Assembly: GCA_028285305.1 (NCBI GenBank)
Contig: JANQPV010000014.1
Location: forward strand, 1 to 64,000
Direction: 5' to 3'
Length of the DNA stretch: 64,000 nucleotides
DNA from: Alphaproteobacteria bacterium
GTDB lineage: Bacteria > Pseudomonadota > Alphaproteobacteria > SMXP01
Shown here: piece by piece, positions 1 through 64,000 of the stretch
Position numbering within the stretch: position 1 is the first letter of the stretch
Layout of the letters: each line of letters opens with the position of its first letter
Translations under genes and position numbers: made by a program
Notes under the pieces: generated by a model
Told to the model about the DNA's origin: nothing
What the model saw: the letters and a program-made list of their open reading frames with translations, nothing else
Database searches by the model: none

Positions 1-24
1 AGTCTCGCTTACATTTCTTCTCAC

Positions 25-99
25 GCGGGCGTAGCTCAGGGGTAGAGCATTACCTTGCCAAGGTAAGGGTCGTGAGTTCGAATCTCATCGCCCGCTCCA
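25..99 (+). tRNA. tRNA-Gly (anticodon GCC)
   Basis: A complete cloverleaf can be folded. The acceptor stem pairs 25-31 with 89-95, the anticodon stem pairs 50-54 with 62-66, and the seven-base loop between them carries GCC at 57-59. The T arm contains the usual GTTCGAATC. The discriminator base is T at 96, usual for bacterial tRNA-Gly, and CCA is encoded at 97-99. It reads GGC/GGT glycine codons. It stands alone, about 220 bases ahead of cobO; nothing else recognisable lies in that gap. Confidence 0.97.
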
Positions 100-317
100 G
101 ATTTCAAAGTGTTTCAAGTCTTTGATCAACGGCGTTTGGGCTCGTTCCCAAACTGCGCGCAAAGCCTGTCACCAACATCCCACCCGAAAAATAGATCGTG
201 TACGCAGGTGCCATCTGACAGAGTCGGGAGCCCGAAGAGACCTCAAAAAGAACGTGCATATCCCATGTCTATCCCTTAAGCCTGTCCTTTCCAGAATAGA
301 GCTGACGAATAAGACAA

Positions 318-923
318 ATGATGGACAAACCTGCACAGCACACGGAAAAAATGAAGAAGCTCCAGGCGGAGCATCGCACGCGTGTCGATGCGGCCGTTGA
401 TCCAGATCGGGGGCTCGTCCTTGTGCATACTGGCGATGGAAAAGGCAAGTCGAGCTCCGCCTTTGGTGTCGTGGCGCGCGCTTTAGGTTGGGGGCATAAA
501 GTTGGCGTCGTTCAGTTCATTAAAGGAAAGTGGATCACTGGTGAACGTCAATTCTTTGCCAAGTTCCCGGAGCAACTGCATTGGCATACGATGGGTGAGG
601 GATTTACTTGGGACACACAAGATAGAGACCGCGACATTGCGGCGGCCCAAGCTGCGTTCGCGAAGGCGCGAGAAATGATGGAAGACGCGTCCTTCCAACT
701 CGTTGTGCTCGATGAAATTAGCATCGTGCTGCGGTACGACTATCTCTCTGTGGACTCCGTTCTGGACGGATTAAAGGCACGTGCCAAAGATGTTAGCGTT
801 ATCCTCACGGGACGAGATGCCAAACCTGAGATTTGTGCTTATGCGGATCTTGTGAGCGAGATGCGCGAGATCAAGCACCCGTATAAATCCGGTATCAAGG
901 CCCAACGCGGCATTGATTTCTAG
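318..923 (+). CDS. cobO: Cob(I)yrinic acid a,c-diamide adenosyltransferase (CobO/BtuR type)
   Basis: This cytoplasmic enzyme transfers the 5'-deoxyadenosyl group of ATP to the cobalt of reduced corrinoids, in de novo synthesis and in salvage. The 201-residue protein has the usual length of the CobO/BtuR/CobA family. The family P-loop GDGKGKSS lies at residues 39-46, and the C-terminus shows the typical HPYKSGIKAQRGIDF ending. Two ATGs stand in tandem (318 and 321), and neither has a strong Shine-Dalgarno, so the exact start is uncertain by one codon. It lies upstream of the cobalamin riboswitch and is therefore outside its control, although it works with the B12 operon that follows. Function is highly confident by family. 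Confidence 0.95.
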   Translation: MMDKPAQHTEKMKKLQAEHRTRVDAAVDPDRGLVLVHTGDGKGKSSSAFGVVARALGWGHKVGVVQFIKGKWITGERQFFAKFPEQLHWHTMGEGFTWDTQDRDRDIAAAQAAFAKAREMMEDASFQLVVLDEISIVLRYDYLSVDSVLDGLKARAKDVSVILTGRDAKPEICAYADLVSEMREIKHPYKSGIKAQRGIDF

Positions 924-979
924 TTTGCGTTGCGGATGGGTTCTTAATCGGGTCCAGCCGAGGCGATCATTTTGCTGCC

Positions 980-1006
980 TTGACAACCTCATTTCCCCCC
1001 TATACC
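980..1006 (+). promoter_or_regulatory. Candidate sigma-70 promoter of the B12 operon
   Basis: TTGACA at 980-985 and TATACC at 1001-1006 are separated by 15 bases, slightly short of the ideal 17. A start about six bases downstream would place the transcript 5' end right at the beginning of the cobalamin riboswitch, as expected for its leader. This is inferred from sequence only. Confidence 0.45.
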
Positions 1007-1007
1007 A

Positions 1008-1179
1008 GCGAGGGTAGATGGTGCCCGTGCATGGGCCAAAAGGGAATCCGGTTTAAGTCCGGAGCTGTACCCGCAACTGTGAGCCAGGAGCTGTTGGCAG
1101 AAAAATAACCACTAGAGCGAAAGCGCTCTGGGAAGGTTGCCAATAGCAAGGATCGGCAAGCCAGGAGACCTGCCATCGC
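1008..1179 (+). promoter_or_regulatory. Cobalamin (B12) riboswitch
   Basis: The leader between cobO and btuB carries the hallmark blocks of the cobalamin riboswitch family. These are GGTGCC near 1019, the AGGGAATCCGG / TCCGGAGCTGTACCCGC core at about 1041-1073 followed by AACTGT, and the B12 box GCCAGGAGACC at about 1159-1170. It should bind adenosylcobalamin or a related corrinoid and shut off the genes downstream when B12 is plentiful. The remaining 190 bases before the btuB start code for nothing I can support and presumably hold the expression platform. I could not resolve whether control is by termination or by masking of the btuB ribosome site. Confidence 0.95.
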
Positions 1180-1370
1180 GTCGTTCACCTGGAGACCGGG
1201 AATAGTTCTCAGCGGGTGGGAAAGACTTAAAGTCGAAGAACACGTTCTTTCCTTCGAAACGACAATGAAGAATGGGCCCGCAGCCTACGCGGAGCACCAA
1301 CACTTCGTGGGGGGCCTTGTCGTTGGAACTTTGTCTGTCTTTAGGCAGAGACAGGTGGTGGAGAACGTGA

Positions 1371-3239
1371 ATGTTCAAGAAAACTCTCGCTTTGGGGGCC
1401 GTCAGTGTTTCGGCCCTTGTTTCTTTTCCTCAGCTCGCACTTTCTCAGTCGGAAGGCTCTGACAAACCTTATGATGAGGACGTCGATGTTATCGTTGTGG
1501 AAGCAACACGGTTGAACCAAACGGCTTCAGAGATCGGGTCCAGTGTCAGTGTGATCACCTCTGACGATATCGAATTGCTCGGCTTTGATTTTGCCCTCGA
1601 TGCGATCGCGTCGGCGCCGGGCGTGACGATCAATCAGAACGGGTCGTTCGGCGGGTCGGCCAGTGTCCGCATCCGCGGCGCCTCTAGTGAGCAAACCCTG
1701 GTGCTGATCGACGGTGTTCAAGTCAATGACCCAACGTCCCCCGGCGGCGGCTTCAACTTTGCTCGTCTCGATACGGAGCAAATAGAGAGGATTGAAGTAT
1801 TAAAGGGCCCTCAATCCACCTTGTGGGGTACCGACGCGATCGGTGGTGTTGTATCCATCATCACCAAAAAACCAGACCAAGGGATTGGCGGCACAGCGTT
1901 TAGCGAATATGGATCCTTTAACACCTACCGGGGCGGTGCATCCGTCGGAGGCGCCAACGATATCGGCGACTTCCGGCTTGCCGCTTCAGGTTTGATCACA
2001 GACGGTATTTCAAAAGCCGACGAAGACAACGGTAACCCGGAAGAAGATGCGTTCGATAGTGTTACGCTGTCCGCTAAAGGCGGCCTCAATATTGGGTTCG
2101 CGCGGCTTGATGGAAATATTCTTTGGACAGACGCCTCCAGCGAGTTTGACAGCTTTTCTGGTGGCGCTCAAGGCAGTGTTACTGACGGCGACGAGGTCAG
2201 TGAGACCGAAGAACTGAACGCCAATATAACCCTGAAGATACCCCTGTTTGGTGATCGTCTGGAAAATCAGTTGTTCTGGGGGTACTCAGATATAATGCGC
2301 GAGAACTTTACGAACGGGTTGCCTAGCTTTGACGCTGAAGGCGACCGGATGGTTTTTCGCTACCAAGGAACGCTCGAGATTGATCAACGCAATACACTTG
2401 CACTCGGTGCGGAACACGAGGACACCACTTCTCGGGACGAAGACAATTCAATCTCGAGTTTCTTTGGGTTGTACGAAGTTAAGCCCGTCGACATGCTCAC
2501 ATTGACCGGTGGCGTCCGTGTGGACGACCATTCCACCTTTGGAACAGAGACCACGGGACGCGTTGCGGCCGCGTTGATGCCCACGGATTTTCTTGGCTTG
2601 CGTGCCAGCTGGGGGCAAGGTTTCAAGGCTCCTACGATTTTCCAGCTTACATTTTTTAGTACGTTCTCAGGCGCGACTGCGCCCAACGTCGATTTACAGC
2701 CGGAAACATCTGAAGCTTTTGATGTGGGTGTCGATCTTTACACACCCGATGGAAGAGCGAGTTTGGGAATGACGTACTTTAATCAAGAAACCGAGAATCA
2801 GATTGATTTCATTTCTGCTCTTGGCACCTATCAAAATATCTTGTTTGTAGAATCGCAGGGCATTGAGGTTTCGGCATCGTTTGCTGCAACGGATTGGCTG
2901 ACAATTACAGCTGATTATGCGTTTATCGAGTCGAAAGATGGGGACGGCGTAAAACTGGATCGAGTTCCAAAGCATTCCGGCGATGTTCGGTTTGCCATCG
3001 ATCCGGTCGGACCATGGTCAGGTGCGGTTTTGGTTAGGCACAATGGAAATGAGCAGGATAGGGGTGTTAACAAAGTGGATGATTGGACGCGCGTGGATGT
3101 AAATGCGCGCTATCAGTTCAACGAGACGGTGGCGGTGTTTGGCCGCATCGAAAACCTGTTTGATGCGAACTACCAGCAGATCCTGGGATATGGCACACCC
3201 AGATTGTCAGGCAGCGCTGGAGTGCGCCTCAACTATTAG
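1371..3239 (+). CDS. btuB: TonB-dependent vitamin B12 receptor (BtuB type)
   Basis: This outer-membrane beta-barrel receptor takes up cobalamin or other corrinoids using TonB energy. The 622-residue protein starts with a signal peptide of about 25 residues ending ALS-QSEG. A TonB box with flanking residues (DVDVIVVEATR) lies at about 37-47. The plug domain follows to about residue 160 (RIRGASSEQTLVLIDGV, then GPQSTLWGTDAIGG), and the rest is barrel, ending in the aromatic residue Tyr. The length is close to E. coli BtuB. GGAG sits seven bases before the ATG. It is the first gene behind the cobalamin riboswitch and heads the btuFCD-cobQ-cbiB-cobD operon, which supports a corrinoid rather than a siderophore substrate. 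Confidence 0.93.
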   Translation: MFKKTLALGAVSVSALVSFPQLALSQSEGSDKPYDEDVDVIVVEATRLNQTASEIGSSVSVITSDDIELLGFDFALDAIASAPGVTINQNGSFGGSASVRIRGASSEQTLVLIDGVQVNDPTSPGGGFNFARLDTEQIERIEVLKGPQSTLWGTDAIGGVVSIITKKPDQGIGGTAFSEYGSFNTYRGGASVGGANDIGDFRLAASGLITDGISKADEDNGNPEEDAFDSVTLSAKGGLNIGFARLDGNILWTDASSEFDSFSGGAQGSVTDGDEVSETEELNANITLKIPLFGDRLENQLFWGYSDIMRENFTNGLPSFDAEGDRMVFRYQGTLEIDQRNTLALGAEHEDTTSRDEDNSISSFFGLYEVKPVDMLTLTGGVRVDDHSTFGTETTGRVAAALMPTDFLGLRASWGQGFKAPTIFQLTFFSTFSGATAPNVDLQPETSEAFDVGVDLYTPDGRASLGMTYFNQETENQIDFISALGTYQNILFVESQGIEVSASFAATDWLTITADYAFIESKDGDGVKLDRVPKHSGDVRFAIDPVGPWSGAVLVRHNGNEQDRGVNKVDDWTRVDVNARYQFNETVAVFGRIENLFDANYQQILGYGTPRLSGSAGVRLNY

Positions 3240-3253
3240 CAAATGGGCATTAT

Positions 3254-4141
3254 GTGTTGCGACTGATCCCTGTAGCAATTCTGGCGCTGTTTCTCGCATC
3301 GTGCGGCAACGCAGACACGTCTGAGGCCATTGGTCGCAACGCCCATGTCCCCCTAAATGGTCTTCAAGCTGAGAAACCGACCCGCATAATTAGTCTTGAT
3401 TACTGTGCTGATCAATATGTTCTCAGGCTTGCGGATCGAAATCACATACTTGCCGTGTCGCCGGATGCAACCGCCGACTTCTCTTACATGCGCGATGCGG
3501 CCATTGGACTGGCAACCGTGCGTCCGGTCGCAGAAGATGTTCTCATTTTAGAGCCAGATCTCGTTGTTCGCTCTTATGGAGGTGGGCCCAACGCTGTAAG
3601 ATTTTTTGAGCGCGCCGGCATACCCGTTCTCCAAGTTGGATGGGCGTCCGATATCGATAGTGCCGAAATGAACTCTATCCCTGGAATGATTGCACATATC
3701 GCAGAGGGGCTTGGCGAACAAGAACGCGGAGACGATGTCATCTCGGAGTTTCGTGCACGACTTAAAGACTTGGAACAGGATCGCTCCGACGAGACAGCCC
3801 TCTACATGACGCCAACCGGCGTGACCACCGGTCCGGGCTCTCTTGTTCATGAGATGCTCTTGGCATCAGGGTATGCAAACTTTCAATCGCAAGCCGGTTG
3901 GCATCCCCTTCCTTTAGAGAAACTGGCATACGATCATCCCGACCTTGTGGCAGCGGCTTTTTTTGATACCGAAACGGATCATCCAAATGCTTGGTCCTCA
4001 TCGAGGCACCCCGTAGCGCGCGCTCAAATGCGGGATCGGCCCGTCGTGATGCTCAAAGGGGCATGGACGTCCTGCGGGGCGTGGTTTCTGATCGATGCGA
4101 TTGAGGCACTGGTTGAAGGACCGATAGAGGCGGTAGACTGA
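3254..4141 (+). CDS. btuF: Corrinoid ABC transporter substrate-binding lipoprotein (BtuF type)
   Basis: This periplasmic binding protein hands corrinoids from BtuB to the BtuCD importer. It starts at a GTG (3254); the nearby ATG at 3252 is out of frame and soon stops. An N-terminal lipobox LASC with Cys17 predicts membrane anchoring, whereas E. coli BtuF is soluble. The phrase RIISLDYCADQYVLRLAD is typical of the helical-backbone BtuF/FecB fold, and the length (295 residues) fits. It begins 15 bases after btuB and is followed directly by btuC, so all belong to one riboswitch-controlled transcript. Confidence 0.88.
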   Translation: MLRLIPVAILALFLASCGNADTSEAIGRNAHVPLNGLQAEKPTRIISLDYCADQYVLRLADRNHILAVSPDATADFSYMRDAAIGLATVRPVAEDVLILEPDLVVRSYGGGPNAVRFFERAGIPVLQVGWASDIDSAEMNSIPGMIAHIAEGLGEQERGDDVISEFRARLKDLEQDRSDETALYMTPTGVTTGPGSLVHEMLLASGYANFQSQAGWHPLPLEKLAYDHPDLVAAAFFDTETDHPNAWSSSRHPVARAQMRDRPVVMLKGAWTSCGAWFLIDAIEALVEGPIEAVD

Positions 4142-4143
4142 TT

Positions 4144-5142
4144 ATGCCGCTCGCCCCAAGGTCTTTGCTCGTTCCAGGTCTCGCCGTTGCCTGCGCGATT
4201 GCGATTTTTGCCGCCTGTTTGCTCGGATCAACGCCACTGCCGGCCGGCCAGGTACTGGACGCTCTTTTCGGCGGCGCAGATCCGGCGGACCGGCTCGTTG
4301 TATGGTCGATCAGATTGCCTCGCGCCTTGGCCGCCTTTATCGTTGGCGTCGCCTTAGGTGCGAGCGGGGCCGCTTTGCAGGGCCTGCTCCGCAATCCTCT
4401 GGCTGAACCGGGTGTTCTCGGCGTTTCGGCATCGGCCTCTCTTACGGCGACCTTCGCGCTCTACTACGGAGTGGTGGCGGTCACGCCATGGGCTCTGCCC
4501 ATTAGCGCGATTATTGGTGCGTTGCTGGCAACGACGATCATTGCATTGGCAGCCGTTCGTACAAGATCCGTTGTAACGCTCATTTTGATTGGTGTGGGAC
4601 TTTCGAGTTTTGCTGGCGCGACGATGACACTGCTTTTGAACTTCGCCCCAAACCCCTTTTCGCTTGCGGATATGATCAGTTGGTCGCTTGGCTCAGTGGC
4701 AAACCGCAGTTTCGACGACATTACGTTTGTCGCACCCTTTATGATCGTTGGTCTGACCATATTATGGGTCACGCGAAGGGGCCTGTCCGCGTTGACACTC
4801 GGCGAGGAGGCGGCAAGCGCGGTCGGATTGAATCTCCAGCATCAACGGATCTTAACCGTTCTCGGCGCGGGACTGGTCACGGGCGCTTCCGTCGCGCTTG
4901 CGGGGGCGATCGGATTTGTTGGAATTGTAGCACCGCACGTTGTCCGTCCGTTCGTGGATTACGATCCTGCACGAACTGTGCTTCCCTCGGCCCTACTCGC
5001 TGGGTTCATTCTCGTTGTTGCCGACATCGGCGTACGGTTGATGCCAACAGACAGCGAGCTGAAACTCGGCGTGGTGGCGGCGATCATTGGAGCACCGGCA
5101 TTCATTTGGATTGCCATACAGAGGCGTGCGCTCAGTGACTGA
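4144..5142 (+). CDS. btuC: Corrinoid ABC transporter permease (BtuC, FecCD family)
   Basis: This inner-membrane permease forms the translocation path of the BtuCD importer. The 332-residue protein is almost wholly hydrophobic and shows FecCD family signatures: RLPRALAAFIVGVALGASGA, then GLLRNPLAEPGVLGVSASAS, and the coupling region GFVGIVAPHVVRPFVDYDPA before the last helices. About ten membrane helices are expected. The start codon follows the btuF stop by two bases, and the 3' end overlaps btuD by eight bases, indicating translational coupling. Substrate assignment to B12 rests on the riboswitch and neighbouring cob genes, because FecCD permeases also serve siderophores. Confidence 0.9.
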   Translation: MPLAPRSLLVPGLAVACAIAIFAACLLGSTPLPAGQVLDALFGGADPADRLVVWSIRLPRALAAFIVGVALGASGAALQGLLRNPLAEPGVLGVSASASLTATFALYYGVVAVTPWALPISAIIGALLATTIIALAAVRTRSVVTLILIGVGLSSFAGATMTLLLNFAPNPFSLADMISWSLGSVANRSFDDITFVAPFMIVGLTILWVTRRGLSALTLGEEAASAVGLNLQHQRILTVLGAGLVTGASVALAGAIGFVGIVAPHVVRPFVDYDPARTVLPSALLAGFILVVADIGVRLMPTDSELKLGVVAAIIGAPAFIWIAIQRRALSD

Positions 5143-5896
5143 ACTCATCGTTTCAGATATCACCGTCGAGGCCAAGAATGCCACGCTTGTGCAAAAGGCA
5201 AGTTTCCGCCTCTCACCAGGCGAGCTGGTCGCTCTCTTGGGCCCAAACGGTGCTGGAAAAACCAGCTTATTAAGAAGCACGCTGAGTATCGAGAGCCGCA
5301 CCTCAGGCAAAGCCACAATTGCGGACATCGATATTTCAAGTCTGTCGCCGATGGAGCGCGCCAAGTACATATCCTACTTGCCGCAGACGCGGCCTTTGGC
5401 TTGGCCGAACCTAGTTCGCGATGTCGTTGCCCTTGGCCGATTTGCCTTTGGAGCTGGATTGGGGCAACTGAAAGAAAGAGATGCTGCGGCGGTGGGGCGA
5501 GCTCTTCGGGCGTGCGACCTTGAACACCTCTCTGGTCGGAGTACCAATACGCTATCCGGCGGCGAACTGGCGCGTGTTCACTTTGCCCGGGCGTTTGCGG
5601 CAGAAGCGCCACTCCTCATTGCGGACGAGCCCGTTGCCGCGCTAGACCCCCGCCATCAATTCCGGATCATGAACCTGGTTCGTGACTTTGTATCCAAGGG
5701 GGGCGGCGCTCTCATTGTTCTCCATGATATTCCGCTGGCGGCTCGTTATGCCGACCGGATCATTTGGATGAAAGAGGGTTGCGTTGTCTCAGATGGAAGC
5801 CCTCAAGAAACGCTTTCTGCGGAAAGGCTACATGAAGTCTATGGAGTGCGCGCAAAAGTAAGTGGTGTCACGGTCGAAATTGAAGGGGCATCATGA
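5135..5896 (+). CDS. btuD: Corrinoid ABC transporter ATPase (BtuD type)
   Basis: This cytoplasmic ATPase powers corrinoid import through BtuC. With the GTG at 5135 as start, which overlaps the btuC end by eight bases, it has 253 residues, the usual length. Walker A GPNGAGKT is at 36-43, the signature LSGGE at 140-144, Walker B LLIADEP at 160-166 with catalytic Glu165, and the switch His at 197. An earlier in-frame ATG at 5087 would add 16 residues encoded inside btuC and is less likely. The stop overlaps the start of cobQ in an ATGA arrangement. Confidence 0.92.
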   Translation: MTELIVSDITVEAKNATLVQKASFRLSPGELVALLGPNGAGKTSLLRSTLSIESRTSGKATIADIDISSLSPMERAKYISYLPQTRPLAWPNLVRDVVALGRFAFGAGLGQLKERDAAAVGRALRACDLEHLSGRSTNTLSGGELARVHFARAFAAEAPLLIADEPVAALDPRHQFRIMNLVRDFVSKGGGALIVLHDIPLAARYADRIIWMKEGCVVSDGSPQETLSAERLHEVYGVRAKVSGVTVEIEGAS

Positions 5897-7380
5897 CGGC
5901 GCGTGTTCTAATGTTGCAAGGTACGGGATCGGATGTCGGGAAATCGGTCTTAACGGCTGCTTTGTGCCGAATTGCAAAACGGCGCGGATTTTCGGTTGCG
6001 CCTTTCAAGCCGCAGAATATGTCGAACAATGCGGCCGCCTGTGCCGACGGCGGTGAAATCGGCCGGGCCCAAGCCATGCAAGCTCGCGCCGCTTGTATCG
6101 AGGCGCATACGGATATGAATCCGGTTCTACTGAAACCCCAGACCGACCGTATGTCGCAGGTCGTTGTGCAGGGGAAGGCTGTTGACGCACTGGCAGCCTC
6201 TGACTTTCTGGAGCGCCGATACACATTGATGAACGCTGTTATGGAGAGTTTTTCTCGCCTGACTGAGCAGTATGACCTGGTGCTCATAGAGGGGGCGGGA
6301 AGTCCCGCGGAGATCAATCTGCGCCATCGGGATATCGCCAACATGGGGTTTGCCCGCGAAGCCGGTGTGCCCGTATGTCTCGTTGGCGATATTGATCGAG
6401 GGGGCGTGATTGCGTCAATTGTTGGTACAAAGACCGTCATCGATCCAAAAGACGCGAATATGGTGCGAGGTTTTCTCATTAACAAGTTCCGCGGCGATCC
6501 GAGCCTCTTTGTCCGAGGCATCACAGAAATTGAGAAACGAACCAGCTGGCCCTGTTTCGGTGTCATTCCCTGGCTGTCGGATGCTCATCGATTGCCCGCG
6601 GAAGACGCTGTGCCGTTGTCGCGACCTCTCCCCCCCAGCACCGGCAGACACAAGATTGTGGCGCCGATCCTGTCCCGCATGGCTAACTTCGACGACGCTG
6701 ACCCGATTAGACTAGAACCAAGCATAGACTTTGAGTGGATCGCTCCGGGAAACTCAATCCCGCGGGACGCAGAGGCGATTATGCTCTTCGGCACCAAGTC
6801 ATCACTCGGGGATCTGGATTTCATCCGCACACAGGGCTGGGATCACGACATTATCGCCCATGCCCGTTCCGGCGGCCGTATCATCGGCATTTGCGGCGGA
6901 TACCAAATTCTAGGCAAAACAATATCCGATCCTTCGGGGGTAGACGGAGAATCAGGGTCTGCAAAGGCGCTTGGCCTGCTTGATGTAGAAACCGTCATGA
7001 CCGACACGAAGCGTGTAACGCCGGTTGAGGGAAAATGTGCACGAACGGGTGAACCCATTACAGGGTATGAAATACACATGGGGCAAACCACCGGGCCGGA
7101 TACACAGGCGCCTTTTGCCTTGGTGAAAGACGAAAATGAAGGAAGCCGGAGTCCCGATGGCCGAATTGAAGGCACATATTTGCACGGTGTGTTTTCTAGC
7201 GATACATTCCGGCGAGCTTGGTTGAAGGGTCTGGGGTTCGCTGTCGATGACGGACTGAGCTATGAGTCCGAAGTGGAAAAAGCGATTGAGTCACTTGCCG
7301 ACGGTGTGGAAGTAGCTGTGAATGTCGAGGCTCTGTTTTCCGTTATGGCTGAGCCTGGTTGGTCGCCGTCCGCATCATGA
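5893..7380 (+). CDS. cobQ: Cobyric acid synthase (CobQ)
   Basis: CobQ amidates the b, d, e and g carboxylates of adenosylcobyrinic acid a,c-diamide, using glutamine and ATP. The 495-residue protein has the usual two parts. An N-terminal dethiobiotin-synthetase-like ATP domain shows LQGTGSDVGKS and FKPQNMSNNA. A class I glutamine amidotransferase domain carries the nucleophile Cys334 in GICGGYQ and the His of YLHGVF near the end. The start ATG overlaps the btuD stop and its own stop overlaps the cbiB start (both ATGA). In an operon with transport genes it suggests the cell completes imported or locally made corrin rings. Confidence 0.95.
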   Translation: MTARVLMLQGTGSDVGKSVLTAALCRIAKRRGFSVAPFKPQNMSNNAAACADGGEIGRAQAMQARAACIEAHTDMNPVLLKPQTDRMSQVVVQGKAVDALAASDFLERRYTLMNAVMESFSRLTEQYDLVLIEGAGSPAEINLRHRDIANMGFAREAGVPVCLVGDIDRGGVIASIVGTKTVIDPKDANMVRGFLINKFRGDPSLFVRGITEIEKRTSWPCFGVIPWLSDAHRLPAEDAVPLSRPLPPSTGRHKIVAPILSRMANFDDADPIRLEPSIDFEWIAPGNSIPRDAEAIMLFGTKSSLGDLDFIRTQGWDHDIIAHARSGGRIIGICGGYQILGKTISDPSGVDGESGSAKALGLLDVETVMTDTKRVTPVEGKCARTGEPITGYEIHMGQTTGPDTQAPFALVKDENEGSRSPDGRIEGTYLHGVFSSDTFRRAWLKGLGFAVDDGLSYESEVEKAIESLADGVEVAVNVEALFSVMAEPGWSPSAS

Positions 7381-8327
7381 GTGCGCTGGCTCTCATGTTG
7401 ACCGCTTGGCTTATCGAAGCTGTGTTCGGTTGGCCGAAATGTCTTTATGACCACATTAAGCACCCCGTCGTTTGGCTTGGCTCCCTTATTAATGCGTTAA
7501 ACCGACTTCTCAATCGAACGCCCTGGCCCCACCATATGCGCTATGTGGCTGGAATTGTTTCTTCGCTGATCGTAATAAGTGTCTTTGTTGCGCCTTTCTG
7601 GTTGATCTCAGACGTCATGCCGAACACGTGGCTAGGATTTGGAGTCGAGGCTTTGATAGCTTCCAGTCTCATTGCGTCACGGAGTCTTTACGATCACGTG
7701 GCGGACGTTGCGGCACCATTGGTGCTTGGCGACATCGATAAGGCGAGATCGGCCGTTTCGTTAATTGTGGGCCGCGATCCCGAGTACCTTAACAGTGCGG
7801 GGATCGCCAGAGCCGGTTTGGAAAGCCTTGCGGAGAATACCAGCGATGGCGTGACGGCCCCCATTTTTTGGGGCGTTATTTTAGGACTTCCAGGCCTCGC
7901 GGGCTACAAAGCAATAAACACGCTCGATTCCATGGTTGGGCATAAGAATGAACAATTTGCGGCCTTTGGCGGGTTCGCTGCGAGGGTTGATGATCTGGCA
8001 AATTTCATCCCGGCGCGATTGACGGGGTTCCTTTTCGTTTTGGTAAGCCTTCGATTCAGCGCCTTCGGCGTGATGTTCAAGGACGCCGGCAATCATCGTT
8101 CTCTTAATGCCGGCTGGCCTGAAGCCGCCATGGCTGGTTCACTTGGCGTTCGCTTGTCCGGACCAAGAGCATATGGCGGTCAAACAGGGCGGGATCAGTG
8201 GTTGAACGAAGGGGCGCCCGATCCCAGCGCCGATGATTTGTCGCTCGGCCTAAATCTGTATCTCCGCGCGCTACTGCTTGGATTGCTCAGTCTGGTAATC
8301 GGTGTCTTAGCGTTGGAGGGGGTATGA
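7377..8327 (+). CDS. cbiB: Adenosylcobinamide-phosphate synthase (CbiB; CobD in Pseudomonas nomenclature)
   Basis: This integral membrane enzyme attaches (R)-1-aminopropan-2-ol phosphate to adenosylcobyric acid, giving adenosylcobinamide phosphate. The ATG at 7377, overlapping the cobQ stop, gives 316 residues, the usual length; a TTG at 7359 would merely extend it inside cobQ. Family signatures include LESLAENTSDGVTAPIFWG and GYKAINTLDSMVGHK, followed by DDLANFIPARLTGFL and the terminal WPEAAMAGSLGVRL and YGG stretches. Several hydrophobic helices are visible. Its substrate aminopropanol phosphate is made by the next gene. Confidence 0.95.
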   Translation: MSALALMLTAWLIEAVFGWPKCLYDHIKHPVVWLGSLINALNRLLNRTPWPHHMRYVAGIVSSLIVISVFVAPFWLISDVMPNTWLGFGVEALIASSLIASRSLYDHVADVAAPLVLGDIDKARSAVSLIVGRDPEYLNSAGIARAGLESLAENTSDGVTAPIFWGVILGLPGLAGYKAINTLDSMVGHKNEQFAAFGGFAARVDDLANFIPARLTGFLFVLVSLRFSAFGVMFKDAGNHRSLNAGWPEAAMAGSLGVRLSGPRAYGGQTGRDQWLNEGAPDPSADDLSLGLNLYLRALLLGLLSLVIGVLALEGV

Positions 8328-9328
8328 CACTCAATCTTCTCCACGGGGGCGCTCTCGACCAGGTGCGCAAAGCGTTCCCTGGCGCACCTGAACCATGGAT
8401 TGATCTTTCAACGGGGATAAATCCTTGGCCGTACCCACCAAAGGGCATCAATCTGGAGACCCTGCATCACCTGCCCACACAAGCGGCCTACGAAGCGTGC
8501 CGGCACGCGATGGCGGAGGCTCTGGGTACACCGGCGAAGACACTTTGTCTCGCCCCGGGTAGTGAGCTGCTTATCCGGCTCCTTCCCACCATCATAACGC
8601 CCAAACGCGTTGCGATTCTGAACCCCAGTTATGGCGATCATGAGCGTGCATGGGTAGCATCCGGTTGCGAGTTGAAGCTGACTTCCGATCCCTTGTCTTA
8701 CGTTGATTGGGCCGATGCCATCGTGCTCTGTAACCCAAACAATCCAGATGGGATCGTTTTTTCTCGCGCGGAGCTATGCCGTGCACATGATGCTCTAAAG
8801 AAACGAAAGGCGTGGCTAATTGTTGATGAGGCGTATGCTGATCTCTCCCCTTCGATCAGCCTCGCCTCGTTGGGTGGCGCCGAGAACCTCATCCTCTTTC
8901 GGTCTTTTGGCAAATTCTTTGGCCTTGCCGGTCTTCGCCTTGGTGCGATGATCGCGCCGACGGCGGTTCTGCAGACCATGCAAGCGCATTTGGGCGTGTG
9001 GCCGATCTCCAGCATCGCCTTAGAAATTGGCAAAGAGGCGTATCAAGATCTGAGATGGCAAGAAGAGACACGGAGACGCCTTTCTTCTGCTCGTGCATCT
9101 ATGGACCGGATGCTGGCCGAGTGTGGTTTGTCCGTTTCAGGGGGGAGCGATCTCTTTCGGTACACGGAGACGCGGGATGCGGATTCGCTTTGGAAACACT
9201 TAGCTCAGTCGGGCATATACACGCGGCGTTTTGATTGGTCGACGCGCCATCTCCGCTTTGGACTTTTGCCAAGTGCAGAGGCGGAAGAACGGCTCCGCTC
9301 CGCCCTGGGGGTTCACACGTTGCGCTAG
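8324..9328 (+). CDS. cobD: L-threonine-O-3-phosphate decarboxylase (CobD; CobC in alphaproteobacterial nomenclature)
   Basis: This PLP enzyme of the class I aminotransferase fold decarboxylates threonine phosphate to (R)-1-aminopropan-2-ol phosphate, the linker used by CbiB. The 334-residue protein shows the expected CNPNNPDG turn at about 136-143, VDEAY (Asp168, Tyr171) and the PLP Lys197 in SFGKFFGLAGLRLG. Its start overlaps the cbiB stop (ATGA). The name differs between schools: CobD in Salmonella, CobC in Pseudomonas denitrificans. It is the last recognisable B12 gene here. Genes for nucleotide-loop assembly (CobU/CobP, CobS, CobT) are not in the window. Confidence 0.92.
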   Translation: MTLNLLHGGALDQVRKAFPGAPEPWIDLSTGINPWPYPPKGINLETLHHLPTQAAYEACRHAMAEALGTPAKTLCLAPGSELLIRLLPTIITPKRVAILNPSYGDHERAWVASGCELKLTSDPLSYVDWADAIVLCNPNNPDGIVFSRAELCRAHDALKKRKAWLIVDEAYADLSPSISLASLGGAENLILFRSFGKFFGLAGLRLGAMIAPTAVLQTMQAHLGVWPISSIALEIGKEAYQDLRWQEETRRRLSSARASMDRMLAECGLSVSGGSDLFRYTETRDADSLWKHLAQSGIYTRRFDWSTRHLRFGLLPSAEAEERLRSALGVHTLR

Positions 9329-9337
9329 AAATTGTTG

Positions 9338-9354
9338 ATGTTATATTATAACAT
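9338..9354. promoter_or_regulatory. Zur-type palindromic operator
   Basis: ATGTTATA (9338-9345) and TATAACAT (9347-9354) form a perfect inverted repeat around one T. This is the form of the zinc-uptake regulator (Zur) box known from proteobacteria. It overlaps a plausible -10 (TATATT at 9342-9347) that lies 16 bases after TTGCGC at 9320-9325. It stands about 80 bases upstream of the secreted phosphatase gene at 9434. Assignment to Zur is by resemblance only. Confidence 0.6.
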
Positions 9355-9433
9355 ACCATTTGCTTCGATATGGTCACGCTCTTTCACTCGTTGTGAACCC
9401 CGAGTTGGGCAGGCGCTCCGCAAAGGCAAATAA

Positions 9434-10111
9434 ATGCATTCACGTATCAATCTCTTTCTCCGGCATAGCTTCCTCGTGGCGATGATCGCTGTTGGGCTTG
9501 CGTTTCCCGGCACTTCAGTTTTGGCTCAATCGCTTGCGAGTTCATTTAAGGAGCGTGAGCAGATCATCGAAGCTCTCCAGGAGGGTGGGCATATCCTCAT
9601 CATCCGTCACGAGCGTACCGAGGTGCCATCGCGTAAAGATGATTACGCGCGAGCACCGGACGACTGCACGGTGCAAAGGAACTTATCGATCGCCGGCGTT
9701 GCTGGAGCTCAGGAAACGGGTGTCGTTTTGCGCGCCCTCTCTATCAAAGTCGGACGCGTTATAACCAGCCCGATGTGCCGAAGTGCTGAAACCGCGCGCT
9801 ATATGTTTGGTGTCGACTATGAGACCGATCGGCGGCTCATGCATCATGAGCCAAAGGGGGACCGCACTCTGGATGTGGCTGCAGAGGAAGTGCGCGCCCT
9901 ACTCGCCGAGCTAGCGCCCGGTCTTCCGGACGCAAACATTGCGCTCGTAAGCCATTTTGGCAGCATCTTCCGCGTTAGCGATCTAAATCTATCCGAAGGT
10001 GAGATCGGTGTCTTGCGACTGGACGAAGACGGCCAAGTCACTGCGGTTGGACAATTCATGGGAAGCGATCTGGCCCCCTTTGCTCGCCGTGTTTTATCCG
10101 ATAGCGAGTGA
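9434..10111 (+). CDS. Secreted histidine phosphatase family protein
   Basis: This is probably a periplasmic phosphatase of the branch-2-like/Ais-related histidine phosphatase group. A signal peptide of about 32 residues ends VLAQ-S. The catalytic Arg58-His59 pair is in LIIRHERTE, where the usual RHG is RHE. A second Arg lies in SPMCRSAETA (Arg116), and the second catalytic His is in LVSHFGS (His174). Because the enzyme is exported it is not the cytoplasmic alpha-ribazole phosphatase CobC, although it follows the B12 operon. These enzymes need no metal, which fits the zinc-type operator upstream. The physiological substrate is unknown. A DUF3299 gene follows after 132 bases. Confidence 0.8.
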   Translation: MHSRINLFLRHSFLVAMIAVGLAFPGTSVLAQSLASSFKEREQIIEALQEGGHILIIRHERTEVPSRKDDYARAPDDCTVQRNLSIAGVAGAQETGVVLRALSIKVGRVITSPMCRSAETARYMFGVDYETDRRLMHHEPKGDRTLDVAAEEVRALLAELAPGLPDANIALVSHFGSIFRVSDLNLSEGEIGVLRLDEDGQVTAVGQFMGSDLAPFARRVLSDSE

Positions 10112-10243
10112 TGGAAGTTTTGATTTGGACGGCTGTATGCGCGCTGTGCGGGCCTCGCGCCTTTCTTTGCCCGTTGAACTGGCCTTGAGACTCTCGGCCG
10201 CGAAATTAATTGTGTGTTTAGAGATCAAATGGAATATCTACCT

Positions 10244-10834
10244 ATGAGATTGAACCAGCTCACAGCTTCACTCTTTGGCCTTTTCGCCCTATCGTTGACC
10301 GTATCGGCATCCGCGGATGTTGAAACGCTGGGCTGGTCGGATCTTGTGCCGGCGGAAGGCGAGGGCATACAGATGTTTCTCCCCTTAGGAACTGAGGTCT
10401 TGGGATTGCCCGAGCGTGAAGAGGGTATGACCGACGAAGATTATGCGTGGGAGATTGCCTACATTTCTGCGTACCGTGACTTTCAGCCTGGTGGAGCGAA
10501 GCTCAACGACAAACTTGACGGCAAAGTCGTCCGAGTGCCGGGGTACGTCACGCCGCTGGGCTTTGAAGAGGAGGTCGTGAGCGAGTTTCTTTTGGTGCCC
10601 TTTCTCGGGGCGTGCCTACATGTGCCGCCGCCGCCAGCCAACCAAATCGTGTATGTGACCGAGGCCGAAGGCTTGGAACTCGAACAATTATATAGTCCGA
10701 TTTACGTGACCGGCACTTTGTCTGCGAAACCGGTTTCAACCATCTTGGCGGAGGTGGGCTACACCATCAAAGGCGCCAAGGTCGAACGTTATACGGGACG
10801 AAAAGAACTGGAGCCCCCTAGGTCTGTTCACTGA
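10244..10834 (+). CDS. DUF3299 domain secreted protein
   Basis: A 196-residue exported protein of the DUF3299 family. The ATG at 10244 gives a clean signal peptide ending SASA-D; ATG 10229 and GTG 10214 are in-frame alternatives. The family core is clear at about residues 90-150: VRVPGYVTPLGFEEEVV, then FLLVPFLGACLHVPPPPANQ with a conserved Cys-His pair, and YVTGTLSAKP. From memory, members occur with zinc-regulated ABC systems of Pseudomonas and Vibrio. That context and the Zur-like palindrome upstream of the preceding gene suggest a periplasmic zinc-related role. Biochemical function is not known. Confidence 0.8.
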   Translation: MRLNQLTASLFGLFALSLTVSASADVETLGWSDLVPAEGEGIQMFLPLGTEVLGLPEREEGMTDEDYAWEIAYISAYRDFQPGGAKLNDKLDGKVVRVPGYVTPLGFEEEVVSEFLLVPFLGACLHVPPPPANQIVYVTEAEGLELEQLYSPIYVTGTLSAKPVSTILAEVGYTIKGAKVERYTGRKELEPPRSVH

Positions 10835-10973
10835 CGAGCGTCTGTCAGAATTGAGATGCGTTGCAGTTCTCTCGATGGCCCGAATCTTCATGCAAATCCG
10901 TTCGGGCCAGTTGAATGACGAACTGTAAGATCAGGTCGTCCGTATTCACACTTTCGAATTGGGCCAAAAGACA

Positions 10974-10998
10974 AAGTGGCGGATTGGGTCCGCCACTT
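10974..10998. terminator. Bidirectional intrinsic terminator hairpin
   Basis: AAGTGGCGGA (10974-10983) pairs perfectly with TCCGCCACTT (10989-10998) around a five-base loop. The right side is followed by CAGTTTTGTC and the left side preceded by an A-rich stretch, so it can end transcription from both the DUF3299 gene (+) and the convergent gene at 11012-11554 (-). Confidence 0.75.
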
Positions 10999-11011
10999 CA
11001 GTTTTGTCGTG

Positions 11012-11554
11012 TTATTGCGGGTGAGGGGGCGGTTCGGGCGCCCTTAGGATGGGCCGGTCGCGAGCCGAGAGTTGGTGCTTGTTGCATGAACGGGCTTCGA
11101 ACCCGAGCGGGTCGTCGGTTTCCTCGATCACTTTTTCGGAAAGGGTCCATGGCGCGACCTGTTCCACACTGTCCAGCAGGCTTGTAACGTAAGGGATCGC
11201 CTGTGAGGCATCTCCATCGAATTTGAAGCGGCACAACCATTCCGAGGGACGTTCGCCAGTGCCATCGAGGAGATCGGGTGTGTCTGATTCGATCACATCG
11301 ACCAGTTGGAACGGGGTCCAGCTTGTTGCTCTGTTCAAGGAGAGGGAAAGGTACTCCGCGCTTCTGTTCCAAGTGACATAGACGTCTAAGCCTTTAAACG
11401 TTCTTCTGATCGGTTGCTCCCTTTCTTTCCGTGCCAAGAATGCGGTTCCCATTTTTCTGGAGTTCGGTTTCGTTACTTTGCGCGATTTCTTCACGACCTT
11501 TTCGAATGGCCTGGGTGTGTCGGGCTCGGCTTGAACTTGCTCTGTACTGGTCAT
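11012..11554 (-). CDS. Hypothetical protein, 180 residues, unrecognised
   Basis: I do not recognise this protein. It has no signal peptide or membrane segment. Residues 1-45 are polar and lysine/arginine-rich (KKSRKVTKPNSRK), likely disordered. Residues 50-150 look like a compact mixed alpha/beta domain, with TFKGLDVYVTWNRSAEYLSLSLN followed after an interval by RPSEWLCRFKFDGD. The last 25 residues are proline-rich. A strong ribosome site (AAGGAGA, eight bases before ATG) and a terminator just beyond the stop argue that it is a real, monocistronic gene. It lies downstream of the P450 gene on the same strand but 280 bases away. Confidence 0.6.
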   Translation of the reverse strand: MTSTEQVQAEPDTPRPFEKVVKKSRKVTKPNSRKMGTAFLARKEREQPIRRTFKGLDVYVTWNRSAEYLSLSLNRATSWTPFQLVDVIESDTPDLLDGTGERPSEWLCRFKFDGDASQAIPYVTSLLDSVEQVAPWTLSEKVIEETDDPLGFEARSCNKHQLSARDRPILRAPEPPPHPQ

Positions 11555-11836
11555 GTTGTCTCCTTCCGTTAAAGTGAATTAACTATCGCCCCTACGGCGA
11601 CAATGGAGACGTGGTGTCTTTCCTTCGATTGCGCAATCCGATGAAAGCCATGTTTTTGATAGTTTTTTTCTTATTGTCGCCGCCCAATTCGTTTGCAAAT
11701 GGTTAAGAGTCGAGTAGACGATTCGTGTATCTTGTGCCGCCTCTCTTGGCGTGCGGACGTCCGAGACGGCTTGCGGTTGTTCGTTCGGGTGCTGGCGGAT
11801 TGAGATCCGATGCTGCGGACCGGCGGCGATTGTCAC

Positions 11837-13156
11837 TCACCCCTTGCCGTGACACACCACCGGCAGCCAGGTATATCCGTGGACGAAGGAATTGGCCGTG
11901 AAATTGGGTTCCTCGATGACTTCGATGTGCTCGAAGCGCTCTAAGATCTCTTCCCATAAGATGCGGAGTTGAAGCTCGGCGAGGCGGTTGCCGACGCAGC
12001 GGTGGATGCCGAAACCAAACGACAGGTGATTGCGGGCTTGGGCGCGATCGATGATGAGACGGTTCGGGTCTTCCTGCCAGAAGTCTTCGTCGCGGTTGGC
12101 CGAGATATACCACATGGCGATTTGATCGCCCTTTTTGATGGTCTTGCCATGCATCTCCACATCTTCCAGGGCGGTACGGCGCATATACGAGAGTGGCGTC
12201 TGCCAGCGGATCATTTCCGCCACCATGTTGGGGATGAGGCTGGGGTCCGCCTTCAGTTTGGCATATTGCTCGGGGTATGTGTTCAGTGCGTACAGTCCTC
12301 CGGACATGGAGTTTCGGGTCGTGTCGTTGCCGCCGACAATCAGCAAGAGGACGTTGCCAAGTAGCTCTTGCGAGGTCAGGTTGTTCGTGGCGGAGCCATG
12401 GGCCAGAAGGCTCATCAGGTCGTTTGCGGGAGGAGAAGATTTGCGCTCTTCGAAAACATTCGAGAACGTTGTCAGGCATTCCCCCAATTCTCGGATCCAC
12501 TGTTCCTTGCCTCCGGGGCAGATGTCCCGGTCGAAGGGATTGGTGGTGACGTCCGACCAATGGGTAAGCTCGCGCCGGCGCTCTTGGGGATAGCCCAGCA
12601 AGGTGGCGAGCATCATAGCGGTGAGTTCAATGGAGACCGTGTCGACCCAATCAAAGGGCTCGCCAACGGGCAAAGAGTCCAAGAGCTTTTGCGTCCGTCC
12701 CCGGATGAGGGGCTCGTACTCGCGCAGCATGTTGGGAGCAACGCCCGGCTGCACCGTCTTGCGCTGTATCGAATGGACCGGTTCATCGGCGGTAATAAAG
12801 CTGGTTGCTTGGAACTCCGGCGCAGGCGCGCCCAGGACAATTCCGCCGTTTCGCGCGTCCGAAGAGAACCGCGTATGGTCGGTGTCGATCGTCATGACAT
12901 CTTTGTACCGCGTTACGGACCAATAAGGACCAACTACGCTTTCCGGTGTCCAGTGGAGCGGATCTTCGCGGCGCAGGCGGGCAAACCGATCCCACATCTT
13001 GTTCTGGCGCCAGATCTCAGGATCCACCAAATCAAGAGTGTCCAAGTCTATCTCGTCGGCCGTCGGCACCGGATCATTGAGTTCGAGATAGTGCGGCCGA
13101 ACCGGCTTTCGGTAGGCTTGTTTGGGGCGCTCAAGCTGAAGAGCAGGGTGTGCCAT
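11837..13156 (-). CDS. Cytochrome P450, CYP153-like alkane hydroxylase
   Basis: This soluble bacterial P450 has 439 residues from the ATG at 13156, which has GGAG ten bases upstream. Visible motifs are the I-helix GGNDTTRNSM, the K-helix EMIRW with ExxR, and the haem loop FGFGIHRCVGNRLAE with ligand Cys387. The run from the I helix to the C-terminus (IIRWQTPLSYMRRTA, FGFGIHRCVGNRLAELQLR, RILWEEILERF) closely resembles the CYP153 family, which hydroxylates terminal carbons of medium-chain alkanes and related aliphatic chains. No ferredoxin or ferredoxin reductase lies next to it, so electrons must come from partners encoded elsewhere. It is divergent from a TetR gene and shares a palindromic promoter with it. 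Confidence 0.9.
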   Translation of the reverse strand: MAHPALQLERPKQAYRKPVRPHYLELNDPVPTADEIDLDTLDLVDPEIWRQNKMWDRFARLRREDPLHWTPESVVGPYWSVTRYKDVMTIDTDHTRFSSDARNGGIVLGAPAPEFQATSFITADEPVHSIQRKTVQPGVAPNMLREYEPLIRGRTQKLLDSLPVGEPFDWVDTVSIELTAMMLATLLGYPQERRRELTHWSDVTTNPFDRDICPGGKEQWIRELGECLTTFSNVFEERKSSPPANDLMSLLAHGSATNNLTSQELLGNVLLLIVGGNDTTRNSMSGGLYALNTYPEQYAKLKADPSLIPNMVAEMIRWQTPLSYMRRTALEDVEMHGKTIKKGDQIAMWYISANRDEDFWQEDPNRLIIDRAQARNHLSFGFGIHRCVGNRLAELQLRILWEEILERFEHIEVIEEPNFTANSFVHGYTWLPVVCHGKG

Positions 13157-13185
13157 GGCGAATGGGCTCCGATCTTCTTCTCTTT

Positions 13186-13223
13186 GTTGACAGTGTCTAC
13201 TCCGGTCTGTAGACAGTGTCAAC
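13186..13223. promoter_or_regulatory. Symmetric divergent promoter/operator of the P450 and TetR genes
   Basis: GTTGACAGTGTCTAC (13186-13200) and GTAGACAGTGTCAAC (13209-13223) form an inverted repeat matching at 14 of 15 positions around eight bases. On each strand it reads TTGACA, 17 bases, TAGACA, so two face-to-face promoters occupy the same 38 bases. Each arm also holds the small palindrome GACA-G-TGTC, centred at 13193 and 13216. A TetR dimer here would block both genes. The TetR start codon begins at the next base, 13224. Confidence 0.8.
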
Positions 13224-13832
13224 ATGGAAACACAAACATCTGCGGATCGTGCGACGGGAAACGGAGATGGCCTCCGGGAGCGGCTGATTTCCGTTGCTCT
13301 CGATATTCTTGAGCAGAGCGGGATTGAGGCCCTGACCTTGCGTGCGGTCGCGCGGGGGGCCGGGGTGTCCCATGGGGCGCCTGCACGTCACTTTGAAAAT
13401 GTCGAAGACCTCAAAGCGGAGGTCGCGGCTGCCGGCTACAGGATGGTTGCAGACGAAATTGGGGCAGCTGCCTCACGCGGACTAAATAGCGCTGATCCGA
13501 AAGATCCGATTGCCAAGGCGTCCTTGGCCTATGTGAACTACGCGCTCAAAAACCCAGGATTGTTCTCGCTCATTATTCGAACAGGAACGCTTGGGCTGAG
13601 CAATGAGGCCCTGCGGCGGGAACGGCGCTGCGCTTCGGACCGGTTCTTGTGGTTGGTGCGGCAGGCGCAAGAACAAGGATGGAAGCCTGAGATCGATTCC
13701 AATTTGCTCGCCACGTCCCTTTGGGCTTCGGTTCACGGCCTTGCGACTTTGTGGTTGCACGGCGCTTATCAACAAGCCAATCCTGACGCGACACTGGAAG
13801 AAGCCATTGCCGGTGTTTTGGCGCTGGGTTAG
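13224..13832 (+). CDS. TetR family regulator of the P450 block (WHG-type C-terminal domain)
   Basis: A 202-residue dimeric DNA-binding repressor or activator. The N-terminal helix-turn-helix lies at about residues 20-65, with LTLRAVARGAGVSHGAPARHF as the recognition region. The C-terminal ligand domain resembles the WHG group (ASVHGLATLWLHGAY near 170-184). The start ATG lies one base after the palindromic promoter, and the predicted transcription start is about two bases before it, so the mRNA is probably leaderless. A BVMO gene follows after 49 bases on the same strand and is likely co-transcribed. The inducer is probably a substrate or product of the P450, by inference. Confidence 0.9.
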   Translation: METQTSADRATGNGDGLRERLISVALDILEQSGIEALTLRAVARGAGVSHGAPARHFENVEDLKAEVAAAGYRMVADEIGAAASRGLNSADPKDPIAKASLAYVNYALKNPGLFSLIIRTGTLGLSNEALRRERRCASDRFLWLVRQAQEQGWKPEIDSNLLATSLWASVHGLATLWLHGAYQQANPDATLEEAIAGVLALG

Positions 13833-13881
13833 ATCACAAGGTATGGGGCGGGGCAAGCCGTCACGGTAAGGAGGTTCGATT

Positions 13882-15501
13882 GTGGTACAAGAAATGCCCG
13901 ACTACGATGTCATCGTCCTAGGCGCAGGTGTTGCCGGGATCTATCAGATTAAGCGTCTCACCGATCTCGGGATTGATGCGATCGTTCTTGAAGCGGATGA
14001 AGACTTAGGGGGGACCTGGTACCGCAATCGCTACCCGGGCGCGCGTTTCGACTCCGAGAGCTACACGTACGGCTATTCCTTTTCGCAAGAGGTACTGGAC
14101 GAATGGCACTGGAAGGAGCGCTTCTCGCCCCAGCCTGAAAACTTGCGCTATCTCAACTTTGTCGCCGACAAGTTCGACCTGCGACGGCACATGCGCTTCA
14201 ACGCGCGGGTAACGGCGATGAGTTGGGAGGAAGAGACACGGCACTGGCGTCTGAACCTCGAAAACGGTGATACGTATACGGCGCGCTTTGTAATTACGGG
14301 TATAGGGGTTCTGTCCGTGCCGACCATGCCGCACATTGAAGGCATGGACGACTTTGAAGGCGATTCCTTTCACACCTATTGGTGGCCCAAAGAAGAAGTG
14401 CCGCTTGCGGGGCGCCGGGTGGGCGTCATTGGCACGGGCGCGACCGGCATTCAGGTGATTGCCGAAATCGCGGACAAGGTGGCTGATCTGACTGTTTTCC
14501 AGCGGCGGCCCAATTGGAGCACCCCCCTCAACAATTCGCCAATTTCAGAACAGGAGATGGCGGAAATCCGTGCGCGCTATGACGAAATCTTTGACAATTG
14601 TTCCAAGTCTCCGGGCGGTTTTGAGCATATCCCGGACCGACGCGGCTTTTGGAACGTGCCGCGGGAAGAACGTTTGGCGCTTTGGGACCGGCTCTATGAG
14701 ACGCCGGGCTTTGCCTTGCTTGCCAGCAACTTTACCGAGATCTTTATGGACCAAGAGGCGAACAAGGAAATCTCCGACTATGTTGCAAACCGGATTCGCC
14801 AACGGGTGAATGATCCTGATACAGCTGAAAAACTGATTCCGAAGGATCATGGTTTCGGTATGCAGCGTTTGCCGTTGGAGACGCGCTATTTCGAAGCCTA
14901 TAACCGGGACAATGTACATTTGGTCGATATCACGGAGACGCCCATCGAGAGGATCACGGCAAAGGGCATTCAGACCGCACAAGCTCACTACGACCTCGAC
15001 CTCATCGTCTATGCGACCGGGTTTAACGCCGTCACAGGCGCGTTTGATCGTCTAGATATTCGCGGAATGGGCGGCCAGAGTTTGGCGGACAAATGGCGGG
15101 ACGGTCCGCAAACCTATATGGGAATATTGACCCATGGGTTCCCCAACCTATTGATGGTGGCTGGTCCGCAAAGTGTCTCGGGGTCCACGAATTATCCGCG
15201 TGCGATTGAAGGTGGCGTCAATTGGGTGACGGAACTTGTCAGTCATGCCATGGAAAAGGGCTTAACCCGCATTGAAACCCAGGCTCAAGCGGAAGAGGCG
15301 TGGCGGGAAGAAGTGATCCGGGCTCATGAGAGATTGCTCCTCAGGCGCAGTAGAGGCTGGTTCACAGGTTACAATTCGAATGTTTCAGGTCACGAATTCG
15401 GCAAGGTCCGTTATCAGGCCTATTTCGGCACCGGGCCAAAGTATATGTCCATGCTGAAGGAAGCGGCAGAGCGTGGCTACGACCAACTGGAGCTGGCATA
15501 G
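13882..15501 (+). CDS. FAD-dependent Baeyer-Villiger-type monooxygenase
   Basis: A type I class B flavoprotein monooxygenase of 539 residues, the size of cyclohexanone and phenylacetone monooxygenases. The FAD site GAGVAG is at residues 14-19, the Baeyer-Villiger fingerprint FEGDSFHTYWWP at 158-169 (F-x-G-x3-H-x3-W-P), and the NADPH site GTGATG at 184-189. The GTG start at 13882 is chosen because AAGGAGG lies seven bases ahead, while the ATG at 13894 would be 19 bases away. The enzyme inserts oxygen next to a carbonyl to give an ester or lactone. Following the TetR of the CYP153-like gene, it may act on ketones from the same oxidation route. Confidence 0.9.
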   Translation: MVQEMPDYDVIVLGAGVAGIYQIKRLTDLGIDAIVLEADEDLGGTWYRNRYPGARFDSESYTYGYSFSQEVLDEWHWKERFSPQPENLRYLNFVADKFDLRRHMRFNARVTAMSWEEETRHWRLNLENGDTYTARFVITGIGVLSVPTMPHIEGMDDFEGDSFHTYWWPKEEVPLAGRRVGVIGTGATGIQVIAEIADKVADLTVFQRRPNWSTPLNNSPISEQEMAEIRARYDEIFDNCSKSPGGFEHIPDRRGFWNVPREERLALWDRLYETPGFALLASNFTEIFMDQEANKEISDYVANRIRQRVNDPDTAEKLIPKDHGFGMQRLPLETRYFEAYNRDNVHLVDITETPIERITAKGIQTAQAHYDLDLIVYATGFNAVTGAFDRLDIRGMGGQSLADKWRDGPQTYMGILTHGFPNLLMVAGPQSVSGSTNYPRAIEGGVNWVTELVSHAMEKGLTRIETQAQAEEAWREEVIRAHERLLLRRSRGWFTGYNSNVSGHEFGKVRYQAYFGTGPKYMSMLKEAAERGYDQLELA

Positions 15502-15503
15502 CT

Positions 15504-15944
15504 CTAGGATTCCTGACTTCGATTACTCAGTTTTGTTGATAAGTATAGATTCGTTTCGCTGTTGCGGATGCCGTCAATCATTCGGATGCGACTTAAAACG
15601 GAATCCAATTCCGGCAAGGATTGGGTACCCAGTTCAATGATGAGATCCCAGCGTCCGCTGGTGGTGTGGATGACCTGAACTTCGGCCATGCCTTTCAGTT
15701 GTTCCGTCACGCGATTCGTGCCTTTGCCTTCGATCTGGATCAACATCATGCCCCGCACCGGGAGCGGGGCATTCTCGCCTCTGGTTACAACGGTAAATCC
15801 GACAATGTCGCCGCGCTCGATCAATCTATCGAGACGCGCCCTGACGGTTGCGCGGGTAACGCCGAGATCTGCGGCAAGTTCAGACACCGAGGCGCGTGCG
15901 TTTCTGCGGAGTGCGGCGATGAGGGCGTGATCTGTTTTATCCAT
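15504..15944 (-). CDS. Lrp/AsnC family transcriptional regulator
   Basis: A 146-residue feast/famine regulator. The N-terminal helix-turn-helix at about 5-55 (DHALIAALRRNARASVSELA and VTRATVRARLDRL) is followed by a RAM ligand-binding domain (IHTTSGRWDLIIEL). The ATG at 15944 has GAGGACC seven bases ahead; an upstream in-frame codon would add seven residues without a ribosome site. It is divergent from arginase and ornithine cyclodeaminase, so it most likely senses arginine or ornithine and controls that operon. Its stop codon lies two bases from the stop of the convergent BVMO gene, with no terminator in between. Confidence 0.9.
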   Translation of the reverse strand: MDKTDHALIAALRRNARASVSELAADLGVTRATVRARLDRLIERGDIVGFTVVTRGENAPLPVRGMMLIQIEGKGTNRVTEQLKGMAEVQVIHTTSGRWDLIIELGTQSLPELDSVLSRIRMIDGIRNSETNLYLSTKLSNRSQES

Positions 15945-16017
15945 TATGGTCCTCTTAAACGTCAAATTGCGCGAAGATTATGAACTTTTGTACATAATAT
16001 AGCCTAACTCTCCCCAC

Positions 16018-16050
16018 TTTTGCTCATTATATTGAAACAGGTGAGCAAAA
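16018..16050. promoter_or_regulatory. Inverted repeat overlapping the arginase ribosome site and start
   Basis: TTTTGCTCA (16018-16026) and TGAGCAAAA (16042-16050) are perfect inverted copies separated by 15 bases. The right arm covers the weak Shine-Dalgarno AGGTGAG, and the A of the ATG is its last base. It could be an operator for the divergent AsnC-type regulator or an mRNA hairpin hiding the start site. The sequence alone does not decide. Confidence 0.5.
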
Positions 16051-17027
16051 TGCTAAACAGAGTTAATCAAATCGATCTCGTCGGCTGCCCCGTCGGTGAG
16101 GGCGGTCCTTCAACGGGATGCCGCCTGGGGCCGGATGCCTTGCGTCACCATGGGCTTGTTCAAGCCCTGCGCCGGGCCGGCCGGCCGGTATGGGATCGGG
16201 GCAATCTCTTGCGGGGATCGAGTGTTGAGCGCTTAAGCCCAATCTCCAATCCGGTCATCCATGACCTTTCCATTTGTGCGGCGTGGATCCGCATTTTGCA
16301 GAAGTCTGCTTACGATGCTTTTTTTCGGCCGGGTGTGCCTCTTTTTGTCGGCGGCGATCATCTTATGGCGGCCGGCACATTATCCGGAATTGCTCACGCG
16401 GCGGCGGAAACCCGCCAAGGTCTGTTTGTATTGTGGATAGATGCGCATGCAGACTTTCATACCTTAGAGACCACCCGATCAGGGAATCTGCATGGCACGC
16501 CCTTAGCCTATGTGACCGGTAGCCGGACATTCGAGGGTTTCTTCCCGGACCTTGCTGTGCCGGTCAGATCTGAGAACATTTGTGTGTTGGGCGCGCGCGC
16601 GATTGATCGCGCCGAATCCGAGCGGCTTGTGCGACGGGGTATAGAGCTGATTGAACCAGCAGCGCTTTCCACAGGTCATGGATGGCGCCGGTTGGACGCA
16701 TTTTTGGATCGAGTTCGGTTCTCGGGGGGGCATCTGCATCTCAGTTTCGATGTGGACGCGCTCGACCCCGATCTGGCACCCGGCGTGAATACGCCGGAGA
16801 TGGGTGGCCTCACGTACCAAGAGATTTCTGCACTGTTCGATGTGCTCCAGGCTGACGATTTGGTCGCTTCGGCAGATGTGGCTGAGCTCAATCCACTCCA
16901 AGATGAAAATGGTCGTACAGCCGATTTGCTTGTCCAATTGGCTTGCAGGCTTTTCCGCAGTGATACTTACCCACCCGCAATGAGGATGAAGGATTATGAA
17001 ACCACAGTTCGCTCCCACACCGCCTGA
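16050..17027 (+). CDS. rocF: Arginase
   Basis: Hydrolyses arginine to ornithine and urea in the cytoplasm with a dinuclear manganese centre. The 325-residue protein (ATG 16050) shows all metal-binding blocks of the ureohydrolase family: GGDH with His104, DAHADFH with Asp131, His133 and Asp135, and SFDVDALDP with Asp234 and Asp236. The motif PGVNTPEMGG follows. The GSGNLHG-equivalent segment (RSGNLHGTPLA) favours arginase over agmatinase. GTG 16041 and TTG 16020 are in-frame alternatives without better ribosome sites. The 3' end overlaps the ornithine cyclodeaminase gene by 32 bases, so its product is passed directly to the next enzyme of the operon. Confidence 0.93.
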   Translation: MLNRVNQIDLVGCPVGEGGPSTGCRLGPDALRHHGLVQALRRAGRPVWDRGNLLRGSSVERLSPISNPVIHDLSICAAWIRILQKSAYDAFFRPGVPLFVGGDHLMAAGTLSGIAHAAAETRQGLFVLWIDAHADFHTLETTRSGNLHGTPLAYVTGSRTFEGFFPDLAVPVRSENICVLGARAIDRAESERLVRRGIELIEPAALSTGHGWRRLDAFLDRVRFSGGHLHLSFDVDALDPDLAPGVNTPEMGGLTYQEISALFDVLQADDLVASADVAELNPLQDENGRTADLLVQLACRLFRSDTYPPAMRMKDYETTVRSHTA

Positions 17028-18060
17028 AGGCGTAAACATCGTCCCGTTTGTCAGCGTGGATCATATGATGAAACTTGTGCTAGCTGTCGGTGTCGAACGG
17101 TTTATGGCCGAGCTGGCCGAGTGTCTTCGGGAAGACTTTGCCCGATGGGCCTTGTTCGAGAAGGCGCCTCGCTATGCCTCCCATTCGCGCGAAGGCGTCA
17201 TTGAGTTGATGCCCGCAAGCGACGGTACATCGTTCGGCTTCAAATATGTGAATGGCCACCCTAAGAACACCAAGGAAGGCCTTCAAACCGTTACCGCCTT
17301 TGGCATCTTATCGGATGTTTACACAGGATATCCCGTTTTGTTGACGGAAATGACGTTCCTAACCGCACTGAGGACGGCGGCGACGTCGGCACTCGCCGCC
17401 AAATGCTTAGCGCCAAAGCCTGCTCGAACCATGGCGATTATTGGCAATGGCGCCCAAGCTGAGTTTCAGGCTCTTGCTTTCAAAGAAATCGTCGGCGTAG
17501 ATCGTTTGCGGCTGTTCGATATCGATCCTTATGCAACCCGAAAGTGCCTGACCAATTTACGAGGAAAAGGCTTTCATATCGCGACCTGCGCTTCTCCCGA
17601 AGAAGCCGTGGAGGGAGCCGAAATCGTCACCACGGTGACGGCGGACAAACAATATGCGACGATTTTGACGGACAATATGGTGGGCGCCGGGATCCACATC
17701 AACGCGATTGGCGGGGACTGTCCAGGAAAGACTGAGCTGCACAAGGACATATTGATGCGCTCGGACATTTATGTGGAGTATGAGCCGCAAACGCGGATCG
17801 AGGGTGAGATTCAACAATTGCCACATGATCATCCCGTGACGGAGCTTTGGAAGGTTATTGCTGACGAAGGACCCGGGCGACAGTCCGCGGATCAGATTAC
17901 GCTGTTTGACAGCGTCGGCTTTGCCATCGAAGACTTTTCGGCGCTTCGTTATGTGAAACGGCTTCTAAGAACCTATCCGCTCTATGACGATCTGGATATG
18001 CTGGCCGATCCGGATGAGCCTCGGGATCTGTATGGGATGTTGATGCGGTCCGCAGGGTAG
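16996..18060 (+). CDS. ocd: Ornithine cyclodeaminase
   Basis: Converts ornithine to proline with loss of ammonia, using NAD. The 354-residue protein has the usual length of the bacterial ornithine cyclodeaminase/mu-crystallin family. Seen are EMTFLTALRTAATSALAAK, the Rossmann turn IIGNGAQAEFQA, and TTVTADK followed by the INAIGGDCPGKTEL segment that carries the catalytic Asp region. It overlaps arginase by 32 bases. The two genes form an arginine-to-proline route opposite the AsnC-type regulator. No terminator is obvious behind it. Confidence 0.93.
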   Translation: MKPQFAPTPPEGVNIVPFVSVDHMMKLVLAVGVERFMAELAECLREDFARWALFEKAPRYASHSREGVIELMPASDGTSFGFKYVNGHPKNTKEGLQTVTAFGILSDVYTGYPVLLTEMTFLTALRTAATSALAAKCLAPKPARTMAIIGNGAQAEFQALAFKEIVGVDRLRLFDIDPYATRKCLTNLRGKGFHIATCASPEEAVEGAEIVTTVTADKQYATILTDNMVGAGIHINAIGGDCPGKTELHKDILMRSDIYVEYEPQTRIEGEIQQLPHDHPVTELWKVIADEGPGRQSADQITLFDSVGFAIEDFSALRYVKRLLRTYPLYDDLDMLADPDEPRDLYGMLMRSAG

Positions 18061-18082
18061 GGGGGCTTGGAGCGTATTGCAG

Positions 18083-18142
18083 TGCAAAATATTTGCATAC
18101 GCAACAAATGCTGCGTCAACGTTGCCTGCTTGACAATTGTCA
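18083..18142. promoter_or_regulatory. Palindromes upstream of the alpha/beta hydrolase gene
   Basis: Two small palindromes lie in the 130-base gap before 18191: TGCAAA-ATA-TTTGCA at 18083-18097, and the perfect TGACAATTGTCA at 18131-18142, which includes a TTGACA -35-like hexamer starting at 18130. They may be a promoter with a regulator site. No adjacent regulator gene is evident, so this is weak. Confidence 0.3.
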
Positions 18143-18190
18143 TGTGTCGTGACAGCTTTTCGGCCTGGGAGAATCGAGAAAGGGGCGTGG

Positions 18191-19000
18191 ATGTCTGATC
18201 TGTCTGCTGAGGATAGGGAGCCGATACGTACGCCGCCGCTCCATCACCTTTTCCTCGAATATCGCGCGGCTTTCGGACTGCCTAGTCTCACACTCAGCAA
18301 GAGTTTTCTCGGGAAAGCGCCGAAAGGCGACGGGCACCCCGTCTTTTTGTTTCCACCGTTTCTTGGGCCCGACATGGTCCTCTATCCGTTGCGGAACTAT
18401 CTGAGAAACCTCGGATATGTGGCGGAAACCTGGGGCTTGGGGATGAATTTGGGCGTGCCCTCAATCGGTGCAAACTTTGAACGCGCGGAGTACAGCTTTC
18501 TCGACTTCTTTAAGAGTGTACAAAAACAGCAGGCGACGCTCATCGGCTGGAGCTTGGGCGGCATCGTTGCCCGGGAAATGGCAAAGCGGCATCCGGAAAA
18601 GGTCCGGCAAGTGATTTCGCTGGGCAGTCCCTTTAACGGCGATATCTTTGCGTTGAGGGCGGGCAAAGTGCTGACAAAGTTGGCTGGGCCGGCGCAGACG
18701 CTGCAATTCATCCAAGAGATCTTCGACTTGCTCTATCATCCGCCGGAAGATGTTCCGTCAACGGCTGTCTTTTCAAAGTCGGATGGGATCGTGCCCTGGA
18801 AAAACGCGATCGAAAACAAAGCCGAGACCACCGATAATATTGAGGTTTACGCCAGTCATGTCGGGCTTGGGATCAATCCGTCCGTCTTTTTCGCCGTCGC
18901 CGACCGGTTGGCGCAAGCCACCGATGAGTGGCAACCGTTTCACCGGGAGTCGCGGTGGCGGAAGCTCATTTATCCGTCGTCGGGGCATTATTTCGGATAG
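18191..19000 (+). CDS. Alpha/beta hydrolase (esterase/lipase-like)
   Basis: A 269-residue alpha/beta-hydrolase-fold protein. The nucleophile elbow GWSLGG carries the presumed catalytic Ser. A likely acid is Asp in FSKSDGIVPW, and a likely catalytic His is in ASHVGLG. The oxyanion region FPPFLG precedes a PLRNYLRNLGYVAETWGLG helix-turn typical of lipase-like members. The ATG at 18191 is preferred because AAGGGG lies close upstream; a codon at 18137 would add 18 residues without support. There is no signal peptide, so it is cytoplasmic. It converges on the molybdopterin oxidoreductase gene, with a repeat unit in between. Substrate unknown. Confidence 0.8.
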   Translation: MSDLSAEDREPIRTPPLHHLFLEYRAAFGLPSLTLSKSFLGKAPKGDGHPVFLFPPFLGPDMVLYPLRNYLRNLGYVAETWGLGMNLGVPSIGANFERAEYSFLDFFKSVQKQQATLIGWSLGGIVAREMAKRHPEKVRQVISLGSPFNGDIFALRAGKVLTKLAGPAQTLQFIQEIFDLLYHPPEDVPSTAVFSKSDGIVPWKNAIENKAETTDNIEVYASHVGLGINPSVFFAVADRLAQATDEWQPFHRESRWRKLIYPSSGHYFG

Positions 19001-19013
19001 GTGGCGTTTAGAC

Positions 19014-19110
19014 GTCATCGCGAGTAGTGCGCGAGGACGTAATCCATAGCAAGGTATTCGGAATTGGAAGCGCTGGATCGCCGCAGCCGCTGTTGCGGCC
19101 TCGCGATGAC
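19014..19110. repeat. Intergenic inverted-repeat element, GTCATCGCGAG family
   Basis: GTCATCGCGAG (19014-19024) and CTCGCGATGAC (19100-19110) are perfect inverted ends of a 97-base unit. The unit also contains AATCCA (19041-19046) and TGGAT (19074-19078) in mirror positions. The layout matches the proteobacterial GTCATTGCGAG...AATCCA palindromic repeats. It lies between convergent genes and codes for nothing. Confidence 0.75.
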
Positions 19111-19113
19111 GGA

Positions 19114-21360
19114 TCAGTGTGTGCGGGCGGGCGCCACCTCCACCGGTATCCCGTTTAACACTGCCGTCCCTGTGAGCGGCTCAAGAAGGGTGTCGTCCGC
19201 GAGCAAGTTCATATTCACCCCCGGACGGCCGGCGGCAATGGAGAGGTCCGTGCCCTCGTGATCATGCCCCCAACCATGGGGCAGACACACGGTGCCCTTC
19301 ATGACGGTCTCCGTGATTTCGACTTGAACCTCAAGCCGCCCGCGGTTTGAGGTAATGGTCGCGTGCTCTTGATTTCCAATGCCCAGCTCTGCGGCGTCTT
19401 CGGGATGGAGCATCAAGGTGCAGCGATAGGGGCCTTTTGCAAGGACCGGCAGATTGTGAAGCCAGGAATTGTTGGAGCGAACCTGTCGGCGCCCGAACAG
19501 CATGAGTTTGTTGGACGTGGCGGCATTTAGGTGGTCTTCCAGCTGATCGATTCCTGTGATGATTTCATGTGGTGCACACTCGATCTTGCCGGACGGCGTG
19601 CGCAAACATTCCGGAAGGCGCGGTGTTAGGGGACCCAGATCGACGCTGTTGGGTGACTCTGCGACAGAAGCGTACGTCAAACCATCGGGCTTCGTGCCGA
19701 AGGCGTCTCCATAAGCGCCGGTTCGAAGGGCGACTTCGGTCAGGCGTTCCGCGCCGCCTTCTGCTTCCAAAGATGTGAAGATCTCTTGCGGATCGCGTCC
19801 AGCGATGGAGCTGTGCTCGTCCGCCGTTAGGGAAGAAATCTGAGCGAAAACGATTTGGTCTTCCATGGCAGCCAGGGCGTTGTCCCCCAAGACACCATGG
19901 CCGCCGGCAATGGCCGACAGCTGCAAAAGCACCTGCCATTCGGTGGGACGATCCGATGGGAAGAGAGGAGAGGATAGGCGCGCTACATTGCGCGTAGCCA
20001 TGGGGCTCAAGTAGTAGTCGTAATGGCTTTTCTCGAAAGGAGACGTGCCGGGCAGGATGACGTCCGCATGGCGGGTGGTTTCGTTCAAGTAAATGTCGAG
20101 GGACACCATGAAGTCGAGCTGTTCGAAGGCCTCAGCAAGGCGGTCCCCATTGGGAATGCTCAAAACGGGGTTGCCGCCGAGTGTAATCAGAGTGCGGATT
20201 TGACCGTCGCCGGGCGTCTCGATTTCTTCCGCCAGGCAGGCGACGGGCAAGTTGTTCATGACTTCGGGGATACCGCGGACACGGCTTGCGTATTTGTAGA
20301 CGGTTTCGCCTTTACCGATCCCTGGCCTTCCAACGGCATTGTCGGCGAAGGCAGGTGCTTTGGCGAACATCGAGCCGCCCTCTACATCCAAGTTGCCGGC
20401 GGCGATGTTCGCGATCTCGAGGAGCCAGCTGGTGAGAGCCCCGTGCTTTTGGGTGGTCGTGCCCATGCGGCCGTAAATGGCCGCCCGCTTTGTTATTGCG
20501 AGGTCCCGGGCGATGTCGCGAATGGTGTTGGCGTCGATGCCGCAGATGGGTGCCACCGTTTCCGGCACGAACGTGTGGGTGAGGGGCTCGATCTTTTCGA
20601 AGTCCTTTAGGTGAGGGCGGATATATGCAGTATCGGTGAGGTTCTCTGCAAACAGAACGTTCAGGACGCCCATCAAGAAAAAGGCGTCCGTGCCCGGCTT
20701 GATGAAGTGATGATTGTCTGCCGCCTCCGCCGTTTCCGTGCGGCGGGGGTCGATGACGACCATGCGGCCGCCGCGCGCCTGCATGCGCTTGAGTCTGCCC
20801 CGGAAATTGGGCACCATCCACAAACTGCCGTTGGAGACGATGGGATTGGCGCCGAGCATCACAATGTAATCGCTGCGGTCGATATCGGGGACAGGTATGG
20901 AGAGCCAGGTACCGTACATCAATCCGCAGGCGAATTGCTTGGGAATTTGGTCGACGGATCCGGCGCTGAAGATGTTGGGGGATTGTAGCGCCATGCCCAA
21001 AGGGCCTAGCCCCAAGCCCAACTCGAAATTGTGGGCGGTCGGATTGCCGATATAGATCGCAGACGAAAGCGGGCCGTTGTCCTTCAAGATTGGGGGCAGA
21101 CGTTTTTCGATTTCTGTAAAGGCCTCGTCCCAAGCGGCCACTTCGTGCTTGCCGTTGCGTTTGATGAGCGGTGTGCGAAGGCGATCAGGGTCGTCGTGGA
21201 GTTCTTTGAGTGAGACGCCTTTCGGGCAGATGTAGCCTTCAGAAAAGAGGTCATCCGGGTTTGCCCGGACCTGTTTGACCTCGCTGCCGTCGGTTGTGAC
21301 GATCAAGCCGCAGCCGGCTTCGCAAATGGGACAGATCCGGTGGTGGGTTTCAGTCGGCAT
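19114..21360 (-). CDS. Molybdopterin oxidoreductase, [4Fe-4S] and bis-MGD containing
   Basis: A 748-residue enzyme of the DMSO reductase superfamily. Residues Cys10, Cys13, Cys17 and Cys45 (C-x2-C-x3-C-x27-C, ending ICPKG) bind a [4Fe-4S] cluster. The molybdopterin domain follows with GANPIVSNGS, VVIDPRRTETAE and YGRMGTTTQKHG. The C-terminal molydopterin dinucleotide-binding domain includes LPHGWGHDHEGTDLS. There is no Tat signal, so it is cytoplasmic. Its exact substrate cannot be read; it resembles the formate dehydrogenase-H/assimilatory-type branch. A GTG 12 bases upstream is an alternative start. The mobA gene 4.6 kb away makes its guanylylated cofactor. Confidence 0.88.
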   Translation of the reverse strand: MPTETHHRICPICEAGCGLIVTTDGSEVKQVRANPDDLFSEGYICPKGVSLKELHDDPDRLRTPLIKRNGKHEVAAWDEAFTEIEKRLPPILKDNGPLSSAIYIGNPTAHNFELGLGLGPLGMALQSPNIFSAGSVDQIPKQFACGLMYGTWLSIPVPDIDRSDYIVMLGANPIVSNGSLWMVPNFRGRLKRMQARGGRMVVIDPRRTETAEAADNHHFIKPGTDAFFLMGVLNVLFAENLTDTAYIRPHLKDFEKIEPLTHTFVPETVAPICGIDANTIRDIARDLAITKRAAIYGRMGTTTQKHGALTSWLLEIANIAAGNLDVEGGSMFAKAPAFADNAVGRPGIGKGETVYKYASRVRGIPEVMNNLPVACLAEEIETPGDGQIRTLITLGGNPVLSIPNGDRLAEAFEQLDFMVSLDIYLNETTRHADVILPGTSPFEKSHYDYYLSPMATRNVARLSSPLFPSDRPTEWQVLLQLSAIAGGHGVLGDNALAAMEDQIVFAQISSLTADEHSSIAGRDPQEIFTSLEAEGGAERLTEVALRTGAYGDAFGTKPDGLTYASVAESPNSVDLGPLTPRLPECLRTPSGKIECAPHEIITGIDQLEDHLNAATSNKLMLFGRRQVRSNNSWLHNLPVLAKGPYRCTLMLHPEDAAELGIGNQEHATITSNRGRLEVQVEITETVMKGTVCLPHGWGHDHEGTDLSIAAGRPGVNMNLLADDTLLEPLTGTAVLNGIPVEVAPARTH

Positions 21361-21374
21361 GAAGCATCTCACTT

Positions 21375-21411
21375 ACAAAAGAGCCGCGAAGGAGAACTCC
21401 GCGGCTTTTGT
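21375..21411 (-). terminator. Intrinsic terminator behind the thiolase gene
   Basis: A GC-rich hairpin pairs GCCGCG (21383-21388) with CGCGGC (21400-21405), extended by ACAAAA / TTTTGT across a two-base bulge. Read on the minus strand it ends in CTCTTTTGT. It sits directly after the thiolase stop and before the oxidoreductase start, separating the two transcription units. Confidence 0.7.
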
Positions 21412-21432
21412 CATTGGTCTGCGGAATAAAGA

Positions 21433-22638
21433 CTAAAGTCCGCTCTTTTCCAAGATGTGAACGCCGCAAGCGGAACCCAGGCCGATAACGTGAGCGAGGC
21501 CCACTTTGGCGCCCTCGATCTGACGATCACCGCATTCGCCGCGCACGTGCTGGCAGACTTCCCAGATGTTGGCGATGCCCGTCGCCGAGATGGGGTGGCC
21601 CTTGGATTGGAGGCCGCCGGAGACGTTGACCGGGGTCTTGCCGTCCCGCCACGTGGCGCCCGATTGGAAGAAGTCCGAGGCGCCGCCTTCGTCGCACAGC
21701 ATTAGATTGTCGTAGTGGACAAGCTCGGCGGTGGCGAAGCAGTCGTGCAGTTCGACCAGGTCCAGATCCTCCGGCCCGACGCCCGCTTGCTCGTACGCGG
21801 TCTTGGCTGCGTTGCGTGTCAGCGTGTTGACGTTGGGCAAGATCTGGCAGGCTTCTTCGTAGGGGTCGGTTGTCAGGACCGAGGCGGTCACCTTCACCGC
21901 CCGGCGCTGCTGCTCCAGGGACAGTGTTTTCAGCTTCTCGCCGCTCACGACAACCGCCGCTGCAGCGCCGTCGCAGTTGGCCGAGCACATGGGCCGTGTG
22001 TTGGGGTAGGCGATCATGACGTCTTCCATGATCTGTTCCGCCGGCATGGCTTTCGTATAGGCCGCGAGCGGATTGAGGGTCGAGTGGAAGTGGTTCTTTT
22101 CACTGATCTTGGCGAAGAGTTCAAAGCTGGTGCCGCCATATTTGTGACCGTACTCCATGCCGATTTGAGCAAAGACGCCGGGCATGGTTTCTGTTCCGAT
22201 TCGACCGTCGACAGGTGCCACCGCGCCGTAGCGGCCGGAGGGTTCCCATTCATCGCTGCCGGTCTTGGCGGTATTGCCGCTGAGGAGGCCCGCGCCTGCC
22301 AGTTTTTCAACACCGACGGCGAGGCCCATGTCGCATTCGCCAGCTTTGACCGCCATGATCACGGTGCGCAGTGCGGTGGCTCCCGTGGCACAGGCGTTGG
22401 TGACGTTGTAGGCGGGGATGCCGGTCTGGCCGATCTGTTTTTGTAACTGCTGGGCGATGCCGCCGGCGCCGCGCAGATTGCCGGCCGCCATGACGCCGAT
22501 GTCCTTCATGCTGACGCCAGCGTCTTTTAGAGCTTCTTGGATGGCTTCGGCGCCCAAATCGACAATGTCCTTGTCCGGATGTTTGCCGAATTTGGTCATG
22601 TTGATGCCGAGGATCCAGATATCGTCACTTGCGCTCAT
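21433..22638 (-). CDS. Thiolase family protein (acetyl-CoA acyltransferase, SCP-x type)
   Basis: A 401-residue thiolase-fold enzyme. The nucleophile Cys83 is in NVTNACATGA. HDCFA, SKGHPISATG and GLGSACG near the C-terminus supply the remaining catalytic His and Cys, so it appears catalytically complete. The sequence style (GINMTKFGKHPDK at the N-terminus) is that of the SCP-x/lipid-transfer thiolases, which act on branched or steroid-like 3-ketoacyl-CoAs. The ATG at 22638 has AAGGAGAAA upstream; a start 13 codons earlier is unlikely. It lies 39 bases behind the DUF35 gene, the usual partner of this thiolase group. Confidence 0.9.
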   Translation of the reverse strand: MSASDDIWILGINMTKFGKHPDKDIVDLGAEAIQEALKDAGVSMKDIGVMAAGNLRGAGGIAQQLQKQIGQTGIPAYNVTNACATGATALRTVIMAVKAGECDMGLAVGVEKLAGAGLLSGNTAKTGSDEWEPSGRYGAVAPVDGRIGTETMPGVFAQIGMEYGHKYGGTSFELFAKISEKNHFHSTLNPLAAYTKAMPAEQIMEDVMIAYPNTRPMCSANCDGAAAAVVVSGEKLKTLSLEQQRRAVKVTASVLTTDPYEEACQILPNVNTLTRNAAKTAYEQAGVGPEDLDLVELHDCFATAELVHYDNLMLCDEGGASDFFQSGATWRDGKTPVNVSGGLQSKGHPISATGIANIWEVCQHVRGECGDRQIEGAKVGLAHVIGLGSACGVHILEKSGL

Positions 22639-22677
22639 GGTCGTTTCTCCTTGGTGAATTCTCTTTGATTGGCTCAA

Positions 22678-23073
22678 TTAGGCGGCCGGTTCGAAACCGA
22701 ATCCAACGGCCTCGGTGCCGCTGGCATCCTTGCCCATGGAATAGGTGGCGAGGCGGACCTTCATGCCGAGGGAAACATGATCCGGATCCGGCTCGGTGTT
22801 GATGATGTTGGCCCGCACCGATGTGCCGCCGCAATCGACCACAGCCGATACGAACGGGGTGGGAATGCCGGCCGCCGCATGAGCGACGATTGTGAAGGCG
22901 CGCACCTCGCCATCAGTAGCGATATCGACTTTCTTGAACTCGGTGCCGGAACAGTTGGCGCAGGCGTTGCGGCGGTCAAAAAATCTCGCGCCGCAATTGG
23001 TGCACTCGTTGGCCACCAGGTGCGGGTGTTCTCCCAAAGACAGATAGTCGACGAGGGGGACCTGATTTGACAT
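22678..23073 (-). CDS. DUF35 protein: zinc ribbon and OB-fold, thiolase partner
   Basis: A 131-residue two-domain protein. The rubredoxin-like zinc ribbon uses Cys24, Cys27, Cys38 and Cys41 (ECTNCG and ACANCSG). The OB-fold follows from about residue 50 (DGEVRAFTIVAHA, then GMKVRLATYSMG). In characterised systems such proteins form complexes with thiolases and related enzymes and help hold or channel acyl-CoA. The ATG at 23073 is preceded by GGAGAAATC. A longer reading frame to 23301 exists but its extra part lies across repeat DNA. It is the first gene of a two-gene operon with the thiolase. Confidence 0.9.
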   Translation of the reverse strand: MSNQVPLVDYLSLGEHPHLVANECTNCGARFFDRRNACANCSGTEFKKVDIATDGEVRAFTIVAHAAAGIPTPFVSAVVDCGGTSVRANIINTEPDPDHVSLGMKVRLATYSMGKDASGTEAVGFGFEPAA

Positions 23074-23305
23074 TGATTTCTCCGTTTTCTCCCTAGGATC
23101 CGCGTTTCGAACGTCTGACCCCATTACTTCAATGATTTCCGATATCCAGCCCCAATTGGACGGGTTCGTCAAGCGGGGTGGCGGCAAAGCTGGGATGATT
23201 TCGGGCCGGGATGCGCTAGCGATCCAATAAGATCCGGCTTCTTCCCTTAGTTGCGCGCTCGCCGCCTGTGTCATAGTTTGGTTTCGCCCATCGATAACCA
23301 CTCAT

Positions 23306-23333
23306 GTCATCCTCGCGCATGCGAGGATCCAGG
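23306..23333. repeat. GTCAT palindromic repeat, left flank of the GIY-YIG gene
   Basis: ATCCTCGC (23309-23316) pairs with GCGAGGAT (23321-23328) around GCAT. It begins GTCATCC and ends ATCCAGG, the form of the alphaproteobacterial GTCATTCCCGC...GCGGGAATCCAG repeats. An inverted partner lies at 23654-23703. Confidence 0.75.
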
Positions 23334-23351
23334 AAACACAAAAGCTGAGAA

Positions 23352-23702
23352 GTGAAAGAAAAGCAGTTTTGCGTCTATGTCTTGGCCAGCAAAATGGGCG
23401 GCACCCTTTACATTGGAGTCACCAGTAATCTTATCCGGCGTGTTTATCAGCATAAGAACAAGCTCATCGACGGTTTCACAAAGAAGTACGGCGTGGACCG
23501 ACTGGTCTACTTTGAGGTTTATGATGATGCGGAAAATGCAATTCTCAGGGAAAAGCGCCTCAAACACTGGAATCGACAGTGGAAGATCAATCTTATTGAA
23601 GAGCATAATCCGGATTGGATCGATCTCTATCCTAGTCTGGTAAATCCCAATGCCCTGGATCCTCGGCAGAGTTTACGCCCGCGAAAGCGGGTGCGAGGAT
23701 GA
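23352..23702 (+). CDS. GIY-YIG domain nuclease-like protein
   Basis: A 116-residue single-domain protein of the UPF0213/GIY-YIG group. The motif is read as VYV (8-10) and YIG (20-22), followed by Arg29/Arg30 and His34 of VTSNLIRRVYQHK, and a conserved Glu in YDDAENAILREKRLKHW. The start is a GTG at 23352. Its last residues (DPRQSLRPRKRVRG) are encoded by the flanking GTCAT-type repeat, and its stop TGA lies inside that repeat. The whole unit is bounded by 11-base inverted ends. Members are predicted DNA endonucleases but the cellular role is not established. It sits between unrelated operons and looks mobile. Confidence 0.85.
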   Translation: MKEKQFCVYVLASKMGGTLYIGVTSNLIRRVYQHKNKLIDGFTKKYGVDRLVYFEVYDDAENAILREKRLKHWNRQWKINLIEEHNPDWIDLYPSLVNPNALDPRQSLRPRKRVRG

Positions 23703-23703
23703 C
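23654..23703. repeat. GTCAT palindromic repeat, right flank of the GIY-YIG gene
   Basis: An inverted relative of the element at 23306-23333. CCTGGATCCTCG opens it and GCGAGGATGAC closes it (23693-23703), with an inner hairpin CCCGC-GAAA-GCGGG at 23678-23691. GCGAGGATGAC is the exact inverse of GTCATCCTCGC at 23306-23316. The end of the GIY-YIG gene is coded inside it. Confidence 0.75.
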
Positions 23704-23787
23704 AGGGGTTTTGAACAATCGGACTAGATTGAAGTTCATGCGTAAAGTGGATTGCCGAACGATTACGAGAAATGGAAAAGATACTAA

Positions 23788-24537
23788 ATGACCGAAAACA
23801 TTGACCTCTCCCAATACGATATCGCGGAAGACCAGGTGGGGCTCCTTGAGGGGCTGTGTAGCACGCGGGCGATCCGCCGCTACCGGGATGAGCCGATTCC
23901 CGAACGGGTTCTGAGAGATATTCTCTTTGCGGCCACGCGGGGCCCGAGCGGGTCGAACCGGCAACCCTTCCGGTTTGTCGTGCTGACGGACAGCGATAAG
24001 GCGAGGAAAGCGAAAGAACTTATCGCTGGGTCGGCCCAGGCGCTGTGGGGCGCGAAACGCAAGAACGATCAGTATGATGAGCGATCGGGAGCAGATCCCA
24101 ATTCGCCCAAGGCACGGATGGCGGCGACCATGCAAAGCTATGTCGACAATTTCGCTTCCGTTCCGGCGCTTGTTCTGCCTTGCCTGGTCCGCTATCGGGA
24201 GCCGTCGCCGATGGAAGGGGCGTCCATTTATCCCTCCGTGCAGAACATTCTTTTGGCGGCCCGCGCGCTGGGATATGGGGGCGTTATCACCGGATTTCAC
24301 GGCGGCGTTGAAGGTGAGCTCAAGGACCTGCTGGGGATCCCCGAAGACGTCTTTATTGCCTGCACATTGACGCTGGGTAAGCCCCAAGGAGGACACGGAC
24401 CCGTTCGCCGGCGACCGATGGCGGAATTGGTGTACGGAGATACTTGGGAAGAAAGTCCGGAGTGGGCGATCGATCCGCCGGGGACCCGGCACACGAAAGC
24501 GGGTCCGCCAACAAAGAAAGTGGTGAATTTTCCCTAA
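23788..24537 (+). CDS. Nitroreductase family protein
   Basis: A 249-residue FMN-dependent NAD(P)H oxidoreductase-like protein. The N-terminal STRAIRRYRDEPIPERVLRDI and ATRGPSGSNRQPFRFVVL blocks bind FMN phosphate and ring in this family. The later IYPSVQNILLAARALGYGGV block completes the dimer-interface flavin site, and LGIPEDVFIACTLTLGKP is the usual closing strand. Substrates in this family range from nitroaromatics and quinones to enones; none can be inferred here. It is convergent with a TetR gene 40 bases away and upstream lies repeat DNA, so it is probably a single-gene unit. Confidence 0.88.
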   Translation: MTENIDLSQYDIAEDQVGLLEGLCSTRAIRRYRDEPIPERVLRDILFAATRGPSGSNRQPFRFVVLTDSDKARKAKELIAGSAQALWGAKRKNDQYDERSGADPNSPKARMAATMQSYVDNFASVPALVLPCLVRYREPSPMEGASIYPSVQNILLAARALGYGGVITGFHGGVEGELKDLLGIPEDVFIACTLTLGKPQGGHGPVRRRPMAELVYGDTWEESPEWAIDPPGTRHTKAGPPTKKVVNFP

Positions 24538-24576
24538 GGAAAACCCCGATCTCCCTTGGGGGCAAGGTGTGGTTCG

Positions 24577-25206
24577 CTAAATTTCACTCCCGACCAAGAC
24601 ACCGTCGAAAAAGATGCTCAATGCGCCGTTCAGGCGTACCGAGAGCTTTTCCTGTTTTGGCCACCAGCCGGAGAGCCAATTGAGTGTCGTGAAATAGTAG
24701 ATGCTGAAGAAGACTTCAGCCAATTGCAGAGCATCTGCGCCGGTGACGACCTCGCCCCTTGATTGGGCTTCGCGGAAGAGCTGAGCCGTTAGCTCGTAGA
24801 TTTCAAGCTCGTCGTCTTTGATTGGCCCGGACGCGTTAAAGAGCTTGGAATCGCGAAAAATCATCAACCAAAACTTAGGGTCGTTCTCGAGAGCGTCGGC
24901 CATCTCCCCAACGAGCGAATCGAGGCGCGCCCTGAACGGTATATTCTTGTCTTGAACGGAACGGATAACCTTCGTCATACTCACAAGTAGTTGTCGGACG
25001 CACTCGTCGAGAATTGCCTGTTTTGAAGGATAGTAGTTGAAGAACGTCTTCGTGCTGATGTTTGCTTCAGAGGCTATTTCTTGGACAGTGACGTTTTCAA
25101 ACCCCCGGTCCCGAAATTTGTCCAATGCGATCTGATATATTTCGCGTCGCTGGGCCTCTTTCTTGCGTTGACGAAGGCTTTGCGAGTTCGCTGGGGTCGT
25201 GGTCAT
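24577..25206 (-). CDS. TetR family regulator
   Basis: A 209-residue TetR protein. The helix-turn-helix domain occupies about residues 17-65 (FENVTVQEIASEANISTKTF, then FNYYPSKQAILDECV). The C-terminal half is a helical ligand domain of AcrR-like character. It follows the methyltransferase-like gene by seven bases on the same strand, so both are transcribed together from the promoter near 25850, where two palindromes likely form its operator. It probably regulates its own operon. The ligand is unknown. Confidence 0.88.
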   Translation of the reverse strand: MTTTPANSQSLRQRKKEAQRREIYQIALDKFRDRGFENVTVQEIASEANISTKTFFNYYPSKQAILDECVRQLLVSMTKVIRSVQDKNIPFRARLDSLVGEMADALENDPKFWLMIFRDSKLFNASGPIKDDELEIYELTAQLFREAQSRGEVVTGADALQLAEVFFSIYYFTTLNWLSGWWPKQEKLSVRLNGALSIFFDGVLVGSEI

Positions 25207-25213
25207 GCCTTAC

Positions 25214-25783
25214 TTATCTGAGGGCGAATGGGTTGGGTAAAAACATTGGTACGGATCGAAGATAGTCATCGTAGGTCTCGCCGAGTGCAGCGCTCATCAT
25301 CTTTTCTTCTGTTTTTGCATAGTACCAGTATGCCGGTATCACGTAGAGAACCAAAAGGCCCATAATTACGCTGTCGTTCGACGCCAGCGCCAATCCGGCC
25401 CAACACAGAAAAGCTGAGGTATAAAAGGGATGACGGACCAGCGCGTAGGGGCCTGTTTTGACAACCTGGTGATTGGTATCCACATAGTGCCCGGTGCCGA
25501 CGCGGCGATAGGCCAAAAACGACCAAAGGAAAAGGGCAACGCTGGCGACTCCAAGGACGGCGCCGATGGTCGCCGCGATCCATGACGGGGCCGGCGCAAG
25601 GGCATTGGTGTTGAGAACCCACCACAGGGATGCCGCAAGTACAAAAGGTTCCGGTAAGGCAATCAGCATGGATCGGTCCCACTCAATTCTGCGCGATGGG
25701 TGTAGTGCCATATGAACGAGTCCGGACCAAACCATCAAAATTCGAAAGGCCACACTTGCGATGATGAGCATTGAAAGAAGCAT
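25214..25783 (-). CDS. Isoprenylcysteine carboxyl methyltransferase-like membrane protein
   Basis: A 189-residue membrane protein of the ICMT/PEMT-like methyltransferase family. About four to five hydrophobic segments are visible. The family motif HYVDTNHQVVKTGPYALVRHP followed by FYTSAFL lies at about 105-132, where S-adenosylmethionine binds in characterised members, and the TEEKMM segment lies near the C-terminus. The ATG at 25783 gives a clean first helix; extending to 25918 would translate the operator region. Bacterial members methylate small lipophilic or membrane substrates, but the one used here cannot be told. It forms a two-gene operon with a TetR. Confidence 0.8.
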   Translation of the reverse strand: MLLSMLIIASVAFRILMVWSGLVHMALHPSRRIEWDRSMLIALPEPFVLAASLWWVLNTNALAPAPSWIAATIGAVLGVASVALFLWSFLAYRRVGTGHYVDTNHQVVKTGPYALVRHPFYTSAFLCWAGLALASNDSVIMGLLVLYVIPAYWYYAKTEEKMMSAALGETYDDYLRSVPMFLPNPFALR

Positions 25784-25802
25784 CACAGGATCCTCGATAA
25801 TA

Positions 25803-25851
25803 ATTACATGATATGTAATTTTACATACTATGTATAAATATGCTCTGTCAA
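25803..25851 (-). promoter_or_regulatory. Promoter and double palindromic operator of the ICMT-TetR operon
   Basis: On the minus strand TTGACA (25851-25846) is followed after 18 bases by TATGTA (25827-25822). Two palindromes overlap the -10 and start region: ATTACAT-GAT-ATGTAAT (25803-25819) and TACATA-C-TATGTA (25822-25834). Their positions suit repression by the TetR encoded as second gene of the operon. Confidence 0.55.
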
Positions 25852-25938
25852 TTAGATGTTTGAGCAGAGGGCAAACCGCATTACTTTCCGTTTGATCGAT
25901 CATTGGCGAATTCGCCAACCAACTTTGGAAATTGTCCG

Positions 25939-26565
25939 ATGTCTGAGCCGACGACCTTAGGTGTGATCCTTGCGGGGGGACGCTCCAAACGCATGGGGCG
26001 GCAAAAGCCGTTTGTGCCTCTGGCCGGTAAGCCGCTTGTTCAGCACGGTATCGAACGGCTGAAGCCGCAAGTCAGTGATCTCATTATCAACGTCAATGAG
26101 GACGCGGATCGATATGCGGCGTTTGGGTTGCCTCTCATCAAAGACAGTGTTGACGGACACAAGGGCCCGCTTGTAGGGGTGCTTGATGCGCTTTTGTGGG
26201 TGGAGAGTGCGCCTGACACCTACGATGCGGTTGTGACACTGCCGTGCGATGTTCCCTTCATTCCCGCAAATTACGTTGAGCAGTTAGCTGTCGCGGGTGA
26301 GAACGATACGCACACCTCCTTTGCTCAATGTCCGTCAGGAAAGCATTTCTTGTGTGCCTATTGGCCCAAAGGCGTTCTGCCAAAGGTGAAATCCTATATT
26401 GAACAAGGCAAGGCCAAGGTGGAGACGTTCCATTCCGTGGTTGGCGGCGTAGCTGTGGATTTTGGCGAGATGGAATTCGATCACTTCTTCAATATCAACA
26501 CACCGGAAGATGTAGTTGAGGCGGAGCAAATGATGATCTCTCATGAAATCGGGAGCAAGACGTGA
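25939..26565 (+). CDS. mobA: Molybdenum cofactor guanylyltransferase (MobA)
   Basis: Transfers GMP from GTP to molybdopterin, producing the guanine dinucleotide cofactor of DMSO-reductase-family enzymes. The 208-residue protein carries the nucleotidyltransferase signature LAGGRSKRMGRQK near the N-terminus, the metal-binding Asp in LPCDVPF, and FFNINTPED close to the C-terminus. The ATG at 25939 gives the standard length; a TTG at 25903 would add 12 residues in the promoter region. It serves molybdoenzymes such as the oxidoreductase encoded at 19114-21360. It overlaps the following SDR gene by four bases. Confidence 0.93.
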   Translation: MSEPTTLGVILAGGRSKRMGRQKPFVPLAGKPLVQHGIERLKPQVSDLIINVNEDADRYAAFGLPLIKDSVDGHKGPLVGVLDALLWVESAPDTYDAVVTLPCDVPFIPANYVEQLAVAGENDTHTSFAQCPSGKHFLCAYWPKGVLPKVKSYIEQGKAKVETFHSVVGGVAVDFGEMEFDHFFNINTPEDVVEAEQMMISHEIGSKT

Positions 26566-27263
26566 CGGGAAAAGTGTGTGTGGTGACGGGTGTGGGGCCG
26601 GGCACTGGGGCGGGGATGGCGCGCCGGTTCGCCGAGGGCGGATATAAGGTCGCGATGATTGCGCGGAATGAAGACCGGTTGAATGAGATTGCAACAGAGT
26701 CAGACAATCTCTTTGCCTACCCGGGCAGCGTCCGCGAAGAAGATGAAGTCAATGAGCTGATCGCGCGGATTTCCAAAGAGCTCGGCCCGGTGGACGTGCT
26801 GCTCCATAATGCGGTGCGCGGAACGCGAGGCACTTTCTTGGAAATTGACCCGATCGATCTGGAAAAGAATTTTAAAGTCAATGTGATGGGCTATCTCTAT
26901 CTCGCCCGGGCGGTGGCGCCGCACATGATCGAACAAGGCTGGGGCGCCATCATTGCGACGGGCAACACGGCGGCGACGCGGGGAAAAGACTTTTTTGCCG
27001 GTTTTGCGGGCACCAAAGCGGCCCAGAGGATTCTAGGAGAGTCCATGGCGCGGGACCTCGGTCCCAAAGGGGTTCATGTGGCCTATATCATGATCGATGC
27101 GGCCATCGATGTGCCGTGGACGCGGGAGGCGTTTGCCGACAAGCCCGATGAGTTCTTTACCAAGCCGTCGGCCATTGCCGACACGGTCTGGCACCTCGCG
27201 CATCAAGACAAGTCCGCCTGGACTTACGATATCACCGTTCGTCCGTTTGGGGAGCATTGGTGA
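26562..27263 (+). CDS. Short-chain dehydrogenase/reductase-like protein with Phe at the catalytic Tyr position
   Basis: A 233-residue Rossmann-fold SDR. The glycine motif TGVGPGTGAG is near residue 9. HNA replaces the usual NNAG, and the structural Asn of NVMGYLYLARA is present. The active-site segment reads FAGFAGTKAA: the YxxxK motif has Phe for Tyr while Lys is kept, and the preceding Ser is not evident (ATGNTAA). This points to a divergent SDR subfamily, of which I recall close relatives with the same Phe. The GTG start overlaps the mobA stop (GTGA), so the two are co-translated. A link to molybdenum cofactor is not otherwise supported. Confidence 0.82.
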   Translation: MTGKVCVVTGVGPGTGAGMARRFAEGGYKVAMIARNEDRLNEIATESDNLFAYPGSVREEDEVNELIARISKELGPVDVLLHNAVRGTRGTFLEIDPIDLEKNFKVNVMGYLYLARAVAPHMIEQGWGAIIATGNTAATRGKDFFAGFAGTKAAQRILGESMARDLGPKGVHVAYIMIDAAIDVPWTREAFADKPDEFFTKPSAIADTVWHLAHQDKSAWTYDITVRPFGEHW

Positions 27264-27330
27264 GGCCGAGCCATTCGACGAATTCGAGGGTAACCACAAT
27301 GCCTCTTCGGTCATCCCCTATGATGCACTT

Positions 27331-27413
27331 TCATTGTGAGCGGCGATTGGCGGCGGCAATCCAGGGGCATGTGTTGTCTGGATTTCTTCGTCGCTTTCGC
27401 TCCTCGCAATGAC
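27331..27413. repeat. Intergenic inverted-repeat element, GTCATTGCGAG family
   Basis: TCATTGTGAG (27331-27340) and CTCGCAATGA (27403-27412) are inverted ends matching at nine of ten positions. CAATCCAGG and CTGGATTTC lie in mirror positions inside. It is the same family as the unit at 19014-19110 and lies between the convergent SDR and aldo/keto reductase genes. Confidence 0.7.
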
Positions 27414-27424
27414 GAAATCTCTGT

Positions 27425-27450
27425 GTCATTCCCGCACAAGCGGGAATCCC
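27425..27450. repeat. GTCATTCCCGC palindromic repeat
   Basis: ATTCCCGC (27428-27435) pairs with GCGGGAAT (27440-27447) around ACAA. It is the same family as the elements flanking the GIY-YIG gene and sits right beside the other repeat family. Confidence 0.75.
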
Positions 27451-27474
27451 GTACTGTCTACGCCTATAATGTGG

Positions 27475-28485
27475 TTAAAGCTCCGCCTCGAGAGGGATTT
27501 TAGGGATCTGGCGGGCGAGGCCGAGGGCATCAATCTTTGCCACGATATCCGGATCGAGCGGTCCTTGGTTCGCCGCATCGATAAGCTGTTGCAATTCTTG
27601 CCGGTTCTTGACGCCGAGAATGACGGTATCGACGCCTTCCATTTGCAGGGCGTAGCGGTGGGCCAGCACGGCCGGGTCCGCGCCCAGGCCTTTGCAGAAA
27701 TCTCTAAAGGGCTTCGCTTTTTCGTAGTCTTTGACTTCCGGGTGGTCCGCGGGAAGGTCTCGGTCAATCTTGTTCGTTAGGGCGCCTGCTTGGACCGCGC
27801 GGATGCCGAGCACGCCGACGTCATTATTTTTGGCGGTGCGGATAATGTTGCGGGGCTCGGCGGGTTCTTCATACATGCGGATGCCGCCGGGACTGTCCAT
27901 TAAGTTGGTGATGGCTTGAACGGCGGCGGGTTTTTCATCTGCTCGCAGAGCATCCATGATGCATTTGGGAAGACCCGTGCCGGTCAAGCCCCAATCGCCG
28001 ATCAGGCCCTGTGTCTTTAGTTTTTCCATGGCGGGGATCACGCCGTCCGTATAGCATGACCATCTGGTTGCCCAACGGTCCTGGGTGTCTGCGTGCTCTT
28101 CAAACGTGTAGTCGTCGGGACAGATCTGGGAGTGGAGAAAGAAAAGATCGACGCGTTCGAGCTTTAAGGCCTCTAAGCTGCGGGTGAGAGATTGCTCGAA
28201 CTTCGGGTGCACATCGCCGGCAGGCAACGTCCCCAGCAAGCATTTGGTTGTCACACGGACTCCGCCGGGGAGCTTGCCGCCAAAGGCTTCACCGACGACC
28301 ATTTCTGATTCGCCGCGGCCATAGAGGGGAGCCAGGTCGAGAAGGGTTATGCCTTGGTCGACGGCCAGCTTGACCGTTGCTGCTGCTTCTTCGCGGCTCG
28401 TTTCGCCCCAGAGCTGGCCCAATCCGCCGCCACCTAACGTCAGCTCACTGACGGGCCAAAGGGCGCCTAACTGTCTTGTTTCCAT
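27475..28485 (-). CDS. Aldo/keto reductase family protein
   Basis: A 336-residue (beta/alpha)8-barrel oxidoreductase, probably NADPH-dependent. The catalytic Asp and Tyr are in LLDLAPLYGRGESE, the Lys in VTTKCLLG, and the His in VDLFFLHSQ. It resembles the L-fucose dehydrogenase/D-threo-aldose dehydrogenase style of the family, with the YALQMEGVDTVILGVKNRQEL segment typical of cofactor binding at the C-terminus. It lies nine bases downstream of folD on the same strand and probably shares its transcript. Substrate unknown. Confidence 0.87.
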   Translation of the reverse strand: METRQLGALWPVSELTLGGGGLGQLWGETSREEAAATVKLAVDQGITLLDLAPLYGRGESEMVVGEAFGGKLPGGVRVTTKCLLGTLPAGDVHPKFEQSLTRSLEALKLERVDLFFLHSQICPDDYTFEEHADTQDRWATRWSCYTDGVIPAMEKLKTQGLIGDWGLTGTGLPKCIMDALRADEKPAAVQAITNLMDSPGGIRMYEEPAEPRNIIRTAKNNDVGVLGIRAVQAGALTNKIDRDLPADHPEVKDYEKAKPFRDFCKGLGADPAVLAHRYALQMEGVDTVILGVKNRQELQQLIDAANQGPLDPDIVAKIDALGLARQIPKIPLEAEL

Positions 28486-28494
28486 GATCGAACC

Positions 28495-29391
28495 TTATAG
28501 ATTGGGTGCGGGCAAGCCGGCTTGGGCGCAGGCGGCGATAACTGTGTTGCGTAGGAGACAGGCGATGGTCATCGGTCCCACGCCGCCGGGCACCGGCGTA
28601 ATTGCGCCTGCGACTTCGGAGGCGGTGTCGAAGTCCACGTCGCCCACCAGACGGGTTTTGCCGGGTCCTTTTTCCGGTGCCTCAATTCGGTTTGTGCCCA
28701 CGTCGATGACGCACGCCCCTGGTTTGATCCAATCGCCTTTGACCAGCCTTGGAACACCGACCGCCGCCACGAGAATGTCGGCTCTCTTGCACTCTGCGGC
28801 TAAGTCGGCCGTGCGCGAGTGGGCGAGGGTTACGGTGCAGTGCTTTTGCAGAAGTAGCTGTGCGACCGGCTTGCCAACCAGATTCGAGCGCCCAATGACG
28901 AGCGCCTGTTTGCCGTCCAATTTACTGCCCAGCACTTCTTCGATCAGGATCATGCAGCCTGTGGGTGTACACGGAACCAACCCGGGGATGCCCGAAGCAA
29001 GATATCCGGCGCTCACAGGACTGAGCCCATCCACGTCTTTTGCCACGGAAATCGTTTCGATCACCTTTTGCTGTTCGATCTGATCGGGAACCGGAAACTG
29101 CACCAAGATGCCGTGAACGGCCGGATCCTCGTTGAGCTCGCGGACTTTTGCGAGGAGATCCGCCTCGCTGGTGTCTTCGGGCATTTTGAACTCGAGGGAG
29201 TGCATGCCGGCTTCGTTGGTGGCTTTGCCCTTCATGCGCACATACACTTCGCTTGCCGGGTCGTTGCCAACAAGCACAACCGCCAAACCGGGTTGCAGGC
29301 TATGGTTGGACTTTAAGTCATCTACACATGACTTGATCCGCTCACGGAGCGAGGCGGCAACGGATTTTCCATCAATGATCTGAGCTGCCAT
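28495..29391 (-). CDS. folD: Methylenetetrahydrofolate dehydrogenase/cyclohydrolase (FolD)
   Basis: This bifunctional cytosolic enzyme interconverts 5,10-methylene-, methenyl- and 10-formyl-tetrahydrofolate using NADP. The 298-residue protein has the full family signature. Tyr50 and Lys54 are in [10 protein letters not shown], followed by the [10 protein letters not shown] segment, the NADP site [11 protein letters not shown], and the C-terminal [15 protein letters not shown]. Its products feed purine synthesis, including PurH encoded at 54627-56228. It lies 22 bases downstream of yggT. Confidence 0.97.
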
Positions 29392-29413
29392 TTACCCAAA
29401 GAGACCGGTTTAA

Positions 29414-29710
29414 TTAGATGGGCCGAGATTGACCGATAAGTAAGGTATACGCCACCCGGTCAATAAACATCAACCCAACCCAAACGACGATGGGAGAGAT
29501 ATCGATACCACCCAAATTGGGTAGCATGTTTCGAACGGGTGCGAGTACCGGCTCCGTTATGGCGTTCAGCATACGGTATACAGCCGCGACAAATTGGTTG
29601 CTCAAGTTGATAACATTGAACGCAACCAACCAGCTCAGTATCACCGACCCAATGAGGAAGAAGATGTAAATGTTGATGACAGTGCTGATGAGCCAGTAAA
29701 TATCATGCAT
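29414..29710 (-). CDS. YggT family membrane protein
   Basis: A 98-residue protein with two hydrophobic blocks (about 5-28 and 65-90) and the YggT-typical middle AITEPVLAPVRNMLPNLGGIDISP. The short ATG at 29710 gives the standard single-domain length; an upstream in-frame extension of 35 residues is unconvincing. YggT proteins occur widely near cell-division or housekeeping genes and are reported in osmotic or division-related contexts, but the mechanism is unclear. It is first in a likely yggT-folD-aldo/keto reductase operon. Confidence 0.9.
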   Translation of the reverse strand: MHDIYWLISTVINIYIFFLIGSVILSWLVAFNVINLSNQFVAAVYRMLNAITEPVLAPVRNMLPNLGGIDISPIVVWVGLMFIDRVAYTLLIGQSRPI

Positions 29711-29881
29711 GCGGAATTCTCTCGCTTTGTCATTGCTTGCCGCGTTCGGGGAGGAGGCCACTTGATTTACGCCGAGTTGCCCGCTTTCGCAAGCAGCTCG
29801 GTGATTGGACTTCATTCGCGGTTCTCATAAGAAGGCAAAACGTGGTAAATGAAAAGTTAGCTCTTGGGTTGGAGGATCGTG

Positions 29882-30640
29882 ATGCGCACAGTTGGAACTC
29901 TCCTATTTCTTGTGATCGTTGCCGGCGGGATCGGAGCTTTTTGGCTCTACAACAATGTCGACAGCGTTGTGGAAAACATGATCGAACAACGCGGCACGCA
30001 AGTCACCAAAACCAATGTTGCGGTTGACGGGGTTTCGATCAAGCTTGGACAAGGTCAGGCCACCATCGGAGCCTTGGCGGTCGCTAATCCCAAAGGTTTC
30101 TCAAAAGACAATGCCATGGCGATCGATGGCATGAGAGTCGTTTTGGATACGGACCGCACGAACCTGCCGGGGGACATGCTCAATTTAGGCGCGCCGACCG
30201 TTATCTACATGAAGGAACTTACGATCTTACGGCCGGTGGTGAAGTATGAGCTTTCTGGTGGTAGCAGCAACGTGGACCAACTCCGAGCGAATGTTGAACG
30301 CAATGCAAGTTCGGGCAGCGGCGGGGCCTCGACGGGTTCCGGTGAGATGCGGTTTGTCATCGACAAATTGACCATCACCCAAGGTGAAATCGTGTTTCAG
30401 ACCGGCGGCGGAAAGTTGGCATCCTCGGATCTGCCGGCCATTGTGCGGCGGAACATTGGCGCAAATTCAGGCGGGGTCACGGCGGCTCAATTGGGACGGG
30501 AGCTTGTGGGAGAGGTCACGGCCAATGCATTGGCCCAAGTCGTAACGGGAGGCATCCGGGCTTTGTTGGGCGGCGCTGTTGAGGGCGGCGGAACGCTGGG
30601 CGAGGGACTGACCGAAGGGCTTAAGAGCATATTCGACTGA
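29882..30640 (+). CDS. Membrane-anchored AsmA-like protein, hypothetical
   Basis: A 252-residue protein with one N-terminal membrane helix (about residues 5-25) and a presumably periplasmic remainder rich in short beta strands. Segments such as VAVDGVSIKLGQGQATIGALA and MRVVLDTDRTNL resemble the repeating strands of AsmA-like proteins. A Gly/Ser-rich linker at about 136-152 separates the strand region from a C-terminal helix-rich tail with GGIRALLGGAVEGGGTLGEG. The ATG at 29882 has GGAGG seven bases ahead. Function is unknown; AsmA-like relatives act in envelope lipid transport, which is only a lead. Confidence 0.6.
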   Translation: MRTVGTLLFLVIVAGGIGAFWLYNNVDSVVENMIEQRGTQVTKTNVAVDGVSIKLGQGQATIGALAVANPKGFSKDNAMAIDGMRVVLDTDRTNLPGDMLNLGAPTVIYMKELTILRPVVKYELSGGSSNVDQLRANVERNASSGSGGASTGSGEMRFVIDKLTITQGEIVFQTGGGKLASSDLPAIVRRNIGANSGGVTAAQLGRELVGEVTANALAQVVTGGIRALLGGAVEGGGTLGEGLTEGLKSIFD

Positions 30641-30648
30641 GCAAGTTT

Positions 30649-30668
30649 AGCCGCGCTTGGGAGCGGCT
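30649..30668. terminator. Possible shared terminator hairpin between convergent genes
   Basis: AGCCGC (30649-30654) pairs with GCGGCT (30663-30668) around eight bases, in the 29-base gap between two convergent genes. The T-run is short on both sides, so it is a weak candidate. Confidence 0.35.
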
Positions 30669-30669
30669 C

Positions 30670-31014
30670 TCATGCGAGCAGATCGAGGGTCTCTTCTTCA
30701 ATCTCGCTCGCCGTTTTCAGAACGGCGAGAGAGGCCTTGTAGGAGATTTCGGCCAGTTTGCTCCCAACGACTTCCTCGGGCAGATTGACATTGTTTCCCA
30801 GTAGGTCCAGCGGCGCTTGCGGTTGGGTGCCAGTGACTTGGTTGGCGGGCGGCTGATTCACGGTCACAATGGGACCGTTGGGCGTTGCCGTCTGAATTGG
30901 CTCTGCGGCCTGGTAACCTGGCGTGTAGGCGTTCACGATGTTTTGCGATCGGGCCGCAAAACTCGTCCGGGCTGCCTTCAGACCCGCCAATCCGTATGTG
31001 AACGCTGGGATCAT
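30670..31014 (-). CDS. Miniature flagellar rod (FlgC-like) orphan protein
   Basis: A 114-residue protein built like a shortened flagellar rod/hook protein. The N-terminal helix GLAGLKAARTSFAARSQNIVN leads into AYTPGYQ, the counterpart of the ANxxTPGY motif. The C-terminus GNNVNLPEEVVGSKLAEISY then KASLAVLKTASEIEE matches the rod C-terminal domain. FlgB/FlgC are about 130-140 residues, so the variable middle, here proline-rich, is reduced. There is no Sec signal peptide, as expected of proteins exported by the flagellar apparatus. No other rod, hook or export gene is nearby. It is divergent from a FliL-like gene at 31184. Whether it joins a flagellum or another structure is unknown. Confidence 0.75.
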   Translation of the reverse strand: MIPAFTYGLAGLKAARTSFAARSQNIVNAYTPGYQAAEPIQTATPNGPIVTVNQPPANQVTGTQPQAPLDLLGNNVNLPEEVVGSKLAEISYKASLAVLKTASEIEEETLDLLA

Positions 31015-31183
31015 TTCCTCAGCATACCGAATTGCAGGCTTAAGTCAAGAATATTCAATGTTAACAAGGGTTTAGGAACAAGGAAAGCTATCCAAAACCA
31101 TTCAATTTTGAGATATCGAGTGTGTTTGCAAACCGTTTACCTAAAGCACCGTAAATTAGCTCCGTCAGCAATAAAGGGTCTGA

Positions 31184-31618
31184 TTGTTGCCTCTCTTGAG
31201 ACTAGCTTTTGCGTTCACGGTGTTCGTCGCGATCTTATCGTGGGGTGTCCCTCCTGCGGTTGCGGCAGGCGGGGGTAAAGACACAAGCGAGTCCGGCGAT
31301 AGCGATGATGTCATTGCTGTAGCCCCGCTCTCCATTCCCATCATCAAGGATGCGCAGGTGCGCGGCTTTTTGCAGCTCGAGATCGGGTTGATCGCAGGCT
31401 CACCGGAAATGCACCGCTACATCGAGGCGGCTATGCCGCGACTTCGAGATGCCTATATCCGCAACATGAATGTCTTTGCCACCAATCACCTTGTGGTCGA
31501 CCGGGTGCCCGATCTGACGGCGGTCGGCCAGACTCTCCAAGCGATCACCGATCACACTTTGCAGAGTAAAGGCGCAACGGTTCTGTTCGGCCAAATCATG
31601 GTCCAACAAGTCCAGTAG
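31184..31618 (+). CDS. Secreted FliL-like protein
   Basis: A 144-residue exported protein. The start is a TTG at 31184 with AAAGGG five bases upstream; stop codons lie just before it in frame, so no longer form exists. A signal peptide of about 27 residues ends AVAA-GGG, followed by an acidic linker. From residue 45 it resembles the periplasmic domain of FliL: VAPLSIPIIKDAQVRGFLQLE, then MPRLRDAYIRNMNVFA, and the ending KGATVLFGQIMVQ. Genuine FliL keeps an uncleaved membrane helix, here apparently replaced by a cleavable signal. It is divergent from the FlgC-like gene across 169 bases. Confidence 0.65.
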   Translation: MLPLLRLAFAFTVFVAILSWGVPPAVAAGGGKDTSESGDSDDVIAVAPLSIPIIKDAQVRGFLQLEIGLIAGSPEMHRYIEAAMPRLRDAYIRNMNVFATNHLVVDRVPDLTAVGQTLQAITDHTLQSKGATVLFGQIMVQQVQ

Positions 31619-32203
31619 CTAGCCCCGGGTGAGATCTTCCGGACGGACGATGCTGGGACCAATATTCTTCATCACCTCCCGAGCATCATAAGCATCTGGA
31701 TTGTCGCCGGGTTTCGTGCCCGAATAAAGCACGATGTCAGCTGAGGCCGTATAGTTCGTAATCTGCACCGTGTCTGCCGAGGCGAATCGGCGCCGGTGAT
31801 AATAGAACGGACTGCGATGGTAGTAAAAGCCTGGATAATAGCCAAAGGGTCCCCAATCATCGTAGTAGGACCTGTACCGTTTGCGTTCGTCGGTGCTTTG
31901 ATTGACGACCACAAAATAGTCTTGGCCCTTCTCCACCGTTAATTCGGCCGCTCTAAAGAGGACGTAGTTTTCAACGGTGTTCCGTCTCGTGAGCGAATTA
32001 CCGGCAAAGGACACGCGGTACCGGTTGGACTCGATTTGCTCTTCAACAATACCGTACCCCTGGTTGCTGGCCGATTGATAGGGCGTTGCCGTTGCACACG
32101 CCGTGAGACCCAATGCCAAAACCAATAGAGTTCCAAGCTTCTGTAACGGCTGAGCCAAGTGCGCCGCGCAGCTTGCTAATCCTGTTCGGGGACAAATGAT
32201 CAT
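31619..32203 (-). CDS. CC0125/CC1285-family lipoprotein
   Basis: A 194-residue lipoprotein of an alphaproteobacterial family of unknown function. The ATG at 32203 follows AAGGAG by six bases. A hydrophobic stretch leads to the lipobox LTAC with Cys36. The mature part has the family features YRVSFAGNSLTRRNTVENY and VLFRAAELTVEKGQDYFVVV, followed by a Tyr/Arg/His-rich strip (about 125-145) and the closing AREVMKNIGP. Its stop directly abuts the stop of the convergent FliL-like gene at 31618, leaving no room for a terminator. Confidence 0.85.
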   Translation of the reverse strand: MIICPRTGLASCAAHLAQPLQKLGTLLVLALGLTACATATPYQSASNQGYGIVEEQIESNRYRVSFAGNSLTRRNTVENYVLFRAAELTVEKGQDYFVVVNQSTDERKRYRSYYDDWGPFGYYPGFYYHRSPFYYHRRRFASADTVQITNYTASADIVLYSGTKPGDNPDAYDAREVMKNIGPSIVRPEDLTRG

Positions 32204-32447
32204 TGCTTGCTCCTTAATCGCAAGTGTCACGTTCCTTTCCATCCGTACCTATTTACTCATACCGCCATTGGAAGCGCCATTCAATTTCCAGTAATCCCAA
32301 TTTTTTGGCGTCCGGCTGCGTGTTTCACATTGAAATAATTGAAACGAATCGGCCAGTCGGCGAAATCGAGTGGAAATATTGGCTCTTTACCTTCTCCTTA
32401 ACGCGGAGATCACTTTGCACCGGAATTTGAGACAGCAGGAGCCCAGA

Positions 32448-32603
32448 ATGTATAATCAAATGATCCTATTTCGGTCGAAAATCTACAAACCTATGGAATT
32501 TGGCAAATCTAAGCGCAAACCGAAGCGCCACAAGCGTTCGGGCGGAAAATTCGCTCTTGGATTTTGTGCGTCCGGACTGAGAGCACTGCTCGGTATTCGT
32601 TGA
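32448..32603 (+). CDS. Possible small basic protein, 51 residues
   Basis: An open frame of 51 codons starting at an ATG with AGGAG seven bases ahead. The protein is strongly basic in its middle (KSKRKPKRHKRSGGK) and has no other recognisable feature. It precedes the response regulator gene by 71 bases on the same strand. The ribosome site and basic composition are the only support. It could equally be untranslated leader of the two-component operon. Confidence 0.35.
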   Translation: MYNQMILFRSKIYKPMEFGKSKRKPKRHKRSGGKFALGFCASGLRALLGIR

Positions 32604-32674
32604 TGTGCGGCGCTTTTGACCTGGGGTGGGATGTTGCCAATTGCACCCAAACTCGGCTAGCGCTTTGACTGCCT

Positions 32675-33400
32675 ATGTCTGAGCGCCCGGTTACTATTCT
32701 GACCGTCGATGATGAGCCCGAAATCGTCGACATCATCACGCAATACCTTGCGGCGTTCGACTATACGATTTTTTCTGCATTGAACGCCGAGCGCGCGCGA
32801 GAAATTCTGGATTCCGTCGACATTGATATCGCAATTTTGGACGTCAACCTGCCAGGGGAAGACGGGTTGTCCCTCGCTCAACATCTGCGAGAGACACAAA
32901 ACTGTCTGATCATGATGCTCACCGCTATGGGAACGCCCTCAGACCGTAAGAAAGGGTTTGAGCAGGGGGCTGACGACTATCTGACCAAACCATTTGAACC
33001 GCGGGAACTGCTTGCCCGGGTGCGAAGTCTCGAACGACGCTTGCCTTCACGCATTGACGCCCTGGAAGAAACGGTCCCCAAACAAAATGAGGCGCGTGTG
33101 CCGATTGGAACGTGCCACTTGGACTTGGAGGGCCAATCTCTTGTCGATGTCGCCGGCGAAGAGATCGCGATAACTGCAATGGAGTTTGACCTTCTCAAGG
33201 TGTTCATTGAGCATCCGAACCGGGTGTTATCCCGGGACCAATTGGCAGAGTTTGCCCATCACCGGGAGTGGTCCCCGGACGACCGCAGCATAGATATCCG
33301 GATCGCCCGACTTCGAAAGAAAATCGAAGCGGACCCGAATAATCCTGTCGCCTTGCTGACCATCAGGGGTATCGGCTACAAGTTCGTTACAGCGAATTGA
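32675..33400 (+). CDS. OmpR-family response regulator (first of the triad)
   Basis: A 241-residue two-domain regulator. The receiver domain (about 5-120) has the acidic pair Asp12-Asp13, the phospho-acceptor Asp56 in AILDVNLPGEDG, and Lys105 in LTKPFEP. The winged-helix DNA-binding domain runs from about 140 to the end (ITAMEFDLLKVFIEHPNRVL, then RSIDIRIARLRKKIE and TIRGIGYKF). The histidine kinase gene follows after nine bases, so the two are surely co-transcribed. The target genes cannot be told. Confidence 0.93.
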   Translation: MSERPVTILTVDDEPEIVDIITQYLAAFDYTIFSALNAERAREILDSVDIDIAILDVNLPGEDGLSLAQHLRETQNCLIMMLTAMGTPSDRKKGFEQGADDYLTKPFEPRELLARVRSLERRLPSRIDALEETVPKQNEARVPIGTCHLDLEGQSLVDVAGEEIAITAMEFDLLKVFIEHPNRVLSRDQLAEFAHHREWSPDDRSIDIRIARLRKKIEADPNNPVALLTIRGIGYKFVTAN

Positions 33401-33409
33401 GGCGATGAC

Positions 33410-35785
33410 GTGGTTCACGTAGTTTCTTGCGCTCACCGACCAGGTGTCTTGAGGCTGGCTCGTTTCTTGGGTCTGGTCGTCGCTGTTCTTGTTTGCTCTC
33501 AAGCCGCCTTTGCAACTTCGGAAGAAATCGCACTCTCAGAGATTCAGCGCACTCTGGACATTCGCGACAGAGCCTTGGTGTTTAGGGATGATGAAGGCAC
33601 GCTCGATTTTGAAGACATCCAAAGGCTGAAGTCCGAGGGTCAATTTAGTTCCGGCGTTGAGTCCATTAATCGGTTTACGGATGGGCCGGAGACCGCCTTT
33701 TGGTTTTATTTCCGTGTTCAGAATGACACCGATCATTCGCGGCAACAGGCGTTTTATCTTGGGTACGACCGAATCGACTGGTTCGATTACTATCTCCTGC
33801 CGGAGCACGGGCTGCGCCAGGATGGCGAGATTGGTTTTTTCCGACCTGTCGATCAGACGTTGTCAACGAATTGGTTTCCGTTTGTGTCGTTCGATCTTGC
33901 CCCGGGCGAAACGGTTGAGGTTTATGGCCGTGTGGGCGGGGCGGTTTATCTCCATATGCCGCTCAAAGTCGCGAACCTCAATGCGGGATTGCGCACGATC
34001 CACGAACATTATGTGATTTATGGCATCATTTTTGGCACCATGTTGGCGGCGATCGCTTATCTGGCGGTTCTCTGGCAGCTGGTTCCAGGACGATACATCC
34101 CCACACTGATCGGCTTCATCTGCGCCGCCTTTGCCTATGCCTTTATCGGCTCGGGAATTTCGCGGGATGTGATTGGATATGCCGGCGATGAAACAACGCG
34201 TATCCTCATCACCGTTTCCGTTGCCTTCATTTTCATCTTTGGGATGATGTTTGCGCGGGCGTTTCTCGAAATGCGTAAGAATCTGCCGACCATGGACAAG
34301 TTGTTCGTCGCATTCCTGATTCCGTGCGGTTTCACGATTGTGCTGGCGATTGTTAATCCACCGCTTGGGCACTTTCTCATAAGTGTGCTGAGTCCCATTG
34401 GTGTGACGATTTCCATCGTGAACGGGCTTCTCGCCATTCATCGGCGCGTCCCCGGGGCCCGGCCGTACTTCCTCTGCTATGCGACCATTACGGTGGGAGG
34501 TTTTTTCGGAAACGCAATCGATCTCGGTCTGGTTCCAGCCAACGGTGTTTCTTCTTACGTCATGTTCTCAAGCTTCGCCGTGTCCGGGCTGGCCTTGTCA
34601 ATCACCGTTGCGAACCGGATTCGGGTAATGCAACAGGAAGTGGGTGCCCGTTTGCGGGCAGTCTTCAATACGGCCCTCAACGCGATCATCACGGTCGATC
34701 AAGGGGGGCGGGTATTGGATTACAACGCGGCGGCGGAAAAGATGTTCGGGATGCCGAGAGACCAAGTCTTGGGGGAAGATGTGGCGGATCTCTTCCTTAC
34801 CGCCGAAGGTGTTCGACTGCATCGAGATATCTTTCTGCCCCGATCTCATGACCCGAACCTTCTGGAGGAATTTATCGGCCGCCCCAACACAACGGAAATG
34901 CGGCGAGCGGACGGAACCGTCTTTCCTGTGGAAGTTGCCGTGACGTCGGCCGAAGCCAACGGGGAAACCTTTTATACGTCTCAAGTGCGGGATATGACCA
35001 GTGTGCGAGAGATGGAAGAGGAGCTTGAAGCCAAGCGCAATGAGCTCTTTCAGTCGGAAAAGCTCGCCGCACTCGGGTCTTTGCTCGCAGGCGTGGCGCA
35101 TGAGTTAAACAATCCCTTGTCCGTGGTGATCGGGCGCGCATCTATGTTGAGGGACTTGTCGGAAGACGAAAAAGTCAAATCGTCGGGCGAAAAGATCTTG
35201 GATGCCGCTCAACGCTGTGCGCGCATCGTCAGGTCGTTCTTGGCTATGGCGCGGCAACGGCCCATCCAAAAAGAAGTGTCGGACCTGAATGCGCTTGTCG
35301 CGGCGGCGGTGGAATTGGTCAACTATAATTTGACCAAGGAGTCGGTCGAGCTCCAACTCAATCTGAAAGAGGACTTGCCGACTCTCTCCCTGGATCCGGA
35401 TCAAATTACGCAAGTGACGGTCAATTTGATCGTCAATGCGTGTCACGCCATGTCTGATCAAGAGTCGCGACGTCTTATCCGCATCAGTACGGATTATCTG
35501 GAAGCCGGTGATCAAATCGTCCTGGCGGTTGAGGATAGTGGTCCCGGTGTGCCGGACGATATTCGCAAGCGCGTCTTCGACCCCTTCTTCACGACGAAAC
35601 AAGTGGGTAAAGGGACCGGTCTCGGTTTGTCCGTCAGCCAGGGGATGATTGAAGCTCACGGCGGAACGTTAGGATTGTCGGAGTCCATTTTGGGCGGCGC
35701 CTGTTTCCGAATCACGCTGCCCCGAGACGAGGCGGAAGAAGAGCACGAACTCAAAACGTCTAAACCCGAAAGCGTAGCGCCGTGA
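33410..35785 (+). CDS. Membrane histidine kinase with 7TMR-DISM input and PAS domain
   Basis: A 791-residue sensor kinase. After a signal-like N-terminus (to about 36) comes a periplasmic beta-rich 7TMR-DISMED2-type domain (about 45-185). Seven membrane helices follow (about 195-410), then a PAS domain (about 420-535, [20 protein letters not shown]). The HisKA domain has phospho-acceptor His564 in [10 protein letters not shown]. The ATPase domain shows [20 protein letters not shown] and GTGLGLSVS. The GTG start (33410) has GAGG seven bases upstream. DISMED2 domains are thought to bind carbohydrate-like ligands, so the signal is probably extracellular. Its stop overlaps the start of a second response regulator. 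Confidence 0.93.
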
Positions 35786-36471
35786 ACCGGATCATACTGG
35801 TCGACGATGAAGCCGAAATTCGTGAGCTCTTGACTGACTATCTTTCGGCTCACGGTTACCACGTCGTTGGAGCGGAAAACGCGGAGACGTTCGACCAGCT
35901 TATAGAAAACCAAGACTTTGATGTGGCGTTGCTTGATGTCGCGATGCCCGGAGAAGACGGCTTTAGCTTGGCGCGCCGGTTGCGTGCTTCGTCCCAAATG
36001 GGAATCATCATGGTGACGGCGGCTGAAGATGTCTTTGACCGAGTGGTTGGCCTTGAGATCGGAGCCGATGACTATGTCACCAAGCCGTTTGATCTCGATG
36101 AACTACGTATGCGGATCGACTCCGTTGTGCGCCGGGTCAAGGGGCCGACTTCCGGGGAGGCCGAAACCGAACAGATCTCTCTCGGTGGGCTCGTATACGA
36201 CGAAACGCGAGGGGTTTTGGTAGATGCGGACGGTGGTGAGCACGACCTGTCGGAAGGGGAGAGGTCGCTTCTCGATGTGTTGCTGGAACATCGGAACAAA
36301 GTTCTCTCCCGCGCCGAATTGCTCGATCTCCTTGAGATCGGCGCGGATGAAGCTTTCGACCGCACGATTGATGTGCGTGTCACCCGGCTTCGGCGCAAGA
36401 TCGAAGTCGATCCGTCCAAACCGCAATTTCTAAAGACCATCCGCGGAGCGGGGTATAAGTTGGTGCTTTAG
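35782..36471 (+). CDS. OmpR-family response regulator (second of the triad)
   Basis: A 229-residue regulator. The receiver domain has Asp8-Asp9, phospho-acceptor Asp52 in ALLDVAMPGEDG, and Lys101 in VTKPFD. The winged-helix output domain follows from about 130 (DLSEGERSLLDVLLEHRNKV, then RTIDVRVTRLRRKIE). The GTG start overlaps the kinase stop by four bases (GTGA). Together with the first regulator it gives one kinase two possible partners of the same class. The two regulators are clearly related but not near-identical. Confidence 0.93.
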   Translation: MNRIILVDDEAEIRELLTDYLSAHGYHVVGAENAETFDQLIENQDFDVALLDVAMPGEDGFSLARRLRASSQMGIIMVTAAEDVFDRVVGLEIGADDYVTKPFDLDELRMRIDSVVRRVKGPTSGEAETEQISLGGLVYDETRGVLVDADGGEHDLSEGERSLLDVLLEHRNKVLSRAELLDLLEIGADEAFDRTIDVRVTRLRRKIEVDPSKPQFLKTIRGAGYKLVL

Positions 36472-36571
36472 GCTGGCTCGCTGCGTGGTCATGCGACCAA
36501 AGAGTCGCCATACTTTCATTGAGCCGATGGATGCGACTCCCAGGTTGATGAAATACGAGAGATTTTGACAT

Positions 36572-37045
36572 ATGACCATCATTACAGTGACTTCTAATGA
36601 GCAATGGCTTACTCAAAACCAAAGATCCGAGTTGGCGAAAACCCTTACCGATGCAGTCCTTGTTCCGGAGACGGGGAAATCGGATGAGGCGGCGCGGGCT
36701 GGGTTTCAAGTCCATTTCGTGGAATTGCCCGACACCCATATCGCCATTGGGGGAAAACTACTCCCCCATTCCGTTACGGATGCGGCCGTTGTCGATGTTG
36801 CGGTGATGGATGCCGACTGGGGAATTGACGTCAGAAGAGAAGTCATCGACCGGACCCTTTCCGCGCTCGCCAACGCAAACGGCGTGGAGCGGCCGGGCGC
36901 TGATTGGTGGGTCAACTTCAGAGTGATAGAGGAAGGCAGTTGGGGGGCCTACGGATCAGTGATATCGATTCTGTCACTCTTGGAGGCCGGTGTGTTTTCG
37001 AAGGAGAAGAAAGAGAAAGTTTTGGCTAAGTTTCGTTCGCCCTGA
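36572..37045 (+). CDS. Tautomerase-superfamily-like protein without Pro-1
   Basis: A 157-residue protein whose first 65 residues resemble the tautomerase fold: MTIITVTSNEQWLTQNQRSE, LAKTLTDAVLVPETGK, and FQVHFVELPDTHIAIGGKLL. The catalytic amino-terminal proline after the initiator Met, which defines active tautomerases, is replaced by Thr. The C-terminal half may be a second, degenerate repeat of the fold. No upstream in-frame start would supply a proline. It stands alone between the two-component genes and the MBL-fold gene. Either it is inactive as a tautomerase or it uses other chemistry; its function is unknown. Confidence 0.65.
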   Translation: MTIITVTSNEQWLTQNQRSELAKTLTDAVLVPETGKSDEAARAGFQVHFVELPDTHIAIGGKLLPHSVTDAAVVDVAVMDADWGIDVRREVIDRTLSALANANGVERPGADWWVNFRVIEEGSWGAYGSVISILSLLEAGVFSKEKKEKVLAKFRSP

Positions 37046-37065
37046 TTTCGTCAGAGGATTAACGG

Positions 37066-38010
37066 CTATTCGAACTGTGCCTCCAATAGACCCGCCTCAA
37101 TCAATCCGTCAATATGCCCGCCGTCATGGTCGGCCACGATGGTGAGTCCGGGTTCTGCCTTTGCTAAATCATGGAGGGCGCGGACTTGCGCCAGAACGGT
37201 TTCGCGGTCTTCAGGCGGACTAAAAAACATATACTGCAGAAGGCGCGGCCGCGTGCTCAGATTCTCAATATTCGTCATTAACCAGACGATGTCTCCAATA
37301 AAGAGATATTCGGCGCCGTCGTTCCGACGCACGAAAAATACCAGGCTGCCCGGGGAGTGACCGGCGGCGGGCGCAACGACCACGCCGGGCGCGATACGCG
37401 TTGGGTCGGTAATATCGAACGGCGTTAATTCTTTCAGCACACGCGCGAGATCTTGACCGGGCGGCGCAAACCTTGGCAACGCCTCGATCTGCGCCGTTGT
37501 GAGCCGTAACTTGTCTGCGAAAGCTTCTGGCGCTTTGGCCCTCGTGATGGCCATCACATGGTCAACGTGTTCGTGCGTAATATAGATTTGGTCCGCGGTT
37601 CGGTATGAGGCGCTCAGGCGCGCATAAGCTTCCGCATCAAAGGAAGCGTTGGGCGATTGACTTATTTCCACCGCCGTCAAATCATCGACCGCGCCGCCAA
37701 TTACGGTGGTTGTGATTGGTGAGACTATCTGGAACGCCGTGTAGTAGAGGGGCCACTGAGAAAAACCTCCGCCAGCCTCGCCTGCGAATCGAGGCGCCGA
37801 ATCCTGCCCCACTAATTCGACGCGAACGGCGGTGGGCAAGTCTTCGTCATCTTCTATCAGTAGCCGGTAGACATCCACGTCGAAGAGGTTTGCGGCTTCG
37901 CCGGGCGCCCGCGCATCCAGAAGAAACCACCAAATAGAGGCGGACAACACGACAAGCACAAGAACAACGAACCTCAGCACGGCGCACTTCGCCCCTAAAA
38001 GGCCCAGCAT
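37066..38010 (-). CDS. Membrane-anchored MBL-fold metallohydrolase
   Basis: A 314-residue metallo-beta-lactamase-fold protein with one N-terminal membrane helix (about 12-31). The metal motif THEHVDH gives His146, His148, Asp150 and His151. Further ligands are likely in AAGHSPGS and the Asp of FIGDIVW, and a distal His is in VADHDGGH. The active domain is presumably periplasmic. A TTG eight codons upstream is an alternative start. The substrate is unknown; the family includes lactonases and phosphodiesterases. It is convergent with the tautomerase-like gene, 20 bases away. Confidence 0.85.
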   Translation of the reverse strand: MLGLLGAKCAVLRFVVLVLVVLSASIWWFLLDARAPGEAANLFDVDVYRLLIEDDEDLPTAVRVELVGQDSAPRFAGEAGGGFSQWPLYYTAFQIVSPITTTVIGGAVDDLTAVEISQSPNASFDAEAYARLSASYRTADQIYITHEHVDHVMAITRAKAPEAFADKLRLTTAQIEALPRFAPPGQDLARVLKELTPFDITDPTRIAPGVVVAPAAGHSPGSLVFFVRRNDGAEYLFIGDIVWLMTNIENLSTRPRLLQYMFFSPPEDRETVLAQVRALHDLAKAEPGLTIVADHDGGHIDGLIEAGLLEAQFE

Positions 38011-38266
38011 GAACCCAGCAGGAAGCGAACGCAAGCTGGCAAGCGCCGCTTTCTCGTGAGAAGGAATCCATCAAAGAAAATGGCTTGGTCGTCGACCGAG
38101 CCCGAACTCATCCGTACGTAGGCGGGATTATCGGGCAGATGACGGATTAGTCGTCCGACGGATGCGCTTTGCGGTTCGTCGCTGACGCCTACAGGCGCCA
38201 CATATCGCGAATTGTTGAGATGCCACTGGAGCCCTGAAGAGCGGCATGGATGAGCAAATTATTTTC

Positions 38267-38293
38267 TTTACATCATTAAATAAATGCTGTAAA
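38267..38293. promoter_or_regulatory. Palindromic operator before the TetR gene at 38303
   Basis: TTTACATCATT (38267-38277) and AATGCTGTAAA (38283-38293) form an inverted repeat matching at 10 of 11 positions around five bases. It lies nine bases ahead of the TetR start codon, a usual place for an autoregulatory operator. Confidence 0.6.
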
Positions 38294-38302
38294 AATAACC
38301 GC

Positions 38303-38920
38303 ATGCCCAGAACAGCGATGAAAATTGAGGAAGTGGAGGCCGTTCGGAGCGAGCTTTTGGCTGTGGCCGAAAACCTCTACGAAGAAGGGGGACCTGAGGC
38401 CATGTCGTTTCGGGCGATTGCCCAGCGCTATGGATGCAGCAATACGATGCCCTATTCGTACTTTGGTTCGAAGGCGGATATTGTTGATGCCCTTCGCATA
38501 AGGGCCTATCAATGGCTGCAGGGCGTTTTAGAGAAAGCTGCCGCCCCGGCAACCGATCCCCTTGAGGCCTTGAGATCTCTTGCGGCCGCCTACGTGGAAG
38601 CGGCGTGCGCCCGCCCGCGCATATACGAACTTCTGTACTCCCAAGATGGCGCCAAAGAGGAAACCGATCCGGAACTCGTTGAGGCCAAATGGGGCGCGCT
38701 CGGCGTGTGCCAGCGGGTTATTGAAGATGCGGCGGCGTCTTCCGCCATCCGTTTGCGTGTCGATACCGTGACGACGGCGCAACTATTTTGGGCCTCTGCG
38801 CACGGACTTGTCTCGCTCCACACCGGTGGCTTTTTGGTGCTGGGGCATAGCGTAGACGATCTGTTGCCGGCGCTCTTTTCAACCCTCACCATTGGAATGT
38901 TCGATCAGGAGGTATCATGA
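38303..38920 (+). CDS. TetR family regulator heading the PF10118-alcohol dehydrogenase operon
   Basis: A 205-residue TetR protein from the ATG at 38303. The helix-turn-helix spans about residues 10-60 (AMSFRAIAQRYGCSNTMPYS, then YFGSKADIVDALR). The C-terminal domain has the WHG-like HGLVSLHTGGF stretch near 170-180. An in-frame ATG at 38246 would translate through the palindromic operator and is rejected. Its stop overlaps the next start (ATGA), so the regulator is translated together with the enzyme genes it probably controls. Confidence 0.88.
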   Translation: MPRTAMKIEEVEAVRSELLAVAENLYEEGGPEAMSFRAIAQRYGCSNTMPYSYFGSKADIVDALRIRAYQWLQGVLEKAAAPATDPLEALRSLAAAYVEAACARPRIYELLYSQDGAKEETDPELVEAKWGALGVCQRVIEDAAASSAIRLRVDTVTTAQLFWASAHGLVSLHTGGFLVLGHSVDDLLPALFSTLTIGMFDQEVS

Positions 38921-39801
38921 GTGCTATCCCCAAAGAAGGTGAACTTGTCATTCGCCAGATCCCGTTTGAGTTTCCAGATGATTTGAAACCGGTTTGGAGC
39001 CCGCATCATGAATGGTCGCATATGGTGAACGGCGCCTCGTTGGTTATGCCCTATCTGGAGCCGTTTCTGATCGCGACACTCAGGGAAGCTATTGTCGACG
39101 TCGACGACGAAGAGGTCCGGGAGGAAGCCAAAGGCTTTATCGCTCAAGAAGCGACCCACTACAAAACCCACCGCCGCTATAACGAACTCTTGAAAGCCAA
39201 TGGCTATCCTCAGTTGGCGGAGGTTGAAGCGGCAATGAAAGAGAGCTACGAAAAGCTGAAGACGCGCTCTTTGACCTACCGGCTTGCTTACTCCGCGGGC
39301 TTTGAATCTATGACCTTGGGTGTCACCAGTTGGTTGGTGTCGGAGCGGCGCAAGCTCTTCGGCGGGTCCGATACTAGGGTCGCGTCCTTCATTCTCTGGC
39401 ACTTTGTCGAGGAGGCGGAGCACAAGCGGGTTGCTTACGATGTGTACCAGGCGGCGCGCGGAGACTATTGGCAGCGTGCGCTGGGTGTCTTTACCGGATC
39501 TTGGCATGTGTTCTGGTGGTCCCGGAAGGGGACAGTCGCCATGCTCAAGGCCGATGGACTTTGGGGTAAACTGAGTTCGCGGTTTCGGCTTTGGAAGCGC
39601 ACGGGCGCCTTCGCATTTGCTGTCTTGCCGTATCTTATCCGCAGCGCCCTTCCTGGCCATAATCCTCGTCAGGAGCCCGATCCGGACTGGGTGCGGGCGT
39701 GGATCGCCGGTTATGCCACCAGCAAAAATGCAAATCCTCCTCTTCTGGATACGAATGATCCGGAGCTTCCCATTCCCTTTGCCGCAAAAGGTGCAGTATG
39801 A
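38917..39801 (+). CDS. PF10118-type predicted metal-dependent hydrolase
   Basis: A 294-residue protein of the family annotated as predicted metal-dependent hydrolases. Acidic-His motifs QEATHYKTH (about 76-84) and FVEEAEHKR (about 169-177) are spaced like the E-x2-H pairs of ferritin-like di-iron four-helix proteins, so a dinuclear metal site is plausible. N-terminal FPDDLKPVWSPHHEWSHM is also family-typical. The enzymatic reaction of this family is not established to my knowledge. It sits between a TetR and a zinc alcohol dehydrogenase with overlapping stop/start codons on both sides, which suggests a shared small-molecule pathway. Confidence 0.8.
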   Translation: MSAIPKEGELVIRQIPFEFPDDLKPVWSPHHEWSHMVNGASLVMPYLEPFLIATLREAIVDVDDEEVREEAKGFIAQEATHYKTHRRYNELLKANGYPQLAEVEAAMKESYEKLKTRSLTYRLAYSAGFESMTLGVTSWLVSERRKLFGGSDTRVASFILWHFVEEAEHKRVAYDVYQAARGDYWQRALGVFTGSWHVFWWSRKGTVAMLKADGLWGKLSSRFRLWKRTGAFAFAVLPYLIRSALPGHNPRQEPDPDWVRAWIAGYATSKNANPPLLDTNDPELPIPFAAKGAV

Positions 39802-40811
39802 AGGCCCTAAAATTATCGGAACCTAAAGGCGCGTTGACGCTGGAAGAAGTTGAGAAGCCAGCGCCGGGCGAGGGCGAAATCCTCATCAAAGTGGAAGCGT
39901 CGGGTCTTTGCTATACTGACGTTCATCTCTGCGACGGTGACTGGGAGATGGTGGATGCCCAGATTAAGCGGGATCTTACGCTCGGGCATGAAGCCATCGG
40001 AATCATCGACGAGGTGGGTCCGGGTGTGACGGAGCGCTCGGTCGGAGAGCGGGTCGCTGCGCCGTTCCTGCGCTCGGCGTGTGGGACATGCAAGCAATGC
40101 CGCCGGGGAGAGGAGAATCATTGCCCCAATGCAACGGCACTGGGCATGTCCCACGATGGGTCCCATGCTGAGTATGTGATTGCTGTGGCCGACTTTGTCG
40201 TACCTGTTCCTGACGGGGTCACTCCAGAGCAGGCTGCGCCTCTCGCCTGTGCAGGGATGAGTGTGCTCGGTGCTCTTCGGAATGCCAAGGTGGGTGTTGG
40301 CCAAATCGTTGGCGTGATTGGCGTAGGTGGGCAGGGTCATTATACGATCCAGCTCGCGAAGACGATGGGTGCGACCGTCATTGCCATGGATATTGATCCG
40401 TCTAAGGTAGATCTGGCTCTCCAGCTGGGAGCGGACAAAGCCTATTGCGTAACCGATGAGAGCCTGCTTCCGGAGCTTATGGCCTTTGGTATGGATGTGG
40501 TGGTTGTCACGGCGCCGTCCCATGACGCCCATCGGCTGGCGTTAGCGATTGTTGCATTTGGTGGCACCATATCCCTGTGCGCCGTGCCGGGCGGGGAGAC
40601 GCCCATCTCAATGACCGCGTGCGCGTTCAAAGGCATTAAGCTTTTGTCCCAGGCGGTTGCGACACGGCAGGAGCTCATCGATATTCTCGATCTTGCTGCT
40701 GCTGGGCGCGTCACTTCGCATGTTGAGACCCGGCCCCTTGAACAAGGGGCCGAGTCGCTTGCCCAGCTTCGCAATCGGGAGATCGTTGGCCGGGTGGTGT
40801 TGGTGCCGTGA
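39798..40811 (+). CDS. Zinc-dependent medium-chain alcohol dehydrogenase
   Basis: A 337-residue MDR enzyme oxidising an alcohol or reducing an aldehyde with NAD(P). Catalytic zinc ligands are Cys38 (GLCYTDVH) and His64-Glu65 (LGHEAIG). The structural zinc uses Cys95, Cys98, Cys101 and Cys109. The Rossmann turn is GVIGVGGQGH, followed by an acidic MDIDPSK that favours NAD over NADP. The start overlaps the preceding gene (ATGA), so the product belongs to the TetR/PF10118 operon. Overall it resembles propanol-preferring alcohol dehydrogenases. Confidence 0.92.
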   Translation: MKALKLSEPKGALTLEEVEKPAPGEGEILIKVEASGLCYTDVHLCDGDWEMVDAQIKRDLTLGHEAIGIIDEVGPGVTERSVGERVAAPFLRSACGTCKQCRRGEENHCPNATALGMSHDGSHAEYVIAVADFVVPVPDGVTPEQAAPLACAGMSVLGALRNAKVGVGQIVGVIGVGGQGHYTIQLAKTMGATVIAMDIDPSKVDLALQLGADKAYCVTDESLLPELMAFGMDVVVVTAPSHDAHRLALAIVAFGGTISLCAVPGGETPISMTACAFKGIKLLSQAVATRQELIDILDLAAAGRVTSHVETRPLEQGAESLAQLRNREIVGRVVLVP

Positions 40812-40827
40812 GGACTAAGGACGACCG

Positions 40828-41646
40828 TCAATCAAACAGATCAGGCGCCTCTGCGACGATCGTGGAGAACAGCGGTTGAAAACTGAACCAACCCGCGATA
40901 TTTCCGCCGACTTGTGTATGGGTGAGCGCCGCGACCTCCGGGCTGATCAACTGGGGGGTTCCAGCAGCTTCGGCCATGAGCTGTGCTTGGCACGTGCGTT
41001 CCATCGTGATGTACCACCAGGCCGCTTCCTCGACACAGGTGCCGACCGTCAACAATCCATGATTCTGTAGAATGGCCGCTTTCTTATCTCCAAGAGCTTC
41101 TGAGATTCTGTCCCCTTCCGAGGTATCCAGCACCACGCCTGTATAATCATTGAAAAGAACGTGGTCGTCATAGAACGCGCAGGCGTCTTGCGTGAGCGGA
41201 TCCAGTAATCGTCCGAGAGCGGACCAAGCTTTGCCGTAGAGTGAATGGGTATGCGCTGCGGCAGTCACATGCGGCAAGTTCTTGTGAATGCGTGAGTGAA
41301 TGGCGAAGGCCGCAGCATTCAACAGTCCCTCGCCTTCGACGATATCGCCGTCATGATTCACGAGAATCAAATCAGACACGCGCATCTGCTTAAAGGAGCG
41401 TCCAAAAGGATTGACCCAAAAATGGTCGGTTTGCTCCGGGTCACGAACCGTGACATGACCGGCAACCCCTTCATCGAAGCCAAATTTGCCGAAAAGACGG
41501 AACGTGGCGGCCAGTTTCTGCTTTCGATCCAATCGCTCGGCTTCGACGCTGTCAAAGACCGGCGGATAAACGAGATCCCCTGTTAACTTTTCTACTCCAC
41601 CGTTTTGAGCGGTTCTGGCGGCATCAATGGCAGCAACTTCGGCCAT
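40828..41646 (-). CDS. Class II aldolase/adducin family protein
   Basis: A 272-residue protein with the class II aldolase fold. Zinc-ligand histidines are His132 and His134 in AAAHTHSLYG and His196 in LQNHGLLTVG. VNPFGRSFKQMRVSDLILVN is the phosphate/carboxylate-binding side. The first 35 residues are an extension. The family includes fuculose-phosphate aldolase but also many uncharacterised, non-sugar members; this adducin-like branch commonly sits in catabolic clusters. It lies 251 bases after the acyl-CoA synthetase gene, a gap in which I see no gene or clear signal, so it may have its own promoter. Confidence 0.85.
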   Translation of the reverse strand: MAEVAAIDAARTAQNGGVEKLTGDLVYPPVFDSVEAERLDRKQKLAATFRLFGKFGFDEGVAGHVTVRDPEQTDHFWVNPFGRSFKQMRVSDLILVNHDGDIVEGEGLLNAAAFAIHSRIHKNLPHVTAAAHTHSLYGKAWSALGRLLDPLTQDACAFYDDHVLFNDYTGVVLDTSEGDRISEALGDKKAAILQNHGLLTVGTCVEEAAWWYITMERTCQAQLMAEAAGTPQLISPEVAALTHTQVGGNIAGWFSFQPLFSTIVAEAPDLFD

Positions 41647-41897
41647 GGCTGATTTCTCCCATTTTTTTAAATCGTCTCGAGAATATTACTCCACTTTTTG
41701 GAAACGGCATAGGCCCTGAAAATCCGCGATATTGCAGTTACCTTGGCGCGATTGCGCTCATCCCAAGCGCGTGGAATTCAGGAAATCCGCGAACTGGTTC
41801 AATCGGGTGCGTGAAAGCCTTGCGTTCTCCATATCCGAACACATGATCGGCCCCGCATACCCCCAATACAACTGATTTATTCACTCATTTCGATGAG

Positions 41898-43466
41898 CTA
41901 CAAAATTCCACTTTTGTGATCGGACCAGTATTTGTCTTTGAGCAGACGTTTATAAAGTTTTCCGGTGGGCAGGCGCGGGAGCTCAGCTTCGAAGTCGACA
42001 GAGCTGGGGCATTTCTGGCGGGAGAGGTTCTCAGCGCAATAGGCCATGAGCTCTTCAGCCAGTTCGTCGCTTGCCTCAATGCCTTCTAAGGGTTGCACGA
42101 CGGCTTTGACTTCTTCCCCCAGATCCACGTTGGGCACACCAAAGACGGCGGCATCGGCAACTTTAGGATGGGTGATCAGAAGGTCTTCTGTCTCTTGAGG
42201 ATAGATGTTGACCCCACCCGAAATGATCATGAAGGTGGAGCGATCGGTCAGATAGAGGTAGCCGTCCTTCACGTAGCCGACATCACCCACAGTGCTCATG
42301 GCGCCGTCGGGGGACGTGGATTCTTTGGTCTTCTCCGTGTCGTTGAAGTAGGAAAATTCGCTGGCGCGTTTGAACCAGAGCTCCCCCGGCTCGCCTTCCG
42401 GCGAGGGATTACCGTCTTCGTCCAGGACATGCAGTTCGCCCACTAGAATCTTACCGACACTGCCTTTGTTGGCCAGCCATTCGTGGCTGTCGAGGGCCGA
42501 GAAGCCTAGACCTTCGGTGGCGCCGTAATACTCGAAGATAATGGGTCCCCACCACTCGATCATCTGCTCCTTGATCTTTACCGGGCAGGGAGCAGCCGCG
42601 TGGATCGCAATTTCGAGAGACGACACATCCGCTTTGGCCCGAATGTCTTCCGGAAGCTTCAGCATACGGTTAAACATGGTCGGTACGAGCTGACTGTGGG
42701 TGACTTTATACTTTGAAATGAGGTTGAGATATTCCTCCGGGTCGAAACGTTCCATAATGATGGCGGTCCCACCCATGCGAATGGTCAAACCGTTCGCGCC
42801 TTGCGGCGCCGAATGGTATAGCGGCGCGGGCGACAGATAGATCATATCTTCGCGGTACTGCCACAAACCAATTAGAAAATCGAAGAGCGGCAGGTTTTCC
42901 TCCGGCTTATTATCCGGCAACGGACGCAGGATCCCTTTGGGCCGGCCGGTGGTGCCTGAAGAGTAGAGCATTGAGGTTCCAAGGGCCTCATCGGCGATAG
43001 GCGTCGTGGGGAATTCAGCAACGGCGTCTTCGAAGAGCTGGAAGTCGGGACCGCTCCCGCTTGATGGCAGGTCGGTGCTCGAAGCGCCGACAACCAGACA
43101 CAGTGAAATGCCTGGGCTGTCAGCCAGGGCCTCTTGGGCGACTTCGAGTTTTTCTCGTGACACAATGAGAATCTTCGATTCGCTGTTGTTGAGGATGTAG
43201 GCGAGCTCATCTCCTTTAAGATAGTGATTAATGCACGTGTAATAGAGGCCTGACCGTTCACCGGCACCGCAGCATTCGAGATACCGGTTATTGTTCTCCA
43301 TAAAGATGGAATAGTGATCCAATCGATTGAGGCCGTGATGGCGCAGAAGATGGGCGAGCTGGTTTGTGCGGGCTTCGTACTCTCGATACGTGACCGCCTC
43401 GCCGGTGCTCGCCATGATGAAGGCAGGCCGGTCCGGATTCAGCTCGGCGTATTTTCCTGGATACAT
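41898..43466 (-). CDS. AMP-forming acyl-CoA synthetase
   Basis: A 522-residue ANL-superfamily enzyme activating a carboxylic acid to its CoA thioester through an acyl-adenylate. The P-loop YSSGTTGRPKG is at about 168-178, the adenylate motif YYGATEG at about 318-324, and the hinge GDVGYVKDGYLYLTDR follows. The catalytic Lys is in LPTGKLYKR close to the C-terminus. GAGGGAAC precedes the ATG. It lies 96 bases downstream of the haloalkane dehalogenase gene and is probably co-transcribed. It may activate acids that arise by oxidation of dehalogenated alcohols; this link is inference. The substrate size class is not evident. Confidence 0.92.
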   Translation of the reverse strand: MYPGKYAELNPDRPAFIMASTGEAVTYREYEARTNQLAHLLRHHGLNRLDHYSIFMENNNRYLECCGAGERSGLYYTCINHYLKGDELAYILNNSESKILIVSREKLEVAQEALADSPGISLCLVVGASSTDLPSSGSGPDFQLFEDAVAEFPTTPIADEALGTSMLYSSGTTGRPKGILRPLPDNKPEENLPLFDFLIGLWQYREDMIYLSPAPLYHSAPQGANGLTIRMGGTAIIMERFDPEEYLNLISKYKVTHSQLVPTMFNRMLKLPEDIRAKADVSSLEIAIHAAAPCPVKIKEQMIEWWGPIIFEYYGATEGLGFSALDSHEWLANKGSVGKILVGELHVLDEDGNPSPEGEPGELWFKRASEFSYFNDTEKTKESTSPDGAMSTVGDVGYVKDGYLYLTDRSTFMIISGGVNIYPQETEDLLITHPKVADAAVFGVPNVDLGEEVKAVVQPLEGIEASDELAEELMAYCAENLSRQKCPSSVDFEAELPRLPTGKLYKRLLKDKYWSDHKSGIL

Positions 43467-43562
43467 GGCGGTTCCCTCTGTGTTATGTCGTTGTTCTCTC
43501 CTCTATAGCGATTGCGTCATTTTCAGGCGAGTCTTCTTGAGCGTCTTTTGATAGTGAACGCC

Positions 43563-44450
43563 CTATAGCTTTTCGTACCAGGCGCGGACGGCCTCGCCGA
43601 TTTCGTCCGGCGAATCTTCCTGGATGAAGTGGGCGCCTTTTACGGTGACTTCGGTGATGTTGGGCCAAGACCGTACCAGGTCGCGCACAGGGCCTTGGAT
43701 AAGGGCGCCAGGTTCGGCGTTGACAAAAAGCTTTGGGACGCCCGATTGGGCGAGCCAGGCACTGTAGTCCGTCACGATTTGAACGACGTCTGCGGGTTCG
43801 CCGGCGATGGGGATCTGTCTCGGCCAAGTAAGTGTCGGCCGTCTTCCTTCGCCCGGTTCGGCAAAGGGGCGGCGATATTCGTTCATTTCGGTGTCTGTCA
43901 GTTTACGCAGGATGGACCCGGGTAACACGCCTTCCACAAAGATGTTCTGTTCCAGGACCATCTCTTCTCCGGCCGGAGAACGAAACGCTTGAAAGGTTTC
44001 TCTAGCGCCCTCCGGAAAACCATCCCAAGAGGGGACCGGGGCAACAATTGCTTCCATAAAGGCGATGCCTTTGACCGCATCCGGGTTCTGATGGGCCCAA
44101 TGAAATCCGAGGCCGGAGCCCCAGTCGTGAATAACGAGCGTGACGTTCTCTTTGATCCCGAGCTCTTCGAACAGGGCAAAGAGGTACTTGCGGTGCTCAA
44201 CGTAGGTGTAGCGATCTGGGCCACTGTTTTCGAGTTTCTCCGAGTCTCCCATGCCGATGAGGTCGGGCGCAATTAAGCGTCCCTTACCCTCAAGGTGGGG
44301 CATGATGTTGCGCCAGAGAAACGACGATGTCGGATTCCCATGGAGAAAAACGATGGGATCGCCTGATCCTTCCTCCACATAGGCCATTTTCTTTCCGTGG
44401 ATGGATGCGAACTTTTTCTCATAACGTAGTTTTTCGCTGGATGCAGTCAT
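43563..44450 (-). CDS. Haloalkane dehalogenase, DhaA/LinB-like (HLD-II)
   Basis: A 295-residue alpha/beta hydrolase that hydrolyses carbon-halogen bonds to alcohols. The complete HLD-II catalytic pentad is visible: nucleophile Asp109 and halide-binding Trp110 in [13 protein letters not shown], halide-binding Asn39 in LHGNPTSS, acid Glu133 in FMEAI, and His274 in KGAHFIQED. Long stretches such as [13 protein letters not shown] and IAGEPADVV match DhaA style throughout. The ATG at 44450 has AGGAG nine bases ahead; an earlier codon would add 12 residues. It is divergent from a TetR gene across an 88-base region with palindromic operators. The natural halogenated substrate is unknown. Confidence 0.93.
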
Positions 44451-44477
44451 GGGGAGGCTCCTCGGTTCAATTGATTT

Positions 44478-44532
44478 TTGGAACAATTAGTCCAATATTT
44501 CTCTTGTACTGGAACGTTCATTCCATTACAAG
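44478..44532. promoter_or_regulatory. Two palindromic operators between the dehalogenase and TetR genes
   Basis: The stronger site (44503-44532) has outer arms CTTGTA and TACAAG and inner arms TGGA and TCCA around eight bases, with one mismatched pair. The second (44478-44495) is TTGGA, eight bases, TCCAA. Both share the TGGA-N8-TCCA core, and their centres are 31 bases apart, about three helical turns. They lie between the divergent start codons, as expected for TetR control of both genes. Confidence 0.65.
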
Positions 44533-44538
44533 GGAAAT

Positions 44539-45156
44539 ATGCCGAGACCCAGATCCCCATCCCGAGATGCCCTTGTCGAAAACGCCATGCGTCAGTTCTG
44601 GAAGTACGGATATGAGGCAACATCCGTGGATGACCTTGTGCAGAGCACGGGTGTTGGACGCGGTGCGCTGTATACGGAGTTTGGCGGTAAACGAGACCTC
44701 TTTTTGGCCTGCCTTGAACACTATCAGGATGCAGCGGTGACGCCTGGATTTGAACAAGTAGAAGCAGACGGGGCAGGATTGGAGGCCATCCAAGAGTTTC
44801 TGGATGTTCGAATGGCGACGTTCAGATCGATGGACCTTCCCGGTGCAGGCTGCCTTGTGGGCAACACGCTGACAGAGCTTGCGGCTCTGGACCCCGAGAT
44901 TTCGCGCGCGGTCCGCAGCCACTATGACCGGCTCACGGACGGTTTTGCGAATGCGCTGTCGAATGAAATGGGACTGAAGAAGCATCACAAGCAGGTTCGA
45001 GAACTCGCCGCCTTTATTGCCTACTCGGCTCAAGGATTGTGGGCCTTTTCGCGCTGCGCCCAATCTGTACGAGAGGTGCAAGAAAGAGCGGACACTTTGA
45101 TGGAGGTGATCAAGCTCAAGGTCGAGGCTTGGGGCCGCGCCAAACGCAGTGTGTAG
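44539..45156 (+). CDS. TetR family regulator divergent from the haloalkane dehalogenase
   Basis: A 205-residue TetR protein. Helix-turn-helix at about 10-55 (TSVDDLVQSTGVGRGALYTE, then FGGKRDLF). The C-terminal part GAGCLVGNTLTELAALDPEI is typical of the TetR_C_16-like group that resembles AcuR/YxaF-type regulators. It starts six bases after the 30-base palindrome and so probably represses itself and the dehalogenase gene. A small membrane-protein gene follows after 51 bases. Confidence 0.9.
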   Translation: MPRPRSPSRDALVENAMRQFWKYGYEATSVDDLVQSTGVGRGALYTEFGGKRDLFLACLEHYQDAAVTPGFEQVEADGAGLEAIQEFLDVRMATFRSMDLPGAGCLVGNTLTELAALDPEISRAVRSHYDRLTDGFANALSNEMGLKKHHKQVRELAAFIAYSAQGLWAFSRCAQSVREVQERADTLMEVIKLKVEAWGRAKRSV

Positions 45157-45207
45157 GGATTACTCCCTTGGGGAGCGCTCTGGCGAATAGCGAAGGAGAC
45201 ACGAGAC

Positions 45208-45651
45208 ATGGTTCATGAAGCGACGGTGACGCCTGTTAAGAGCAACCCGTTTCTGAGAGCTTTTTTCGCCAATGCGATTTGGGTCAATGTATCGGGTTTG
45301 CCGCGCTACTTCTTCGTGGTGAAGCCCATGTTGCACGGGGCGTATCCGGATAACCCCGATCTCGCCCCTGTGTCTTTTCCCATACTTGCATCTTGGGGCA
45401 TCTGGACGATCGGATTCGTGATCGCTTCGACGGGGTTCTATTGGATGTATTATGATCGTTACGGAAATACGTCTCGCACTGTCCTTCTTGCTGCTTTGTG
45501 GTTTACACTGGGAACGCTTGGATTGACCTGGTTGGGCATTGTGAATATGGGGATGGTTCCCATTTCAATCCTATTCGCGGCTCTGTCGTGGGCGTTTGTT
45601 GAGCAGATTGTCTCCGCTTACATCGTCAGTTGGGTGATGAAAAAGGATTAA
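45208..45651 (+). CDS. Unrecognised four-helix membrane protein, 147 residues
   Basis: I do not recognise this family. The ATG at 45208 has AAGGAG ten bases upstream. The protein has a polar start and four hydrophobic segments at about 15-35, 55-80, 90-110 and 115-140. Aromatic residues cluster in the second (GFYWMYYDRYG at the helix end), and it ends in a short basic tail WVMKKD. It follows the TetR gene on the same strand and is likely on its transcript. It might assist uptake or membrane handling of a substrate of the neighbouring enzymes, which is speculation. Confidence 0.65.
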   Translation: MVHEATVTPVKSNPFLRAFFANAIWVNVSGLPRYFFVVKPMLHGAYPDNPDLAPVSFPILASWGIWTIGFVIASTGFYWMYYDRYGNTSRTVLLAALWFTLGTLGLTWLGIVNMGMVPISILFAALSWAFVEQIVSAYIVSWVMKKD

Positions 45652-45681
45652 TTCGGGGAGCATGGTTCGCACCTCAATTTT

Positions 45682-47625
45682 CTATTCGTTTCCGAGTACG
45701 AAGTCCTCCGGATTCGGCTCCCTGGTGCGTTCCCAATAGTCCACCAGCTTGAACGGCCAGTTTTGAGTGACGCGGCCTTGACTGTTCTTGTACCAACTGT
45801 CGAGGCCCCTTTGACCCCATGCCATTTTGGCGTTGCCTGCGTCCACTTCCGCAATGAAATCAGTACACACGTCCGATTTGCATTCCATCTCGCGGTGTCT
45901 CCCTTCGAGCATGAGTTTCAAGCAACCGGTGATGTAGCGCATCTCGCATTCGGAAAAGAAAATGATGCTTCCGTTCACGACAATGTTCGTGTTGGGCCCA
46001 TACAACAAAAAGAGATTGGGGAAATTCGGCACCGTGATGCCGAGATAGGCATGAAGATCATCCTCGCCTTTTGTGTACAGAGCAGCTCCGTTTCGCCCGG
46101 TAACGTTTATTGAAGACAAGAATCTACTGGCATGGAAGCCCGTGCCGTAAATGATGACATCAACTTCTATGTCATTCCCGTTCTCCAATTTGACTCCCGT
46201 TGATGTGATCTCCGCCACACTGTCTGTGATGAGATGAACGTTGTCCCTTTTTAGCGCACCGATCCAGAGGCCGTTATCACGCAGCATGCGTTTACCTGCG
46301 GGCGGATAGTCCGGCACCACCTTATCTGCCAAGTCAGGATCATCTGGCGCTTGACCGCGAATGTACTCCGTCAAGAGCAGGCGTAGTTCCTCGCTCGCCT
46401 CGCCGATGGACAGGGGAGAGCCTTGCCAATTGTCGTCGGCCGTGGCGGCGGGCAAAACGCCGTCGGTCATGGTCCAAAAGAGCCAGAAGCGGTACCATTT
46501 GGCGTAGTAGGGTACATGGTTGAGCAGCCACTTCATACCGTCCGGCACTTCGTGGTGATAATTCTCCGCCGGTCCCAGCCACGGCGCGGAGCGCTGGAAG
46601 ACATGCATCTCGGCGACGTCACCGGCGATTTCGGGCACGAATTGGAAGGCGCTGGCGCCGGTCCCAATCACCGCGACCCGTTTTCCTGCGAGATCGACGC
46701 CGTGATCCCATTTTGCGGAATGAAAACTTGGGCCAGAAAATTTGTCTTGCCCCGGAATGTCGGGAAATTTGGGCTGATTGAGTTGTCCGACGGCCGTTAT
46801 GACTGCGGAGGCACTCACGCTCTCGTTCGCCCCGCCCTGCGTTTCGATTTGAAGTGTCCAGGTTCCGTCCTGATCATTGTACGTCATTTCATTGACATGC
46901 GTGTTGAAGCGTATGTGATCCTTGAGCCCATATTCCTCCGCACATCGTTGGAAATAGTGCAGGAGTGTCTCTTGGGTGGAGTAGTGGTGGGGCCAGTCGT
47001 GGAACGGATCGAACGAATAGGAATACATGTGATTGGGCGTATCGACACGGCATCCGGGATAGACGTTTTCGAACCAGGTGCCGCCGACATCTTCGTTCTT
47101 TTCGAAGATGTCAAAAGGGATGCCGGCCTGTTTTAGGCGAATTCCGGCGAGGAGCCCCGACATGCCGGCGCCGATGATCGCGACGCTGAAGTTTATTTCT
47201 TTGATCGTTGTGGGGTCGGCTTTCCAATTTGTTTGTTTGTGGTCTTTGTTGTCGAGTGCGAGTTCTTCGAGCAAGAAGGGAACATAATGCTCCGGCACTT
47301 CATCGCCGGCCACATAGCTCATCATTTCAACGATTTGCTCTGCGGTGAAGTCGCTTCGCGGAGTTACGCCCTTGTCGCGCACATCAATCAAGGCGCTGAG
47401 AGTCTTGTCTCTGATCTGTTGTTGATAATTCTCTGAGAGTTCCCCTTGGCCATCGCCCCAAAAGTCGTACGTCGGAGTTTCGCCGGCCCGCAAATGGCTC
47501 ATATCGCCGGTTAGGTGAACAAGGGTGACCGCAAGAGAGGGGATATGCGCTTCTCCGAGCTTTTCGCGAATGAGCGCATCGTCTTTCGGAAGCGCGCCGG
47601 ACGTGCTTGGGCGTGGTTCGTTCAT
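45682..47625 (-). CDS. Long Baeyer-Villiger-type flavin monooxygenase (HAPMO-like architecture)
   Basis: A 647-residue class B flavin monooxygenase. Unlike the 539-residue enzyme at 13882, it carries an extra helical N-terminal domain of about 140 residues, an arrangement known from 4-hydroxyacetophenone monooxygenase. The FAD motif GAGMSG is at 152-157, the fingerprint FSGPSFHSAKWD at 296-307 (F-x-G-x3-H-x3-W-D), and the NADPH motif GTGASA follows. All core features for oxygen insertion next to a ketone are present. It lies 56 bases downstream of a TetR gene on the same strand and is probably co-transcribed with it. Substrate unknown. Confidence 0.9.
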   Translation of the reverse strand: MNEPRPSTSGALPKDDALIREKLGEAHIPSLAVTLVHLTGDMSHLRAGETPTYDFWGDGQGELSENYQQQIRDKTLSALIDVRDKGVTPRSDFTAEQIVEMMSYVAGDEVPEHYVPFLLEELALDNKDHKQTNWKADPTTIKEINFSVAIIGAGMSGLLAGIRLKQAGIPFDIFEKNEDVGGTWFENVYPGCRVDTPNHMYSYSFDPFHDWPHHYSTQETLLHYFQRCAEEYGLKDHIRFNTHVNEMTYNDQDGTWTLQIETQGGANESVSASAVITAVGQLNQPKFPDIPGQDKFSGPSFHSAKWDHGVDLAGKRVAVIGTGASAFQFVPEIAGDVAEMHVFQRSAPWLGPAENYHHEVPDGMKWLLNHVPYYAKWYRFWLFWTMTDGVLPAATADDNWQGSPLSIGEASEELRLLLTEYIRGQAPDDPDLADKVVPDYPPAGKRMLRDNGLWIGALKRDNVHLITDSVAEITSTGVKLENGNDIEVDVIIYGTGFHASRFLSSINVTGRNGAALYTKGEDDLHAYLGITVPNFPNLFLLYGPNTNIVVNGSIIFFSECEMRYITGCLKLMLEGRHREMECKSDVCTDFIAEVDAGNAKMAWGQRGLDSWYKNSQGRVTQNWPFKLVDYWERTREPNPEDFVLGNE

Positions 47626-47681
47626 CAGTTCCTCCCTTTGCCACGATTAAAGCGGTTTTGCAGCGCAAAGGAAAGATATGA

Positions 47682-48245
47682 CTAGGTTGCTGCGGAGAAG
47701 CGGGCGGCGACGCTTTTGATGGGTTCGGTAGAGTTCAGGCTGCGGGCGATGATGAGCGCGCCCTCGATCGCTGCAATGAAGGCCACGGCGTTTTCACGCG
47801 CCTCGCCTGGCCCCGTTTTGGTGTCCTGATAGACGCCGGTGATCACGCCAATCCAGTCGTTCATGGCGGCTGCCCCCGCCCGCGAAATCGGTTGAGAGTG
47901 GGGCGCCATCTCCAAAAGCGTGGTCGAAATCGGGCAGCCGGATTTGAATTTTGACTGTTCCATCCAGCGGGACAGCAAGTCGGTGTAGGCTGCAATGAAA
48001 GTGGTTGCAGACGACGATTGTGCGGCCAGAGCTTTTAAAGTTTGTGTGACGACTCCTCCGGCGGATTCAACGGCTTCCGCCCCCAGTTCTTCTTTGCCGC
48101 CCGGAAAGTAGTGATAAAGAGATCCTTTAGGGGCGCCGCTCTCGCTCAGGATCTCATTCAACCCTGTCGAGGCATAACCTTTTTCTCTGAAGAGTTTGAT
48201 GGCCGTTTGCAGGATGGCCTTTCTGTGAGTGCCTGACTTGGGCAT
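47682..48245 (-). CDS. TetR family regulator, LmrA/YxaF type
   Basis: A 187-residue regulator from the ATG at 48245. The N-terminal helix-turn-helix reads STGLNEILSESGAPKGSLYH followed by YFPGGKEEL. The C-terminal domain has the LmrA/YxaF (TetR_C_36) mark SGCPISTTLLEMAP. Two operator-like sites upstream resemble those described for this group. Being first in the transcript with the long BVMO, it most likely controls its own operon. In Bacillus this group responds to flavonoids and drugs; the ligand here is unknown. Confidence 0.9.
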   Translation of the reverse strand: MPKSGTHRKAILQTAIKLFREKGYASTGLNEILSESGAPKGSLYHYFPGGKEELGAEAVESAGGVVTQTLKALAAQSSSATTFIAAYTDLLSRWMEQSKFKSGCPISTTLLEMAPHSQPISRAGAAAMNDWIGVITGVYQDTKTGPGEARENAVAFIAAIEGALIIARSLNSTEPIKSVAARFSAAT

Positions 48246-48264
48246 GGTCCTATGCTCGAGAATC

Positions 48265-48336
48265 AAACTGGTCGGTCTAACCTACGTGATTCGGGTTCTG
48301 TGGAAAAGCTGTCCGCCTCGTAGACCGGTCGGTTTA
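48265..48336. promoter_or_regulatory. Two LmrA/YxaF-like operator sites
   Basis: TAGACCGGTCGGTTTA at 48321-48336 is a near-perfect palindrome. The reverse complement of 48265-48279 (TAGACCGACCAGTTT) matches its first 15 bases at 12 positions. Both carry the TAGACCG half-site recalled for LmrA/YxaF boxes. They lie between the TetR start (48245, minus) and rsmB (48437, plus), 56 bases apart centre to centre. Confidence 0.55.
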
Positions 48337-48436
48337 GAAAGACGGTCGATATGGCCGAGATTTGGCTGCGCTCCGAAAGAGCATCGGGGCGCAAAAAGAG
48401 ATAGGCGCTTCGCGGAGTGTCCTTTAAGACAACGAC

Positions 48437-49744
48437 ATGGTGGTTGATAGGGGGATAATTTCCCGGCGAACAGGGCTTGGTTTGCTAGAGGCTGTGATCC
48501 ACAGACGACGGACGCTTGACCAGGCCATGCGTGAGAGGGCTCGTGATCTCGGCAGACTTGATTCACGGGACCAAGCATTTGTTCGTCGTTTGGTGTTGGG
48601 TACGCTTCGCCGTTTTGGTCAATCCGGCAAGGCCGCTCACGAGTTTTTGGCAAAGCCTCTGGCTTGGCCGGCGCGCCGGGCGGATCTTTTGTTGAGGTTG
48701 GGGGCGACGGAGATCCTTTACTTGGACGGCCAACCGCACGCGGCGGTGAACTCGGCCGTAGCCGTTGCGAGCGCCGATCCAAAGACCAGGCCCTACCGGA
48801 GGTTGGTCAATGCCGTTTTGCGCCGGGTCGCTGACAACAGGCAAGAGCTCTTGGATCGGAATATCCCTTTCGCAGAGAATTTGCCCGAATGGTTGCGCGA
48901 AAGTTGGACCGCTCGTTTCGGAGATGAAACTACCGAATCCATTGCTTCAGTGTTGGCCCTGCCCGCACCGCTCGATCTGACTTGTCGGGTGACGGGAGAA
49001 GAGAGCAGCGTGGCGCGCGACGTGGGCGGGACCGTTCTGCCCAATGGGACCGTGCGATGCTCACCGGGTGGTTCCGTTGAGGATTTGCCCGGCTTTCAAT
49101 CTGGGGATTGGTGGGTTCAAGACGCCGCGGCATCCTTGCCTGTTCGCCTGCTTGGCGATGTTCGAGATAAACTCGTTCTCGATCTGTGTGCGGCGCCGGG
49201 CGGTAAGTCGTTGCAACTGGCATCGGCTGGTGCTCGGCTGATCTCGGTTGATCATTCGCAGGACCGTTTGCGTCTTGTGGAAGAGAATTTTCAGCGTACG
49301 GGTTTTGACCCCCATATTGTTGCGTGTGATGCCGCTGACTTTCGTTCCCCTGAACCGGCACCTGCGATCTTGCTTGATGCGCCTTGTACCGCCACCGGCA
49401 TCTCGCGCCGCCACCCGGACATTCGATTTGTAAAAAGTGTTCGTGATGTCGCCGAAATGGCCGCCCAACAACACCTTTTGCTTAAGGCGGCTGCGGAGCA
49501 GCTGCCGCCTGGAGGTTTGCTGGTCTACTGCGTTTGCTCTTTGCAAGCCGAGGAGGGGCCTGACCAAGTCCACCACATTCTTCAGACGCGACGTGATCTC
49601 AAACATGTCCCAATCACAGCGGACGACGGCGTTTCACCAGAATTCGTAACACCAGATGGTCACTTGCAGACATTGCCTTGTCATTGGGCTGAGCTTGGGG
49701 GTCTTGACGGGTTCTTTGCAGCCCGTCTGAGAAAATCGACCTGA
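48437..49744 (+). CDS. rsmB: 16S rRNA m5C967 methyltransferase (RsmB)
   Basis: Methylates cytosine 967 of 16S rRNA. The 435-residue protein has an N-terminal NusB-like RNA-binding domain (about 10-140, with PHAAVNSAVAVA and RLVNAVLRRV). The Rossmann methyltransferase domain follows: SAM motif LDLCAAPGGKS, the DAPCTATG motif with its assisting Cys, and VYCVCSLQ carrying the nucleophile Cys. The length is as usual. It opens a run of housekeeping genes (rpe, purH) typical of alphaproteobacteria. No strong ribosome site is seen before the ATG; GTG 48440 is an alternative. Confidence 0.95.
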   Translation: MVVDRGIISRRTGLGLLEAVIHRRRTLDQAMRERARDLGRLDSRDQAFVRRLVLGTLRRFGQSGKAAHEFLAKPLAWPARRADLLLRLGATEILYLDGQPHAAVNSAVAVASADPKTRPYRRLVNAVLRRVADNRQELLDRNIPFAENLPEWLRESWTARFGDETTESIASVLALPAPLDLTCRVTGEESSVARDVGGTVLPNGTVRCSPGGSVEDLPGFQSGDWWVQDAAASLPVRLLGDVRDKLVLDLCAAPGGKSLQLASAGARLISVDHSQDRLRLVEENFQRTGFDPHIVACDAADFRSPEPAPAILLDAPCTATGISRRHPDIRFVKSVRDVAEMAAQQHLLLKAAAEQLPPGGLLVYCVCSLQAEEGPDQVHHILQTRRDLKHVPITADDGVSPEFVTPDGHLQTLPCHWAELGGLDGFFAARLRKST

Positions 49745-49826
49745 CTTCGAAATGGCGAGACGATTCTTTGTCCACACGTCCACGAAAAAGTTGCGTTAAG
49801 CAAGGCTTCGCTGTTTACTTTTCGTT

Positions 49827-50489
49827 ATGAGTCGAGTGATTCGCGTAGCCCCCTCCATCCTTTCTGCAGATTTTGCTCGCTTGGGCGAGGAAGTTCGTGC
49901 CGTGACGGATGCTGGGGCGGACTTCATCCATGTGGACGTTATGGACGGCCATTTTGTTCCGAATATGACGATCGGGCCTCCGGTGATCAAAGCTATCAAG
50001 CCGCATACGTCATTACCCTTGGATGTGCATCTTATGATCTCGCCGGTCGATCCGTTCATTGGAGCGTTTGTCGATGCGGGCGCGGACATTCTCACCGTTC
50101 ATCCTGAGGCGGGGCCTCATGTGCATCGCTCACTACAGACGATCAAAGATGCAGGCATCAAAGCTGGCATTTCACTTAATCCGGGTACGCCGATTGAAGT
50201 TGTTGAGCCGGTTTTAGACATGATTGACCTCATTCTAGTGATGACCGTTAATCCGGGTTTCGGCGGACAATCCTTTATTGCGTCGCAAATAGACAAGATC
50301 CGTGCTGCGCGTACCCTCATTGAGGGTTCAGGGCGAGAGATTCTTTTGGAGGTGGACGGCGGCGTCAATCCGGAAACGGCGGGAGATGTGATCCGATCAG
50401 GCGCAGATGTTTTGGTTGCTGGGAGTGCGGTGTTTAAGGGCGGAAAAGAGATGTATGCGGAAAATGTTAAGAGGCTTAGAGTGGAATGA
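49827..50489 (+). CDS. rpe: Ribulose-phosphate 3-epimerase
   Basis: Interconverts ribulose 5-phosphate and xylulose 5-phosphate in the pentose phosphate pathway. The 220-residue TIM barrel shows all family motifs: [25 protein letters not shown] with the metal His and Asp, [17 protein letters not shown], and [10 protein letters not shown] with the second catalytic Asp. The stop overlaps the start of the heparinase-like gene (ATGA). Confidence 0.97.
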
Positions 50490-52354
50490 CTGATGTAGCG
50501 GCAAGTGAACATCTTGGTGTTGCTTCTGACGAAGCTAAGTCGGGCGCGGTTTTGGCGCGTCTCAAACTTCCGGTCTCATCGCTTGATCCGCGCGATGTCC
50601 GTGCGCGATTGCGCCGTGCGTATTTGGGCTCCAGACGATATGCAAATCGTCTTTCCGGGCCCGTTCCAGAAAGGGTGCTCGCTTTTCCTCGGAATTTTAG
50701 GTCTGGCTCGCTGAAAATCGCGGAACAATTGGAAGCGGGCCGTTACGCTTTGCAAGGGGGCGTTAAGACAATGGCCCCGGGGGAAATGCCTTGGTCCGTT
50801 ACGCCTCCCAGTCAGGCGTGGATGGAGTCTGTGCACTCCTTCGAGTGGATTCGCCATATGCTCGTTAAGACGGATCCGGAAAAGCTCAAATCCGTCCGTG
50901 GTATGATTTCTGCTTGGCTTGAGACTTATGACCGGTGGGACGAAATCGCTTGGGATCCACATGTTGCCGCCCGGCGCATTGTATCTTGGCTCCAATGCGG
51001 GCGAGATGTGTTCGGCGACGCAGAGGCCGGTTGGGCGGAATCCGTAAGCGACTCTATTCTGTGCCAGGCGCGTCACATCGCACTTGCCCGCTCACGTATC
51101 CGGCCTGGGGCGGCGCGCATTACAAGCGCTGTATCTTTATGCCTTGTGTCCGCTTGTTTTGCGGAGGGACGCGCATTGCGCCGCACCGGGATGCGTTATT
51201 TGCGGCGAGAGCTGGATCAGCAGATCCATTCAGATGGCGGGCACGTCTCGCGTAACCCTTCTTTGCATACGGCGGTGCTGTGCGATTTGTTGGCCCTTGC
51301 TGAGGTTTTGTGCGTTCGCGGCGAACGCATTCCGTCATGGCTCACCTCGACCATACATCGGATGAAGCGTGTCGTACGATTGTTTCAGCACGGCGATGGG
51401 CGGCTCGCGCTCTTTAATGGGGGCGAAGAAGGACAAAATGTGGTTCTCAACCTTGTTCTGTCTACGGATCGAGATCGCAAAGACTTGTTTTTGAGTGCTG
51501 ACGCGACCGGTTTTCATAAGCTCACCCAGAATCGCGCATCGGTGATTGCTGATTGCGGAAGATTTCGGCCCGGTCAGCCGGATGCTCTCGGGCACGCGGG
51601 CTGTGGATCGTTTGAATTCAGTTCCGGGCCACACCGGATTGTCGTCAACTGTGGTGCGGCCCTCGTGCAAGCGAGTGCCTGGCAAGACCTGCTGCGTTCT
51701 ACGGCCGCCCATTCAACCGTTTCTATCGCGGATCGTTCTTCTGCGGTGTTCGAGGTCGGCAGCGGAGAAATTCCCGCCATCACGGGACCTTCGGAGGTTT
51801 CCGCGCGGCAGGAAAAACATGCGGACTACAGTATCCTTCGTCTCAGTCACGACGGGTATGAGCCGACATTTCACGTTACTCATCGGCGAGATCTGACGCT
51901 TGCAAAAGAAGGGTTTGAGCTCAGCGGAAAAGACAGTCTCGAATGCCTTGCCAAAACGCGCGTGGACGGAAAGAAGCAACCACCGTCAACTAGCCAAACG
52001 GTTTGTTTTGTTCGCTTTCACCTTCATCCAGAGATTCGCGTGAACCTGGCGCGCGACGAAAAAAGCGCCATTCTTATGCTGCCAAACGGGGAGGGATGGC
52101 GCTTTCGAGCCGACAACAACAAAGTCTTGTTGGACGACAGCATCTACTTGGGAGATTCGGCGCACCTCAAGAAAACCAAACAATTGGTGGTGCAGGGAGT
52201 GGTACCGGTTCAGCCCGGGGCCATAAACACCATTGATTGGTGCTTTGTTCGTATGGACAATGAGCCAACTCTGCCGCTGAGTTCTTCCAAATCTGATGCT
52301 CTTGCGAAGCGGAGCGCCAAATCCGATGCGGCCGGAGATGAGGCTGGCAGCTGA
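50486..52354 (+). CDS. Heparinase II/III family protein
   Basis: A 622-residue protein of the heparinase II/III-like family. The N-terminal half is helical and resembles the alpha/alpha toroid of polysaccharide lyases ([31 protein letters not shown], then [16 protein letters not shown]). The C-terminal half is a beta-sandwich region with [16 protein letters not shown], a conserved His block. No signal peptide is seen, which is usual for this alphaproteobacterial subfamily beside rsmB and purH. It probably acts on an acidic polysaccharide of the cell itself; this is unproven. The last 30 residues are polar and likely disordered. It is translationally coupled to rpe. Confidence 0.87.
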
Positions 52355-52389
52355 AGTACGGCCGCAGGTCGGATTGCAATGATAAAGAG

Positions 52390-52410
52390 TTTCGTCGCGA
52401 GGCGACGGAA
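52390..52410 (+). terminator. Candidate intrinsic terminator behind the heparinase-like gene
   Basis: TTTCGTCGC (52390-52398) pairs with GCGACGGAA (52402-52410) with one G-U pair and a three-base loop, followed by a T-rich stretch. It lies 36 bases after the stop and 110 before the next gene, so it probably ends the rsmB-rpe-heparinase unit. Confidence 0.45.
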
Positions 52411-52522
52411 TGTTGTCCGTTGCTTCGTTTTCTGGGATTAGGCGCACTTTCGGGCCGCGTATTCTTTGTTCGCGTATCAAGGCCAAATTGGTGTATAGAA
52501 AAAGCCGTAGCGGGAGAGGGTT

Positions 52523-54505
52523 TTGAAGGGCGCATTTAAACCAATCATGGCGGTGTCGTTGTTGCACGATGCTGCGGCGGCGGCGTTGGCCATGGGGATC
52601 GCAATCTACGTGCGGTACTTCGCGGCTGGAGATCCGTTGGAGCTGCAGCCCTTCGTAATGTCGGTTGCGCTCTACACACTGGTCTCGCTCAGCGTGTTTG
52701 CGCGATTGGGGGTCTATCGCGGCTTGTGGCGCTACACGTCGTTCCAAGATCTCGGCAATATCCTGAAAGCGGTTACATTTGCTACACTCATCTTTGTTCC
52801 GCTGATGTTCATTGTCAGCCGCCTGGACTTTGTTCCCCGAGGAGCCGTGCTCATTCAATGGCCTATCGCGGTGGGATTGATGGTTTTTTCTCGGGTGCTG
52901 TATCGCGCCATCGTGACCGAGGACTTGTTCTTCCCACTGAGGACGTTTGGGCGCTTGCGTGATGCGCCCTTCCAAAAGGTCACTTCCATCTTGCTGGTGG
53001 GACCGGCGGAAAATGTCGATCACTTTGTGCGTGAAGCCGGGCGTTTGGGGGCTCAACGCTTTCCGTATCTGATCCTCGGAATTGTCGATGTCGATGACAA
53101 TCAGCTCGGAGCGGAGATTCGCCGATTGCGGATATTGGGACATGTTTCCGAAATCGGGGCCATCATCGAAACGCTTCGCCGACAGGGGCGCACCGCGGAG
53201 AAAGTTGTGATAACAGGCGGCGTTGAAGGAAAAGTTGCGCGCCGCTTGTTCGACGAGTGCGAACGGTTGGGGCTTCCGCTCGCGCGGACGCCCCGCCTGA
53301 CGGACTTGCATGTCAGCGATGGCGTGCCCATCAATATTCAGCCCGTTGACATTCGAGACCTCCTTGGCCGCAGCCAAAAAGCACTCGACCGGGACGCTAT
53401 GCGCCGCTTTGTCTCCGGCAAGAGAGTTTTGGTCACGGGTGCGGGGGGCACGATCGGGTCTGAACTCACCCGGCAAATTGCTCAACTCAAACCGGAGCGC
53501 ATTGCCGTCCTCGATTACAGCGAATTCAATCTCTATGAAATCGATCTTGAGATCAAAGAGCGCTTTGCCGAGCAAGATGTGGCTTCCATTTTTGGTGACG
53601 TCAGAGAACGTGATCGCTTGGAAGCCATTGTTCGAGACTTTAAGCCTGATATCGTGTTTCACGCGGCTGCGATGAAACATGTTCCCATTGTCGAAGAACA
53701 TGTGTCTGATGGTGTGCTGACGAATGTCTATGGCAGCATGAACGTTGCCGATGCCTGCGTCGCATGCGGTGTTCCCGTCATGGTCATGATCTCGACGGAC
53801 AAAGCGGTTAATCCCTCTAGCATTATGGGTGCGACCAAGCGCGTGGCGGAGCTGCATTGTCAGGCCTTGGCCCGAAAACAAGATGAGACCCGCTTTGTCA
53901 TCGTGCGGTTTGGCAATGTGATTGGATCAACGGGCTCGGTGGTCCCTCTCTTCCAGCGCCAGATCGCCCATGGTGGCCCTGTAACGGTTACGGACGCAGA
54001 AACGACACGGTATTTCATGACGACCAAAGAGGCGGTCGAGCTCGTTCTGTCTGCCGCTTCTGCTGAGTTGCCTGGCTCCGATCTTGGGCATGTGCATGTT
54101 CTTGACATGGGCGACCCGATCAAAATTGACGATCTTGCGCGGCGTATGATCCGGTTGGCGGGGCTTAAGCCCGGTGAAGATGTCGAGATCAAATATACCG
54201 GGCTCCGGGCGGGTGAGAAGCTTCATGAGGTCTTGTTCCATGACCAAGAAGAGCTGCAGCCGACGCCCACCAGTGGGGTGATGATGGCAGCTGCAAGGGT
54301 CATCGATTACGAACGCCTGGAACCGTCTCTTGAGGCTCTGATCGCTGCGGCGACCAACTATGAAAACGGAACGGTCTTGAGGATATTGCGGACCCTCGTT
54401 CCGGAGTATGTTGGGGATGATGCGACGCCGCTCGCCTCCACAGACCACACTCCCGAGAAAACCAGTATGGAGGAGGAGAACCGGGTTCGCTCTCTCAACC
54501 CTTGA
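52523..54505 (+). CDS. CapD/WbpM/PglF-type nucleotide-sugar dehydratase/epimerase
   Basis: A 660-residue membrane-bound enzyme for making deoxy-amino sugars of surface polysaccharide. The N-terminus has four membrane helices (about 10-125). A first Rossmann-like domain (about 150-260) contains ILLVGPAENVDHF. The extended SDR domain starts at VLVTGAGGTIGSEL (about 305) and includes FHAAAMKHVPIVE, STDKAVNPSSIMGATKRVAEL and FGNVIGSTGSVVP. Met replaces the usual Tyr in the MGATK segment, as in the large UDP-GlcNAc 4,6-dehydratases. The start is TTG at 52523 with GGAG six bases upstream. The exact sugar nucleotide is uncertain. Confidence 0.92.
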   Translation: MKGAFKPIMAVSLLHDAAAAALAMGIAIYVRYFAAGDPLELQPFVMSVALYTLVSLSVFARLGVYRGLWRYTSFQDLGNILKAVTFATLIFVPLMFIVSRLDFVPRGAVLIQWPIAVGLMVFSRVLYRAIVTEDLFFPLRTFGRLRDAPFQKVTSILLVGPAENVDHFVREAGRLGAQRFPYLILGIVDVDDNQLGAEIRRLRILGHVSEIGAIIETLRRQGRTAEKVVITGGVEGKVARRLFDECERLGLPLARTPRLTDLHVSDGVPINIQPVDIRDLLGRSQKALDRDAMRRFVSGKRVLVTGAGGTIGSELTRQIAQLKPERIAVLDYSEFNLYEIDLEIKERFAEQDVASIFGDVRERDRLEAIVRDFKPDIVFHAAAMKHVPIVEEHVSDGVLTNVYGSMNVADACVACGVPVMVMISTDKAVNPSSIMGATKRVAELHCQALARKQDETRFVIVRFGNVIGSTGSVVPLFQRQIAHGGPVTVTDAETTRYFMTTKEAVELVLSAASAELPGSDLGHVHVLDMGDPIKIDDLARRMIRLAGLKPGEDVEIKYTGLRAGEKLHEVLFHDQEELQPTPTSGVMMAAARVIDYERLEPSLEALIAAATNYENGTVLRILRTLVPEYVGDDATPLASTDHTPEKTSMEEENRVRSLNP

Positions 54506-54573
54506 CGACTCCCTTACTTCTTGGCCGCCGCGCTGAGCGGACTTATGAGATTGAAGGGGGTTTGCAGCTTCGG

Positions 54574-54592
54574 GCTGGCTATGCTAGCCAGC
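54574..54592 (+). terminator. Hairpin upstream of purH (terminator or attenuator)
   Basis: GCTGGCT (54574-54580) and AGCCAGC (54586-54592) form a perfect stem around ATGCT, followed by TTTCCTTCCGTTTC. It lies 68 bases behind the CapD-like stop and 34 bases before purH. It could end the upstream transcript or regulate purH. I found no ZTP-type riboswitch core here. Confidence 0.45.
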
Positions 54593-54626
54593 TTTCCTTC
54601 CGTTTCTTCGGTCCCGGAGTTTTTTC

Positions 54627-56228
54627 ATGTCTCAAGACGACAAACGCATTGTCCGGCGCGCACTCCTTTCCGTTTCGGACAAATCAGGATTGGTCCCGTT
54701 CGCGCAACGTCTCAGCGAACTCGGTGTTGATCTGGTATCGACTGGCGGTACGGCGCGCGCTTTGAGTGACGCCGGTCTCAGCGTGACTGACGTCGCTGAT
54801 GTGACTGAGTTTCCCGAAATGATGGATGGGCGAGTCAAAACGCTTCATCCAAAAATCCATGGAGGCCTTCTGGCCAACCGAAACGACGCGGGCCATGTGG
54901 GTGCCATGGAGGTGCACAATATCCAGCCGATCGATATGCTGGTCGTCAATCTTTACCCTTTCGAGGAAACTGTTCGTCGGGGTGCGGATTATGCGACTTG
55001 TATTGAGAACATTGATATTGGCGGGCCGGCGCTTATCCGGGCGGCAGCAAAGAACCATGCAGATGTGATCGTATTGACGTCGCCGGAGGATTACGAAAGT
55101 GCGATCACCGAGCTTGAGGCCAATGACGGTGGAACGCGTTTTTTGTTCCGCAAACAGATGGCGGCCAAAGCCTACGGCCGGACCGCGGCCTATGATGCTG
55201 CAATCTCGGCCTGGTTTGCCGAACAAGAAGGGATCGAAACAGCGGACCGCGTTACGGTCTCTGCTCAGATAAAGCAAACGTTGCGTTATGGCGAGAATCC
55301 GCACCAGACGGCCGCGTTTTATACGTTCGCGCATAGCGGCGCGGGTGTGGCGTCAGCGCGCCAAGTTCAAGGTAAGGAGCTGTCCTATAACAATATCAAT
55401 GACACGGATGCCGCCTTCGAGTTGGTGTCCGAGTTTGCCGACTGGGGGCAGCCCGCAGTTGCGATTATCAAACACGCCAACCCCTGCGGTGTTGCGCTTG
55501 GGGATTCCCTTCAGGAAGCCTACCAAAGGGCTTTTCGGTGCGATTCCGTGAGTGCCTTTGGCGGTATTGTCGCACTCAATCGGGCCCTTGACGGGGCGGC
55601 GGCAGAAGAGATCTCGAAAGTCTTTACCGAGGTGGTGATCGCGCCAGGAGCCGACGACGATGCCCTGAAGGTGATTTCCGAAAAGAAGAATTTGCGCCTT
55701 TTGCTGACGGATGGAATGGCCAATATGGCGGAGGCGGGATCAGTCGTGCGGATGGTCTCTGGCGGGCTGCTTGTGCAAGCTAAGGATACAGGCCAAGTCT
55801 TTAAGAATCGGGACGACTTGAAGGTGGTGACCAAACGTCAGCCATCGGAGCAAGAAATCGAAGACATGCTCTTCGCATTCACCGTCGCAAAGCATGTGAA
55901 ATCAAATGCGATCGTCTATGTGAAAGATGGTGCAACGGTCGGAATTGGGGCTGGACAGATGAGCCGCGTGGATTCTTCGCGGATTGCCGCGCGGAAATCA
56001 CAAGATGCTGCCGAGGCGGCCGGATTGACGGAGCCTTTGGCGGTGGGATCTGTGGTTGCATCCGATGCGTTCTTTCCTTTTGCGGATGGTTTGCTGTCGG
56101 CTGCGGAGGCCGGTGCAACGGCGGTCATTCAACCGGGCGGATCCATTCGTGACGATGAAGTGATAGCGGCCGCTGACGATGCGGGTCTAGCCATGGTCTT
56201 TACGGGTATGCGGCATTTCAGACATTAG
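54627..56228 (+). CDS. purH: Bifunctional AICAR formyltransferase/IMP cyclohydrolase (PurH)
   Basis: Catalyses the last two steps of de novo IMP synthesis, using 10-formyl-tetrahydrofolate supplied through FolD. The 533-residue protein has the N-terminal methylglyoxal-synthase-like cyclohydrolase domain ([41 protein letters not shown]). The C-terminal transformylase domain follows ([24 protein letters not shown] with the Lys-His pair, and [11 protein letters not shown]). Length and motifs are standard. It is the last gene of the rsmB-rpe-heparinase-capD neighbourhood. Confidence 0.97.
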
Positions 56229-56268
56229 ACGCGGTTAGCTTAGGAAAAGCGAAACGGGGAGGATATTC

Positions 56269-56904
56269 ATGAGAGGTTTGGGTTTTGTACTGGCATTCAG
56301 CTTTCTCACTCTCGGATGTACACCGGTCTATTATGGTGCGCTGGAGCAGATCGGTATCGAGAAGCGCGATATTCTGGTTGATCGTGTGAAGGATGGCCGC
56401 GAAGCGCAACAAGATGCTCAAGAGGAGTTCTCGTCTGCCTTGGATGAGTTTCGGGCTGTTGTTTCTGTCGATGGCGGCGAGCTTGAAAAGCAGTACAATC
56501 GCCTTTCTGATGCCTATGACGATGCGAGCGACCAAGCGCAGGAAGTGCGGGACCGAATTCGTTCTATTGAAGACGTGGGTGAAGATCTGTTCAAGGAATG
56601 GACAGCGGAACTCAATCAATATCAAGATGCCAACCTAAGACGCCGCAGTGAAGACCAACTCAAGGAAACACAAACCCGGTTCAACCAACTGGTCGGGGCA
56701 ATGACACGTGCCGCATCGAAAATGGATCCAGTCTTAGGGATCTATGGTGATCAAGTGCTGTTTCTGAAGCACAATTTGAACGCCCGCGCGATTGCCTCGC
56801 TTGAATCGGAACGGGTCCGAATCGAGCAACGTGTCGAGGCCCTGATCGCGGAAATGGATGCAGCCATTCGCGAGGCCGACGCCTTTATTGTTTCGATGAG
56901 TTAA
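56269..56904 (+). CDS. DUF2959 family lipoprotein
   Basis: A 211-residue protein of the DUF2959 family. A short hydrophobic leader ends in the lipobox LTLGC with Cys17. The mature protein begins with the family motif YYGALEQIGIEKRDILVDRV. Most of the rest is predicted coiled coil (about 45-125 and 165-205), with many Glu, Gln and Arg residues in heptads. The function of the family is not known; it should sit at the periplasmic face of a membrane. GGGGAGG lies shortly before the ATG. Its stop codon overlaps that of the convergent transporter gene within TTAA. Confidence 0.85.
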   Translation: MRGLGFVLAFSFLTLGCTPVYYGALEQIGIEKRDILVDRVKDGREAQQDAQEEFSSALDEFRAVVSVDGGELEKQYNRLSDAYDDASDQAQEVRDRIRSIEDVGEDLFKEWTAELNQYQDANLRRRSEDQLKETQTRFNQLVGAMTRAASKMDPVLGIYGDQVLFLKHNLNARAIASLESERVRIEQRVEALIAEMDAAIREADAFIVSMS

Positions 56905-58310
56905 AAGCCCGTCGGAACCTTTGGGCTCAATTGGGGGGATGTTTCCTTAACAGGAATCAAAAGTACCAAGCCCGCCAGGGTGAAGCCGAGAATGACGAAG
57001 AGACCGGCTTGTTGGGTTTGATAGAAGTCCGTGACAAAGCCGATTGCCAGAGGGGCGGCGAAGGAAGTGACCCGTCCGGAGAAAGCAAAAAGCCCGAAGA
57101 ACTCGGCCATCATGTGTTCGGGGGCAAGTCTTGCCATCATGGTCCGACTTGCTGCCTGGATCGGCCCTGCGGCCATGCCGAGCAGAATCCCGCACACCAA
57201 GTAAAACTGTTCTTGTGCGGAGGAGAAGGGAGCGCCGCCCGTTTGATAAGGCTCGACTGTGATTATCCACAAGACTGTGTCGTTTCCGATTGAAATGATC
57301 CCCAAGATGCCAGCCGCTAAGAGTGTCAAAGCCAGATAGAGGGTCGGTTTGGAGCCGAAACTTTGATCCAGCCAGCCGCCTAAGAAGGCGCCGACTGCCG
57401 AAAACACGACTAGAATAATGCCAAAGATGCCGAGCATGGTGATGGACCATCCAAACAATCCGGCTGCGTAAATTCCGCCAAAGCTGAACACGGCGAGGAG
57501 CCCGTCATTGTAGATCATACGAGCAAGCAGGAAGCGGAGGACGTTGCCGTAGGAGGGCAAATCCTTCAACGTGTTCAAGAGCTGGCGTGTGCCTTTGCCG
57601 ATGGAGTCCGTCAACGATATGCCCGAAGGTTTCTGGTCGGGAACAAACAGAAACAAAGGAAGTGCAAAGAGCAAATACCAAAGCCCGGTCAGAGGACCTG
57701 TCATCCGGTCCGGCTCACCGTGTTCCGAACTGAGGCCAAACAATGGGGTGTCGGGGATAAACGGAGCCTCCATTTCGCCGGGCAGGGCGAGATAGATTAA
57801 GACGAATGAGAGCGATATTAGGCCGCCGACATAGCCGAGCCCCCAGGCGAAGCCGCTCAATCCGCCGATTTGGCTTTTAGGGGCGAGTGTGGGGAGCATG
57901 GCATTGTAAAAGACTGCCGCGATTTCCAGGGCCATGGTGGCGATGATGATCGCTGCGATGATAAGCGGCAGGCGCTCAAGGGCTCCTGGCTCTGCGAACC
58001 AAAGAAGTGAGATCGCCGGAACGAACACTATCGAAAACCCCAAGATCCAGGGCTTGCGAGGTCCGGACGCATCTGCGATCGAGCCTACGACGGGACTGAG
58101 AAGGGCTACCAAGAGTCCGGCGGCGCCCAGGGTGTAGCCGACGATGGCTTGTCCACGAACCGGGTCCCCGATGAACGTCGCCGCGAAGTAGGGGAAGAAC
58201 ACGAAGGTGGAAATGATAGTATGATAGGGCTGGGCCGCCCAATCGTAGAATGACCAACTAAGACGCGCCAATTTCGAAGCGCCGGATTTTTCAGTGGTTC
58301 CCTCGGTCAA
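56901..58310 (-). CDS. MFS transporter, UMF1/Atg22-like family
   Basis: A membrane transporter of about 469 residues with twelve expected helices. The opening LSWSFYDWAAQPYHTIISTF is the hallmark of the UMF1 (unknown major facilitator 1)/Atg22-like family, and a cytoplasmic loop with SPVVGSIADASGPRKPW is the MFS A-motif region. No ATG precedes the first helix. I chose the TTG at 58310 because GGAGAGG lies nine bases upstream; a TTG at 58361 has no ribosome site. In yeast Atg22 exports amino acids from the vacuole, while bacterial substrates are unknown. It overlaps the convergent DUF2959 gene by four bases. Confidence 0.88.
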   Translation of the reverse strand: MTEGTTEKSGASKLARLSWSFYDWAAQPYHTIISTFVFFPYFAATFIGDPVRGQAIVGYTLGAAGLLVALLSPVVGSIADASGPRKPWILGFSIVFVPAISLLWFAEPGALERLPLIIAAIIIATMALEIAAVFYNAMLPTLAPKSQIGGLSGFAWGLGYVGGLISLSFVLIYLALPGEMEAPFIPDTPLFGLSSEHGEPDRMTGPLTGLWYLLFALPLFLFVPDQKPSGISLTDSIGKGTRQLLNTLKDLPSYGNVLRFLLARMIYNDGLLAVFSFGGIYAAGLFGWSITMLGIFGIILVVFSAVGAFLGGWLDQSFGSKPTLYLALTLLAAGILGIISIGNDTVLWIITVEPYQTGGAPFSSAQEQFYLVCGILLGMAAGPIQAASRTMMARLAPEHMMAEFFGLFAFSGRVTSFAAPLAIGFVTDFYQTQQAGLFVILGFTLAGLVLLIPVKETSPQLSPKVPTGF

Positions 58311-58387
58311 ATGTGTGCCCCTCTCCAGGACGACCTTATGTGAGTGAGGGTCTAGGGGCAATAAAACACCGTGCGGAGAACAGCGCT

Positions 58388-59392
58388 TTAGTCGCTTAGA
58401 ATACGTGTCAAAAACGCGGTGTCAGAGAAGTCTCTGCCCGAACGGGGGCCGAACAGGGCGCCGGATTGCCGGACGATGACAAGATTACGGCTCGGTATGA
58501 TGTAGAGTCTCTGATTGCCGGCACCCGCGGCCATCAGGAGATCATCCGGTAAGCGCGCCGCCGCTTGGCGGTTAACGTAAAGATCCGTTGCGCGGCGGAG
58601 TACACGCGCATCCTTTATCGTCTTTGGTGGGATTTCTTTGTTGAGCCACCATGTCAGACCGTAAGCCGGGTTGACTTTGGACCCTCTTGTGAAAGCGTCC
58701 AGCGCCGACCTATCGATCAATTGCTCGCCCTTCCAGTTTCCGCCGAGGCGAACAAATTCCCCGAACCGGGCCCATTCCCGGGCCGACAGATCCGCGCCCA
58801 TCGAGAGCCGAGGATAGCCGTCGGTGCTCTTGTTCCAACGTCTCGGTGAAATTTCGATCTTCTTGAAGATGCGTTGGTCCAAATAAGCGACGGGATCATC
58901 ATACCGGTCCTTCAGTTTGCGGCGCATTATCTCACCGAATATCTGAAAGGCAGTTGGTCCGTAGGCGAATGTCTCACCGGTGGGGCTCAGGGCAGGCGAT
59001 GCTATGGCCTCTGCATAGGTGGGGATGTTGCCTGGCCGGTGAGTTTTGATGCCGCTTGTGAGGTTTAACAATTGCCGGATTGTGATCGTTGATTTGCGGG
59101 GGTCGTTTTGCCACTCGGTTAACGTCTGAGAAACCGGCTCATCCAGGGATAAGAGACCGTCCTGGACGGCCGCAGCTGCCAAAACTCCGGAAAAGCTCTT
59201 GGTGCCGCTTGCGAGTTCCCACCTTGTCTGGGCGGCGCCGTTATTGGGATAGTCCTCAAAAACTATCGTGCCATCTTGTAAGACGACGAGGGAAACGCCT
59301 TCATTTGCAGCGTTGTACTCAGCGGCTTCGTCAAACCCCGCAAAGGCGGAGCCCGCGAAGATGAAACAGATGAGGAGGATTGCCGATCGCAT
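58388..59392 (-). CDS. Secreted serine hydrolase, class C beta-lactamase fold
   Basis: A protein of 334 residues with a signal peptide ending SAFA-G. The catalytic tetrad motif S-x-x-K is Ser62-Gly-Thr-Lys65 in ELASGTKSFSG. The Y-x-x motif is probably Tyr144 in FAYGPTAFQ, and the YGLTWWLN segment is usual for the family. The family includes esterases, D-aminopeptidases and DD-peptidases as well as AmpC; nothing here indicates true antibiotic resistance. A GTG at 59416 would add eight residues but has no spaced ribosome site. It lies 61 bases downstream of the glutamate dehydrogenase gene on the same strand. Confidence 0.87.
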   Translation of the reverse strand: MRSAILLICFIFAGSAFAGFDEAAEYNAANEGVSLVVLQDGTIVFEDYPNNGAAQTRWELASGTKSFSGVLAAAAVQDGLLSLDEPVSQTLTEWQNDPRKSTITIRQLLNLTSGIKTHRPGNIPTYAEAIASPALSPTGETFAYGPTAFQIFGEIMRRKLKDRYDDPVAYLDQRIFKKIEISPRRWNKSTDGYPRLSMGADLSAREWARFGEFVRLGGNWKGEQLIDRSALDAFTRGSKVNPAYGLTWWLNKEIPPKTIKDARVLRRATDLYVNRQAAARLPDDLLMAAGAGNQRLYIIPSRNLVIVRQSGALFGPRSGRDFSDTAFLTRILSD

Positions 59393-59453
59393 TATTACTG
59401 TTTTTCGATGTTTCACCCTCTAACGGGATGCCCGCTCGTTTCCGTCGGCGACT

Positions 59454-62400
59454 TTATTTTCTCAGCTGTTCCGCCAACTGCCGGAGCTCACTCTCAGCCA
59501 ACATGATTTTCGAAACCGTCCAATCGCCGGAGTGAGAAAGAGTTTCTATCACCCGGTGGGCTCGACTGATGTCCGCTTGGTTCTCATTCATCCAGGACGT
59601 AATCTCGGCTTTGGCTCCGTTGGTGCTTGCGTAGGCCAGGGCAGATCCGGCCAAAGAATACTGCAGAGCATCAAAACTCTCTGTGGCTCGGCGCAATGTG
59701 AGCCTGTCCCAGTGCTCAGCGCCTTTCATTTCGATCGATTGGTCTCTGCACGCATTGATGTCCAATTGATGGCCAATCTCAAAGTAAGCAGTTGCAACAT
59801 CGGCGACTGAGAATCCGGTCGCTTCTGTCAGCCGGCAGATGTCGCACCCAGCTCGCAATGGGTCAAGAGTGGCAATTTTGGTCGCTAGCTCGGAAGGAAC
59901 ACCCGCTTCGACCATGTTGTTTTTATGCTGGCTGACACGTTCTTTGCGTTCTTGTGTGAGATAATTGCATACATTGGCTGCCAGCTCTTGCACGTGGGAC
60001 TGAAATATATCGACAGCACCTGCGATCCCCGTGCGCGCGCTCACGGGACGCGTTCGCAGGAACCAATTGACTTGGCGCCTGAGAAAATCCATGACGGCCC
60101 CGTGCAAGTTCCATTGCACTTTGGATGGGACAGTATTGTCCAGCCGATTGATCTCGCTTCTCAAGTTGCCGATCGCAAAGATGCGGTCGACAATCACAAA
60201 GGCTCGCACTATTTCGTCGGTGCCGGCGCCCGTCACGTCAGATGCTCTGTTCACAAATGTAATACCACCATAGTTGACGATCCTGTTCGAGAGAACAGTT
60301 GCGATGATTTCACGGCGGAGTTGGTGACCGGTGATTTGGGTACGATATTTGTCCCGCACTCGAGACGGAAAATAGTTGATGATCTCCTCATCGAGATCAG
60401 AACCGCTCAAGTAATCGCTAGAGCAGATATCCTCAAATATTTGGAGCTTGGAGTAGGCCAGGAGCACCGACATTTCGGGGCGGGTTAAACACTCGTCTTT
60501 TAGGACGCGCTCCGACAGTTCCTCATCGTTCGGCAATACTTCGACTTCGCGATCAAGAACGCCATCTTGTTCCAAATCCGTTATAAGGCGTTTGTATGAG
60601 TCGATGTCGCGTTGCCCCGTTTGCTGAGCCAGTGACAGGGTCAATGTCTGCTCATAATTGTTTTCGAGGACAAGACTTGCGACTTCGTCGGTCATGTCAA
60701 CGAGGAGCTGGTTGCGCTCGTCGACCGTAAGACCTCCGGACTTCATTGCGGACGTTAAAAGAATCTTGATATTTACTTCGTGGTCAGAACAGTCAACGCC
60801 TGCAGAATTATCGATCGCGTCTGTATTGATGCGACCACCATTCATCGCGAATGAAATTCGGCCTCGCTGCGTGATTCCAAGATTTGCACCTTCGCCTATG
60901 ACTTTCGCCCGCACCTCGTTAGCGCCGACCCGGATCGCATCGTTGGCCCGGTCGCCTACCATTGTGTCGTGTTCATCTTCGGATTTAATGTAGGTGCCGA
61001 TCCCTCCGAACCACATGAGTTCGACAGGGGCCCGCAGGATTGCTCGCATGAGCTGATGGGGGGTGACGGCGTCGGTGTCAAGGTCAAGTGCCGATTTGAT
61101 TTCAGCCGACAGACGAATCGATTTCAGCGTACGCGAAAAAATGCCGCCACCGTCTGAGATCAGGTCCGTGTTGTAGTCCGCCCAACTCGAACGGGGTAGA
61201 TCGAAAAGGCGCCGTCTCTCCTTGAAACTCGTGTCCGGATCGGGATTTGGATCGATGAAGATATGGCGGTGATCGAAGGCCGCGACGAGCTGGATCTTTT
61301 CGGACAGCAGCATGCCGTTACCGAACACGTCTCCGGACATGTCGCCCACGCCTGCGACTGTGAAGGATTCGTTTTGGATATCCTTGCCTTCCTCACGAAA
61401 GTGGCGTTTCACGGCTTCCCAAGCACCGCGGGCCGTTATGCCCATCTTTTTGTGGTCATAGCCATTGGAGCCGCCGGATGCGAAGGCATCGTCGAGCCAG
61501 AACCCATAATCTGCAGACAGACTGTTGGCAATGTCGGAGAATGTGGCCGTGCCTTTGTCGGCCGCTACGACCAAATAAGGATCGTTCTCATCATGCGCCA
61601 AGACCTTCGGGGGGGTGATGAGTTGGCCGTTCTCGACGTTATCCGTCACATCCAGCAGGCTCGAGATGAATGTTTTATAGGCTTCTATGCCAATGCGCTG
61701 ACTCTCTTCGCGGCTCAGGTTTCCGTTTAGCTTTCTTGGCACAAAGCCGCCTTTGGAACCAACGGGTACGATAACGGCGTTTTTAACTTTCTGGGCTTTC
61801 ACAAGCCCCAGAACTTCGGTGCGGTAATCTTCCCTGCGGTCAGACCAACGCAATCCGCCCCGGGCGACTTTGCCGAAGCGGATGTGGATTCCCTCCACGT
61901 CCGGCGCGTAGGTAAAGATCTCCGCAAACGGTTTGGGCAGAGGCATCCCTTGGACGTTTTGGCTGCTAATCTTAAACGATGCATAGGACTTGGGTTCGCC
62001 CTTTGCATCAAGTTGGAAGAAGTTTGTCCGCCATATGCTCTCGATGAGATTGATGAGTTGTCGGAATATTTGATCCTCATCGAGACTTTCTACAGCATCG
62101 AGCTCATTGGTTAGCTGTTCGGTCACCTCTCTCACGCGGTTCTCGCGCGTGTGCCGGTCGATTGCCTCAGGTTCAAACTTTTCTTTGAACAGTTGGACAA
62201 TGAGACCCGTCACTTTGGGATATTTGTTGAGAACGGAGACCGTGTATTGTTTGGACAGTCCGAGCCCGATCAAGCGCAGATATCTTGATAGCGCGCGCAA
62301 CAAACCGACATATCGCCACGAGAGTGACTGCCGTGCCACGAGCTTGTTGAAGGCATCGTTTTCGTTGCGGCTGCTCCAGACCGCGATAAAGGTATCTTCG

Positions 62401-64000
62401 AGTTTCTTGTAGACGTCGTTGCCGTGTGCGCGCTCCACTTCGATCATATTCATACTGAATTCATGGATCCAGATACAGTCGTCCTCTCGGGAAATGCGAT
62501 AGCCTTGTTCATGAAGGATCTTGAACCCCATATTCTCCAGGATCGGGACAATATCGCTGAGGGGGGCGGCTTCTTGTGCCCGGTAGAGTTTGAACTTGGT
62601 GACGCCCTGCTCGTCGGGTGAGTCGGAATAGCGGACGGTGATTTCCGGGTAGGCTGGCAAAGTTTCCAATACCGCAATGTCTGTTACAGCTTCTCTTGTA
62701 CTTGTATGCTCAGTGTACGATGCAGGAAACCCATTGTGATATCTGCTGAGGAGTTCTCTGGATTCTGGGCGCGTGTGTTGTTGACGCAGCGCAATTTCCA
62801 AACGGTCGGACCACGTTTGTGTGATTTCGCTTATCTGGCGTTCGAGTTCCGGTTCGTCAAATGCGGACTCGGGAGGTCTTTCGTCGAATCCGATAATCAT
62901 ATGGACACGAGCCAATGTGGAATCATCGAAGTAGGGATAGTAGGCCGAAAGACGACCGTTAAAGGCCTGGACGAGGCAATCGGAAATGCGTTCACGTACG
63001 TCAGAAGAATAACGGTCGCGCGGAACATAAACCAATGCGGATGCATACCGATCAAAGCGATCGGGGCGAAGCAGCAACCGCGTTTTGGGGCGTTCATAGA
63101 TGTCGCGGATACGTGTTGCAGAGCGGCAAATTTCGTCTTCGGTCAGTTGGAAGAGCTCGTCCCGCGGAAACTTTTCGACAATGTTCAGAAGATCTCGGTA
63201 CGCAATATTTGCATTTCTTTGCTTGGGGGATCCAAGCGCTTTTCTTACCCGGCGCGACAACAATGGAATGTTGAGGACGGATTCGTTGTAGGCTTCGGCA
63301 GTGAACAAACCTACGAAACGGCATTCTCCGCACAATTGTCCGTTTTCATCGAATCTCTTTATCCCGACATAGTCCATGTGAACCCGGCGGTGGATGTGAG
63401 ATTGGGTATTGGATTTGGTGATTAAAAGCGGAACCGGCATGGCCATGAACTCACGGCGTTCCGGCGTTAGGCTTTTGTTCTGAACACGCCTTAAAATTGT
63501 CAGGTTGGGATCACGCAAAACGCCAAGACTTGTTCCCTCGACGGGAACCAGGTCCCCAGTCTCCAAATCTCCGGTCAGGTCGTATTCTCTCGAGCCCAAA
63601 AACGAAAAGTGGTTGTCGCGGAGCCAATGCAAAAAGGCATTGGCTTCGTATATTTCATCTTCCGGTAATTGAGCCGGATTTTGTTCCAGATGTTCGATCA
63701 TGCCGTCCAAACGCCGAAGCATCGCGTCGAAATCGGAAACCACTGTTTCGACATCGCGCAGTAGTTTCTCGATCCGTTGAACGAGTTCGATGCGCGCATC
63801 CTGATCCGGTAACTGGTCTGTCTGGATGTGAATCACGATTTCGCGCGGCTGTGTTTCGTCTGAGCGTTCGTAGGAAGGTAGGGCTTCCCTCTTGCCGTCC
63901 GCGTTTCGCGTCCAGTCCATCATGGGGTGAGAGACGGCATAGACGAACAGATTCCTTGCTGAGAGTTCTCCGAGAATTGTGTCCACAACGAAGGGACGCT
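59454..64000 (-). CDS. gdhZ: NAD-dependent glutamate dehydrogenase, large (about 180 kDa) type; 5' end beyond the window
   Basis: Oxidatively deaminates glutamate to 2-oxoglutarate with NAD. About 1515 residues are visible, continuous to the window edge; the family has about 1600, so roughly 90 N-terminal residues are missing. The regulatory N-terminal half includes LLRPDRFDRYASALVYVPRDR. The catalytic core includes GGLRWSDRREDYRTEVLGLV and AQKVKNAVIVPVGSKGGFVP with the active-site Lys, then TVAGVGDMSGDVFGNGMLLS and FGGIGTYIKS. The frame is open across the edge (RPFVVDTILGEL), so the GTG near 63986 is not a real start. In this region it could also receive glutamate from the arginine-proline route. 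A large class gdh is typical of alphaproteobacteria. Confidence 0.95.
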   Translation of the reverse strand, partial: RPFVVDTILGELSARNLFVYAVSHPMMDWTRNADGKREALPSYERSDETQPREIVIHIQTDQLPDQDARIELVQRIEKLLRDVETVVSDFDAMLRRLDGMIEHLEQNPAQLPEDEIYEANAFLHWLRDNHFSFLGSREYDLTGDLETGDLVPVEGTSLGVLRDPNLTILRRVQNKSLTPERREFMAMPVPLLITKSNTQSHIHRRVHMDYVGIKRFDENGQLCGECRFVGLFTAEAYNESVLNIPLLSRRVRKALGSPKQRNANIAYRDLLNIVEKFPRDELFQLTEDEICRSATRIRDIYERPKTRLLLRPDRFDRYASALVYVPRDRYSSDVRERISDCLVQAFNGRLSAYYPYFDDSTLARVHMIIGFDERPPESAFDEPELERQISEITQTWSDRLEIALRQQHTRPESRELLSRYHNGFPASYTEHTSTREAVTDIAVLETLPAYPEITVRYSDSPDEQGVTKFKLYRAQEAAPLSDIVPILENMGFKILHEQGYRISREDDCIWIHEFSMNMIEVERAHGNDVYKKLEDTFIAVWSSRNENDAFNKLVARQSLSWRYVGLLRALSRYLRLIGLGLSKQYTVSVLNKYPKVTGLIVQLFKEKFEPEAIDRHTRENRVREVTEQLTNELDAVESLDEDQIFRQLINLIESIWRTNFFQLDAKGEPKSYASFKISSQNVQGMPLPKPFAEIFTYAPDVEGIHIRFGKVARGGLRWSDRREDYRTEVLGLVKAQKVKNAVIVPVGSKGGFVPRKLNGNLSREESQRIGIEAYKTFISSLLDVTDNVENGQLITPPKVLAHDENDPYLVVAADKGTATFSDIANSLSADYGFWLDDAFASGGSNGYDHKKMGITARGAWEAVKRHFREEGKDIQNESFTVAGVGDMSGDVFGNGMLLSEKIQLVAAFDHRHIFIDPNPDPDTSFKERRRLFDLPRSSWADYNTDLISDGGGIFSRTLKSIRLSAEIKSALDLDTDAVTPHQLMRAILRAPVELMWFGGIGTYIKSEDEHDTMVGDRANDAIRVGANEVRAKVIGEGANLGITQRGRISFAMNGGRINTDAIDNSAGVDCSDHEVNIKILLTSAMKSGGLTVDERNQLLVDMTDEVASLVLENNYEQTLTLSLAQQTGQRDIDSYKRLITDLEQDGVLDREVEVLPNDEELSERVLKDECLTRPEMSVLLAYSKLQIFEDICSSDYLSGSDLDEEIINYFPSRVRDKYRTQITGHQLRREIIATVLSNRIVNYGGITFVNRASDVTGAGTDEIVRAFVIVDRIFAIGNLRSEINRLDNTVPSKVQWNLHGAVMDFLRRQVNWFLRTRPVSARTGIAGAVDIFQSHVQELAANVCNYLTQERKERVSQHKNNMVEAGVPSELATKIATLDPLRAGCDICRLTEATGFSVADVATAYFEIGHQLDINACRDQSIEMKGAEHWDRLTLRRATESFDALQYSLAGSALAYASTNGAKAEITSWMNENQADISRAHRVIETLSHSGDWTVSKIMLAESELRQLAEQLRK

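Follow-up and report, generated by a model that had tools for sequence, protein, structure and literature searches.

A gene for a FlgC-fold rod paralogue and a gene for a FliL-like protein with a predicted signal peptide stand divergently side by side in the alphaproteobacterial contig analysed here, and the pair is a real flagellar side-unit that recurs in several alphaproteobacterial families. We read it, tentatively and with somewhat less than even confidence, as an accessory module of the flagellar basal body, one that arose by duplication to a site apart from the main flagellar clusters. The mini-FlgC/FliL-like side-unit is apparently undescribed so far, since literature searches found no paper describing such a pair. 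The locus lies in a window of 64,000 nucleotides (the whole stretch of DNA analysed) and comprises the following features:

29864–30640, plus strand: AsmA-like (DUF748-related) membrane-anchored protein, convergent with mini-FlgC (DUF748, 2.8e-5)
30670–31014, minus strand: mini-FlgC, 114 aa (ORF call, profile match, AF2/Foldseek, tree)
31015–31183, no strand: divergent intergenic region of 169 bases, with one CtrA-like TTAACAAGGGTTTAG at 1 mismatch
31015–31055, minus strand: mini-FlgC promoter-like element, TTGACT (-35), N16, TATGCT (-10), the -10 ending 6 bases before the ATG
31184–31618, plus strand: FliL-like periplasmic protein, 144 aa, TTG start (profile, AF2/Foldseek, sequence inspection)
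31619–32242, minus strand: CC0125/CC1285-family lipoprotein (NCBIfam CC0125/CC1285, 7e-53)

Two paralogues of flagellar proteins

Searched as a single sequence, mini-FlgC gives weak matches that fall under the cut-offs (Pfam Flg_bbr_C, E = 0.099; NCBIfam FlgC, 1.1e-5). Together with its relatives its identification as a FlgC-fold rod paralogue, made by profile and predicted structure, is firm: a profile of the rod-like orphans matches Salmonella FlgC at E = 8.5e-17, and TIGR01395 is matched by 25 of the 27 FlgC-like orphan members. The AF2 model (pLDDT 87) has solved FlgC structures as its top Foldseek matches in the PDB; it places the rod-family terminal helices at residues 3–27 and 78–113 and a beta-hairpin at 38–53, with a shortened middle, and the N- and C-terminal rod motifs pack as a helical D0 domain. 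Rod-type terminal helices are kept in nearly all FlgC-like members. Profile and model thus bear out the original prediction of a 114-residue protein with both FlgC-type terminal motifs. Its description as a miniature FlgC holds in so far as the protein is shorter than FlgC, but the reduction is modest, about 20 residues missing between the beta-hairpin and the C-terminal helix.

The scores against the curated FlgC models (22.6 bits against a cut-off of 102.1 for TIGR01395; 25.9 against 170 for NF009275) point to a paralogue rather than an equivalog. In the tree, the linked mini-FlgCs form one branch (93/89), separate from canonical FlgC and from the longer unlinked FlgC-like orphans. Three of these longer orphans (L006, L008 and L099) have a common neighbourhood of a small secreted protein, a formyltransferase-like gene and a transporter, unrelated to the FliL-like pair. 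Also, a glutamine-amidotransferase-like gene (cluster c13) turns up beside the FlgC-like orphan of two genomes and, in another two, beside a FliL-like gene (L007, L009, L115, L117).

The 144-residue protein gave no match in Pfam and NCBIfam searches when used alone, and it is at the family level and in the predicted structure that its FliL/SPFH fold appears. One NCBIfam FliL model is matched by up to 17 of the 28 FliL-like relatives (best 1.7e-10), and the family profile aligns across the core with that of 12 canonical alphaproteobacterial FliLs (HHalign 97.3%, E = 2e-11). The core of the AF2 model has a pLDDT above 92, and its 11 best Foldseek matches in the PDB are FliL chains, followed by stomatin/SPFH domains. 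The predicted layout is a signal peptide (..PPAVA|A, by inspection), a linker and a FliL/SPFH core at about residues 43–142. Signal peptides, judged by eye from a hydrophobic stretch and an AxA site, appear in the window protein and in most of its relatives, two of which look Tat-like. An uncleaved N-terminal anchor with a short cytoplasmic tail was not found in the FliL-like protein, and the canonical FliL of the host genome retains its membrane anchor. A FliL core with a cleavable signal in place of the membrane anchor had been proposed, and alignment, model and inspection agree with it; structure prediction, which could have placed the protein in another fold, returned the FliL fold. The gene starts with TTG in the window and mostly with ATG in relatives.

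In the tree, the linked FliL-like proteins fall within a larger clade that includes members with no mini-FlgC partner. The wider family also occupies a thiL - FliL-like - MFS - hppA neighbourhood across Alphaproteobacteria (L119, L120, L123, L124, L125), and the second FliL-like protein of the host itself (G000 C39:2556-2966, L124) lies in such a setting.

By our reading of the ORFs, the host carries FlgE-, FlgF/G- and FlgK-type genes, FliF, FlhA and FliL on contig 6, and FlgB, FlgC, FliE and FliP on contig 34. A host without a flagellum is therefore rejected, and because canonical FlgC and FliL are encoded elsewhere in the genome, mini-FlgC and the FliL-like protein are paralogues. The canonical flgB-flgC lies on contig 34, and mini-FlgC stands outside the flgB/fliE flagellar cluster. 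The claim that no other flagellar gene is present consequently stands for the window, where four flagellar family searches gave no match, but not for the genome.

Recurrence of the pair and its relation to flagella

The sample comprised 386 alphaproteobacterial genomes in a single draw from the class, many of them draft or metagenome-assembled, so that absences of FliF, FlhA or mini-FlgC are soft. Linkage was scored within the fetched flanks, and loci further apart would be missed. The ORF coordinates confirm the 169-base divergent arrangement, and the divergent linked pair was found in ten of the 386 genomes (G000, the host of the window, and G004, G219, G124, G117, G369, G222, G373, G301 and G230), which span five families (f1, f120, f113, f123 and f4). 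The FliL-like frame is interrupted by a stop in G301, and the rod gene of G230 is a very divergent 99-aa version (L109). A sorbosone-dehydrogenase-like gene lies between the pair members in G369 and G230, and a membrane-protein gene in G373. Among the 33 genomes with a FlgC-like orphan (threshold E <= 4.2e-18), a strict count of 7 linked gives p ~2e-14 for linkage by chance, and a count of 9 gives ~3e-19. A chance neighbourhood is rejected because ten divergent linked loci occur in several families, and the co-occurrence expected in related genomes by the original prediction was indeed found. In several families the sorbosone-dehydrogenase-like gene recurs as a direct or close neighbour of the FliL-like gene (L090, L106, L109, L115, L018, L019). 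Two-component genes also lie near several FliL-like genes, in a cluster of loose kinase/regulator similarity.

In the window, the pair has FolD, YggT, the AsmA-like protein, the lipoprotein and two-component genes as neighbours; the AsmA-like and lipoprotein assignments proposed earlier agree with the database matches given above. In five of 11 related loci (the window, G001, G219, G124 and G230) the AsmA-like gene joins as a third partner, and the lipoprotein is linked only within the host's own family. In G001, a genome of that family, the AsmA-like, FliL-like and lipoprotein genes are kept, and mini-FlgC is present as two short remnants in different frames (C113, L016:1139-1298, minus strand) with an internal deletion and a frameshift, next to a FliL-like gene that is intact. 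As the genome is a draft, misassembly is possible, but it would need to explain the deletion too.

The rod paralogue goes with flagella. FliF was found in 29 of the 33 FlgC-like orphan hosts compared to 222 of the 386 genomes overall (Fisher p = 1.5e-4); of the four FliF-negative hosts, G222, G373 and G369 have FlhA and G264 has a canonical FlgC match. The FliL-like gene has no significant association of this kind (FliF in 22 of 30 hosts, p = 0.08). Many flagellated genomes (f5, f43) have it and lack mini-FlgC, in f5 within a FolD-YggT-FliL-like synteny from which AsmA and mini-FlgC are absent, and it is kept without detected FliF or FlhA in G231 (99% complete), G351 (94%) and G031 (95%). The FliL-like protein probably has, or could adopt, a flagellum-independent role.

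These distributions lend themselves to another explanation, in which the FliL-like protein serves the envelope in general as a periplasmic protein of the SPFH type, perhaps together with the AsmA-like protein in the homeostasis of membranes or lipids. Mini-FlgC would then be a separate protein dependent on flagellar export, with nothing but the divergent control region in common, and flagellar assembly would thereby be coupled to the state of the envelope. Retention of the FliL-like gene without mini-FlgC or detected flagella, the f5 synteny, the five AsmA-linked loci and the situation in G001, where mini-FlgC has decayed and the FliL-like gene has not, all argue for it. We nevertheless consider it doubtful: if only one of the two were flagellar, it would be an odd coincidence for genes of two flagellar families to adjoin each other in ten genomes from several families, and we are aware of no FliL-family protein for which a role outside the flagellum has been demonstrated, which we count against it.

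The divergent control region

In the linked loci, mini-FlgC is preceded by a TTGAC...TA...T pair whose -10 ends a few bases before the ATG, and the promoter-like element of the window has counterparts at the corresponding position in L086, L088, L089, L090 and L091. The strict form was found in 5 of 10 linked loci and at none of 711 background starts, and the relaxed form in 8 of the 10 loci and at 18 of the 711 starts, although the pattern was drawn up after viewing the tested sequences and its computed significance is thus flattering. The upstream element TAAGTNNTTGATTTNNTNNNNTTTTNTTGAC, in a 31-base version that joins the upstream part to the -35, was found at up to one mismatch only before mini-FlgC in G004, G124, G219 and G369, that is, in three families, and a reversed control gave no match. 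The conserved -10 close to the ATG and the 31-base element together suggest a leaderless mini-FlgC mRNA with a gene-specific upstream site. In the window's family this promoter is housekeeping-like.

The CtrA-like TTAACAAGGGTTTAG is weak, with 0.39 matches expected by chance, and one-mismatch sites in 3 of the 10 regions are insufficient above chance to claim CtrA control. Sigma54 promoters are common for flagellar genes (PMC3930126). Perfect or near-perfect -24/-12 sites lie in the L091 and L090 intergenic regions and upstream of the FlgC-like gene in L007 and L009, those of both f113 loci and of the unlinked orphan L007 being perfect; sigma54 control as a general rule is rejected, as the sites are confined to f113 and L007/L009. 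Both f113 loci also have in common a long inverted repeat between the genes.

A promoter so highly conserved, gene-specific and near-leaderless would also suit a mini-FlgC that is no structural rod part but a substrate of the flagellar export apparatus with a regulatory or checkpoint function, released when the gate opens. The FliL-like protein would then be a co-regulated receptor or scaffold in the periplasm. The shortened middle and the very divergent 99-aa L109 fit such a small secreted factor. This explanation seems improbable given that the rod-type terminal helices, needed for rod packing, are kept in nearly all members, and no regulator partner was found.

A possible accessory module and its known relatives

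The original prediction allowed for either a flagellar accessory or an envelope device in its own right, built from parts of flagellar origin. The association of the rod paralogue with flagella favours the accessory reading, and the envelope device is unsupported for the pair, surviving for the FliL-like protein alone, given the genomes that keep it with no detected flagella. A device built by the pair from flagellar parts and independent of the flagellum would agree with the locus outside the flagellar clusters, the housekeeping-like mini-FlgC promoter and the AsmA-like and lipoprotein neighbours, but it is very unlikely, as none of the 386 genomes has a strong FlgC-like orphan while clearly lacking flagellar genes, and no exporter or ring genes of its own were found in the neighbourhoods of the pair.

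The accessory flagellar module draws on the observed folds, signal-peptide pattern, paralogy, divergent linkage, promoter and association of the rod paralogue with flagella. The perfect sigma54 sites in both f113 loci and upstream of one unlinked orphan also count in its favour. Mini-FlgC would be expressed from a near-leaderless promoter of its own and leave the cell, as other rod subunits do, through the flagellar type III apparatus; it would then join or cap the proximal rod or act beside it in the periplasm. The FliL-like protein would be exported by Sec (by Tat in two relatives) and lose its signal peptide, and its SPFH-type cores may assemble, perhaps together with true FliL, into a membrane-free periplasmic ring or collar close to the rod and the stators that would tune rod or stator assembly. 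Under this mechanism mini-FlgC may contact the FliL-like protein, the pair may be a direct partner of the rod or stator, and a motility role would be conceivable. The position outside the flagellar clusters, the occurrence of the FliL-like gene without mini-FlgC or detected flagella and the housekeeping-like promoter in the window's family speak against the module. A further proposal, possible though not one we would expect to hold, is a hitherto undescribed accessory unit of alphaproteobacterial flagella. In it, an alternative rod subunit exported by type III and a FliL ring protein that is Sec-exported and free of the membrane, both under one divergent control region beside an AsmA-like protein, would form a periplasmic collar linking rod assembly to stator function or to the envelope.

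The flagellar motors of different bacteria vary mainly in their periplasmic accessory parts, most of which came to light through mutant screens or imaging. A rod paralogue whose gene is paired with that of a secreted FliL, at a site apart from the flagellar clusters and in several families, would add a new part to these, and the pair would allow a test of whether rings of the FliL type can work off the membrane or at a distance from the stator. Additionally, a FliL-like protein kept without detected flagella allows the role of FliL/SPFH proteins outside the motor to be asked about.

Among known systems, the nearest studied protein, likened by description, is MotF of Sinorhizobium meliloti and Agrobacterium fabrum, a FliL paralogue with a predicted signal peptide found in flagellated Alphaproteobacteria, whose gene is needed for motility and shares a flagellar cluster with flgJ and flgN (PMC9812332). 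The FliL-like protein resembles it as a FliL-superfamily paralogue with a predicted signal peptide and differs in that the window gene has no flagellar cluster around it and no flgJ/flgN as neighbours; the description of MotF includes no mini-FlgC partner. The FliL-like proteins of the thiL - MFS - hppA setting belong by profile to the same extended family as that of the window; some are membrane-anchored and some have a signal peptide, with no adjoining mini-FlgC. FliL itself (PF03748; Vibrio 6ahq, H. pylori 7sgn, C. jejuni 9hmf) shares the periplasmic SPFH-like fold, and its ring in Vibrio has an inner diameter of about 8 nm, a size fitting the stator (PMC6426602); unlike FliL, the FliL-like protein has a predicted cleavable signal peptide in place of the membrane anchor and is without a cytoplasmic tail. 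Mini-FlgC has the terminal helices, motifs and rod fold of the proximal rod protein FlgC (TIGR01395; Salmonella, PDB 7bin/7cg0). It differs in being about 20 residues shorter, in forming a separate clade, in lying outside the flagellar clusters and in having its own conserved promoter, and it coexists in the same genome with canonical FlgC.
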